In this document: one piece after another, positions 1 through 64,000 of the stretch
Layout: every line of letters begins with the position of its first letter
How positions within the stretch are numbered: the stretch's first letter is position 1
Origin: Yarrowia lipolytica
Taxonomy: Eukaryota > Ascomycota > Dipodascomycetes > Dipodascales
Direction of reading: 5' to 3'
Assembly: GCF_001761485.1 (NCBI RefSeq)
Contig: NC_090773.1
Span: 682,001-746,000 of the forward strand
DNA length: 64,000 nucleotides
Notes under the pieces: generated by a model
Database searches by the model: none
Told to the model about the DNA's origin: nothing
What the model saw: the letters and a program-made list of their open reading frames with translations, nothing else
Program-made: the position numbers and the translations under genes

Positions 1-1679
1 AATAGCAACAACTCCAACAGGCACACCCTGGGAGCCGACAGCCTGAGAGGTTTGGGTAGAGGGAACAGTATGCTTCTCAGAGGTGCTTCCGATGTCCTTC
101 TTGAGAGAAGAAATGTTGTCCTGTGCCTGTCCAAGGGCAGCAGAGTCCTGGGAGTGGACCTGAGAGGAGGCAGAGGGAGCACCAACGGCCTCAGCGCCTC
201 GGTTGACGGCCTCGGTCGGATGAGAAGCAATACCGGAGGCAGAGGAGGGAACCTGCTGCTGGTAGTGTTGCTGCTGCTGCTGCTGGAAGTTGTTAAACTG
301 CTGGTTGGCAGGGGAGTGGGGAGCAGGAGACTGGGCGGCAGCCTCGTAGTTGGCAAAGGACTCGTCGCCGAGAGTCTGGTCGCCTCGAGAGGCGCTGTGG
401 CCAAGGGCACCTCCAGCCACGGCCCCAGCTCCAAGGGCGGCGCCTCCGGCTCCGAGCTCGTGAGAGTGCTGACCGTTGGCGTCAAAGGGTCGCACCTGCA
501 CCTTCATCTTTTTGCTGGTGATGGGCACGGACTTGGTGTGTTCGGCCTGGGTCCAGAACTCGGCAATGTTCTCCTTAGTCTTCTCAACAAAGTTGGCGAG
601 GTTCTCACCGGCCTGGACGGCAGCCTCGTTGAGAGGTGCCGACAGAATCAGGAACTTGTCCTTGGAGGTGTAGTCGGGACCGGGCTCCTGGGGGAGGGCC
701 TGGTGGGTAATGGACACGGTCAGGCTCTCATTGGGGGCGACAATGGAGGCGTTTGGTCGGACGCAGAACAACTTGGGGGCTGTGGTCTTGACCTTGAAGG
801 CAAAGTACTCGTTAGTAGGGTTTCGCAGCTCCAGATTGTTGGATGTGTGCTTAGTGAAGGGAGCTGGGTTAGTAAACGGATGCGGAGATTCCGTGGAGAT
901 GCCGGAGATACAGAGCAGACGTGTGGGTCGGCGTCTTAGACACGAATAGCAACCATAGCGAGCAGCTCACACAAGGATGCCGGTACCCTGTTCCTTCAAT
1001 GTTCAGCGTAGTCTGGCTTGCTGCTCTGTTGTCCTCGCCATTTCACTGATGTTTGCCGGGCTTGCTGCAGATGACGTTGCTAAAGAGCAAGAAGCGATCA
1101 TTCACAGACACTACCGACCCATTGAGCGTATCTGGATGCTCGTACGACCACCACTTAGCGAGCAATGTCGTCTGCGTGCGCCGCCTCGCCATATTGCCAG
1201 ATTGAGTGCTCACGTGCCCGGTTTCCCACAATTGAGCAATTAGCCGAGACACAATCCGTCGGCGGAATTGGTCGTGCGGAGGCACAGAGGAACAAATACC
1301 ATGTCTCTGACGATGCGCTGTTTGCGCCGTCTGTGTCTGTGGGTCTAGATTGCGTCTGTGTCACTCGTCGGTTGCGAAAAAGACGCAACAGAGCAACAGG
1401 CACGGCCGAGCAGACCCAGGGCAGCTGAGCACCCGACGCCGACCCTGAGCCCGCGGTCCATTCCCGCACACTCTCCGGGCTTGTCGTCGAGCTGCTGTTT
1501 GTGTCTTGTCTACAAAAAGCGCAGATGTGACGTTTCCTGGCGCATGTGACTGGGAGGGGCCACTATGGCGGCATTGTGTGTTGCAGGGGGTATATAAGAC
1601 CGGGCGGTCGTCCGTTTCTGCCATCCTTGTTGCGCTCATACTCACCGTGAAACTCCAGCTTTTCCGGGGTGATTTCCAT
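1..1679 (-). CDS. SCS2: VAP/Scs2-type ER membrane contact protein, partial (3' end outside window), one intron
   Basis: VAMP-associated protein, a tail-anchored ER protein that binds FFAT-motif partners at membrane contact sites and helps control phospholipid synthesis. The coding parts are 1679-1646 (11 codons plus one base) and 863-1 and beyond. The first exon reads MEITPEKLEFH, the first beta strand of the MSP domain. It runs into GTGAGT at 1645, and the second exon resumes after TACTAACCCAG at 864, giving APFTKHTSNN and restoring the family register. Visible MSP signatures are FKVKTTAP (about residues 34-41) and FCVRPN (44-49). After about residue 130 the protein is low-complexity (Q-, S- and A-rich, as expected for the linker). 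The last codons in the window (GVPVGVVAI) look like the start of the C-terminal membrane anchor. About 299 residues are visible. Without the short upstream exon the MSP frame has no ATG before a stop, which decides the start. Confidence 0.93.
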
Positions 1680-3959
1680 TTTTTGCAGTAGTGTTGTGTG
1701 CTGTGTCAAGCTGTGTGGAGGGCAAAGTAGTTGGATACGTTGAGAGATAGTGTTTTACATGTCGGTGGTTGTTTTGTCTCGTCTTGAGTAAGCATGCAGG
1801 AACCTTACACTGTGCACTCACTTTAGTTAGTGCCCCAGCCGACACACAGACCAGACAGATACACTCAAATAACATAACACAACACGGCACAACACAACAG
1901 AGCACAACAGAAGATGTCGTGTAGGAAACCGATGGGTGACGTGCTCAAATAATATGATGGTGTGGCAGTCCTTGTATCGTGCCTAAAGTAGCCCGAACCT
2001 GCCGTCCAAACCGACCCCCCTTGCTGCTGCCCCGCCTGTTAAGATCCCACAAGTGCCACGTTACGACAATCCGTTTGTTTGCTGAACCTTGTGAATTTGG
2101 CTCAGCCCCGGCTTTTTTTCACATCCAGCAAGTGGAGGTGGCAGGAGAGCAGGCGGTGGGGCGACACACGAGGTTATATACCTGGTTGCGGAGATGGCCA
2201 TGACCCGGGCGAGGTGGTGGGTTCAAACTCCGAGTTTTTCCGGAGCACGGCGCCTTAGACCGATATATCCGAGCATAGCACATGTATCGGATTGGCGCAC
2301 TCGCACGTACTGGTACATGCTGTAGGCCCCCACTATTATCACATGTTTCATGCAAAAGAGGGGGTTATTAATTGGGGATAAGTATTGCTTGAACAAAAAA
2401 AAACAGCTCTCGGGCGACATCGTCGAGACCTTGAAAATCGGGACTCTGAAGAGATCCATGTCTCACTTGTCTCTGACAACCCCGCACGCTTAGTCATGGC
2501 TTAGACGTGAACCCGACTCCAACTTGTTTTAGCGGTAATTGTACGCATGCAATTACACTTGCACGGCTACAACAAGACACCCCGATAATACTGGGCTCGT
2601 ACTGTACTGTAGCTCCAGATATGCCAAATGACCTCATCCACATGACCAACTAAGGTAATTTAACGGCTCCAAACGGCTCTGGACATTAGCTACGCCAAGT
2701 CGGAAGAAGATAACCCGAGCACCTTAGCCTGAACCAAGAGCTAGATGGACTTGGAGTTTGACCAATACATTTGTCATTTTGTCGTGAGTATCATGAGGTG
2801 TTTATTGATGGATATTGGGTCTTGGACATGAAGCGGCAATCGCGGAAATCAATGCGAATCAATGAGACAATCAAATGAGCTCTTGTGCCATAATACTACA
2901 GTAAGAGTACATACCATCCTGTTATGTTTGTTCTTATTCTTATACTGCAGCTTTCCCTCGAACTCATCCACTTGTACAGTAGTATATATACTGGTGCAGA
3001 AGCGAGTACGAGTACGACCAACTACTCGTATGTACTGTACTGTACTCGTACCGTACACATATACGAGCCGTATAAACAGAGATGAGACGTCTCAGTTGTA
3101 TTCCCAACTGAGTGGAAAAGAGTATTACACTATATTACAAATTGACATTGTTACTCATCACTGTACGAGTAGCTACTTGGGGTGGGTGGGTTCTAATGGA
3201 GTCTAGGTACAAGTGTGTGATGGACATACTTACGGAGCACTTCACAATAGACTTGAAATAGATGATTCAAGACAACCTGATCGTATCTATCTTCTGCAGA
3301 GTTTTTTCTATCATCTGGTCCCAATTCTTTCGATTTATTTTGCTCAGAAATTTCTTTGGACTGTCTCCAGAGAGTTCGTAGGTCTTAGTTAAGGTAACAG
3401 GTTTTAATTAGAGTAGCAGTAAAATTCCAACTACTGTACACAAGCTCAACTGAAAATTGACACACACATTAACTACCGTAAAGCAATCCCTAATTAAACC
3501 AACTAATCGTACTCCTCACTTAAGCATTCAAGACTACATTCAGATAGATACAGTTGATATTCAATTATCACAAAAGCACATCCACCATCTAATTCAACTG
3601 CCTATTTCAGCTCGAACTCCTCAGAATTCCTCCAAAACCTCTCCAAAACCACCATCTTCACTTGAATCGACATGGCCCTCGAACCCTCATTAAGCTTCCC
3701 AGCCACATGCGCTCATCAACAGGTTACTGTCCTGTATAACTGGAGATGCTATACTAGTAGAATATCGCATCAGATTATATGTTGTATCACAACATTTACC
3801 ATGTAGCAGCCCTCTGATCTAATGCATAAATACCCCCGCCGTCCCCCTCGGGGGTTTGCCACTTATCGATACCGCAACTCTATATTCCCCATCATGCGTC
3901 CGGTGCTAATCAGCCACCCTCACACTTAACCATACAACATACACACATACACACGCATC
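1680..3959. other. Intergenic, SCS2 promoter and UBX-gene promoter
   Basis: No credible gene is seen in about 2.3 kb. The proximal part (about 1680-1960) should hold the SCS2 promoter. At 3000-3080 there is a dense run of GTAC-type words. The stretch just before 3960 is pyrimidine- and CA-rich, as is usual in front of yeast ATGs. A B-box-like word at about 2218-2231 was considered as a tRNA and rejected. Confidence 0.6.
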
Positions 3960-4826
3960 ATGTCCGTGCGAGAACAGCTCCAGGAAATGGGATTTCCCCC
4001 GGCCCGAATCGAGGCCTCCATCAAGAACACGTCCGGCTCTCTGGAGGACGCAATTGGCTGGCTGGAATCCAACCAGATTGACTACGACAAGGGCGTCTAT
4101 GCTGCTGATGCCGAGGAGCAGACCGTCACGGGAGGCGTGTCTGTGGTTGGAGACACAAAGGCGCCCGACGCATCAGCCGCCCCGATTGACGTGGATGCCC
4201 AGGAGGCGGCTGCTGAGGCCGAAGTCGAGAAGAAGCCACTGTCCAAGGAGGAGAAGGAGGCCAAGCTGGACGAGCTGCGGGCCAAGGCAGCGATTCGAAA
4301 GGCCGAGAACGAAAAGAAGGATGCGGCCGAGCGAAAGCGAAACGACGAGATTTCGAAGAAGTCCCAGAAGGACAACCAGGCCATCAAGGACGAGATGGAG
4401 CGAAAGACCGCCATCAGAGAAGCGCAGAAGAAGCGCAAGGAGGCCGCAGACGACATTGCCGCCAAGAAGCGAATCAAGGATCTCATTGAGGCCGACAAAC
4501 GGGCTCGGGCCGCTGAAAAGACAGGTACTAAACCCGCCCCTGCTCCTGCTCCTGTGCCTGCTTCGAAACCTGCTGCTCCCCGAGCGGCCCCCACAGATTC
4601 GCGGATGCAGTTCCGAGTACCTGGCCAGCCCCCCATCGTCAAGACCTTCCCCGTGGAAACCAAGCTGCAGGCTGTCGCCGAGGCGCTGTCGCAGGATATT
4701 GGAGTCCAGGCCGGATCTCTAGTATTCACTACCACTTTCCCTACCCGAAAGCTCACCAACGCCGACTTTGGAAAGACCCTCAAGGAGGCCGATCTGATCA
4801 ATGCTGCTGTCATTGTATCTTTCTAA
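3960..4826 (+). CDS. UBA-UBX domain protein, Cdc48/p97 adaptor (SAKS1/UBXN1-like)
   Basis: A 288-residue ubiquitin-adaptor protein. Residues 1-45 form a UBA domain with the MGFP motif in MSVREQLQEMGFPPARIE and the typical 'aieWL' ending, which binds ubiquitin. The middle (about 70-200) is highly charged and rich in K, E and R, probably a long helix or coiled coil, followed by a short Pro/Ala stretch. Residues about 213-288 form a UBX domain, beginning MQFRVPG and containing FPTRKL, the loop that contacts the Cdc48 N domain. The family (mammalian UBXN1/SAKS1) links ubiquitylated clients to Cdc48 and the proteasome. The order UBA-coil-UBX and the length fit that subgroup rather than the UBA-UAS-UBX (Ubx2/Ubx5) type. 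No intron is needed and the ATG follows a CA-rich leader. It converges on the UXS gene. Confidence 0.9.
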   Translation: MSVREQLQEMGFPPARIEASIKNTSGSLEDAIGWLESNQIDYDKGVYAADAEEQTVTGGVSVVGDTKAPDASAAPIDVDAQEAAAEAEVEKKPLSKEEKEAKLDELRAKAAIRKAENEKKDAAERKRNDEISKKSQKDNQAIKDEMERKTAIREAQKKRKEAADDIAAKKRIKDLIEADKRARAAEKTGTKPAPAPAPVPASKPAAPRAAPTDSRMQFRVPGQPPIVKTFPVETKLQAVAEALSQDIGVQAGSLVFTTTFPTRKLTNADFGKTLKEADLINAAVIVSF

Positions 4827-5153
4827 ACAGAGCTCACGTCACCAATAGTTTATATATGCATCAAGAGAGTAAGATATGAAGAAGATGGAAACAGATGTAC
4901 GAGTACAGTACATACATATTATAGATATTTATACCGAACAGTTTACCATGATCACGTGTCCGCGATTAGTTGCTGCGCTCATTCAATAAGGAACATATAT
5001 AGCATTGTTACCAGCCCTTTTACAATACAGTCCACGGAGCAATATGCACCTGTTCCTATTAACTATTAACAACTCCTCCTAGCTACTTATCCATGAGCCT
5101 GGCAACTCGCTTGAGGACCCCTTGGAACGATGCCCTCTTCCCCTTTCCTTCAG
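4827..5153. other. Convergent 3' intergenic
   Basis: Short AT-rich stretch between the UBX-protein stop and the UXS stop. It contains TATATA-type words that probably serve 3'-end formation. No gene is seen. Confidence 0.6.
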
Positions 5154-6347
5154 TTAGACCCCAAAAAATTTGATCTGTCTCTGAAAATACCCAATGGTCT
5201 CCTTCAATCCATCCTCCACAGACCACTTTGGCTGCCATCCTAGCTCCTTCTTGGCCAGGCTGGTATCTGGTCGTCTTCTATGGGGATCATCTTCCAGCCC
5301 CGGCAGCATGATGATTTCCGATGTACACTTTTGGTCCTCTCTCTGCTCCTTTACCAGCTTGATAATCTTTTCGGCAAAGTCCTTCACCGTGTACTCTTCC
5401 GAGTTGCCGAGATTGACGGGTCCCGAGTAGTCCGAGTTCATGAGCTTGATGAGCCCGTCAATGAGATCGAGCACAAACTGGAACGATCGAGTGGATTGCC
5501 CGTCGCCGTAGATAGTAAGATTCTCGTCCTTGAGAGCCTGCAAAATGAAGTTGGATACCACTCGACCGTCGTTCCAGTTCATTCGGGGCCCGAACGTGTT
5601 GAAAATACGAGCCACTCGCACGTCTACACCGTCCTGCTTCTCGTACGAGTATGCCAGAGTCTCCGCGACTCGTTTTCCTTCGTCGTAGCATGCTCGGGGC
5701 CCAATGGGGTTCACGTTGCCCCAGTACGTCTCCTTTTGCGGGTGCTCTTCAGGGTCTCCGTAAATCTCCGATGTCGACGCAATCAGAATCCGAGCCTTGA
5801 CTCGCTTGGCTAATCCCAGCATGTTGTATGTGCCGAAGAAGCCTGTTTTGAGTGTTTTGACAGGGTTGCTCTGGTAATGGACTGGAGAGGCAGGGCAGGC
5901 CAGATGGTAGATCTGGTCCACTTCGACCAGCAAAGAGTCCACCACATCGTGCCGAATGAGCTCAAAGTTGGGGTGACCCATCCAATGCACAATGTTGGCC
6001 TTCTGGCCGGTGAAAAAGTTATCGACGCAGATCACGTCGTGACCCATGAGCATGAGTCTGTCGACCAGGTGTGAGCCCACAAAGCCGGCGCCTCCCGTCA
6101 CCAAGATGCGTTTTTTGGCAAACGGAGACAGCCGCCGCACGTTGGGGTATCTGCCCGAGTCAATTGCCAGCAGCGACTCGGTGATGCCATTGTTTTCGCT
6201 GTTAGTTTTGGTGATCTCGACCGTCTCGGCATCCTTAGCATACAGCGCCTTGAGAGCCGCTAGCGGGATGGTTTCGGCGTCTTGCTGGTTGTCCGACGAG
6301 TATCTGCGGGTCAGATCATGCCGCACACTGATGTTGATTTCTTCCAT
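5154..6347 (-). CDS. UXS1: UDP-glucuronate decarboxylase (UDP-xylose synthase)
   Basis: NAD-dependent short-chain dehydrogenase/reductase of 397 residues that converts UDP-glucuronate to UDP-xylose. Seen directly: the Rossmann motif GGAGFVG (85-91) after a strand ILVT; Asp109 in VDNFFTG for NAD ribose binding; STSE (191-194) with YGDP; catalytic YxxxK as Tyr221/Lys225 in [10 protein letters not shown]; and Arg287 in [10 protein letters not shown], which contacts the carboxylate or diphosphate in the family. The first 75 residues are polar with no signal anchor, so a cytosolic enzyme is inferred, unlike the Golgi-anchored animal UXS1. The sequence is far closer to eukaryotic UXS than to dTDP-glucose dehydratases. 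The enzyme is familiar in Cryptococcus, plants and animals but is not a standard part of budding yeasts such as Saccharomyces, so its role here (a UDP-xylose donor, or UDP-glucuronate turnover) is open. Confidence 0.92.
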
Positions 6348-8445
6348 GGAAACACGTGGCTACCTGCTGAGATGTTCGATAGGATATGTGATGTTGCCCT
6401 GTATCGGTCTGCCAGAAAACCTAAACCCAGACCAATCTGCACTTTTTTACTTCATCCATGCAGGAGCTGGGACAATAAATACGTGCAAGACGTGGGGGCG
6501 TATATATTCAGGGACAGATTATTGTGGTCGCTTGTGCTGGTCACCTGTGGAGGTGTCATATGACAATGTGACCAAAAGTAATGGAAAATCTGCCATTAAT
6601 GTAATAAGGGTGCTCGTACTTGTAATTACAGCTACACGGTGCAATAATACTTACGACATATGTTTAACCATACTCTGGTGAGAACATTATACTGTACTTG
6701 AATAATACATACTTGGATAGAGCCGGTGTGTAGAAAAAGGTGGTAAAGGAATGCAAATCTGAATATACTATATATGGCAATTATTACACGAAATAGAGGT
6801 CGTATCTAAAATATAACAGAACCAATGGACTCGCATAGATACGGAAAATCGTTCTATACATGTCGTTTACCAAATTCGTATTTCTCTCAATGTGAATACT
6901 ACTACACCCACTAGCGTTGTCCGTGGGGGGCATGTTTGATCTACTACCAAAATACCCCCAATCTGAGAACGTCTAAAATCGGCACTACTAACTGCATCAT
7001 CTGTATTTTGGAAATATGGATGTAACTGGGTCGACACTATGCAATTATGGAGATTGTCGTCAGCTATCCTTTGGAATATCTTCATTGAGATGTCCCCATC
7101 AGTCAGTGATCCAACTTATGCCTATTAACCGAAATCCATCATTGTGCAAATTTTATGTAAGAACAATACGTAGTAGAATGCGTCGAAACAAGACACACAT
7201 CAATTCGAGTAAATACGAGGTACAGTAACATTCACCTGGACGGAATCAACCAAATTCAACAGTAAGAACATTGGTGTATTTGCGAAATTCAAGTCAAACT
7301 CCTACTCGCCATTTGATCAACGTATCCATCCCTATTTCGACAGAAATAGTTACCTCGTACTGGGATTGGCACTCAGAAATGAAATACTTTGTTACCCCTG
7401 GCAGTGTAGCTGCAGTACAATGCAAGTAAACTAGTTCACACGGTCTAAGATCTCTTTTAATGCCACTTGAAGTATCCAAAAGACCAGGTATTGCTGATAT
7501 TCAGAGACGTACAATTCGTTCTTCTGCACAATGACGTTGTTACTTTGAATTGTACAATACATAATGTACTGTAGTTAGTTGCATGACCACCAACCACACT
7601 CACAATGGAAGATGTATGCCAAGCCAGCCAGTTACTATATATATCTGAGCTGTTCCCTCTTTGAGAAATGCGTTCAGTTATCGGTTTTAATTTCAGCACC
7701 AGACATTGACGACAAAAATACAAAGAACCGGTACTGTACCGTACTCATATTCATTCTCATATTCTTCCGTCGCCGTCTGAAGGAGACACAGGTTATGAGA
7801 ATATTTGTACGACAGTTGTATGTGTCTGCTTCTATGTCAGATTGTAACTACGCTTGTCTTTTTCGGTCAGGTCCTACTTTTCCGATTTGGGTCTGCTCAA
7901 ACTCTGTCGATTGTGATAACTCCGAGGGGGCAAGTGCGAGTACCAGTTGAAGCGGGACAAGCACCGAACCGGTACAGGTACTTTGCTCCGTGTGTATTTA
8001 TCGACATATATAACTGTGGCGCATAATCCTCCCTTGTGTGTCATTTTTGCCCTATCCTATGTCTACCCATTGTTGTCGTGGTACAGTATGTACTCATTTA
8101 CTTATATACCAGGTCCAACATCTCGCACTTTTCTATAGTACAAGCATCGTACAGTAATTAGTCTCTTGGACATTGTTCCTCTTTTAGATCAGAATGTGCC
8201 TACAGTACAGTACCACGGGTATGTATTGTGCTGTACGGCGGATATACCTTGCATTGTAGTACGTGTACGAAACCCATCTTCTCTGTCACCAGTGCTTTAA
8301 GTCCTCCTTTGCCAAATCGCATTACTCCCTCTCTGACTACACACCTCCCACTCCCACATTACAAAACTGTACGCTCCCTACACCATATTGCACAAGGTTC
8401 AGTTTTGATAGTCCAGACACTCAGCACACCACAGTGAAAGCCCCA
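6348..8445. other. Intergenic, divergent promoters of UXS and CMR2
   Basis: About 2.1 kb between divergently transcribed UXS1 and the CMR2-like gene. It is AT-rich with many GTAC-type words (for example around 7730-7745 and 8200-8270). The open frames present are short and lack family features. No RNA gene was recognised. Confidence 0.55.
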
Positions 8446-11400
8446 ATGGAGACCCCAAACCTGTCGATTCCAGAGGGGATCAGCGACGAGCTGCGGGTGC
8501 CGCTCGAAAAGCTGATCCACGACTTCAAGGTGAGTACCGCATTCGAGCATTTCTGCTCCAGACCCATGACTAACCCAGGAAGGAGACATCACCGCTAAGG
8601 GGTATCAGAAGCGCCGAGAACAATTGATAGCCGTGTACATTCAACGCCACCAACACTCGCGGAGCTCGGACCGGGTCGACGACTCGCCTGCCTCCTCTCG
8701 CCCGGCCTCACATCACATTTACTCGCTGTCAAAAGACCTCGGATCGGCCTCATCTCCCTCGTCCTTCGACGTGGCCCACGAGTCCGTGGGCGAGGAGGAA
8801 GAGGCGCTGCTGATGCCGCTGGAGCCGCGGGAGATACCGGATACGATGCGCGACCCTCACAACACCGCCGTCGCCATGGCCAAATTCGACAATCTGCCGT
8901 CAATTCTGCGGCACAGAGCAAAGACGAACGCAGCCCACACTGCCATCATCACGTTGGACGACGCCAAGGGCAAGGACGTGAACGTAATCACGTGGGAAAA
9001 GCTCGCCTCGAAGGCCGAACGGGTGGCCCAGATGATCAGAGACAAGTCGAACCTGTACCGAGCCGACCGCGTGGCTCTGCTGTACCAGGACTCAGAGGTG
9101 GTGGAGTTTGCGGTGGCGATTCTGGGCTGCTTCCTCGCCGGCGTCGTGGCCGTGCCCATCAACCCGTTCTACCACTTCAAGGACACCACCTACGTCATGC
9201 ACACGACCCAGATCCATCTGGCGCTGACCACCGAAGTGACGTACAAGATTGTGCACAAACACATGGTCCAGGACCGCCAGCAGTGGCCCAAGGGCGTTGA
9301 GTGGTGGAAAACAAACGAATTTGGAAGTTATCAGAAGCCCAGCAAGCACGCGGAGATGCCTGCTCTGCAGGTGCCCGATCTTGCGTACATTGAGTTCTCC
9401 AGATCGCCCACTGGAGACCTGCGAGGCGTGGTCATGTCGCACAGAACTATCATTCACCAAATGACGTGTCTGACTGCCATGCTCAAGTCCCGAGACAAGT
9501 TTGTGCAGCCCGATAACCGGTACCAGCGAGGAGACGTGATACTGTCGTCCTTAGACTCCCGACAGTCCATCGGTCTGATCATGGGTGTTCTTCTAACCGT
9601 TTACACAGGCTCTACGCTTGTTTGGATCCCGCATTCTGCACTTGCCGTGCCTGGTTTGTATGCCAATGCCATTTCTCGACATAAAGTAACCATCCTGCTG
9701 TCTGACTACCCGGCTCTCAAACAGGTGGCGTACAACTACCAGTCGTTCCCTCAGCTGACCCGAGCGTACTCAAAAAAGCAGCAGGTCAATTTGGCGTCGG
9801 TAAAATGGTGTTTGATTGACGCAGCTACTGTCGATACAGAGTTCAACGAGATTCTGGCTGACCGATGGCTGCGGCCACTGGGCAACAAGCATGCGTACGA
9901 AGCCATTGCGCCTCTTCTAACACTCACTGAGCATGGTGGTATGGTCATCTCGATGCGAGACTGGCTAGGGGGCCAGGAAAAGCTTGGTAAGGGCTCTACA
10001 CTTAGCCTGGATGATGACGGCGAAGACGATGGGCCCTATGAACTATCAAAGATCCTGCTCGATAAACCGTCACTCACTACCAACAACATTCGTCTGATTC
10101 CTCCTGTTCGTGGAGGAGAGGATTCGCTCAAGCATATCCGTGTCGGAGCGTTTGGATACCCTTTGCCCGACTCGACTTTGGCGATTGTGAATCCTGAAAC
10201 ACGAAAGCTTCTGCCCAAGATGGTGGTTGGCGAGATTTGGATCGATTCGCCCTGTTTGAGTGGTGGATTCTGGGGTATGGGTCCGGAAACAGATATGGTG
10301 TTCCATGCGCGTTGTTACGGCAACAGCGGAATGCTGGATCTCGAGTTTCTGAGAACCGGACTGCTTGGATTCATCTACGGCGGAAAAGTCTATGTTTTGG
10401 GACTTTATGAGGACCGGCTTCGTCAACGTTATGATCCTGCCGATGAAGATGCGGACGCGACGGCAGGGGCAGGAAGCAGTGGGGCATCTACCAAGCAGCA
10501 GTCTCTCGTGGTTGCTCCACCCTACAGATACCACTACACTTCGCACCTGGTATATTCTTTGGTTCGAAAGGTGCCCAACGTGTTTGATTGCTCTGCGTTT
10601 GACATTTATCTTAACGAAGAGCATCTTCCCGTGGCCATTTTGGAGTCTACTCTTGCTGAACAGACGCCGATCAACCCTGGAGGCCCCGCTCGTCAGCTCA
10701 ACTATGAGGCACTGGATGATCTTGCTCGAGGCTGTATTGCTGTATTGCAGGAGTCGCACAAGGTGCGTGTTTTCTGCGTTCTGATTACAGCCCCTCATAC
10801 CCTTCCTCGAACCATGAAGAACGGTCGTTCTGAGATTGGAAACATGCTGTGTAAGCGGCGGTTCTCACAGGGTCTGTTGCCAGCAGTCTACTGCAAGTTT
10901 GGTATCATCCAGGCCCTCAAAACTATTCCTTGTGGTCAGGATCCTGAGGGAGGTATCTGGAGCTCTGCCATCAGTCACATTCGGTCCGACTACCTCGGTA
11001 TGGCCGACAAGCAGTACTCCGGCATCGAGCTTCGAGATGTTGTTCGGGATGACCGGACCTCAACGCCTCTGTCTGCGTTTGGATCGCTAGTCGAAATCCT
11101 GCAATGGCGAGTGGCTCACCAGGCCGACGAACTGGCATACAGCACCATTCAGCAAAGTGGTAAGGAGGGTAAGGCCCTGAGTTGGAAAAAGTTTGACCAA
11201 CGGGTGAGTACCGTGTGTCATTATCTCAAAAACAAGGTGGGTCTCAAGCAGGGTGATCATGCGCTGTTATTGTACACACACTCGGAAGACTTCGTTGTGG
11301 CTGTGTATGCGTGCATGGCTCTGGGCATTGTGGCTGTCCCCTTGCCTCCTCTAGACTCTGGACGACTACATGAGGATATCCCTGCCTATTGTGGCGTGAT

Positions 11401-12925
11401 TTCCGAGTATAAGATCAAGGCGATTCTGGTCAACTCAGAGACGGAGACGTCGATGAAAGCCAAGCTGATCAGCCAGCAGAGCAAGCAGATTGCAGCCCAG
11501 CTCAAGGTCGTGTTACCCAAGAAGTACAACACTAGCAAGCCCAAGTTGGCACACTCGGGCACGCGCGATCTTCGGTACATTGTCAAGCCCGAAGACACGA
11601 ACCGGCCTGCGGTGGTGTGGTTGACGTGGTCAGCCGAACATCGACGGTCAGGCGTCATGTTGACCCATAGGACACTTATGGGGATGTGTAAGGTGCAGAA
11701 GGAAACGTGTCAGATGGCATCCACCAAACCAGTGGTAGGATGTGTGCGATCCACTTCCGGCATCGGTTTCCTTCACACCTGTGCTCTGGGAGTCTATCTG
11801 GGAGCATCCACCTATTTGGTGTCTCCTATTGACTACACCGTCAACCCTTTGACTCTGTTCCTTGCCTATTCTCGGTACAAGGTCAAGGACGTATATTCCA
11901 CTCCTCAGATGTTGGACTATGCCTGTGCTACGTTGAAGCCCAAGGGATTTTCTCTTGCCGAAACTCTCAACTTGATGATTGCGTATGACGGACGTCCTCG
12001 AGTTGATTTGGCCAAGAACCTGAGAATGCTATTCCTCTCCACTCAGCTTTCTAACACTGCCATCTCCTCCCTTTACTGCCATACTCTCAATCCCATGGTT
12101 GCCTCTCGGTCCTACATGGGTCTTGAGCCGATTGACCTCTGGCTGGATCCCATTGCCCTTCGACAAGGATACATTTCGGTCGTCAATCCCGAGAACTACC
12201 CCAATGCTCTCCATGTCCATGACTCCGGAATGGTCCCCGTTGGCACGCGAATCGCCATTGTCAACCCCGAGACTCGTCAGTTGTGCAAGGTCGGCGAGTT
12301 TGGCGAGATCTGGGTGTGGTCCGAGGGCAACGTTCAACAGGCGTATCCTGCCCGGGACGAGTTTGACCGTGCACGGTTCCAGGGCAAGCTGGATGACGAT
12401 AGTAACGAGGCCCAAGCCATAACTCGTCAGGGCGACTACGTGCGAACTGGCGATCTTGGTTTCCTTCATACTGTGTCTCGATCGCTTGCGTCTGGAGGCC
12501 ATGCTACAGAGATGCAGACCCTGTTTGTACTGGGTTCTCTGGGTGCTACCTTTGAGTCCCTTGGTCTGTCTCATTTCCCTCAAGACGTGGAGAACACCAT
12601 TGAGGGCTCCCATCGACACCTGTGCTCAAATGGTTCCGTGGTGTTCCAGGCCGCGGACCATGTGATTGCTGTGTGCGAGGTGACCACAGACAAGTTTCTA
12701 GCGTCCCTGGTGCCCGTGATCGCGTCCACGGTGCTGGACGAACACCAGCTCATCATTAACGTGGTGGCCTTCATTCCGATCAAGTCCATGCCCAAGAGCA
12801 GGTTGGGCGAAAAGCAACGGGGCAAGGTGCTTTCGCAGTTTGTTTCCAAAAAGCTCAAGACGCTGCAGATTTTCGGCGTCTGCGAGGGCCAGTCTACTGT
12901 GCTCAAGTTCATGAAGAAGAAGTGA
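8446..12925 (+). CDS. CMR2: Cmr2/DIP2-family protein: DMAP1-binding domain plus two adenylate-forming domains, one intron
   Basis: A 1,476-residue protein coded by 8446-8529 and 8579-12925. The 49-bp intron runs GTGAGT to CTAACCCAG. Splicing joins LIHDFK to EGDITAKGYQKRRE, completing the DMAP1-binding domain at residues 1 to about 60; without exon 1 the long frame has no ATG at its head. Two tandem AMP-binding (acyl-CoA synthetase-like) domains follow, at about 120-780 and 840-1450, as in yeast Cmr2 and animal DIP2. The nucleotide-binding loop is degenerate in both: the first has FSRSPTGDLRGVVMSH and the second LTWSAEHRRSGVMLTH, where active enzymes have a T(S/T)GTTG-like loop. The family has been linked to fatty-acyl or diacylglycerol lipid balance. 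That role is family knowledge, and an enzymatic activity here is uncertain. Confidence 0.9.
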
Positions 12926-13577
12926 ACGGAGTACGAGTAGTGTATTTATAGTCATTGTATTATATGAATGGTAGCGGTGGCGTGACGTAGATATACGAGA
13001 GCAGAGAAGATGCTATGCTCGACGGATATTCTTAGATCATCACTGAGCATGTTATCTCACGTCATGGCGTTATTAACAGTATACTTGACTTTTAAAAAGA
13101 CATATCAATTATCAATTATTATACTTGAGGTTACTAACTGGCCGCTCACAAATGTAGATAAGACTAAGTTGATGAAGGCAAGTACAAACCACACTTGTAC
13201 TCTGACTGAATGCGAGTCTCGTTAACTAGACGTCTCTAAGCGAAGTCACTCACAGGACTCAGGGACCGAGCGTACAAGTACCAGGTACAAGTGTCGTCAC
13301 AGTCGGAGAAACCAGAATGTTATCGTCACAGACTCTTACTAACTCTTTGGGAACAAGTAAATGAGTAGGTATAACATAAAACACTCACACTACAGTACAC
13401 TGTAAGTTGTTAGTTTCAGCACTCGAACTACGATGTACATTGTACGCCCATCTCGGTCTACGTAGTTCGGACAGTTGGATGTGTCCGCGCTCTGTTAATC
13501 AATCATATAATACATTATTTTATGCACACCCGCACTGGGCTGCTCTCACCTCCTTCCTGTTAGACATCACCTCATGC
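12926..13577. other. Convergent intergenic
   Basis: About 650 bp between the CMR2 and AXL2 stop codons. AT-rich, with GTAC-type words near 13190-13290. Nothing else recognised. Confidence 0.55.
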
Positions 13578-16500
13578 TTAGATAAACGCCAGCTCGGCAG
13601 ATACGGACTGCGAGTTCTCCATGTCTCGACTGCTGGACATGGGCGAGTCACTGCTGGAGGCTCGACCCGAGTTTGTAAAGTTGACGAGTTTGGGAGAAGG
13701 GTTCATCTCATGCTCATAGTGGGGCTCCGACACAGAGTCGTGGTACCGGTGGTACCGGTCGTCGTCTGACGAGGTATCGTCGTCGTGGTTGTTCCAGCCG
13801 GGGACCAAGTTAGACGAGTCGCCCTTCCACTCCACCTCGGGAGTGTTATACTCCTCGTTGTCCTCAAAGTCAAACTGCTGGTTGGGGGGCTCCAGCTGCG
13901 ATCTCAGTGACGAAGGAGAAGGTCTGTTGGTGCTCACAGCAGGAATGGGAGGAGGAGGAGTGTTGGTGAAGGTGTTGGGAGTGCCAGACAGAGTAGGAGT
14001 GTACTCGTTGGCTGCCTCAATGTTGGGAGTCAGGTGCTTATGCAGGTTGGGCGACTCCTCGGTCACCGACGCCAAGTTGGAGTTGATCTTGAGCGAAGAG
14101 TTGGGCCGCGAGTTGGACACAAACTGTTGCGCGATGTAGGGCTCTTCCTCGGAGGAGATGGAGCCAATAGAATGCTGTGCAGAGTGTCCAGAGTGTCCAG
14201 AGTGCTGGCCAGTGGAGTTGGTGCCAATGTGGTGGTAGTTGGGGGAGTCGTCATCGATCACGGACTGTCGGGGAGTGAGAATCATGGACTGAGTGGGGTT
14301 CATGAACTCGCTGTCAGTGTTTCTTCGGCCAGCAAGGCCAATGGGAGAGTGAGGAGGCTGCATGTGCTGGTCATGCATATGCTGTTGCTCCTCATCGTCG
14401 TCAACCAGTCGCACAGAGAACAGCTCGTCAGTGGAAACGGTCGCCAGAGAAGCCATGGACTGGCGGTCCTGCCACCGTCTAGTGGAATCAATTGTCTGTC
14501 GCCATGACTTTCGGGGCTGGACAGTCTGAGCAGGCTGCTGAACTCCAGCGGCAGCAGCAGCTCCAGCAGCAGCGGCACCCTCAGAGAGACCGGCTCCGGT
14601 GTGAGCTCCAATACCATGGGGCTGGGTGTAGTAGTCAGAATCCACGTTGGGCATTTCGGGAACATTATCAGGTCGCTCTTCGATCTCACGGTCAACGTGT
14701 GTTCGCTCAGAGGAGTACATGGAGGCGTCGTCGCTGTCGTACTGGTCGACCTTGAAGAAATTCATGGCCGAGAGTCGCTTGGGCGTGTCCCAGTCCTCAT
14801 CCACCTCCTTACCCTTGTCCATCATTATGGGAGCAGCAATTCCGGGACCTCCAGGACCTCCGTTGGGAGACTTGGAAGGCGTCAGAGGCGACACGCGGGT
14901 CTTTTCAGGACCCAGGTACATATCGTCGAGATCCTGGTGGCCATCGTCGAAGGGAATGGGATGCGAGATGTTTGCCTTTTCAAAATCGTCGTCGTTGGAC
15001 TTGTTGTTGTGTCGCTTTCGTCGCCAGCAGCAGAACACCAGCAGAGCCAGTGCAATGAGACCGATAGGAATACCTACACCGCAGCCCACCGCCACAGCAG
15101 TGGTGTTGGACTTGTTGGTAGTCTTAACGGGGATGGGAGTGGCAGACGAGGTAGAGGAAGAGCTGGAAGTAGGCTCTGTGGAAGAAGCTGTGGAAGAGGC
15201 TGTGGAAGAGGCTGTAGACGAGCCACTGGATGTGGATGTAGAAGAGGCCGAAGAAGAAGACGCACTCGACGTGGTGTCGCTCTTCTTGGTTCCATTGATG
15301 TGGAAGGTCATGGTATCGCTCTTATCTCCGTCCACGGCGGTGACAGTCACGTCGGCTCCTTCAAAGTCGTCGGGAATCTCACCTGAGAACGTCATGTTGG
15401 AGGGGTTGAAGTGGATGAAGTCACCGGCAGAGGCAGGATTGTAGGATGCAGACAGAGTAGCGACCCGCTTGACGAGCACCGACCGCTTTCGGCTCAGCCG
15501 GAAGGCGTCCTGTGGGATGGTAAACGAGAACCAGCCTCCCTGGGTGGCATTCACGTCGGGAATCTGGGTGGCAAAGATAGGATGGGCCGACGAGGAGGTG
15601 GATGAGGAAGTTGAGGAGGCAGTGGACGATGTCTTGGAAGCACCAGAAGAAGTCTTTGTGGCTCCTGAGGAAGTGGCAGACGCGTCAGAAGAAGTCTTGG
15701 ACGAGTCAGAATTGGTAGTGGTAGCCGAGGAGTCGGAGTCGGTCTTGGACGAACCAGACTCAGTCTTGGACCCGGAGTTGGACACGTTGGACTCAGTCTT
15801 GGACTCGGAGTCGGTCTTGGACTCAGAATCGGTTTTGGACTCAGAATCGGTCTTGGACTCAGAATCGGTCTTGGACTCAGAGTTGGAGTTAGAAGTAACA
15901 CTCTTGGGAGCGCCGTCAACATTCACGTTAATGACAATAGCAACAGCGTCTCCATACTTATCGTAAACGGTGGCAGAAACAGGTCCAGAGGTGGCGTTGT
16001 CGTCAGGAGTACCAGAGAGCTTTCCGTTGTTGTCGACCTTCAGCCAGCCATCAATTTTGAGCTGAATAGAGCCCAGCTGGTCGCCGATAGGAGAACCATC
16101 GAGAATAACCTTGTCCAGGGGCAGTTGACCGTCAACTTCGTTGCCACGCTTGGCATCCAGTGAAATAGAACTCTCCTCGGTAGTCAGCTGGTGAGCACCA
16201 ACGACCAGAGAAAAGGTCTGGGAAACAGCAGAGAAGCCGGCGTAGTCAGAAGCCACAAACTCGACGGCAAACGCCTGGGCAGGAGCAATCTGTGAGTTGA
16301 TGGCGGGTGACTGACCGGCAAAGGTGTTTGTGTCTCCGGGGCTGAAGCTCATCCAAATGGGCAAAGGGGTGTGGTTACGCATGATGCCGTAGTAGCCTTC
16401 AATGTCTCTGTCGGTCTTGACGAAAGTGTCTTTATCGAACGACACGGACCAGTGTTCGTTGGGCTTGACCACTAGTCCACTTCCTCCGTCGGTGGGTCCG

Positions 16501-16874
16501 AATTTCGCAAGCTGCTGCACCAGAGTCTTGCCTGGGTTGAGCTTGGGGGGCTGTGCGGACGAGATGATGAGCTTCGACTCAGACGTGGCTTCCTGCCCCG
16601 ACGCGTCCTTGCATTTGAGCTGGAAGAAGATGGTTTCGTCGCTGGAGCCTCCCTCGGGCGTGCCGCTGAAGTTGTTGCCGTCGAACGACAGCCACGAGGG
16701 TAGCTGGTCGGCCGAGTACGAGATTTCGCCGTCGCCGGTACACGTGTCTCGGGGCAGTGTGTAGGCGTAGTTTTGGCCCCATCGAGCGACCGGGGGCAGT
16801 TGTGAGTTGAACGGGTATCCCGCAGAGGGTGCAGCCACGACTGCCGTGGCCAGCAGAAGGGATTTGACGAGCAT
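13578..16874 (-). CDS. AXL2: Axl2/Bud10-like bud-site selection glycoprotein with cadherin-like repeats
   Basis: A type I plasma-membrane protein of 1,098 residues. Seen: an N-terminal signal peptide (MLVKSLLLATAVVAAPSAG); cadherin-like (CADG) modules in the first half, each with the W[LIM]SF...FSGTP or LSGTP pattern (LPSWLSFDG then FSGTP; IWMSFSPGD; LKVDNNGKLSGTP); a Ser/Thr-rich, presumably O-mannosylated stretch; one membrane segment (about residues 591-613) followed by a basic stop-transfer CCWRRKR; and a long cytoplasmic tail rich in Ser and Pro. In Saccharomyces Axl2 marks the axial bud site. The pattern and layout fit that family, but the exact bud-pattern role in this dimorphic yeast is inference. 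Residues about 328-368 are a near-perfect repeat of TDSESK. The gene begins just after a GC-rich leader and needs no intron. Confidence 0.88.
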   Translation of the reverse strand: MLVKSLLLATAVVAAPSAGYPFNSQLPPVARWGQNYAYTLPRDTCTGDGEISYSADQLPSWLSFDGNNFSGTPEGGSSDETIFFQLKCKDASGQEATSESKLIISSAQPPKLNPGKTLVQQLAKFGPTDGGSGLVVKPNEHWSVSFDKDTFVKTDRDIEGYYGIMRNHTPLPIWMSFSPGDTNTFAGQSPAINSQIAPAQAFAVEFVASDYAGFSAVSQTFSLVVGAHQLTTEESSISLDAKRGNEVDGQLPLDKVILDGSPIGDQLGSIQLKIDGWLKVDNNGKLSGTPDDNATSGPVSATVYDKYGDAVAIVINVNVDGAPKSVTSNSNSESKTDSESKTDSESKTDSESKTDSESKTESNVSNSGSKTESGSSKTDSDSSATTTNSDSSKTSSDASATSSGATKTSSGASKTSSTASSTSSSTSSSAHPIFATQIPDVNATQGGWFSFTIPQDAFRLSRKRSVLVKRVATLSASYNPASAGDFIHFNPSNMTFSGEIPDDFEGADVTVTAVDGDKSDTMTFHINGTKKSDTTSSASSSSASSTSTSSGSSTASSTASSTASSTEPTSSSSSTSSATPIPVKTTNKSNTTAVAVGCGVGIPIGLIALALLVFCCWRRKRHNNKSNDDDFEKANISHPIPFDDGHQDLDDMYLGPEKTRVSPLTPSKSPNGGPGGPGIAAPIMMDKGKEVDEDWDTPKRLSAMNFFKVDQYDSDDASMYSSERTHVDREIEERPDNVPEMPNVDSDYYTQPHGIGAHTGAGLSEGAAAAGAAAAAGVQQPAQTVQPRKSWRQTIDSTRRWQDRQSMASLATVSTDELFSVRLVDDDEEQQHMHDQHMQPPHSPIGLAGRRNTDSEFMNPTQSMILTPRQSVIDDDSPNYHHIGTNSTGQHSGHSGHSAQHSIGSISSEEEPYIAQQFVSNSRPNSSLKINSNLASVTEESPNLHKHLTPNIEAANEYTPTLSGTPNTFTNTPPPPIPAVSTNRPSPSSLRSQLEPPNQQFDFEDNEEYNTPEVEWKGDSSNLVPGWNNHDDDTSSDDDRYHRYHDSVSEPHYEHEMNPSPKLVNFTNSGRASSSDSPMSSSRDMENSQSVSAELAFI
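15776..15893 (-). repeat. In-frame TDSESK repeat in AXL2
   Basis: Tandem 18-bp units on the coding strand encode TDSESK several times in a row, inside the Ser/Thr-rich region between the cadherin-like modules. The near identity of the copies at DNA level suggests recent expansion and probable length variation between strains. Confidence 0.85.
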
Positions 16875-19572
16875 CTGGGTTAGTAAGGAAGGGGGTTGTG
16901 ATGAAGTGTCACTGCTTGCGAGTCGCGAGTGTGCGCAAGCTGTGAAGCTGTTCGTGTGGGTGTTGGCCAGGTTCTGATGGTGTCGGTGGTGTGTGTCGGG
17001 TAGTCGTGTAGCAAGACACCACAGAACTTCCAGGTCGCGGTATCGTCCGGCACTGTGATACTCACTATAAATAATTAGCTATTAATGAATAGCGATGTAA
17101 TGATCTTGGGTCGGAAGGTGAAGGAGTGTCGAACGTGGAGACGGAGATGAAGGAGGGTGAGCACGAAGATGAAGGAAAGACAAGACAAGAGAAGAGAAGA
17201 GAGCGAACCCAGACAGTTTTCTGGAACAAGACCCGATAGCCAGACCGTGCATACGAGGGGTCGGACCCGTCAGCAGGAGAGGCTGAAAAATGTGGGACAA
17301 ATGTGCATGGACGCATCTCTGCTGCGCAAGGCTGAAGCCAAAGTCGCGTTTCCACCCACTTTTGGCGTATCCATAATCTTAACCTACATACCACAGTGAC
17401 CCCCTGAGACGCGTGTCAAAAAATAGCCCCGGGTGGGTTTTGGGGGTTTTGGTGGGGATTAGCAAAAGATTATTATTGTGGGCACAATTGTATGGTGGAG
17501 AAGGACCAGTCTGGAGGAGTCAGCTCGGTCCTGGTACTGACAAGAGCTGTACTCTCCTGTCGTCTCATGCTTGTCTCTGAAACAAGGTTGCAGAAGACAA
17601 GGCTGGAGGAAGATCAAGGGGCCTATGTTCATCATCATCTCTCCCTCTTCTGGGTCTCACCTTTTTGGAGCTTCGTGTGACCACCTACTACGGGTCGCCT
17701 TGTGCAGCACGCTCTTCCCGTTTGGGCATCCAAATGGCTCAAACCAGTAGCCACGCGTTTCCAAAGACGCGACGCCCTCTAGCGTGTCTTAATACTGTAG
17801 ACAGTAGGGTGCATGTCATACCATGTCACACTGGGCCACCTGGGTGCTGCTCTGTGCGACGGTGGGCAAAAAACAGTGGACAGGTCTCACCAATTGTCTC
17901 CAACGGACCTGAAACAAACCTCAAACAACGGGTATTTCAAAGCACACCGGTACTTTTGAGTCCTGCTCTTTCCACCACTATCGACTATCGGACCCGACGC
18001 TCACATTAAACTAGATTAAACGCGCCCTTAACTTAACGCACAACCGACAAAGGCGCATCCGTCAGGCACTAGAAGAGACAATGGAGAACAGCCAAGACCT
18101 CTTTTTGGCGACCTGACGTAATGCCCTGGCTGAAACGAGCTCAGGTGGCCCATTCGACGCTCCAAACAGGAAAGACACGGTCCTTCTCGGACCAGGAGGG
18201 AACCCCAAGGTGACAATGTGGTGATACCTTGTGTAATGTTCACACACCTTTACATACTTGCTTGAACCCTGTCTTGATAGAACTATGACAGATACACTTG
18301 GAGATCCAACAACCCTCATTTATATCCCCTCCTACTTGTACAAGTACAGTATGTACTCCTGTTTTTCCTCTCCTTCCAGATCTTGCTCTGTTGCTCTCCC
18401 TCACTTCTCGTCGACACGCGAAAGCTGCGACGATCAAGATCTTCACACGAGCTAGGGGCGCCAGACAATGGCCAGTGGTTGCTGATCACATGGGTTTGGG
18501 CCTCAAGTAGATCCCCTGGACGCCAGTCTTGGAAGAATCTTGTCTGGATTAGGCAGTGTAGTAGCTGTAGCCTGTCATCCATATACCCGCCGTCTGTCAT
18601 TCATGCGGGTGTGAGCAGTCAAAGTACAAGTGCAATGGTCAGAACTAATCCACATGGCCTATCGTATACAGCTCTGGCTACAAATCGGATATACAACCCT
18701 ACAGCGATATCTAAGCGAGAAAGTATATAGACCTACAATACGATAGCAATACATGATCCGAGTGGGATCGTCGACTTCTGATCACGGTAACATGGTCTGA
18801 CGTGAGCCAGCAGCCATCTAACTCACAATATCTCAAGATCACGATATCTGTTGAGACGCATCTCCCTTGCCGACGGTACATTGGTTACGCCTGGTCTGCG
18901 CGCCTGTCATACAGATACCAGACAGCCAATGTGTCACTGGGGCAACTGCTGCTCACCAGCATCCAATCTGTTTCTGAGGCAACGGTCAATTGACCTTTTA
19001 CAAGTATGAGTATCGTACTTTTGCAGTTCTCATCTACTCTCCATAATTTTTCATGCGACTACTTGTAGACATCGCAGGTTTGGCAGCATTACCGTCCGCA
19101 CTGTCCAGATAATAATACCACTAGTTGGGCCTTAAATAATACCGTTTGCCTGGAAATCAAAAGTGGCACGCTCAATTCATACGGCAGGTGGTTTAATACA
19201 AGTGTTGGTGAAATAATACCTCACCTCTGAACCTCATCAACGTTCCCATAGCTCGTTTGACCCTTACATGAGGCCCCACAGATTCTAAGCACAATCTCAA
19301 GGCACATTTGGGCATAGATACGGGGTCTCGAAACCTCTGGTACAAGTGCTCGTACTCGTATCCTCTCATGCTTCAATGTATCGTCTCGCGCTTCTTGCAT
19401 CTATCCATAGCCCGGTTTCACTGTCTCACAAATGTTCTCCTCACCGTGCTAAGAAAGACCCCTAAAAAAGAAACGTCATGTCTCGTTTCACCACTATATT
19501 AGGTTGGAGCTACATATGTATGAGAATAAGGTTTGTGTGTGATGCAGTAGAGAAATCTTCTGAAAGAATTAT

Positions 19573-19601
19573 TTAAAATAAAATAAAATAAAATAAAATA
19601 A
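19573..19601. repeat. (AAAAT)n microsatellite
   Basis: About five perfect copies of AAAAT in otherwise unique intergenic DNA. Confidence 0.85.
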
Positions 19602-20164
19602 TGTCAGTGGTAGCACACAAACGGCGCTCTTGCGGTACAGTCCTAGCAACACAAGTTGCTGAAACTGTCAAGATCAAGATCAAGAACGAATAACGATATT
19701 ATACTCGTCCATATCTTAGACATTCGAGAATTACACCGATGTATTCACGACAAGATTCCCAGCTTTTTGACATCATTTTGACATCATTTTTTAATCAGAT
19801 GTGAAGTGTTTACATACATCTCCATAAACGAATCTAGAATTATGCCACAGACAGACTCGATAACTCGTCCCCGCCGTTATCTACCGACAAGTCATCCGAC
19901 AAAAGCCATCCGACTTTTTTGTCTAATCTCCCGGCCTACTGTACGTACAGTAGCTTCAATGTACTCCTCCCTTGATATCCACATACCTCAACCGCCATGT
20001 TTAGATACTTACCTGCCACAAGTATGTACAAGTACATACTATACGGCATCAATTAAGTAGTTTTAGACACACACCCACTGCCCATATACCCTACCAGATA
20101 CCGAATGCTCGCATCTATTGGAGAATCAATGTCCATATCTCGTAACTGCATGTTCGCTCCAAGT

Positions 20165-20299
20165 ATTTTTAGTGTCAAAGATACACTACAGTATTGGAGG
20201 TGCTTGACTACTTGTAGGTGCTTCACAGATGCTTCACAAGCTCTCACCAAACAGTTTTTTAGTGCCAGAGATACATTAGTATGTACTGGAGGTGCTTGA
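20165..20299 (+). repeat. Imperfect direct repeat, two copies of about 45 bp
   Basis: The words 20165-20208 and 20254-20299 share the head TTTTTAGTG, the middle GATACA and the tail GGAGGTGCTTGAC, separated by about 45 bp that itself contains two further short AGGTGCTT / GATGCTTCAC-like words. It looks like a local duplication in the gene-poor region. No terminal inverted repeats were seen, so it is not called a mobile element. Confidence 0.6.
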
Positions 20300-21041
20300 C
20301 GTTGTGCATCACTTGCTTGGCATAAGTCCCTGAAGTGCTCGACACAGGTGCATCACGATACATAAGTGTGTGTACGGCACTCGTACAGTGTCTAGTCCCC
20401 CTGTGCTGGGCATGAGTGGGGGGTTTAGTCTGTCTGCAACGCGTGTCTATCAGATATGTCCGTAATCGTCTGATTATCAGATGCATCTGCGTTTTTGGCC
20501 AAGCTCATGTGTTTGGTGTGCCACTGTACGCTACTGTGGTTTGAAATGTCTGGATGTCTGGCTGTCTGGAGATTCAGGGGTTTTGAAAGTCCTGCCCACT
20601 CGTGTGCTCCAATTGAGCCACTGTTCTCCCCCATTCGAGGCTTCTCATGACTCACCACCAACACCAGACGGTTGATGTGCTGAGCAGTAATTCCGAGTCG
20701 CATTCTCACTACTGCACCACCAGGAGTGGGTCCTGTATCTTGATCTGATTCGCTATTACTAGTTTGTAGATTGATCGGACATAAACTGACATTGATCTGG
20801 CCGGACATTAACTGTCGATGATGTAGAATACATCCAAGTCCGTGGTATCGATAATGAGTTTTGATGTTGACGGGTCTGACATTATTAGTATACGGGGTAA
20901 CGAGATCTCTCTGACAGTATCGTATACATCAAAATACATCAATTGGAAAATACTTGTAGCTGTCTACTTGTACGAGTATTGTACTTCAGTTGGAGCAATA
21001 AGCCTGTCATTAATTATGTGTGGTGGTCATTATCATTTCAT

Positions 21042-22958
21042 TTAGGCCTTGTTGACGACCTCAGTCACCTTCTTCTCGTCGTAGATAGGGGACTTCTCTT
21101 CATAGGCGGTCTCGATAACCACTCCCTGATCGGAAGACTGGCTGTCGTCGCCCTTGACGTGCTCTGACTCCTCCTTCATTCGCTGGGCCGTGTTGAGGTT
21201 GATGTCGGCGTTGGTGATGGCCAGACAGAACATGATAGCACAGAAAATGAGCGGACCGATAAGCAGCGATCGGATGACGGAGTTGAGAGTAGCGCCAATG
21301 GCAGCTCGCTGAGGGGTTCCGACCTTGTACGAGAGGCCGACGTAGATGGAGCCGAAAATGGCCTTGACCTCGGGCTCGGCGAAAAGGCCAGTCTTTCGCA
21401 GCACGTTGGGGAAGTGGTTTCGGTAAACGGCAGCAGAGATGACGTTACCGAGAATGGTTCCACATGAGTTGAAGAAGTAATAGATGGTGATGGCGGCGGC
21501 AGTGTCAGACTGTTTGCAGACCACCTGGATGTAGACCATGATGGGGATGACGAGCAGACCAGCTCCCACTCCCTCGAAAATCTGGGCCAGAATCATGGTG
21601 TTGAGGGGCTTTTCGGGCTTTCGGAACTCGTAGGTCAGTCCCATGCCGATGAAGTACAGGATGGTACCCCAAACGATGACGGACTTGAGCTTAGCTCTCC
21701 ATCGCATGAGAGGCGAGAAGACCAGAGTGGTACCGGTGAGGGCAACGAACATGGCCATGTTCAGGTTGGTTGCTCGGGCCTGAGGAAGCCCCTTGGCCAA
21801 CAGAAGCCAGACCTGGAAGTAGGGATGGTAGGTGGCGTAGGCCATGTAGTAGAGGAGAATGATGAGGCCGGGAACGGTGACCAGACGCTTCTTCATGAGC
21901 GAAAACTTGAGGAAGGGGTGCTTAGTGCCGAAGAACTCCCACAGAGGGAAGGCAACGTAGAGGAAGAAGGTACCACAGGTGATCATGGCGATGTTCTGGG
22001 GCATCTTCCAGTCGTCAGTTCCAACACAGAAGGAGATGGGCACAAAGAAAAGAATCAGACCGGCACAGAGGAAAACCAGACCGGGAAGATCCATTCGGAT
22101 GATGCCGGTGATGGTGTTCTGGAACCATGTTCTGTTGGGGTCACCTCGTCGGATTCGCAGACCCATTCGGTAAGCCTTGATTCGGAAGTACAGCAGGGTG
22201 GACAGGAAAGGAATGGCACAGCAGGGGGTGATGATGGCCCACATTCCCATGCCCCACTGCCAGGTGGAGGTCTTGAGCACGGAGGCAACCAGGGGACCAG
22301 CGACCCAGGGAGTGAAGAGGTTGGCAAACAGAGTGATGGTTTGGAAGAAAGTTCGGTCCTTGAGATCACAAGTGTCGGCGGCGAAAATCTCGTACAGCAT
22401 CTGGGTTCCAATGTCTCCGATGGAGTAGAAGGCCAAGGCAGCAAAGTAGGTGACAATATTATGGGAGCCCATGTACAGACCGTTTCCGATGGTTAGACAG
22501 ATGACGGAGATGATCATGGCCTCGAATCGGCCGAAATTGTCAGCCAGCTTTCCACTCAGGGCTCGCGAGACGAGGAAAATACAGGCCTGGACAATCTGGA
22601 CCGAGGCCAGAGCTCCCATCTGGGAAAACTCGGAAGAGGCGTAGACAATGTAGGAGGGGAAGGCAGAGGCCTGAATGGTGGAGACCAGCGACATGATCAG
22701 CATGCAGATCCAGCCGAAAATGAGCTGCTTCTTACTCCACACCCGTCGGACAATCTCAGCGTGGGTCAGCTGGATATCGTCGGTGGAAGAGGTGTCATCA
22801 AAGTGCTCAATGGCAGAGTCATAGTCATGGTCGGGAGAGAAGAGGAACTTCATGAGCCCCCGGGTCTTGGGGGGCAAAGACTCAAAGAACTTCTCGGCGA
22901 CTCGGTCCTTGGTGTCAAAGACGTACTTGGCCTTTTTGTCCAGTTCCTCGAGATTCAT
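21042..22958 (-). CDS. MFS transporter of the siderophore-iron (SIT/ARN) family
   Basis: A 638-residue membrane transporter with a hydrophilic N terminus (about 75 residues) and about 14 predicted membrane segments. The MFS loop motif GKLADNFGR is at 136-144. The layout (long N-terminal tail, segments continuing as FGWICMLIMS, FGRFEAMIISV, DTCDLKDRTF) and the C-terminal SYKVGTPQR region are typical of fungal siderophore transporters such as Arn1/Sit1, which take up ferric-siderophore complexes at the plasma membrane or in endosomes by proton symport. The substrate cannot be read from sequence. No biosynthetic NRPS lies in this window, so uptake of foreign siderophores is the natural inference. 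One TGATAA word (GATA-factor core) lies about 25 bp upstream of the ATG, but that alone is weak evidence for iron-GATA control. Confidence 0.82.
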   Translation of the reverse strand: MNLEELDKKAKYVFDTKDRVAEKFFESLPPKTRGLMKFLFSPDHDYDSAIEHFDDTSSTDDIQLTHAEIVRRVWSKKQLIFGWICMLIMSLVSTIQASAFPSYIVYASSEFSQMGALASVQIVQACIFLVSRALSGKLADNFGRFEAMIISVICLTIGNGLYMGSHNIVTYFAALAFYSIGDIGTQMLYEIFAADTCDLKDRTFFQTITLFANLFTPWVAGPLVASVLKTSTWQWGMGMWAIITPCCAIPFLSTLLYFRIKAYRMGLRIRRGDPNRTWFQNTITGIIRMDLPGLVFLCAGLILFFVPISFCVGTDDWKMPQNIAMITCGTFFLYVAFPLWEFFGTKHPFLKFSLMKKRLVTVPGLIILLYYMAYATYHPYFQVWLLLAKGLPQARATNLNMAMFVALTGTTLVFSPLMRWRAKLKSVIVWGTILYFIGMGLTYEFRKPEKPLNTMILAQIFEGVGAGLLVIPIMVYIQVVCKQSDTAAAITIYYFFNSCGTILGNVISAAVYRNHFPNVLRKTGLFAEPEVKAIFGSIYVGLSYKVGTPQRAAIGATLNSVIRSLLIGPLIFCAIMFCLAITNADINLNTAQRMKEESEHVKGDDSQSSDQGVVIETAYEEKSPIYDEKKVTEVVNKA

Positions 22959-32979: not shown

Positions 32980-34263
32980 TTGTCAGTACAGTACTTGTTA
33001 CTGAAGATGCAAGATCCGCCTAAAACTTTGTTGGACATGTGGTTTGATTAGTCAGCGGATACTGGAGAGATCAGGTTATGACTAGGGGATTGAGACTTTT
33101 TGGAGCGGTTCTTTTCGTTGAGCAGGATTGGTATCTTGTGGAATTTCCCTTTTTTCGGGCGATTTTCCTTTTTCGGTCAATGTATTTTTCAGACCATTTT
33201 CAGACCATTTTCAAATATACAGTATATTTTGTCTCAATTCGGGTTTGTTCAGGTTGGTCAATTGATGTGGTTCGACGACATATTCGCGGTGATTGATGTT
33301 GTCGCTACTTGTACACTTCCCGCGTCTTCGTGTATCGATCGCTTTATCTGCTCAATTCTTGAAATAATTCATTCGAATGGTGTCAATCATATAATTACAC
33401 CCCGCTATTTCCGCAACATTATAATTACAAAAACACCACATTATACGCTGGGAAAAAACGCCCGTTCTTTTTTCCATACATATTCAATGTATCGTAATTA
33501 CAGATGATATAAGTATTGTACAATGTACTTGTGCGAAGTGGATGACAGGTGTATATGGAGAGCGACAATATTGGAATAAACACGAGCTCGTCAGACAACA
33601 CCATGTCACGTGACCGACCCCTACTAACCAATTCATATAAGTGCCTCAACCAAACACCTTTGCACATGCAACTCGCATCTCTCATTGTTGTACTGCACCC
33701 TGAAACGCGTGAATTGTGCACAGTTTCAACCCTGACTTTTTCGCTTAGTCACAGTACATACAATGGGTTCTACATGACGAGTATAGTACAAATACAATGT
33801 ATGATACTATCTCGGCTTGTACTGCCATATAATAATGGTCAGTCCACTATATGGCAGCATCTATTATACAACACCCATCAAACCAAGACCGAACCGTAGG
33901 TTGCTATTACGCTCGATAGATTGCTGGGGGTCTGTCTGTTTATGGTTCGTTTGGTTTTTATTTCTTCTTCCTTTTTCCCGTTTTTCCCGTTTTTCTTTTT
34001 TTTTCCTTTTATCCCTTATTTTCCTTTTTCCTCTGCCTCTTTTTCGGGGTCTCTTTTTCGGGGTCTCTTTTTTTCTCTTTACGTACAGTACGTTGCACTC
34101 TCCCAACCGTAACGCGAAACCCTAACCCACCAGCCAAGCCAGACTCCTCGCCCAGCGGTTGGACCTGTCGTCACCACCGCCCCTCTCGAAAATTTTCTGA
34201 AAAAAAAGAGCAGCCCCGATTTCGTCGCAAATCGCACCCGCATCTTTCTCTCCCTTCACGACT
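32980..34263. other. Divergent intergenic, OMS1 and Npl3-like promoters
   Basis: About 1.3 kb. On the plus strand 33955-34080 is an almost pure pyrimidine tract (T-rich with C runs), in the likely promoter or 5' UTR of the Npl3-like gene. No gene is seen. Confidence 0.55.
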
Positions 34264-36107
34264 ATGACGGACAACGACTCTTCGGCCCCTACGGAGCCTA
34301 GCCCCCGACTCTTTCTGAGACCTATCGGTCCTGACAGTATGTATTGATCGAACCCAAGGAGGCACCCAAAGACAGACCAGACCAGGCCAAACGAGGCCAA
34401 ACGAGGCCAAACGAGGCCAAACGAGGCCAAACCAGACCAGACCGAAACACAGACAGAGGTGAGATACACACGACCAACCCGAGAGTCGCACACTGGCCGT
34501 CCAATAGCGCGTGGACGGCTCACTCATCCACATACCCTTCCCCGTTCGTTTCTCCACCAATCCTTTACCCCTGCTCTGTCCACCCCCCATCAGATAATTG
34601 GATGAACACAAACACACGCAAGTGATGGCGTTGGTGTATGAGCTAGAAAATCATACATGTCGTGTTACTCCCCCCCCCCCCACCTCATGGTATGCCGAGT
34701 CTGCATATACCAACCCATTCATGATGACCTCGGAAACCCGACTCTTGTCTTGACGTTCGTTGTTATTTCTCCTCTTTCTCTTGTTCCTCTTCCTCTTAAA
34801 ACCAGACCTTTGCGATTATCCTTGTTATGATATATTCCATTTCGGGTTTCCTAGGATTTCCTTTCCTCCCCTTCATTTTCAATTCCTCTTCTATCCCACC
34901 CTCTCTATTTTGTTCCTATTCTTTGCTCTCCCTCTCCACTTTTCACTCCACAAGTAGCCATACTAGTGATCTCCAGGCCTGGTTTCTTTTTTCTTTTCTC
35001 GTTTTCTCGCTCCCCACCCATGCCACGCACGCCTCCAAACCTCTGACCCGCCCGACTATCCTCCGCTTGATACGTTGATGCCAACTGCAACGCACATCTA
35101 ACACAAGCCAACAAAGAGCAGATCGAAGACCTGTTCAGCTCCCATGGCCCCATCAAGGAGGTCAAGCTGATCAAAAACTACGGCTTCATCGAGTTTGACA
35201 GTCTGGACGACGCCATCCGGGCCAAGGACAACGTTGATGGCCAGCCCCTCAACGGCGAGCCTCTCTTCTGCACCTACGCCAACCCCATCAAGGTGCGAGA
35301 GCCCCGAACCTACCGGGACCGAAACGATCGTAACGATCGAGGCGGTGACCGAAAGGAGGACATTTTCCGAGTCAACATCTCCGGCCTGGCTCCCGGTGTC
35401 TCCTGGCAGGATCTCAAGGACTTTGGCCGAACCGCCGACGTCGACGTTACGTACACCAACGTGTCTCGAGACCGAGAGGGTGAGGGCACTGTCGAGTTCC
35501 GATCCGCTGACCAGATGGAGCAGGCCGTCTCCAAGCTCGATGGAACCGAGTTCAAGGGCGAGATTGTCACCCTTAAGATTGATGTGAGTATTAACCAGTG
35601 AGGCAGACACGTCCACATATAAGTCAGCTAACACAGCCCAACCCCCGACCTCGTGAACGACGAGGCGACCGACGAGGCGACCGCGGTGACCGTGGTGACC
35701 GAGGAGGTCGAGACGGTCGAGACGGCCGAGACGGCCGAGACCGACGACGAGACACATACATGCCCTCTCGAAACGGCGACCGAGGTGACCGACGAGGTGA
35801 CCGACGGGGAGGCCGGGACGGAGGACGTGGCGGTGATCGGGGAGACCGTGGAGACCGAGGACCCCGACGAGACCGACCGGGACCTCGAGGCGACCGTGAT
35901 CGAGACGACCGTGATCGAGATGACCGACGAGATCGAGATGACCGACGAGATCGAGACGACCGTGACGACCGTGACGACCGGGATCGGCGACGAGACGACC
36001 GTGATGTCCGAGATGAAGCTCCCGAGCGAAGACGGTCTCTGTCTCCCGATGCTCGACGTGGTTCTCCTCCTCCCCCTCCTCCTCCTCCTGCTGACCCTGT
36101 GTGGTAA
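34264..36107 (+). CDS. NPL3: Npl3-like SR/RGG RNA-binding protein with two introns
   Basis: A 339-residue RNA-binding protein coded by 34264-34336, 35108-35583 and 35637-36107. Intron 1 (771 bp) runs GTATGT to CTAACACAAG; intron 2 (53 bp) runs GTGAGT to CTAACACAG. Joining exon 1 and 2 completes the first RRM: RNP2 is RLFLRPIG and RNP1 is NYGFIEF. A second RRM (FRVNISGL...GTVEF) follows a short R/D/N-rich linker, and exon 3 codes a long RGD/RD/RG repeat tail ending in RRRSLSPDARRG and a run of eight prolines. Two RRMs plus an RGG/SR tail match yeast Npl3, an SR-like mRNA packaging, export and splicing factor. The AAG acceptor of intron 1 is inferred from frame and RRM alignment, and a cDNA could move it by a base or two. 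The first intron is large and unusual (separate entries). Confidence 0.88.
34384..34433 (+). repeat. Five tandem 10-bp repeats in NPL3 intron 1
   Basis: Five copies of AGGCCAAACG (the last ending ACC), beginning 47 bp after the 5' splice site of the 771-bp intron, flanked by ACCAGACCAG-like words. A 12-base C run lies further on at 34670-34681. Confidence 0.85.
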
Positions 36108-36610
36108 GCCCGCGATGGTGAGGTTGATCCGACGCTCCGAGTCCTGTATTGTGCTACTCCGTTTATTTTTATAACTTGAAAGCGTATCCCCCTGTGGCTG
36201 CTACTTGTACCAGTCCGGTTTGCGCAAACTATTTGTACTATATATAATTAATGTGGTTTTTACCAGCAGTAGTCGGTGAACTGTTTGGGCCAGGTGCTGT
36301 CAGAATACGAGACTACACTGGAGAACAGTCTAGTATGGCTCAAAGTAGCCAGCTGAAAGTAGTAAAGATAGCGCATATAGCGACTGTATCATTTGTAAAA
36401 TAGAAAAATGGGGGCGCAATTGCTATATTTCGTTCTCCCCATCCAATTTCTATAGTCGCTCTTTCGTGTGTAGTTTTGTCCCTCCTGCATCAAGGTTGCA
36501 GAATATGCACCCTCAAAATTCACAGGCAATATCATGACAGTACAACCACACTACAACAAGTACAAGTACAAGTACAAGTACTCGCACCCTTCATCAGTCT
36601 GAAAACAGAC
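36108..36610. other. Intergenic, CUS1 promoter
   Basis: About 500 bp. Four tandem copies of ACAAGT lie at 36557-36581, about 30 bp before the CUS1 ATG. A 45-codon in-frame extension of CUS1 upstream was judged non-coding. Confidence 0.55.
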
Positions 36611-38140
36611 ATGGCTCCTCGAAAAAGTAAAAACCAGCTGCGGCGAGAGAAGGCCAAGGCTGCCAAGCTTGCGGCCAAGGAAGAATCCGTCAAGCCGACA
36701 GAGCAGGCCGCTTCTGCAACGACAGTTCCATCTACAACTACATCCGCAACCACCAAACCAGCATCTACAAGTTGGACAGCGTTTACGGTTGAGATTGACG
36801 AGAATGACGAAAAGTTTGCCGAATTCCAGCGCATCTTTGAGAAATTCGACCCCGCCAATGTCCAAACCGAGCCGGAGGAGAAGCCCACAGCCACCGACAG
36901 CATGATGTACTCGGACGACGAAGAGTACGAGGATGACGACTATGTGGACGAGAAGCAGCAGACGTTAGTTAGGTCGAAGAAGAGGGAGAAGATTCCGCTT
37001 GCAGAGCTCAAGGCCAGCACGTCCAAGCCCGATCTGGTGGACTGGCACGATGCCGATGCCATGGAGCCGTTCCTGCTGGTGCATCTGAAATCGGCACCCA
37101 ACGTGATCCCCGTGCCTTCGCATTGGACACAGAAGCGCGAGTACCTGAGCTTGAAGCGTGGTTTCGCCAAACAGCCGTTTGAGCTGCCTCAGTTCATCAA
37201 GGACACAGGCATTATGGACATGCGGGAGACTGGAGCCGAGGACGAAAGTACGCTCAAACAGCGGGCAAGAGAACGGGTCCAGCCAAAGATGGGCAAGATG
37301 GATATCGACTACCAGAAGCTGCACGATGCATTCTTCAAGTTCCAGACTAAGCCTCGGCTCTACGAGTATGGAGACCAGTACTTTGAGGGCAAGGAGTTTG
37401 AGCCTGATCTGAGCAAGTACAGACCTGGAGTGCTTTCCAAGGAGCTTCGAGAGGCTCTCAACATGCCCCCCAATACCCCCCCGCCTTGGTTGTTGCAAAT
37501 GCAGCGGTTTGGACCCCCTCCTTCATACAAGGATCTGCGCATCCCAGGTGTCAACGCCCCCATTCCTTCTTCGGCACAATGGGGCTTTCATCCGGGAGGA
37601 TACGGAAAGCCACCACTGGACGAGAACAATCAGCCTCTCTACGGCGATGTTTTTGGACAGAATGTGGTCAAGCGGTCCACCGATGTTGACAAGTCGTTAT
37701 GGGGTCAGCCTGGAGAAGATGAGGAGTCTTCTGAAGACGAAGATGACGACGAAGAGGAGGAAGTGGAGGAAGAAATCGACGACGAAGGCCAGGGATACGT
37801 CGATGGGGATGTTGCAGAGGCTCAAGAGCGTTACCAGGAGGAGCAAAAACGGTATCGGGGACCCACAGAGCAGGCTCGAGAAGAGGCTCCCTTGGATCTT
37901 CGAAAACGGCGCCACGAAGAGGTGGAGGAGGATTCTGGAGAGAAGACTCTATATCGAGTGCTTCCCACCAAGAAAAAGGCAATTACTCAGCTCATGGACA
38001 CGGATTTTGTTTATGACATGAGTGGAGAAGGAGCTAAGGGTGATAAGAAGGAGAAGGAGAAGGAGAAGGGGACGGAGACTAGCAGGGACGATCTGCAATC
38101 AAACATTGACAACTTGTTTGATAGTGTTCGGGGTAAATAG
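36611..38140 (+). CDS. CUS1: Splicing factor SF3b subunit 2 (Cus1/SF3B145)
   Basis: A 509-residue U2 snRNP protein. Start chosen at MAPRKSKNQLRREKAK (36611) because the frame upstream is low-quality and includes a promoter-like ACAAGT repeat; SF3B2 proteins begin with such a basic helix. Seen: the DUF382 core from about 150 (WHDADAMEPFLLVHLKSAPN, VPSHWTQKREYLSLKRG, then KLHDAFFKFQTKP), and the proline-rich PSP domain at about 286-345 (PPWLLQMQRFGPPPSY, LRIPGVNAPIP). An acidic block (about 378-400) follows, then a charged C terminus. Cus1 holds U2 snRNP to pre-mRNA upstream of the branch site; in this yeast, branch points sit almost on the acceptor. It converges on EMC7 with only 100 bp between stops. 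Confidence 0.95.
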   Translation: MAPRKSKNQLRREKAKAAKLAAKEESVKPTEQAASATTVPSTTTSATTKPASTSWTAFTVEIDENDEKFAEFQRIFEKFDPANVQTEPEEKPTATDSMMYSDDEEYEDDDYVDEKQQTLVRSKKREKIPLAELKASTSKPDLVDWHDADAMEPFLLVHLKSAPNVIPVPSHWTQKREYLSLKRGFAKQPFELPQFIKDTGIMDMRETGAEDESTLKQRARERVQPKMGKMDIDYQKLHDAFFKFQTKPRLYEYGDQYFEGKEFEPDLSKYRPGVLSKELREALNMPPNTPPPWLLQMQRFGPPPSYKDLRIPGVNAPIPSSAQWGFHPGGYGKPPLDENNQPLYGDVFGQNVVKRSTDVDKSLWGQPGEDEESSEDEDDDEEEEVEEEIDDEGQGYVDGDVAEAQERYQEEQKRYRGPTEQAREEAPLDLRKRRHEEVEEDSGEKTLYRVLPTKKKAITQLMDTDFVYDMSGEGAKGDKKEKEKEKGTETSRDDLQSNIDNLFDSVRGK

Positions 38141-38240
38141 ATGGAGTATGTAATTTATCATTGTATTATACGTCAAGCTACATGGCCACGAATTGGTGCA
38201 GCATACACATTGCAAGTCATAAATTATATTCACTGGGCTA

Positions 38241-38900
38241 TTATTGTTTCTTGGTGGTCTTTCCGGCGAGAAACTCGGCCATGTCGAAGTTGTTGATCTG
38301 CTTCTGCATATCTCGGGACTGTGCGGGGCCCTTCTTCTTGTTCTTTTCGGCCTGGATCTTCTGGAATTCCGCCACGGCCTCGGGGTCGAGGTGCTTGACC
38401 AGCTTGGGCACTCCCACCACCATGATTAGGCCTCCCAGAGACATGAGCATCATGGGCGACTTGAGCATGTTGAAGGCCGAAAATTGCTCCCGCTCCATGG
38501 TCAGCTTCTTTCGGGCCACGGGGCCAATCACCAGCGGGTAGGAGGCTCGAGGTCCCAGGTCAGACACTGAGTGGCCAGCAAACACCTCATGGATCACGAG
38601 CTCGGTGGCATTGACAATGTCGATTCGGTAGCTCTTAGGGGGCACCAGTGCCAGGTTGATGGAGTGCAATTCCAGCTGATACGAGCCCTCGCTCAGATCC
38701 TGCAACGAAAAGTGGCCGTCCTTACGCAGATAGGTCTTGTAGGGAGCGGAAGACGAGGCATCGAGAGGCTCCACGGAAACAAACGTGTTGGCCAGTTCTT
38801 CGGCGGACAATGGAAGGGTATCCTTGGCCAGTGAGCCCCGCAGAGTGTATGCTGCGGAGATGGCCGTCAGCTGGAGAAAGACCAGCAGGATGTGTAGCAT
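38241..38900 (-). CDS. EMC7: ER membrane protein complex subunit 7
   Basis: A 219-residue type I ER protein (Sop4/EMC7), part of the insertase complex that inserts tail-anchored and multipass proteins. The start was chosen at MLHILLVFLQLTAISA, a good signal peptide; the frame extends 20 codons further upstream, but that part is polar and His-rich and would bury the signal. Seen: the lumenal beta-sandwich starting YTLRGSL with the family pattern (FVSVEPL, TYLRKDGHFSLQDL, GSYQLELHS, YRIDIV), one membrane segment at about 147-166 (MMLMSLGGLIMVVGVPKLV), and a basic cytosolic tail ending in a KKxK-like sequence, AGKTTKKQ. Confidence 0.9.
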   Translation of the reverse strand: MLHILLVFLQLTAISAAYTLRGSLAKDTLPLSAEELANTFVSVEPLDASSSAPYKTYLRKDGHFSLQDLSEGSYQLELHSINLALVPPKSYRIDIVNATELVIHEVFAGHSVSDLGPRASYPLVIGPVARKKLTMEREQFSAFNMLKSPMMLMSLGGLIMVVGVPKLVKHLDPEAVAEFQKIQAEKNKKKGPAQSRDMQKQINNFDMAEFLAGKTTKKQ

Positions 38901-39468
38901 TTTTGTTGTGTGGTGGTGATGACGAGTGCTGGAGATACTGGTCCATGATGATGCATACATGTGCGAACTTTATGTGAGATGGTGTAACGTGAGATTATTG
39001 GGGTGTTTGTGGTACCAAGATGGAGCTGGCGGTATGGTTATTGTGGCTGTATCGTCAGCATCTCTGTCACATTTCTATTGACGGAGTTATTGGTGATTTA
39101 CTGCCTGTTATTAGTTAGAGTATTCCCAACTGTATTTTGTTGGGAGTAGTTGAAATGTAGTTGGAATGTAGAATACTTTTTTATGTTCATATAAAAGCTA
39201 CGGAGATTATCACAGAGAAATTTCGAATATATATTCGTGATTAGCGGGGTGGTTATATTCAGGGAGCCATGTCCGAGCCCTGTTAGCTGGACACTTTACG
39301 CAACCACGAAAACAAACCGAACGCACGGATGTTACGAAACACACGGATGAATCAATAAATAACGATAAATATATTAGGGGCCCTCACGATTACTCACGGG
39401 GATGCTTGAGATGCAAATTTTTAAATGCTATGCTATGCTATGCTATGCTAAAAGAATGAGGGGGTGCT
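38901..39468. other. Intergenic, EMC7 promoter
   Basis: About 570 bp. Contains a 14-bp perfect palindrome CGAATATATATTCG near 39226-39239 and five ATGCT repeats at 39425-39450 just beyond the permease stop codon. No gene seen. Confidence 0.55.
39425..39450. repeat. (ATGCT)5 microsatellite
   Basis: Five perfect copies of ATGCT just downstream of the permease stop codon. Confidence 0.85.
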
Positions 39469-41247
39469 TTAGGAGATAATGGCGGTTGTCTTGACAGGGT
39501 CGTCGTTGGCAATTTTTCTGTCCCATTCCTCGGGGTCGTACGACTGCGAGTCTTGAGAAAGCTCGTCGGTGGTGATCTCGTCGTACATGGCCGAGGCGTT
39601 GGGGTCCTCGCTCCATGTCTCTCGAGCGCCTACCACTGGAGATAGCCAGTTGAAGCCGTAGTATGAAATGGCCGACACCAGGAAGCCCAGGAAGAAGTTG
39701 AGTTGGTACATCTTTCGGGCGGTTTCGTTGACTCCTCCGTCGGACACAGCGTCGGCAAAGCCCACCACGTTGATTGCGATACCGCAAAAGTAGGCTGCAA
39801 ATGCCCGCCAGTTGACTCCGTACCGGTACATGTAGGTGGAGCCCTTAGAGGCGTTGTAGAGGTCGCCGACGTAGATGTAGCCCTTTCGTACAAGGTAGTA
39901 GTCACTGAAAGAGCAGCCTGCAATGGCCGACAGGAAAGTGGCGTATGCAGACAGGTAGGTGGTGAAGTTTGAGGAGGAAGAGAGCAGGTGCCAGGGACAG
40001 ATGCAGAGAGCAATGCCTGCGCAGATGAAACCTCCTCGTCGAATATTGATGTACTTGGGCAGCAGCGCGGTCATGTCTGTGCCTGCCGACAGCGAGTTGG
40101 CGGCAATGTTGGTTCCCAACTGCGCCACGGCAAAGGCAAAGCCCAGGAAGAAGACGCCGGCTCGGCTGCCGGACTTGTTTCCTTCCAGGAACTTGTGCAG
40201 AACGTCCAGGGGGTTCCAGATGTTTTCGTCGTAGAGAACGGTGGCCGAAGATGACACAATGATACCGATGAATGATGTCAGTGAGAATGCAGTGGGCACG
40301 GCAATGAGCTGCGACAGCACAATGGCGTTAGGTTCTTTGGCGAAACGGGTGAAGTCCGGGGCGTTGACAATGATGGTAGCAAAGTTGGACAGCGAGTTCA
40401 TGATGGCGGTCATAAAGGCCCAGCCCATGACCGAGCCGTGAACGGTGGCGGGCTGTTTCATGATGGGACCGATTCCGTGGGCCTTGACACAGGTCCAGAC
40501 CAGGAATGAGATGCCTGCGACAGGCACGATGGCGGCCTTGACCATGAAAAGGTGCCGCAGGTTGTGGGGTCTGATGTAGATGAAGGGCAGGGAGAAGAGC
40601 CAGAACAGAAAGTAGGAGAGGAACTCAAAGGTGGTGGTTCCACTTCCGGGGATTCCGTTTTTCATGTGTCGAGCACTAGGCCAGATTGCCAGAAGACACA
40701 CCTGGATACACTGGCCTCCCAGCCAGCCCTGGACTCCGTACCACACGCAGGCCATGACCACTCGGTTGATAACGGGCCAGATGGAGCCAAAGATTCCAAA
40801 TGTCGACCGGCCGGCCACGGGAAACGACACGTGGTAGATTGCTCCGATTCGTCCAGACAGGACCACAAAGACTCCGCAGAAGAAGTAGCCGATCCACACG
40901 CACAGCCAGACCTGCCACCAGGTGAGTCCCAGCTGGATGCCTGTGGCGGCAATTTCCCAGGTGTTGATGTTGAAGGAGTCTGCGATCCAGAAGGACACGA
41001 AGTTCTTCCATCCCCAGGTCTGGCGGGCGACCTCGACCGGTTTCAGATCCTCGTTGTTGAGAAATGTGTTGATCTCTCCTTCCTTGGTCGGGACCTCGAT
41101 CCACTTGAGGAACCGCTGCAGTTGCGAGTTGTATTGGGCCATTCGGGGGTGGTTGTCGAGATGCCGTTGGAAAAAGGAGTGCTTTTCTTGGTTGATAGAA
41201 GGCACGACTTTTTCGTCTGACAGCTCGAGCTCGGAATCGTGGGCCAT
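39469..41247 (-). CDS. NCS1-family permease (Fur4/Fui1/Dal4-like uracil, uridine or allantoin transporter)
   Basis: A 592-residue proton-coupled nucleobase/nucleoside transporter with about 12 membrane segments and hydrophilic ends. NCS1 landmarks: N-terminal LKPVEVARQTWGWKNF, SFNINTWEIAATGI (helix 1), VSFPVAGRSTFGIFG (helix 3), and SNFATIIVNAPDFTRF (helix 6-7). These match the yeast Fur4/Fui1/Dal4 branch, which imports uracil, uridine or allantoin. The substrate cannot be fixed by eye. The acidic C-terminal tail includes YDEITTDELSQDSQSYDPEE, a plausible site for phosphorylation and Rsp5-type ubiquitylation. Two GATA words (GATAAG at 41455, CTTATC at 41464) lie about 210 bp upstream of the ATG, consistent with nitrogen-GATA control (inference). 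Confidence 0.88.
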   Translation of the reverse strand: MAHDSELELSDEKVVPSINQEKHSFFQRHLDNHPRMAQYNSQLQRFLKWIEVPTKEGEINTFLNNEDLKPVEVARQTWGWKNFVSFWIADSFNINTWEIAATGIQLGLTWWQVWLCVWIGYFFCGVFVVLSGRIGAIYHVSFPVAGRSTFGIFGSIWPVINRVVMACVWYGVQGWLGGQCIQVCLLAIWPSARHMKNGIPGSGTTTFEFLSYFLFWLFSLPFIYIRPHNLRHLFMVKAAIVPVAGISFLVWTCVKAHGIGPIMKQPATVHGSVMGWAFMTAIMNSLSNFATIIVNAPDFTRFAKEPNAIVLSQLIAVPTAFSLTSFIGIIVSSSATVLYDENIWNPLDVLHKFLEGNKSGSRAGVFFLGFAFAVAQLGTNIAANSLSAGTDMTALLPKYINIRRGGFICAGIALCICPWHLLSSSSNFTTYLSAYATFLSAIAGCSFSDYYLVRKGYIYVGDLYNASKGSTYMYRYGVNWRAFAAYFCGIAINVVGFADAVSDGGVNETARKMYQLNFFLGFLVSAISYYGFNWLSPVVGARETWSEDPNASAMYDEITTDELSQDSQSYDPEEWDRKIANDDPVKTTAIIS

Positions 41248-41454
41248 TTTTATGCGCTGCCGCTCAAAGATTGCTTATCTGAGGGAGAGGAGGAAACAAG
41301 ACCGGACCGTTGAAAAGATTCGATAGACGCTTTTTCCCTTCGCTTTTTCGTTCTCTTTTTTTTCATCGCCGCACATTTGAGATGCCAGACAAAGAGCCTC
41401 GTGTGACCAGAACTAATTCAATCCGGGTTTAGCCTTGGACTATAGATAAGACAG

Positions 41455-41469
41455 TGGCCGGCTCTTATC
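41455..41469. promoter_or_regulatory. Inverted GATA-factor site pair upstream of NCS1 permease
   Basis: GATAAG (41455-41460) and CTTATC (41464-41469) face each other with 3 bp between them, 208-222 bp upstream of the permease ATG. Fungal nitrogen and iron GATA factors bind this core; uracil/allantoin permeases are classical nitrogen-GATA targets. Functional use is inferred. Confidence 0.5.
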
Positions 41470-42584
41470 AACCCTCGCGATAGCGGGGTTTTGGGGGTCT
41501 AAAACAGGCGAAAATGCCACGCTGTCGTTTGTGGGGCAATACTCGCGGGTTCTGATTGGTTATCCCTGCTCCACATGTCCCCACAACGGCCAGACCGTCT
41601 AACCCTTGCTGCCTGTAGCTCTTCCAGATTCATGCAATGTGAAAAAAAAAAGGGAAAAAAAAGGGAAAAAACGCAGCATCAAATCTGCACAACGGGTGAG
41701 CGGGTCCGTTAGACATGAGCTGACAGCCGTCGTGTAGCCGTGGCGTGAGTCTGTTCTCCACGTCACAGATCGCGTCGCAGAGCCCAATGCCATAGACACG
41801 CGGCCACACTGTCTCAATGTGACCCTTCGATATCGCCCCAATCTTGCCTCTAAGTTACGGCGAACCGGCCCGGCTGATAGAGCCTGGAGAGGTTGAGTCT
41901 GTTGCGGCAGGGCGAAACCAGAGCGTGTGGCGAATTAAATTACCCTAGACGAGACGAGTGGCTGAAGTGGCAGGAACCGTTACTTGAGGGTTAGGTGAGT
42001 TGGTTGGGTGCGAGCACTGTATAGAGGGCGTCTCAGGGTGGATGTTTGGTTGTGCTTGTACTGTGGCAGAGCACCTCTATTTATACAGCTATCTCGCGTA
42101 CTTGTATGTTAGAAGTACTTGTACTCCTCCAATGGATGTATCAATTATTTGGCCAACTTAAGTTTCAATATTTTTTATATTTTTTTCAGATATTTCAGTG
42201 CGCAAAATAAGCAACCGAGATGATATACGCTTCCCTTTTATTGTTTACAACGGGAATTAAGAGATATATATATTTGGGCAAAAATGGATAAAATGGGGGG
42301 AAAAAAAGGGAAAACTGGGAAAAAAAGAGGAAAAATGGAACAAAAGTGAAAAAAAGGGAAAAAAGGACAAAAATCATCGAACCAAGTAATAAAACCGCCC
42401 CAAAAGACCCCTCGAGCAATCAGACGTCCCCATCACCACCCACAATTCCAGATGAACACTGCCTATGCGAACACTCTAACTCCAGGGTAACCCAAATATT
42501 TAGCCGCCCCGAGCCGCCCTGCAGAGTTAACTTCCGCCGTACGCCTTATATGCGACCCCCTGAGCGGTCCCTGTGTCAAACACT

Positions 42585-42630
42585 GATAAGTAGATAGCAG
42601 ATAAGTGGCAATCTGATAACCGGCCGATAG
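42585..42630. promoter_or_regulatory. Cluster of GATA words upstream of the ALDH relic
   Basis: GATAAG at 42585 and 42600, GATAA at 42615 and additional GATAG words lie within about 46 bp. They sit about 190 bp before the aldehyde dehydrogenase relic and 1.3 kb from the permease ATG, so they could be a fossil or a distant control region. Confidence 0.35.
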
Positions 42631-42810
42631 GAGAATGTGGGGAGCGGGGAGGAGAAGGGTGAAGGTGTCACGTGGAGATAACGTCACGTGAAGGAGCACG
42701 GACTGTGCCTTGAGTGTTTACTGGCTGTCACAGACACTGCCTTGTCCGACGCTTGACCACTTGGAGATGTATCACCGGTACTCACGCTGACTCCTACAAT
42801 TGTCCATGCA

Positions 42811-43130
42811 GGACAAGAACCAGTTCAACAAGACCCAGGGATACATTAAGTACATCTCCTGTTTGAAGGGTCTGCCCAGGCCGGCCCTAACAAGGGATAC
42901 TTCATCCAGCCCACCGTTTTCACCGACGTGAACAACGATATGTCCATTGTGCGAGACGAGATTTTCGGCCCCATTCTGACTATCACCAAGTTCAACTCCG
43001 TTGACAAGTACCCACACCACTGATACCAACAAGGCCCACATGTCGCTGAGAACATTATCTCTGGTACTATGTCGGTCAACTGCTACAAGGCCTTCCACGA
43101 GGCCGTTCCCTTTGGAGGATCCAGGAGTCA
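42811..43130 (+). pseudogene. Aldehyde dehydrogenase relic (C-terminal fragment)
   Basis: A decayed fragment of a host ALDH gene. One frame begins [15 protein letters not shown]. After a frameshift near 42865 the text reads [19 protein letters not shown] and then [16 protein letters not shown], the family's 'GyFi.PTvf...d....eEiFGPv' block. The part that should follow is partly deleted, with a stop at about 43021. The C-terminal block then resumes in pieces: HVAENIISGTMSVNCYKAF, then HEAVPFGG, where the match ends. The catalytic Cys region and NAD-binding half are absent. The good codon usage inside each piece suggests fairly recent loss. A related full-length copy is presumably elsewhere in the genome. 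Confidence 0.88.
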
Positions 43131-43705
43131 GAACGCGCGCTATCAACGACCAACAGTCGGACTTGTCCTTGATAGATGTATACGGTATTGTATTTCGACA
43201 AACGGCAGAAGCACGTGTGTTCAGACAACAGTCTCTACGGAGTTAGTGCTTTAGATCGGATGGCTATCTGAAGAGGGTGATATTACGATAGGAAAGATGG
43301 AGCAGATTACCCACGTCCACACGTTTCAACGCACCCCAAAGTACATACTCTCGAACTGGTTGCTCGGTCGAGACGGAGTGCCATGTGCACACATACTGAG
43401 ACCCATAGACAGCATAGAGGCATAGAGAGATGTGGGCGTACAGCCGTAGAAACATCTGTCCATCATTCACCGGTGCTATTCCAGTCTTCTTGGACTTGCC
43501 ATGTTCAGTACAAGTACATCTTCCACATCAGGACATGTCAATGGAAGATGAAAGAAAACCACATAGATCAGAAGAAGAAGAGTCAATGTAGCCAGAGAGT
43601 CAATCAATGCATTCATGAACCCGTTTCTGATCATATGCTCATCTTTCAATTCAAATTCCAACCGTTTATCCAAATATAAATACCACCTCGACCCCCTCAA
43701 CAGGT

Positions 43706-43763
43706 AGACATAACCAACACCACCAGCACCACCACCAGCACCACCACCAGCACCACTACTACA
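43706..43763 (+). repeat. CACCAG-type trinucleotide-based repeat
   Basis: About four copies of a 12-bp unit built from CAC and CAG triplets, ending directly at an ATG. A TATA-like word (AAATATAAATACC) lies about 80 bp upstream. Confidence 0.75.
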
Positions 43764-43856
43764 ATGATCAAACTGACGCTGACTGAGGAGCAGTTCGTCC
43801 GTCTATTAAGACCCGACAGGATCCCGATTAATCCACACGCGTGCTGTGTTCAATAA
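43764..43856 (+). CDS. 30-codon ORF after a promoter-like leader, unidentified
   Basis: Begins ATG right after a CA-rich leader, with a TATA-like word (about 43672-43684) upstream, and reads MIKLTLTEEQFVRLLRPDR before stopping after 30 codons. The leader resembles that of real yeast genes, but no family is recognised. It could be the surviving head of a truncated gene in a relic-rich region, or chance. Confidence 0.2.
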   Translation: MIKLTLTEEQFVRLLRPDRIPINPHACCVQ

Positions 43857-44154
43857 GAGCGATCTTACACACATGTTTCTCAGTGGACTCATAAGTGAAT
43901 GAATACTATTACTACTGTACTCGTACTAGTACCCATAGCCAGTTGTTGAACCTGTAAGTGTTAATAACAATCAATGGTCGAACACACGGTCAAATAACCA
44001 AGACAGGTACAGTACCGGCTCTGCAGATCTGAGGTGTTGCACGCTACCAGCGTAAAAGTACATACTGGTACAATGTTCCACCCACTCACATACGCCAAGG
44101 AGACCTTGACAGTACTTTATGACCCTCCTAAACGCTCCCCCGTCTTTTAAGCCC

Positions 44155-44273
44155 AGTTGCGGCTATATCCTGGTGAAAATACGGCTCCCGGTGATCAGCC
44201 ATAGTCAAGCACCAGAGAGAGCCTAGTTAGTATTGTAGCGTGAGACCAAACGAGAATCCTGGATGCTGCAATT
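44155..44273 (+). pseudogene. Degenerate 5S rRNA copy
   Basis: Similar over its full length to the 5S gene at 24131-24249 (shared: ATCCTGGTGAAAATACGGCT and ATCAGCCATAGTCAAGCACC), but with roughly a dozen differences. They include a 2-base shortening around CTCCCGGTGATC, an extra GA in GAGAGAGCC, and changes in the terminal stem (AGTTGCGGCT against GGTTACGGCC; GATGCTGCAATT against GGTGCTGTAATC). There is no T run directly after it and no tRNA in front. Called a relic because both stem ends and internal spacing are altered. Confidence 0.85.
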
Positions 44274-44904
44274 GTTTCTCCAGTTGCAAAGAACGGTCGG
44301 TGTATGTTTGAATAGTACATCTTCTTTTTTATTGCTGTGGACCATGTTGAAACGGGTGATGCACGACGAGTACAAGTACAACTACAAGTATGGCAGGATG
44401 TGTACATACAATAGGGGTAGAGCGTAGAGAACAGGACCAACGAAATCACAAGTGTGCTGCAAATCCGGGGAAATTGATACTCAATCTGAATCAGATCAAG
44501 ATTTAGAATTCATTGATATAATTATTCACACCCCTATTCTCAGTAAAATTGTCCAATATGGAGCCATTACTACGGGCGTCCCTTCACAGGCTCTTTGCTC
44601 CACCTACCACAACAAGAACACCACTTTTTCCAATGAACAGAAAAGTTGAGGGCAAATGGAGATCTGGAGAGCATTCATCGTCCGTTATATAATCTGAATC
44701 CGTCTTTATTTTCACCCCTCTCATACAATATTTCGACTTGTATGTACAATGTCTTACAGTCGAGTGATCCCCTATATCAAATAATTTCCAGCACTGTACG
44801 ATATCCACTGTACGATATCCACTGTACGCAGACAGAAACGTGATTCGAAGCAGACTCAAGCCATCATGTTCATCCATCGATTTTACCATTTCCCAGAAAT
44901 TTTC

Positions 44905-44944
44905 GCAATTTTCCGCAATTTTCCGCAATTTTCCGCAATTTTCC
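44905..44944. repeat. Four tandem 10-bp repeats upstream of VID27
   Basis: Four perfect copies of GCAATTTTCC in a T-rich stretch about 200 bp before the VID27 ATG. Confidence 0.85.
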
Positions 44945-45138
44945 CAGATTTTACGCTTTTCCAGCATTTTCCCCCATTTTTTTATTCACCTCACCAAAAC
45001 CCTATCGTTATCGACCCGTGACCTCATTTAAGGTTTAGGTCGTCTGTTGGGCCCCGTTGCCACGGTTACCGCGCCCCAAACAGAAGGTTATCCCTCCACT
45101 CTTCACGCCACTCCACTCCATTACGAGTTCATTCGAAC

Positions 45139-47559
45139 ATGAATTTTCTGCGCAACATTCTGGGCTCTGGGTCCAAGCAGGAGCTTGCGGTGATCCCGTC
45201 AGGCCAGCTGTTTCTCAAACGGTCGCCGCACTCGGTCAAGGGCGTTTCCGAGTGCATCTACAAGGAGGCAGCCGCCATCATCCGAAAGACCGAGGTGGAG
45301 TTCCAGAGCCAGCTCATTGTCCAGAGAGTCTACGAGGAGGGCGAGGAGGCATTCGAGGGCACCGAAGAAGAGGACCAGCTTGACGACGAAGAATGGTGCT
45401 ATCTGATTGACGAGGCCCTTCGAATCAGCTACTTCATGCAGGACGGCCATGTGGTTGTGACATGGAACGATCTCAATGGCGACCCCGGAGACCGGTTCGA
45501 ATTCATCTGCGACACCAGCATCAAACCCGAGGTGTATGACAAGTTCTCCAAGGTGGCCCAGGAGTGCATGTACGAGCGAAAGTACACTGCAAGTGCAAAG
45601 GGAGTCAGCGAAGACGATCTCAACGAGTTTGACTACCCTCCTCCGGTAACAGAGGTCGAGGCCAATGAGTCTACCGCCGTGGACGAGTCCGTGGCTGCTG
45701 ACTTTAACGAGGTGGACAAACGCGTGGCACACGACACGGAAGGCATCTTCGTTAAGGAGGAAGAGGAGGGGAAGAAGGAGAACAAGGCCCACGCTAGCGT
45801 GCCTACAGCTGCTCCCGAGACTGTGGCTGCCGCGGTGGCTGCGCCTGCCTCCGCTCCTGTTGTGCAGGACTTGCCCCAGTTCGACGCTCTCCTGGGAGAG
45901 AACAATGCTGAGCTGCATCTGTTTGATGCCGGGACCGGTGCGTTTGAACTGCAGGCAGCCTCCACCACCGTGCGAATTGAGGAGGTGGCCAAGCAGTGGG
46001 AGTATTGGCTGACTGTGACGAACGGAACCAAACCCGTACTGGGCATGCCCATCACCTCGGAGATGAACCCCTGCTTCAACTACGAGCATCTGTCGTTCAT
46101 CTTCAACTACTTTGCACCTACCGGAGCGGGTTTCTCGTGGCTGCTCAAGTTTGGCTCGTTCGAGGAGCTCGAGATCTTCCAGCAGGTGTTCATGCAGGCT
46201 CTGTGGCAGAGACTGCATCGTCAAAAGTACACAACCGCTCCCGAGACAGAAAAGGACTACCTTTCCGAAGCCTTTGGAGCTATGGATATTGACGACGAAG
46301 GCACCACCGGTCTGGAGGATCTTCCTGAGGAGGACGAGGATGAAGATGAGTTTGAGGACTGCCCCCAGGGCCCCGCACGAGACTTCTCTGATGACGAGGA
46401 GTACGACAACGACGAGGTGTTTGGAAAGAACGACGATCTCGACAAGAACAAGCTGCTTGCCGTCGGAACTTCCAACGACCGGTCGTATGTTGTACGAGGA
46501 AACCGAATTGGAGTGTTCAAAAATACTGCCGACAACGAGCTCGAGTTTGCCACCACTATTGAGAACATTTCCAAGCCCGACAAGACGTCGTTCAACCCCG
46601 ACAAGATGATGCTGCATTACCAGGACAAGCACATTGTGCTGCAGGACAAGTCTGAGGGCAACAACCTGTACAAGATGGATCTTGAGTACGGTAAGGTGGT
46701 GGACGAGTGGAAGGTGAGTGATGACTCCAAGAACGGCGTTGTCAGCTTTGCTCCCTCGGCCAAGTTTGCGCAGATGACTGGCGAGCAGACCTTCCTGGGA
46801 ATGGCCAACTCGGGTCTGTTCCGAATCGATCCCCGTCTCAGTGGATCCAAGCTGGTTGATAGTGAGCACAAGAAGTATGCCACCAACAACCAGTTTTCGG
46901 CTCTGACTTCCACCGAGGGTGGCCACATTGCTGTGGCCTCGCAGAAGGGAGAAATCCGACTGTTTGACCGACTTGGAATCAATGCCAAGACCGCTCTCCC
47001 CGCCCTTGGAGATCCCATTCTGGGCGTCGATGTGTCTGCTGACGGCCGATGGATTCTGGCCACCTGCAAGACTTATATTCTTCTGATCGACGCTACAATC
47101 AAGGATGGCAAATACGAGGGCGAGACCGGATTCAAGCGGTCGTTTGCCAAGGACGCCAAACCCCGTCCCAAGCGTCTCCAGATTTCCCCCGAGCATGTGG
47201 CCTTCATGCTTGCCGAGACTGGTTCTGGCTTGAACTTCACCAAGGCGCATTTCAACCAGGGCCCCAATTCTCGAGAGCAGACGGTTGTGACGTCTTCTGG
47301 CCCATACGTGGTTACTTGGTCGCTTAAGAAGCTGCTGCGAGGAGACGCCAACCCCTACCTCATCAAGCGGTACTCTGACCAGGTTACTGCTGGAGACTTC
47401 CGATTCGGCACTGACAAGAACGTCATTGTTGCCACCGAGGACGATGTCAACATGGTGTCCAAGAAGTCGTTCCGTAAGCCCACGCGGGAGTCTCTGGCGA
47501 CTCCTGGCATGCGACGGGGCACTCTGGGACGAAGTAGCATTGTTAACGAGTTGTACTAG
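45139..47559 (+). CDS. VID27: Vid27 family protein
   Basis: An 806-residue cytoplasmic protein of the fungal/plant Vid27 family. Seen: the family N terminus MNFLRNILGSGSKQELAVIPSG, an N-terminal PH-like part with EWCYLIDEALRISYFM, a Glu/Ala-rich linker (about 160-250), a second PH-like segment (about 255-370), a strongly acidic stretch (about 395-430), and the C-terminal beta-propeller-like domain (about 440-780) with typical words such as VGTSNDRSYVVRGNRIGVF, HIAVASQKGEIRLFDRLG and PILGVDVSADGRWILATC. Saccharomyces Vid27 (782 residues) came from a screen for vacuolar import and degradation of fructose-1,6-bisphosphatase; its biochemical role is unclear. No intron. A 683-codon antisense frame is a codon-bias shadow. 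Confidence 0.95.
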   Translation: MNFLRNILGSGSKQELAVIPSGQLFLKRSPHSVKGVSECIYKEAAAIIRKTEVEFQSQLIVQRVYEEGEEAFEGTEEEDQLDDEEWCYLIDEALRISYFMQDGHVVVTWNDLNGDPGDRFEFICDTSIKPEVYDKFSKVAQECMYERKYTASAKGVSEDDLNEFDYPPPVTEVEANESTAVDESVAADFNEVDKRVAHDTEGIFVKEEEEGKKENKAHASVPTAAPETVAAAVAAPASAPVVQDLPQFDALLGENNAELHLFDAGTGAFELQAASTTVRIEEVAKQWEYWLTVTNGTKPVLGMPITSEMNPCFNYEHLSFIFNYFAPTGAGFSWLLKFGSFEELEIFQQVFMQALWQRLHRQKYTTAPETEKDYLSEAFGAMDIDDEGTTGLEDLPEEDEDEDEFEDCPQGPARDFSDDEEYDNDEVFGKNDDLDKNKLLAVGTSNDRSYVVRGNRIGVFKNTADNELEFATTIENISKPDKTSFNPDKMMLHYQDKHIVLQDKSEGNNLYKMDLEYGKVVDEWKVSDDSKNGVVSFAPSAKFAQMTGEQTFLGMANSGLFRIDPRLSGSKLVDSEHKKYATNNQFSALTSTEGGHIAVASQKGEIRLFDRLGINAKTALPALGDPILGVDVSADGRWILATCKTYILLIDATIKDGKYEGETGFKRSFAKDAKPRPKRLQISPEHVAFMLAETGSGLNFTKAHFNQGPNSREQTVVTSSGPYVVTWSLKKLLRGDANPYLIKRYSDQVTAGDFRFGTDKNVIVATEDDVNMVSKKSFRKPTRESLATPGMRRGTLGRSSIVNELY

Positions 47560-47822
47560 GTGGACATTAGGAGCGAGTTGATGGACCGGAGAGATAGCTG
47601 TGCATTTGAAAAACGAAAAAACACAAGCAAAAAGAAAGAAAAAAAATACAACTGGAAAAGTTGGTTTATATAGTTAATAGATACCTAATGATACTACAGC
47701 ATTTGCAATTCTGAACCAAAAGATGGGAATGCTCGAGTCTTGTTTGTGAATCGGTGTATCCTTGATTCATTCCAGTCGCGTGTGGAATTGTCAGGTTCAA
47801 TAATAATATAATATATACACGG

Positions 47823-48768
47823 CTACTTCTTCTTGCCAAACTTGGCCTCGTTCTTGAGCTCCTCCAGGAATATGGACAGGAAGCTCTTTTTGTGGGTTAG
47901 TTTTTCAAAGGCCTTTTCGCCTTCTCGGAGGAGGGGATCATGGGAGACTATGTTAGTAATTTGGCGGGGGGCGGGGCAGGTCAGTCATTGACTGGATGAG
48001 CCGTAGCAGTGGGCGGGAGACATAACAGCGAGGAGCGAGAGGCTTTAGAGATGACAGCAAGACTAGTCAGTGACTGTAGTTGTGTCTTTCCTTTGACTGA
48101 CAATCAGTGAGGAGTGTGTTCAAAGGTGTAATAGTGAAAGGTGCAGTGATACTACTGTAGAGGCATAGAGACAGAGAAATACGCTTGTTGAAACAGGCAT
48201 TTTCTTTTCTGACCTCCTGTCTTGAACAAGAGCATCACGGCGTTTGTGGGTCGGTGCGAAGATCAGTTCACAGCCAAAGACATGCCTTTGATTGAAGTCA
48301 CGATTCAACAGACAAATGTGGTCTTCTCCATCCCAGATACTTTTGTTAAAACTATTGTATCCTGCACATGATCTCAGTAGTCCCTCTTCACGACACCTTT
48401 CACTTCACTTCTCTTCCTAGAGAGGGCAGGACCCAGTTCAGCGATAGCCATCTCATCCGTTTGGAGACGCTAACACCTCGTTCAGCAGTAGCAGCACTCA
48501 GTTGAAGAGCATCTCCAAACCGAAGCGTGTCTCCAACGGGCCAGCCTCTCAGACATCATCCCTCACTTGTAACTCTCGCCACGTCATTTGTGACTCTCGC
48601 CGCCTCATTTGTAACTCTCACCACCCTGACATGATACTCACTCTGATCTCCATAATCAGTCGGCTTATGTCCGTTGATTCGGGCGTGTATCGATCTGACA
48701 AACTTGTGGAAATTCTTGGACTCCAGCAGCTTGCCGACCAGGAATTCGTGCAAGTTTCGTGGCGACAT
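47823..48768 (-). CDS. MRX7: Mrx7-like small mitochondrial protein, two exons
   Basis: Two short exons (48768-48642 and 47947-47823) give an 83-residue protein. Exon 1 begins MSPRNLHEFLVGKLLESKNF and continues HKFVRSIHARINGH; it ends at GTGAGT (48641). The intron (694 bp) closes with ACTAACATAG. Exon 2 then reads DPLLREGEKAFEKLTHKKSF and ends in EAKFGKKK. The start motif (RNLH.FLV..LL.S..FH..VR.IH.R.N) and length resemble yeast Mrx7 (89 residues), which associates with mitochondrial ribosome/MIOREX assemblies. That identification is from memory of the motif, not from a search. An extra small exon inside the long intron cannot be excluded. Confidence 0.72.
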
Positions 48769-49599
48769 GGTTCGGTTCAGGGCATGTACCTGGTGGTGGC
48801 GAGATGATTGCCATCTACTCCTGCACGACCTGGGATTAAGTTGGTAGGGGGATTAGTAAGCAAAGAGAGGCGGTAGACGGGGGGCAAAAGTGGATAGAAA
48901 CACTGGAAAATCAAATAAAAAATGTAATGAGGTCTTTGGTATGAGTACATGGCCAGAAACTGGCCAAATTCTGCTCGGTGGAACTTCCGACCTCAGCTCT
49001 ACAGAGAGCACCCAGTGTCTACAGCCATCGCTACCTGTAGATGGACACCGATAGCTACTTGTGTAAGTACATCAGTTCCAGAGACTTTTGGGCTTCAGTA
49101 CTTGCGGTAAACCATTCTGGCTCGCCCGCCACGACTGGGTTCCTTCATTCAATCTAGTTTGTTGACAGGAGGAGCCATGGTGACGGTCCATAGTCTGAAC
49201 TACCATAACAGCACCCGAGAAGTGGTTCAATGGGCAGTGACCGAATGGAATGGGTGATTCTAACGTGGTCGAGACGAGGAATGCAGTAGCGGACTTAGTA
49301 CAAGAGATCAAACAGATTCTTGTGCAATCTCAACGTAAAAGCTGAGAGCGTCAGATCATCGTCGAGACTGAGACCATAATAGGAACACTGCAGATAGATA
49401 TCTGTGGTGGGAACGGCCAACCATTGACTGCCGCATAACTCGATAACCCAAGGGTTGGTGAAACAGTTTGTGGTGATTCGTCGTAAATGGTAGGTGGTAG
49501 ATGTGCAGGGTCGAAGATAGGCCCACTCACCGCTTACACCTCGTGCACAGTACTACGTACCTCACGCCCACCCCTCGTTATCATTTGTCACTGACTCGT
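48769..49599. other. Intergenic, MRX7 promoter
   Basis: About 830 bp between the MRX7 start and the end of the alkyltransferase-like gene. No ORF of quality and no RNA gene recognised. Confidence 0.55.
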
Positions 49600-49965
49600 C
49601 TACTCCTCATCCCCCTCAAACCACCCAAACTCGCTCAACTTGATGTTGTACTTGTCCAAGCCATTCTGGGTCACCTCCACGCCCTCCTGTTCCAATTTCT
49701 CCTGCTGTTGCCGCATCTCGTCCTTTCCCCGCAGCGACACTTTGCCCTGGGAGGAGATAACGCGCCACCAAGGCACGTTGGACGTGTTGAACTCGTGATT
49801 GGGGTTGGTGGTCAGAGTCTTGAGCGCCGTTCCGACCTGCCGCGAGTTGGCCGGTGCGCCCGCCAGAAGCGCAATGTGGCCGTAGGTGGTTACCCGGCCC
49901 GTGGGAATCGTTTGGCACAGCTCGTACACTGCAATGTAAAACGCCTGCGATTCTTGCGATGGCAT
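49600..49965 (-). CDS. ATL1: Alkyltransferase-like DNA damage protein (ATL), PWWR variant
   Basis: A 121-residue protein of the O6-alkylguanine alkyltransferase fold lacking the reactive cysteine. The start at MPSQESQAFYIAVYELC is preferred because the family begins there; the upstream 13 codons are poor. Seen: the helix-turn-helix with Tyr28 in TTYG, which rotates the flipped base, the SRQVGTAL helix with the intercalating arginine (about Arg42), and VPWWRVISSQGKVSLRG, where active enzymes have PCHRV and typical ATLs PWHRV. The C-terminal EEEGVE-like helix is close to fission yeast Atl1. ATLs bind O6-alkylguanine and hand the lesion to nucleotide excision repair. The second Trp in place of His (residue 67) is unusual for this motif. 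Confidence 0.93.
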   Translation of the reverse strand: MPSQESQAFYIAVYELCQTIPTGRVTTYGHIALLAGAPANSRQVGTALKTLTTNPNHEFNTSNVPWWRVISSQGKVSLRGKDEMRQQQEKLEQEGVEVTQNGLDKYNIKLSEFGWFEGDEE

Positions 49966-51742
49966 GGTGGGAATGTGCAGAAAGCGGAGTACAGCATAGT
50001 GCATATCGAGGAATATAAGCTGGAGAGCAAGGTCAGGTCACGTGTCAGGTCACGTGCCGGGACACAAGGCAGCATTTTGGATGAACATTTTTTTTTTTTT
50101 CATTTTCGGGAAAAGTGAGAGATAACAATGAAAAATTTTCTATGGTGGCTGATACGGGACATGTATCTATCGTATCAAATGACTTTCCAGGCAAAACTAC
50201 TGTCTATGAGTGTGTATTGTAGACGAATTTGGTCAGATGTGTTTCTGATTGACAAATATCGCTCGAGACAAAGGGTCTCAGCCAGTTGATTGACCTTCTC
50301 CTGTGATTGACCTTCTCCTGTTTTGACCTTTCTTCTTGATCACCTTCTGGTCTGACGGCAATAACGACTGTTCTTGGGGTTTCATAGCACTGTTGAATAT
50401 GCCACAAGTTCAAGTAGTAGCTGACATAGCTGACGTAGCTGACGTAGCTGACGTAGCTGACGTAGCTGACGTAGCTGACGTAGCTGACGTAGCTGACGTT
50501 AAGACTGGCACTTTTCGTCCACCAATCCACATCCTAGTAACAAACCGTGTATATGTTCTTCCTTTCTTAGGTACAAGTGATAGAGAGGTTCTCTTGTGGT
50601 GATTGAGGTTCTTTGTGGTGAGAGTGACAGTGAAAGTATTCTTCTGAGACAATCAGTTGATCTTTCTGACTAGGGACTTGGTCATCTGGTAGGAGTAGAA
50701 GTATTAGAACGACAACTGCCGTTACCATCAGATCCAGTACCATCAGATCCAGTTGCTGTAGATGGATGGAGTCATCTCAGACAGTAACACCATCGGCTCA
50801 ATCGGATCGATCATCACTTTGATCTTTGATATCCCGTTTCCAATGGTCTAGACGACTATTCCATCAGTCATTCCATACGTCCATCACTCGATAAACAGTC
50901 AATATCGTCTGTAGAAGTGACAACATTGCTCGATTGTGCAGACTTTGACACTCCCTCCTCACTGAACTTGCCGGAACTCGACGAAAACTCGGCGAGCATA
51001 CTTGTCCAGAGCAGCTCATGCCTCAGGAGAGGCAGCATCTAGAGCGGACAAGTACGCACCGGGGGTCTTGCCATCCACCAACCGAGAAACACCCACAATA
51101 TCCTCGAACTCGCCAGGAATGCCAAATGGGGCGCAAGAGCGACAGTGAAAGATGCACCCAAGATTGCAAGAGAAACAAACATCACCTACAAGACTGCGTT
51201 GGTGGGGGTACCGAGCATGTCAGAGAGTTTCTCCGAAGGACAGCGACTTGCCATTGTCACCCCTTGACTTGTTCACGTCTTGACCTTGACTTCGTCAACC
51301 CCTCGCTGCCTCCCCCGTCGAGTCAGCATCCTAGACACATCAACAGTTCCGACTAGGTGTATTCCAGCTTGTTACTCTCGGGCAAATCTCACCTCTGGAG
51401 ATAGCTATCTGGAACAGCTTCTGGAGAACAGCTACAGCTACGGCTACTTGGACGATAGTGCTGTATGTTGCACTTCCAATGGCAATTCTGTTGAGAGACA
51501 AATCGACGACAACATACGACGATCGACAACGTAGCGATCATGGCTGTAGCCATCACAGCATAATTACGCCATGATCTAAGCCATGGTACAATATCCTCTC
51601 ATTTCATTTACACCATTAACGCATCTACACCACCGACTACACTATCACTCCACTCCACTACTCCACTCCACCCACTCGTTAATCGTGCAAAAGCCATATA
51701 TTGAATTTTTTGGGGTCCCGGATCTAGCATACATCGCGCTGC
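49966..51742. other. Intergenic between ATL and RPL39
   Basis: About 1.8 kb. Contains an upstream CACGTG word near the ATL gene (50037-50058), nine 9-bp TGACGT repeats at 50419-50499, and possible relic coding DNA on the minus strand near 50990-51130. No intact gene was accepted. Confidence 0.5.
50419..50499 (+). repeat. Nine tandem 9-bp repeats carrying TGACGT
   Basis: Nine head-to-tail copies of AGCTGACGT (the first has ACAT). Each holds TGACGT, the CRE half site recognised by bZIP ATF/CREB proteins, at exact 9-bp spacing. The run also reads through without stops in one frame of each strand, but only as a trivial repeat peptide. Confidence 0.9.
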
Positions 51743-52639
51743 TTAGATACCAAGCTTGGTTCGTCGCCAGTGTCGTCGCTTGGCGTTGTATCGAACGGTG
51801 TTGTTGGTCTTGAATCGGACCCACTGGGGCAGGGGTCGGTTCTGTCGGGAGGCCTTGGCCAGCTTGGACTTGGTCTTGAAGGTCTTGAGACTCTGGGGTT
51901 AGTGCTGTCTAACGCATCAGCGAGTTGGCCACCTTGCGCGCAATGTCGCGCGTCAGCCGTCGCTTGGTCTGGTTCCACACCCGCTTGGCGAATTTGCCAC
52001 CGGACGTTTTCAGGTTCGACGAGTTTGACGGTCTGCCAGAATTATGGCCAGAGTTATGTTGACCGGAGTTATTCTGGTAATGCTGGGGCTGCTGGGGCTG
52101 CTGGTACTGATTACCCTGACCTCCGCCACCATAGTTACCACCACCATTGCCATAACTGCCACCATAATTCTGACCGGACTGAGGAGGCGGCTGGTAGCCA
52201 GGGTACCCGCTGGAAGACTGCTGGTACTGGTTCTGAGACGGATACTGGTTCTGGGACGGATACTGGTTCTGAGTCTGGTACTGGTTTTGTGACTGGTAGT
52301 TGCCACCATAACCGCCATACTGAACGCCACCAGAGTTGGCATGGCCAGCGTTGTAGCCACCCTGGGAGTGGTTGCTATACTGGCCCTGGCCCTGGTTGTC
52401 GTACCGTGAGTACCCCTGTTGCGAAAAATTGTTGCTGCTCATGTTGTGGTGCAGAAGTCAAGTTGTGGTGACAACATGTCCTGTGTCATGCCCACAACAT
52501 GAACAAGGCGGTGGCCACGACACCGGTCCGGTGGAGTCCAAATCCGCCCCGTCAACAACCCGCCAAAACCCTCCGCCCGCTCAGTCGTCCGCAAATCGCA
52601 CCATCGTCGTCCATTCTCTCGCTCCATACTCACAGGCAT
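51743..52639 (-). CDS. RPL39: 60S ribosomal protein eL39, two-codon first exon
   Basis: The 51-residue ribosomal protein is coded by 52639-52634 (ATG CCT only) and 51892-51743. The intron (741 bp) begins GTGAGT and ends ACTAACCCCAG. Exon 2 reads [20 protein letters not shown], then continues [20 protein letters not shown] and ends HWRRTKLGI, matching eL39 throughout and giving exactly the 51 residues of yeast Rpl39. eL39 lines the lower part of the peptide exit tunnel. Exon 2 has no start codon of its own, which forces the search for the 6-base exon. The arrangement of one or two codons before a long intron is common in yeast ribosomal genes. Diverges from RPS22; the shared promoter is 225 bp. 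The intron holds a sense-strand 177-codon ORF. Confidence 0.94.
51909..52442 (-). CDS. 177-codon Q/N/G/Y-rich prion-like ORF nested in the RPL39 intron
   Basis: An uninterrupted ATG-to-TAG frame on the same strand as RPL39, filling 534 of the 741 intron bases. It starts 191 bases after the 5' splice site and stops about 10 bases before the branch point CTAAC. The first about 130 residues are composed almost only of Q, N, G, Y, S and P, with repeats such as [15 protein letters not shown] and a [11 protein letters not shown] type of unit, like prion domains. The last about 35 residues switch to a basic, helix-like tail ([19 protein letters not shown], then [11 protein letters not shown]). Codon choice fits coding use. 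No family is recognised. It could be translated from unspliced or separately started transcripts, or be a chance expansion. Confidence 0.6.
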   Translation of the reverse strand: MSSNNFSQQGYSRYDNQGQGQYSNHSQGGYNAGHANSGGVQYGGYGGNYQSQNQYQTQNQYPSQNQYPSQNQYQQSSSGYPGYQPPPQSGQNYGGSYGNGGGNYGGGGQGNQYQQPQQPQHYQNNSGQHNSGHNSGRPSNSSNLKTSGGKFAKRVWNQTKRRLTRDIARKVANSLMR

Positions 52640-52864
52640 TGTTATTTGTCGTTGTCAATCTTGTAAAAAACCAAGGTTGATTTGAGGATTTTTGCGTGTG
52701 CGGTTGGGAGGTCCTGGTGAGTGCCAACCCTAGTTTTGGTCATGTGACGTGACTGTGAAAACTCTGGGATTTTTCGACGATGCACAACCTTAACCTTATT
52801 CGACACACCTCCCAACACTGGCAAAAATATCGCCCCAAAGTGTTTTTACACTCCATCTGCAAAA
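52640..52864. promoter_or_regulatory. Shared divergent promoter of RPL39 and RPS22
   Basis: A 225-bp spacer between the two ribosomal-protein ATGs. It contains GACGTGACTG at 52746-52755, of which the related GATGTGACTG lies at 55895-55904 in front of RPS14, at a similar distance from its ATG. Divergent sharing would couple the two subunits' transcription. Confidence 0.7.
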
Positions 52865-53257
52865 ATGACCCGAACCTCCGTTCTCGCTGACGCTCTCCAG
52901 TCCATCACCAACGCCGAGAAGGCCGGCAAGCGACAGGTCCTGATCCGACCTTCCTCCAAGGTCATCATCAAGTTCCTGACCGTCATGCAGCAGCACGGCT
53001 ACATTGGCGAGTTCGAGTACGTGGACGACCACCGATCCGGCAAGATTGTGGTCCAGCTCAACGGCCGACTCAACAAGTGCGGAGTCATTTCTCCCCGATT
53101 CAACGTCAAGATCGACGACGTTGAGAAGTGGATCCAGAACCTGCTGCCCTCTCGACAGTTTGGTTACATCATTCTGACCACCTCTGCCGGAATCATGGAC
53201 CACGAGGAGGCCCGACGACGACACGTTGCCGGCAAGATCCTCGGATTCTTCTACTAG
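52865..53257 (+). CDS. RPS22: 40S ribosomal protein uS8
   Basis: A 130-residue ribosomal protein of the uS8 family, full length and intronless, [20 protein letters not shown] to [14 protein letters not shown]. Hallmarks: [31 protein letters not shown], and the C-terminal [12 protein letters not shown] core. In yeast the RPS22 paralogues differ by an intron; here the ORF is continuous. uS8 binds helix 21 of 18S rRNA in the early small subunit. Confidence 0.97.
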
Positions 53258-54526
53258 ACGATTTGGGGTTTCTCAAAAGTCTGGTACAAAAATAAAAATG
53301 AATTGTTTGAATGGAACCAGCATACACTGTTTTCGAGGAAAGCACTGTGCTGAGGTGTAGAGGGTGAAAGTGGACCTTCGAATGGGCTCTTATTGATCCT
53401 GCACTTGTAGTATCGTTATTGTAGTAGTTAACGTGGTGATCTGGGATTGGTTGAAGGCACTGGATGGCTTCATATCATGACACACTTGAAAGGTACGATC
53501 ATGAGTACAGTAGATCTTAATACCAGAATGTTCCAGCTTGTCAACCAATGGAGAATTTATAACAGAACGGGCATCGTCCACAAGGACCAATTCGCATTCA
53601 TTTAATCAGGAGCGAGCACCTATTCGATTCTCCAAACGCACCTACAGCAAGTTCTTGGCCTGAACAAGGTAAATGGAGACATGGATGAGCTCTTTTTCGG
53701 TCACGTGACCAACATATTCGCCCGGCTTTTTTGTTTTGGACTTTGCAGCTCTTTTTTTTGGACTTTGTAGCTCTTTTTTTATTTGCAATGTCTAGTTATA
53801 TTTTTGAACTAAGATGATAACTACTTGAGATTACTTAACAAGATACATAATTGGGAGGTGGTATGGGAGGAACATCCAAAGTGGTTTTATAGGTAGAAAT
53901 CACGGACATGTTTGAAGGGGTAAAAAGACGACCGAATTTTGCTACAAATGTGGCGATTGGATCGTTAATATGAAAAAAATTGGAAGGGGGTTTTCACTTT
54001 GCTTTAGTTACTGTAGATTTCAGTCAGATCATGACTATCATGAAAGGTTCTGTACCTTCTCAACTCACTTGATAGCAACTGGACCGAAGCAATTTCTGTT
54101 GAGATCCATTATCTAGACAAACCATGGGAGGTCTCATACAAAATACAAACGTGTTCATACGATACGAGACCAGTAGGAGCACACTTGTACGACCCGATAG
54201 GATGACAGCATCATCGCCTCTGGAGTCAGTCCATACCGGTCAGGGTGCTGAGGAGTTTGGGGGAGGTCAGAGGGCGTAGATAGAGAAGAGCCACGACAGC
54301 AACTGGAAGAAGGCTTAATACCCCGGGCTCTGAAGCAGGTAATGCGTGATAAAACCAATATGACATGGACATCGTTGACTCCAGACGACTGTTGAGAGTG
54401 TTTTAGCTGTAGATAGACTGCTCTTGCCATAGGTATTGTAAACTATCTAGATATGCTCTTTGTCGATACTCTCTGACTCTTTACTCTATGTCCATGACAC
54501 TATGACACTATGACTTTCTCTCACCC
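53258..54526. other. Intergenic
   Basis: About 1.27 kb with no convincing gene. Two copies of a TTTTGGACTTTG(C/T)(A)AGCTC-type word occur near 53733-53775. Confidence 0.5.
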
Positions 54527-55039
54527 TCATTCATGCTGTCGTTCAGACCTCTCCAACTCCGGACTAGTCTCGGAACTGGTCACCTCCAAACTCTCCCATC
54601 CCTCGGGACCAGTATCGGAACTGCCCTTCCCCAGACTCTCATCTCCCTCGTCAAATAAAACCCGCAAAGACCCGCCCAATACTCGCTTGCGCTTGAGAGT
54701 ATCGCCCGAGCCCCCAAACGGAGTATAATCCGCTTGAGAACCGACAAAAACAGGCCGATGCGGCGAATCCGGCAAAATCCACCGCCGCTCCACCAGCTTC
54801 TGGTGCCGGGTCACGTGATCGTAACTGTACGTGACCTTGACCATGGACGATTGGGCACCCTTGGCCCGTTTGGTCACGAGGGAGTACATCTGGGAGTACA
54901 TCTGGGAGTTGACGGGGTATGATCCCGTGGCGATATGAGACCCGAACAAACGTGGTATCTGGCAGAAAGACAAGACAATGATGGTAGTCGTTAGTATGGG
55001 TATCAGATGTTTGTTGGGTGGCGATCTTAATGGTTCCAA
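54527..55039 (-). CDS. Unidentified ORF of 170 codons, probably the 3' part of a gene
   Basis: Codon choice and peptide character (SHIATGSYPVNSQMYSQMYS, then VKVTYSYDHVTRHQKLVERR, WILPDSPHRPVFVG) look like real coding DNA from about residue 28 on, ending in an acidic Ser-rich tail. The first about 27 residues are doubtful: ACTAAC is followed 31 bases later by TTTCTGCCAG just before the good part, so an acceptor with an upstream exon not located here is possible. No family was recognised. Convergent with nothing nearby; upstream lies the RPS14 promoter side. Confidence 0.5.
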   Translation of the reverse strand: MEPLRSPPNKHLIPILTTTIIVLSFCQIPRLFGSHIATGSYPVNSQMYSQMYSLVTKRAKGAQSSMVKVTYSYDHVTRHQKLVERRWILPDSPHRPVFVGSQADYTPFGGSGDTLKRKRVLGGSLRVLFDEGDESLGKGSSDTGPEGWESLEVTSSETSPELERSERQHE

Positions 55040-55990
55040 GTAAGTGGTATCAGAGATGTAAGATAGGGAGCCGTAGCTGTATCACTTGAGCGACTCTTGA
55101 AAGTGGTCTCAGAGATGCCAGAGTCAGAGTTAGAGTCCAAATTCTCAGAAGGAGTCTCCAACAACGGTATCCAGTGGTATCAATGGTTGCGATGGTATGT
55201 TTAGATGACCAAAGCTGAACTGAGAAGGACTTGAAGGTTTCCTTGGGCAGTTGCAGTAGATGTAGCAATAGCAATAGTTCCGACAGTTATGGCCGCAATC
55301 ACCGCGCTAATTCAGCCAATATCTGCCGATATATCAATAGCCAACGTCGTGAAAAGATCTCTGGAGATCACTCAGAGTCAGAAGAAGCAACTGAAGCTCA
55401 GATAGATGTCCTGGAGTTGAACCAGTATTGCAAGATGATGGTTGTGGATTGTGTTGGTTGGTAGGTATCACGTGATGTATGGTAGCTTGCAATGGATGGT
55501 ATCACGTGCCGTCGTTGTTTCACAGGTTATGAGTGTTGTTTCTAGGTATCGGTTTGGTATAGTGAAATGTGTAGATGTTGTGGGATGGTTTACTTGGATC
55601 TACACAAATGTTTTGTTTACATTGTGGAGTAACCTTATTTTAATTTGAGGGCATTTTCGGGACTAAATAAAAAATTAAATAGTCATTTTTTTTAAAAAAA
55701 TAAAAACGTAACAAAAAACCAGAATAATCCAGCGTGTCATTACACTCAAAATCCTACCAGTTCAACACAATTCATTCACGACAATTAATCGGCATATTTT
55801 ATTTATTTATTTTCCTCCCCATTTTAAGTTCAATCACATGACCCCCTCCGTTGCCCCCCTCACCCGATTTGTCCCAACAACCCACCAACCACGTGATGTG
55901 ACTGCTTTTTTTCGCACTCTCCCAACCGACTCATACAGGTGTTGAAAAAAGAGTTGAGCTTCTTCTCCTAACCAACAACCGATAATCAAG
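55040..55990. other. Intergenic, RPS14 promoter
   Basis: About 950 bp. Several TATCACGTG or ATCACGTG words occur around 55466-55510. The RPS14-proximal GATGTGACTG (55895-55904) is shared with the RPL39/RPS22 promoter. No gene accepted. Confidence 0.55.
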
Positions 55991-56768
55991 ATGGCCCCCA
56001 AGTCAGGTATGCAGGAGATGTGATAATTTGATTGCTAGGAGCTGGGTGACAGCTAATCCGCAAGGACCGCCTGACGGAGATAGATTTGCTACCTTCGTCG
56101 GTGGCTTTGAGGAGAGCGACGGATGTGATGGACAAGGTGGGGTGAACTCGACATGATCTGTGTTGGCCCATCACGGAGGTTATGGTGCCCATGACATGAG
56201 CAGTGTTGTCCGCGACACGAGCAATGTTGTCCGTGAAACGAGAATGTCATCCCACAACACCACCAGTCACATCTCAGTCACCTAAACTCGCAGCGGTCAA
56301 TGGCAGTCGGACTTTGTCCTCGTGCCTTGCCGGTTCACTACTAACTCAGACAACGTTACCCTCGGCCCCCAGGCCCGAGAGGGAGAGCTCGTTTTCGGCG
56401 TTGCCCGAATCTTTGCATCCTTCAACGATACTTTCGTCCACATCACCGATCTGACCGGCCGAGAGACCATCTCTCGAGTCACCGGCGGTATGAAGGTCAA
56501 GGCTGACCGAGACGAGAACACCCCCTACGCCGCCATGCTGGCTGCCCAGGATGCCGTCGAGAAGGCTAAGGAGGTTGGTATCAACGCTCTGCACATCCGA
56601 ATCCGAGCCACCGGAGGTACTTCCACCAAGACCCCCGGCCCCGGCTGCCAGTCTGCCGTCCGAGCTCTTGCCCGAGCCGGTATGCGAATTGGTCGAATCG
56701 AGGACGTGACCCCCGTTCCCTCCGACTCTACCCGACGAAAGGGTGGTCGACGAGGTCGACGACTGTAA
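55991..56768 (+). CDS. RPS14: 40S ribosomal protein uS11, one intron
   Basis: A 144-residue protein coded by 55991-56006 (MAPKS plus one base) and 56350-56768. The 343-bp intron runs GTATGC to CTAACTCAG. Joined, the N terminus is [20 protein letters not shown], followed by the very conserved uS11 core [47 protein letters not shown] and the C terminus GGRRGRRL. uS11 sits at the mRNA exit of the 40S platform. In Saccharomyces RPS14 pre-mRNA splicing is repressed by its own product; whether this intron behaves so is untested. It carries two 21-bp repeats (56199-56240). Confidence 0.96.
56199..56240 (+). repeat. Two 21-bp repeats in RPS14 intron
   Basis: AGCAGTGTTGTCCGCGACACG is followed directly by AGCAATGTTGTCCGTGAAACG, differing at three positions, in the middle of the RPS14 intron. 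Likely a local duplication. Confidence 0.7.
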
Positions 56769-57725
56769 GCGGTTTCTTTGGGGACTTGCTGGCAGTATTT
56801 ATGCCGTGTTTTCATGGTGTATGTAAAAATATAAAAGCGTAAGCGTATTTAACGATTGATCCGAGTGTTTGCGAGCTCTTCGAAGCACGGATTTGTAGAG
56901 TGACATGTAGATGCGAAATGAGATTGGTGTTTGGGGCAGTTTACACCATTTTCCGCCACTTTTGATGATATTTCGACAATTTTCATTATTTCCAGCATTT
57001 CCCTTTTATTTTTATTTTTATTTTTATTTTTATTTTTATTTTTATTTTTATTTTTATTTTTATTCATTTAACATGTATCCTCTCTTTCACTTGAATAAAA
57101 TAGTCTGTTATTATTCCAGCTATTTTAATCATTTAAAGGAAATACGAAAAAGAAAAGTGCTGCAAGTACCATACACAGTTCCCGTAGAATTTGCACTTGG
57201 CTACTGGTAGTTAGATGTATAATACAAGTACACAATCAACAGCTACAAAGACTAGTAGAATGTCGTATCACTTCTTTTTATTACAACTAGTGTTGCTTCG
57301 TACTACTGTATGTACTGCTCCACCATTTACTGGACAATTGTATCAACTTGAACGATTTATTCCTTGATTTATGAATCATTAACAAGAGCCTGATATCATA
57401 GAAACATTAGTTACTACAAGTACTTGTACAAGTATCACTATCTTGAAATAATACATAAACTGGAATCTCCATAGAGCCTGGATTCACAGCCCAGACCCAT
57501 GGTCAATGGAAATTACGTAAGTAGATCTAATGGAGTGATTGTAAGTACAGTAATCCCATTCACCAAGTGGCCAACGAGACATTACTCCTTCCGAATTACC
57601 ACCAACTGTCATACCGCCAGCGAAACAGACACTTCGGCGGCTCGTTGGCCATTGCACTGCCTCAATCTGCCCAACTGTCATCGATAATAATGTATAATTT
57701 ATAAGTCCCTTCCAGCGGCTAGTCC
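56769..57725. other. Convergent intergenic between RPS14 and ISWI
   Basis: About 960 bp with a TTTTTA repeat at 57004-57063 and many GTAC-type words. No gene seen. Confidence 0.55.
57004..57063. repeat. (TTTTTA)n tract
   Basis: About ten copies of TTTTTA, close to the RPS14 3' end. Confidence 0.9.
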
Positions 57726-60700
57726 CTACTCAACAGACATGGGAGTGCCTCTGTCCTCGGTATCGGGAGTCATGGTCCCGCTCTCTCTCCTTCGCTTGTC
57801 GTCATCAAGCTTGCCCTTGCCCAAACTCTTCCGCTTGATCGTTCTGGGACCCTCAACTTCTCGAGACAGAGTCAACATGAGCGTGGTGCACCGTCGAGAA
57901 AGCTCCGAGGTGGAGCGCGACAGAAAGAACCAGTCGAACCGAAAATGCGGCGATTTTTTGATCTCCTTGCGAATCTTCTCAAACAGCTTGGGATGCTCCA
58001 GCCCGTACTTGTTGACCATCATCAAAATGAACCGGTCCTCCTCCTCGGAATACACCCGCTTGGAGTTGTTAGCGGGGTAGACAATAGGAAGCTCGTTCAT
58101 CGGCACCTTGCACTCCTTGAGCTTGGTTTTGATGAGCTCCTGCTGCTGCCTCTGTCGCTTGAGCTTCTCCTCACCCTGCTCAATAACCGCAATGTACTTC
58201 TCGTACCCCTCGACCTCCGTGTGCCGCTCCATGAACGTCTTGGCGTACCGCAACACCTCCTCCTCGCCCTTGCCCCGGAACGCACGTGCCACAGCCTCCA
58301 TGTTGTCCCGGCCATGCCGACCAATCAGATGAACAAGATTGTTCATGTCTCGCTTGGTCCAGTTGGTAAACCCCTCGCTCTCATAGTCCCGCTTAAGCGC
58401 CTCCTGCTCCTCCGTCAGCGGCTCCGCGTCCGCAATCTCCTTGTTGAGAGCTGCTCGCTTGCTCTCCTTAGTCTCTCCCTCCTCCAAAGCGTCAACATCA
58501 ATGTCCGCATACGGCACCTTGTAGTTGATCTGCTTGCGGTAAAACGCCAGTTCCTGATCCTGTAAAGCTTTCAGGCCTGGGGGAAAGAACTGGTGCTCAG
58601 CAAGAGGAACCTGCTTGGGAGGCCGCATCGTTCGAGGTTGCTGCTGCTGAAGCAAAAAGATATCCTTGTAGTACGAGTTGACCCCGTAATGCTGCTCCCG
58701 CCGCTCTCGTTTGGGTGGGTTAATCCAACCTTTGCCGTTGGGGTCGGGGGCGCCGATGCCATTGGCTCCAACTCGGTGCTGAAAGTCCTCTCCGTTCCAC
58801 ACCATGGCCGAATCGGTCGAAAACTTTTGCAGGTCGTCGATTCCAAGCTCTGCGAACTTATCATTAAGCTGCTTGGTTCGCTTTTCGCCATGCAGTAGAA
58901 TTGCCTCAATGTCGTCCTCCGTCTTGAGCGTTCCCTTGGACGACTTGAAAATGTCCTCGGTACCATGCCGAATCATGGACAGCAGGTCGCCCTTGGACTC
59001 ACTGTTGTTGGCGGCGGCCTTTTGCTGCGTTCGACCCTGTTGAATCACCAGCTGGTCGAGCCGCAACTTCTGGGCTGCCCGCTCTAGCACCTTTTCTTCC
59101 ACGGCGTTCTCGGTCACAAACCGGAATACGTAAACCTGCTTGGTCTGGCCGATTCGATGCGCCCGGTCCATGGCCTGCAGATCGGCCTGTGGATTCCAGT
59201 CTGAGTCGTACAGAATGACTATGTCGGCAGAGGTCAAATTAATTCCCAGACCACCAGCTCGGGTAGTCAGCAGAAACACAAACTTTTCCGAGCCCTCAGC
59301 ATTGTACTCGTCAATCGCCGCAATACGGTCCTCGTGCGCAGTGCTGCCGTCGATCCGGCTGTACTCATAGTCTCTGAACGAGCAGTAGTCCTCGAGAATG
59401 TCAAGCATTCGGCTCATCTGTGAGAAAATAAGCACACGGGACCCCTGACTCTTGAGCCGCTTCAGCAGCTTATCCAACATGACCATCTTACCGCAGTTGA
59501 ACACGAGATGCTCATCGGTGGTGTATGGAGGACCGGGCTCGGCTCCCTCAAACAGGTAAGGGTGGTTGCAACACTTTCGCAGTTGCATAACAATGTTGAG
59601 CAGCCGCGTCTTTCCCTCCCGTTTACCCAGCTGGCCATTCACAGCGTCAATGTCCTTCTCTAACAGCTTCTGGTACCACTGCACCTGCATGTCGGACATA
59701 CCAATGTACAGGTTGAGCTCCTTTTTAGGAAGCAGCGATTTCTCAACGTCGTTCTTGACTCGTCGCAATAAGAAAGGACGCAGAACCTTGTGTAGCTGCT
59801 TGACGACACTGTCCTCGTCGTTTTCGCCCTCCTCCCCCTCGGCCTCCTTCTCCTCAAACCATTGATCAAACGTTTCGGCTTCGGAAAAGATATCTGGAAG
59901 CAGAAAGTTGAGCAACGCCCACAACTCGTGCAGGTTGTTCTGCAGGGGCGTACCTGTGATCAGCAGTCGGTTGGTGGAGTGGAACAGGCGGATAATCTGT
60001 GACAGCATGGAATCTTCGTTTTTGATTCGATGCGCCTCGTCCACGATGATGTACTCCCATGCCACCTTTTTGAGCGCCGACTTCTCACGAATGACAATTT
60101 CAAACGATGAAATCACCACGTCAAAGTCTGCCGTCAGCACCTCATTGGCAATGATCTCCGCTCGTTCCGTCTTGTCACCCCGCAGTACCACTGTCTTCAC
60201 CTCCGGAGTCCACTTCTCAAACTCTCGGCGCCAGTTGTCCAGTGTACTTTTGGGTACAATGACAATGTGAGGCCCGTTGATGCCGCACTTGTATCGAAGG
60301 TATCCCAAAAAAGAAATGGTCTGCAGCGTCTTGCCCAGACCCATTTCGTCAGCCAGAATGCCGGAGATGGAGTTCTCGTGCAGCGAAATGAGCCAGTTGA
60401 GACCCTGCACCTGGTACTCTCGTAGTGTACCGTTGATGAACGGGGGACTCTCGGTATACACCGTGGCCATCTGCGTGTTGTCGTTGAGCAGCTCCTCGTC
60501 CTCCTCCTTTTCTGTTTTTCGCCGGCCTCGTCCCCCTCGACCTCTAGTTTTCTTCTGGGCCTTGGAGGCTCGATCTAGTTCATTGACAAGCTTGCGGAAC
60601 TTGGGGTCACCTTCCATTCGCTTGTTGATGAAGTGGCGGAAGAGGTCGGTCAGAGAGAGGAGGTATTTGAGTCGTTTAATCGAGTTTGTGTCCTGAGTTA

Positions 60701-61353
60701 GCACGGAGTCAGTGAAGACCCACAGATAATAACAAATGATAACTGGATAACGTAGCATATGGGTGCCATTGGAGGGAGGTCAGAACGCCGGTATCATCAC
60801 CGTGGGATATGCAACCCAGAGGAAGCCTGCGCCGTTGTTGCTTCTGTCTTCATTGATGTTTCTGTCTGCACTGAAGTTTCTGTCTGTTGAATATTGTAGA
60901 TGACATGGGGGAGGAAGCCAGTGCACTGAACGATCACATCAAAGATGGGTCTGCAGCACACAGCAGGAATGATATTGTGCCACGTGTTTCCGATGAGCAG
61001 CTGGCTAGTGTTGTATCGACAGCACGGTCTTGCAAACAGCACAAGTCATCATAGCCACTACCGCACCTACCACACCTACCTACACCTACCACCTACCACC
61101 ATCACAGATCAGCAGTGTCTGTCCCCTCAAACCAACACACCCTCAGATTCTAAAGGCCACGTCACACACCACCTCATCCACATCACCCCATCCACACAAC
61201 CACCCTACTACCCCCATGTTGATGTTTGCACCTGCCAGTCCTACTCACGTCTTTATGTTTCTTCGCGTCCGGGAGCGTGAAGTACCGCTCGATTCGCTCC
61301 TCCTCCGTCTCGTCGCGCGGGGTCGCCACCTGGGGCGTAGTGTCGCTGCTCAT
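57726..61353 (-). CDS. ISWI-family chromatin remodeling ATPase, one intron
   Basis: A 1,023-residue SNF2 ATPase coded by 61353-61249 (35 codons) and 60692-57726. The intron (556 bp) runs GTGAGT to GCTAACTCAG. Splicing joins [14 protein letters not shown]...KKHKD to [20 protein letters not shown]; the alternative unspliced start (60758) would give a non-homologous head. Motifs: AutoN-like [14 protein letters not shown] (91-104), Walker A DEMGLGKT (150-157), DEAH (253-256), and the helicase C lobe with DRAHRIGQ. The C terminus has HAND (about 719-800), SANT (about 809-858) and SLIDE (about 859-980) domains. ISWI slides nucleosomes to space them. I cannot tell Isw1 from Isw2 by eye, and no paralogue is in the window. 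Confidence 0.95.
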
Positions 61354-63079
61354 GTCGTGTGTGGTGAGCTGTTGCTGGCCGCGGGGTCTATAGCAGCAAA
61401 GGTTGGGTAGGAGATTAAGAACGCCATCCGGTGGTGAGTGAGAGTGCATATTATGGCCATCTTCAGAGGCTAATAAAGTTGCGTTTCAACCTTAAAAAAA
61501 GTTACCACCAGTGATGGTGCAGTAGCTACAAGTAGGACAATTGTAGCGCTGAGCCTGGATAGAGCAAAGACGAGAAGACAGGACTCGGTGAAAAAAATAA
61601 AATGGGTGATTACATGGGCTTGTTTTGATCATGTCGGCGGGGCAAAATTTATGGCCTTTTTTATAAATTTGGGGAAATTTATTGGAGCCAATCAATCCAC
61701 CCTTACTGTCTATGATTAAGTAGCCTCCAATTCTCGAAGTACAGAAAATAAATCATTATTACTGAGTGGAAATAAATACGTTGAATAAATTATATAAAAA
61801 TAAAATAAAAAAAATAAAATAAAATAAAAATAAAATAAAATAAAATAAAATAAAAAAAATAAAATAAAATAAATAAAATAAAATAAAATAAAATAAAATA
61901 AAAAAAAAAATAAAATAAAATAAAATAAATAAAAAAAAATAAAAATAAAATAAATAAAAATAAAATAAAATAAAATAAAATAAAAATAAAATAAAATAAT
62001 AATAAAATAAAATAAATAAATAAAATAAAATAAAATTAAAATAAAATAAAAATAAAATAAAATAAAATAAAATAAAATAAAATAAAATAAAATAAAATAA
62101 AGATTCGGACCTGTGTTGACTCAAGGTGTTATGAGTACAATATACAAGTACAATGTACTCGAGTCTTGTACTCGGCGGGTTTTGCTGGTTCCCGTTTGAG
62201 ACTTGGACATGTCCGGGTAGTGTGTGTCTCTTACTTGGAATAGTTGAAGAATAATGGCGCTGGGGTCGTTTCGGTATTCCTGAAAAGCTGTGGAGATGAA
62301 AGATGTATCCTTCTATAGTGCTGACTCATATAATCATTTTTTTTCATAATAACATCCCATTCTGTTGAAATTCACGACTGGACTTGGACTTTTTTATAAT
62401 TTTTATTATTTTTATTATTTTATTATTTTATATAATAACCCTAGGTAAAGTTTGTTAAGGATTAGTTGGGTTAGCTGGAATCAGTGGGGTGCTGATTCTG
62501 GCAGTGGAAAACACCAGAGACTGGAGTGGCGTTTTCCCGATGAACGAACAAAACACGGCGAAGCTATGTGGAACCAACATACAACACCCGAACTGAACCA
62601 GGTTTTTTTTATGATTTTTTTACTGGAAATAGTACGTGCCAAAGTTGGACCAATGACACTAAACGGTGTTTAATTAGTAATATTTCCGTGTAAGCGTACA
62701 ATTCATTTCAAAGGTTATTCTTTCCACAGCAAAGTTATAATTAAATGAATGTATATGCAGAAAAAAAAAAAACCAGAGATACAAGTGGTACCTTGGTAGA
62801 ATCGCCAAAACTGTGTAATGATGTCGATATCAACTGCTACTTCTACCTTTCAGCTTTCTGATCGTCTCACTTGTTGAAATCAAGACAACTATCTACACAG
62901 AGTTGTTGCACTGCCATACTATCATCTATATTAACATCTTATTATGCTTACACGCAGTTGAACCATGCAAATAAATAGTGTGGCCATGTTGAAAGGACAC
63001 ATCCCTGAGATAGTCCAGGATAGACCGGATAAACCGGAGAAACCGGAAGAGTCGGCGGAGCCGGGTTGCAAACCATGGT
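61354..63079. other. Intergenic with long A-rich tract
   Basis: About 1.7 kb dominated by a (TAAAA)n-like tract at 61795-62101 and other AT-rich DNA. The stretch close to 61353 should be the ISWI promoter. No gene accepted. Confidence 0.55.
61795..62101. repeat. Long (TAAAA)n-type tract, about 307 bp
   Basis: Mostly TAAAA units with occasional TAAA, TAAAAA and A-run variants; no G or C for about 300 bp. A strong nucleosome-excluding candidate and likely length-polymorphic. Confidence 0.92.
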
Positions 63080-63628
63080 CTACTCCTGACCACTAAGAAG
63101 AGTGTAGGCAGGAGCACACAGCTTATCTCTGCCCTTGAGGAAGAGCAGCTCGAGAATAAAGATGAACTCCAGTACCTCGCCCTTGAGCTTGGTTACCAGA
63201 TCTCCAGCGCAGGCAGCAGAGCCTCCAGTGGCAATGATATCGTCGACGACAATAACGGTCTGGCCGGGCTTGATGGCATCCTCCTGGATCTCAAACACGT
63301 CCTTGCCGTACTCCTTCTGGAACTCGGCATGGACGGTCTTGCCGGGCAGCTTTCCCTGCTTTCGAACCGGCACAAACGCAGCGCCAATGGCCAGGGCCAA
63401 GGTGGGGCCAAACAGAAAGCCTCGGGCGTCCAAGCCCACAATGACGTCGATTTTCTTGTCGCCAAACGTGTCCTTGATGTGCAGCTTGAAGGCGTCGATC
63501 AACTGCTGGAAAGACTTGGGGTCCTGAAAAATAGGCAGGATGTCCTCGAACACAATGCCCTTGGAGGGGAAATCCTGGTACTGGCGCAGCTTGGCCTTGA
63601 GCTCGGTCTGGAGGGTCTGGAGAGACAT
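63080..63628 (-). CDS. APT1: Adenine phosphoribosyltransferase
   Basis: A 182-residue purine-salvage enzyme that makes AMP from adenine and PRPP. Start chosen at [20 protein letters not shown], the family N terminus; the frame extends 31 codons upstream but that part is not conserved. Seen: the flexible hood [23 protein letters not shown], the base-side [12 protein letters not shown], and the PRPP-binding loop [14 protein letters not shown] (about residues 118-131), which is the type I PRTase signature with the two acidic residues. The C terminus ends about as in yeast Apt1. Not in any operon-like arrangement. Confidence 0.95.
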
Positions 63629-64000
63629 TGGGTGATGGAGTGGGGAAGAAGATGACGAGATCAACGACACTCCAAACTCTCCAGAGTGGGTATATGCACC
63701 TGAATGCACGTGTTGGGACATGGCACGGGAGTGGACGGGGGCGCTTGGGGAGTGCCTGGGCCCCGTTGGCGGTGATTGGGGCGTACTTGAAGGTCAATTG
63801 CAACGAATAAACCCATCTCCAGCTCTTTCCAAGTCTCTACGACGAGTTTCAGAGACGTTGGTAGACGTAGTTGGCACCCCAAGTATATAGAGTAAAGTAT
63901 ACACGGATCTATAAGTAACGCGGGTTCAACACCCGGTTGTGTCGATTGTAATTGCTGATTTAAACACCCAGAGATTCGTCGCAAAAAGTCACGTGACTTC
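63629..64000. other. APT1 promoter side, window edge
   Basis: About 370 bp. A GGTTCAA word near 63925-63935 looks like a tRNA B box, but no tRNA fold was found around it. Confidence 0.5.

Follow-up and report, generated by a model that had tools for sequence, protein, structure and literature searches.

Can the intron of a ribosomal protein gene house, at the same time, a protein gene of its own? This question is raised by the RPL39 locus of Yarrowia lipolytica, located in the 64,000-nucleotide stretch of DNA analysed in this work (hereafter the window), where an open reading frame (ORF) of 177 codons lies inside the RPL39 intron and runs in the sense of its host. Our results support this frame as a sense-nested ORF with several protein-coding marks; in the following, we characterize the host gene, the anatomy and coding signals of the nested ORF, its possible routes to expression, and the explanations that compete to account for it. 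The coordinates of the main features are given in Table 1.

Joining positions 52639-52634 to 51892 yields, on translation, a protein of 51 amino acids followed by a stop, which carries the eL39 domain (PF00832, Ribosomal_L39, E 5.2e-22), with the intron splitting the gene after codon 2; the exon assignment proposed in the initial annotation, i.e., a two-codon exon followed by an intron, is thereby borne out. When the RPL39 protein was compared with the genome, a single match was obtained at E <= 1, corresponding to exon 2 (residues 3-51), and therefore the gene looks single copy. The intron length equals 3 x 247 nt, its GC content is 0.564, and it ends in ACTAAC-CC-CAG, where its sole CTAAC is found, with one CTGAC further upstream. 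In canonical Y. lipolytica introns, GTGAGT constitutes 73.0% of the starts, CAG 79.5% of the ends and ACTAAC the branch motif in 67.5% of the cases (PMC13309789), so that all three splice motifs of the RPL39 intron are the commonest of the species. A single base separates the branch motif from the 3' splice motif in 72.5% of the species' introns, and the distance of 2 displayed by RPL39 lies within the 0 to 5 bases at which introns are spliced well (PMC13309789). The same source describes introns longer than 700 nt, or with a GC content above 0.55, as classes with lower splicing efficiency, and the RPL39 intron belongs to both.

RPL39 and its neighbour RPS22 are divergent, with 225 bp between their start codons (52640-52864). 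The same pair is also divergent in Saccharomyces cerevisiae, which suggests that the region between them is an old shared promoter. The RPS22 protein is identical to one occurring on 17 contigs, and its named relative nearest by identity, among the best 120 of 7188 matches, is YALI0F25399p of Y. lipolytica (93%), presumably a paralogue.

Table 1. Features of the RPL39 locus and its nested ORF, in window coordinates.
Feature	Coordinates	Strand	Basis
RPL39 exon 1, coding part (ATG CCT)	52634..52639	-	joined product matches PF00832
RPL39 exon 2, coding part and stop	51743..51892	-	PF00832 match of joined product; genome match
RPL39 intron, 741 nt, phase 0, GTGAGT...ACTAACCCCAG	51893..52633	-	species consensus motifs (PMC13309789)
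Branch-point motif ACTAAC, 2 nt before CAG (51895-51893)	51898..51903	-	role from species consensus (PMC13309789)
Nested ORF, 177 codons, Q/N/G/Y/S-rich, basic C-terminal tail	51909..52442	-	ORF list, translation, coding tests
Basic tail, codons 147-177 of nested ORF; helix 147-176 predicted	51912..52004	-	AlphaFold
18-bp tandem repeat within nested ORF, 4.3 copies, 83% matches	52221..52298	-	repeat search
66-codon frame from RPL39 AUG through retained intron	52439..52639	-	ORF list, AUG scan
Intron part upstream of nested ORF, 191 nt; presumed internal start site	52443..52633	-	AUG scan
RPS22 (uS8), divergent neighbour of RPL39	52865..53257	+	Pfam, protein search

The nested ORF is a complete coding sequence, from the ATG at 52442 to the TAG at 51911-51909, contained wholly within the intron, on the strand of RPL39 and in a frame that differs from that of its host. 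The ORF reading agrees in this with the initial annotation, which had already described a sense frame of 177 codons inside the intron; its placement of the stop upstream of the branch point also holds, but the distance of about 10 bases does not, as the stop lies 5 nt before ACTAAC. Residues Q (32), G (31), S (23), N (23) and Y (18) dominate the 177 positions, with Q and N together accounting for 55, and the five residues reach 71.8% of the whole nested ORF and 82% of residues 1-146. By comparison, none of the other 91 gene-class ORFs exceeds 46.6% for these five residues, and none of 46 shadow ORFs 39.5%; the two classes were set mechanically by overlap, and some short gene-class members are probably not genes. 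Almost all K and R occur in the tail, where residues 147-177 include 10 K/R and 1 D/E. Thus, the prion-like composition and basic tail noted earlier are both confirmed.

In an AlphaFold model run on the single sequence without an alignment, the nested protein displayed a mean pLDDT of 54 and a pTM of 0.24, with most of residues 1-146 at low confidence, and these residues are probably disordered. The predicted helix of residues 147-176 showed block-mean pLDDT values of 93 (151-160), 96 (161-170) and 86 (171-177), against 63 for residues 141-150; since a lone basic helix is easily predicted and the confidence of the model is low, it represents weak evidence of coding. Yeast Q/N-rich proteins and FUS-type domains are known prion-like low-complexity proteins, and the nested ORF resembles such Q/N- or G/Y/S/Q-rich proteins in composition and in its low-confidence, probably disordered model: composition and low pLDDT together describe the long Q/N-rich, low-complexity and disordered region by which they are recognized. 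Unlike them, it is short, ends in a basic helix and has no domain detected in a Pfam search. Two further candidate interpretations of the tail were discarded, namely an amphipathic membrane helix (the whole-tail moment is ordinary, with 2263 of 5000 shuffles as high) and a derivation from RPL39 (BLASTP E 0.97 over 8 residues).

Regarding the length of the frame, at least 177 codons were reached in 30 of 5000 dinucleotide shuffles of the RPL39 intron and in 142 of 5000 order-2 Markov sequences, the latter model overstating chance because it was trained on the intron that contains the nested ORF. For Y. lipolytica, the number of introns predicted to exceed 700 nt is 61 (PMC2911113), and under the two null models roughly 0.4 to 1.7 frames of such length would be expected genome-wide (61 x 30/5000 and 61 x 142/5000, respectively). 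As a control, 264 kb were scanned with a finder that needs at least 100 downstream codons, so that RPL39 itself is not listable; this gave 7 putative, unvalidated introns, three of them exceeding 1 kb, whose longest nested sense frames measured 0, 5, 6, 24, 58, 76 and 125 codons. None of these control frames is as long as 177 codons, seven introns being too few for a rate. Searches of the genome with sequence patterns gave no control intron set: AATGNNNGTGAGT occurred 38 times, ACTAACNCAG 852 times and CACTAACN{1,6}CAG 326 times, versus 31, 278 and 390, respectively, for the reversed-pattern controls. The length of the nested ORF alone is moderately unusual and constitutes weak evidence of coding.

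Composition, codon choice and the pattern of internal repeats go beyond length as a signal. Scored against the codon choice of 11 window ORFs, the nested frame obtained +22.4 bits and the other five frames -16.9 to -132.1. Against 58 long ORFs of the 264 kb, the nested ORF scored 0.141 bits per codon, a value at or above that of 46 of the 92 gene-class ORFs (itself counted) and equalled or exceeded by 3 of the 46 shadow ORFs; between these overlap-defined classes, the codon score means for ORFs of 150-259 codons were -0.018 (25 gene-class) and -0.170 (38 shadow). When the same protein was simulated with base-composition codons, none of 2000 simulations reached the codon score of the nested ORF. 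Furthermore, the offsets among its internal repeats (5 segments passing the scorer) are all divisible by three, the mismatches at codon positions 1, 2 and 3 amount to 3, 2 and 10, and the codons changed by a single base include 8 synonymous and 3 non-synonymous cases in frame, whereas either of the other frames gives 0 and 11. For the share of third-position mismatches, 10 of 15, the binomial value is 0.0085, which is only indicative, as the segments overlap and the mismatches, largely from one tandem array, are not independent. Within this one genome, codon choice and repeat pattern both point to protein constraint in the nested frame. In terms of start context, the nested ATG equals or outscores 52% of the 58 long ORFs, the set used to build the start matrix, and its level is reached by 6.8% of the 2109 ATGs in the window and by 13% of the 46 shadow starts; its score of 2.27 is lower than that of RPL39 (3.35). 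An antisense frame at 51770-52471 (233 aa from a GTG) was also considered as a candidate and rejected, having no Pfam match, with the stop-free antisense frame being codon-negative.

A word-seeded search with the whole nested protein against 5.8 billion proteins returned 162 candidates, none at E <= 0.001, and a word-seeded protein search with residues 130-177 returned one candidate and none at E <= 10, results to be read bearing in mind that nested frames are often unannotated and that low-complexity queries score poorly. Since the database includes proteins of Y. lipolytica and Yarrowia sp. B02, as seen among the best 120 of 7188 matches to the RPS22 query, the absence of homologues does not come from a missing genus; the nested ORF itself was absent among the proteins of this database, whose sources thus seem to lack an annotation for it. 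With no homologue found, the frame may be young or neutral. Among PDB sequences, a single match (E 9.7) was disregarded; a peptide pattern matched 21 stretches of viral and 52 of prokaryote contigs, none of them encoding a relative; and no paralogue of the nested protein, its tail or the intron DNA was found in the six-contig genome of 20.5 Mb besides the locus itself. Rfam detected no RNA family over 51880-52650 up to E 1. A literature search on nested genes within Yarrowia introns found none on those themes, and the word "nested" does not occur in the excerpted text of PMC4022394, which deals with introns of a Yarrowia relative. The population diversity reported for Y. lipolytica is pi 0.00177 (PMC9865632).

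Concerning the routes to expression, seven AUGs precede the nested ORF in an unspliced RPL39 RNA, corresponding to that of RPL39 and six intronic ones, the last at 52477; a further ATG at 52743 lies perhaps upstream of the RPL39 start site. For this reason, ordinary scanning on a retained-intron RNA would hardly reach the nested ORF, and the proposal of the initial annotation that intron retention yields the protein does not stand as far as scanning is concerned. Reading from the RPL39 AUG, or from any of the AUGs in frame with it (52627, 52489 and 52477), leads to the TGA of the 66-codon frame, a frame that the initial annotation does not mention. This TGA overlaps the nested ATG in the motif ATGA (52442-52439), a stop overlapping the next AUG as expected of a coupled stop-restart; from the unspliced mRNA, such a restart would be the only route to translation of the nested ORF. 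An alternative 3' splice site before the nested ORF was rejected, the sole CTAAC being at the intron end, and inspection by eye of the 191 intron nt preceding the nested ORF revealed no promoter element.

The explanation we favour, while holding it to be about evenly poised between right and wrong, is an unannotated, lineage-restricted nested gene that would be started inside the intron and use RPL39 exon 2 as its 3' UTR. Accordingly worded as a model, the RPL39 intron would house a same-strand protein gene with a product of 177 residues, in which ~146 probably disordered Q/N/G/Y/S-rich residues would be followed by a basic helix of ~30. A minor or condition-specific transcript would start inside the intron, by the logic of scanning downstream of about 52477, with a leader of up to about 34 nt, no upstream AUG and the nested ORF as its first frame; it would presumably end at the RPL39 terminator, carrying exon 2 as 3' UTR, and would stay unspliced, having no 5' splice site. 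Spliced RPL39 mRNA would be made as usual from the upstream promoter region shared with RPS22. As it lacks a 5' splice site, the internal transcript need not compete with RPL39 splicing, although transcription of the host running across the internal start could cause interference. The anatomy and a coding-like signature are what the analysis shows; transcription from the internal start, translation and any function are what we infer, and as to function, our guess would be that the low-complexity part and the basic helix bind nucleic acids or form condensates. One RNA molecule cannot yield both RPL39 and the nested protein; the mutual exclusion of the two products and the coupling of ribosome production to a low-complexity protein, as put forward in the initial annotation, are putative, not supported by these results and not required by the data.

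A predicted CDS inside an intron has been reported in the same species, namely YALI0D18436g (353 aa), in the 3,478-nt intron of YALI0D18403g, described as conserved in close relatives with the underlying data not shown (PMC2911113). In its discussion, that paper speaks of an intronic gene that relies on an alternative promoter to be expressed; YALI0D18403g has alternative transcription start sites, but the two mapped ones are those of the host gene, and thus the precedent does not demonstrate an independent nested transcript. The RPL39-nested CDS is similar to YALI0D18436g in being a complete predicted CDS (of unknown function in that case) in an intron of Y. lipolytica. It differs in its host, a ribosomal protein gene rather than a long gene with an alternative 5' exon, in ending just 5 nt short of the branch motif, and in being known from the sequence of one genome, in contrast to the reported conservation of YALI0D18436g. 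The nested arrangement is therefore probably of a known kind, with a reported same-species case, and its host and product are unusual. Introns with additional roles include starvation-responsive, growth-regulating introns, and snoRNA-bearing introns of ribosomal protein genes. RPL30 is subject to autoregulated splicing (PMC2911113). The RPL39 intron is similar to such regulatory ribosomal-protein introns in carrying extra information and differs from them in having no RNA family (up to E 1) and an ordinary leader fold; its extra information looks like protein.

Among the alternatives to an internally started nested gene, it is unlikely that the frame is no gene at all, i.e., that it is open by virtue of low-complexity intron DNA and looks coding by chance or repeat expansion. 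Frames this long do occur in the order-2 simulations and roughly 0.4 to 1.7 would be expected by chance among the introns above 700 nt, the ORF includes a tandem repeat, the antisense strand also has a stop-free frame, and the protein database searches found no homologues; however, codon choice, third-position bias of the repeats, start context and composition agree on one frame, and the order-2 model, trained on the ORF-containing intron, overstates chance. A relic or newly born gene, moved in or arisen de novo and without retained function today, would be consistent with the lack of a paralogue in the genome and of a homologue in the searched collections, and with a coding signature that is present yet absent among the searched proteins. 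This we consider distinctly unlikely, as the frame runs uninterrupted through 177 codons chosen much as in genes, and de novo frames are usually without codon adaptation.

It is improbable, in our view, that the nested ORF is reached by intron retention and stop-restart, in which an exported unspliced RNA would be translated along the 66-codon frame to its UGA, with restart at the AUGA. Termination-reinitiation at AUGA is a mechanism of victoriviruses. The convergence of the RPL39 AUG and three in-frame AUGs on the TGA overlapping the nested start would fit this route, as would the phase 0 of the intron, so that GTGAGT brings no immediate stop (PMC2911113), and the length and GC content that place the intron in the classes of lower splicing efficiency (PMC13309789); the terms AUGA and termination-reinitiation do occur in passages of the fungal victorivirus literature. 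On the other hand, 1114 of 10000 shuffles also keep the leader frame open, and hence the ATGA arrangement by itself is not strong evidence. The leader RNA fold showed no excess structure relative to shuffles (z 0.24), so that no restart-promoting fold is indicated, and eukaryotic ribosomes generally restart poorly after a frame of 66 codons. Moreover, all three splice motifs are those used most often in the species, favouring splicing (PMC13309789), and some RNAs that retain an intron are cleared by nonsense-mediated decay (NMD) (PMC2911113). When UPF1 or UPF2 was deleted, unspliced RNA increased for a subset of the genes with introns, in an account whose excerpted text does not name RPL39 (PMC2911113). 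If true, stop-restart would provide the mutually exclusive switch of the initial annotation by another route. A complete two-state switch, in which splicing would give RPL39 and the retained RNA the prion-like protein by AUGA stop-restart, seems highly improbable to us; were it to exist, failing splicing of a ribosome gene would itself yield a condensate-forming, basic-tailed protein.

Returning to the nested gene started inside the intron, it would, if real, represent a protein gene within a ribosomal protein gene intron of an industrial yeast, one that was probably overlooked since its interval had been taken up by an intron assignment. Such a gene would mean that yeast intron space can hold a lineage-specific gene, would provide a testable case of host splicing coexisting with a nested start site, and would imply that deletion or swap of the intron unknowingly removes a protein.

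Other features were observed in the window. On the same strand, a tRNA-Glu (CTC) gene at 24045-24128 precedes a 5S rRNA gene at 24131-24250, with 2 nt between them, tRNA-5S tandem transcription units being known in Y. lipolytica, and a second, lower-scoring 5S gene is located at 44155-44274. Long antisense frames accompany two ORFs: a VID27 homologue at 45139-47559 (+) has an antisense open frame of 683 codons (45199-47250), and a methyltransferase-domain ORF at 31846-32979 (-) is overlapped by an antisense frame of 373 codons (region 31660-32979), with no Pfam match at E <= 0.01 for either antisense frame. Finally, a 9-bp tandem repeat, GTAGCTGAC, is found at 50417-50499 in 9.2 copies with 97% matches, with several frames open through it.
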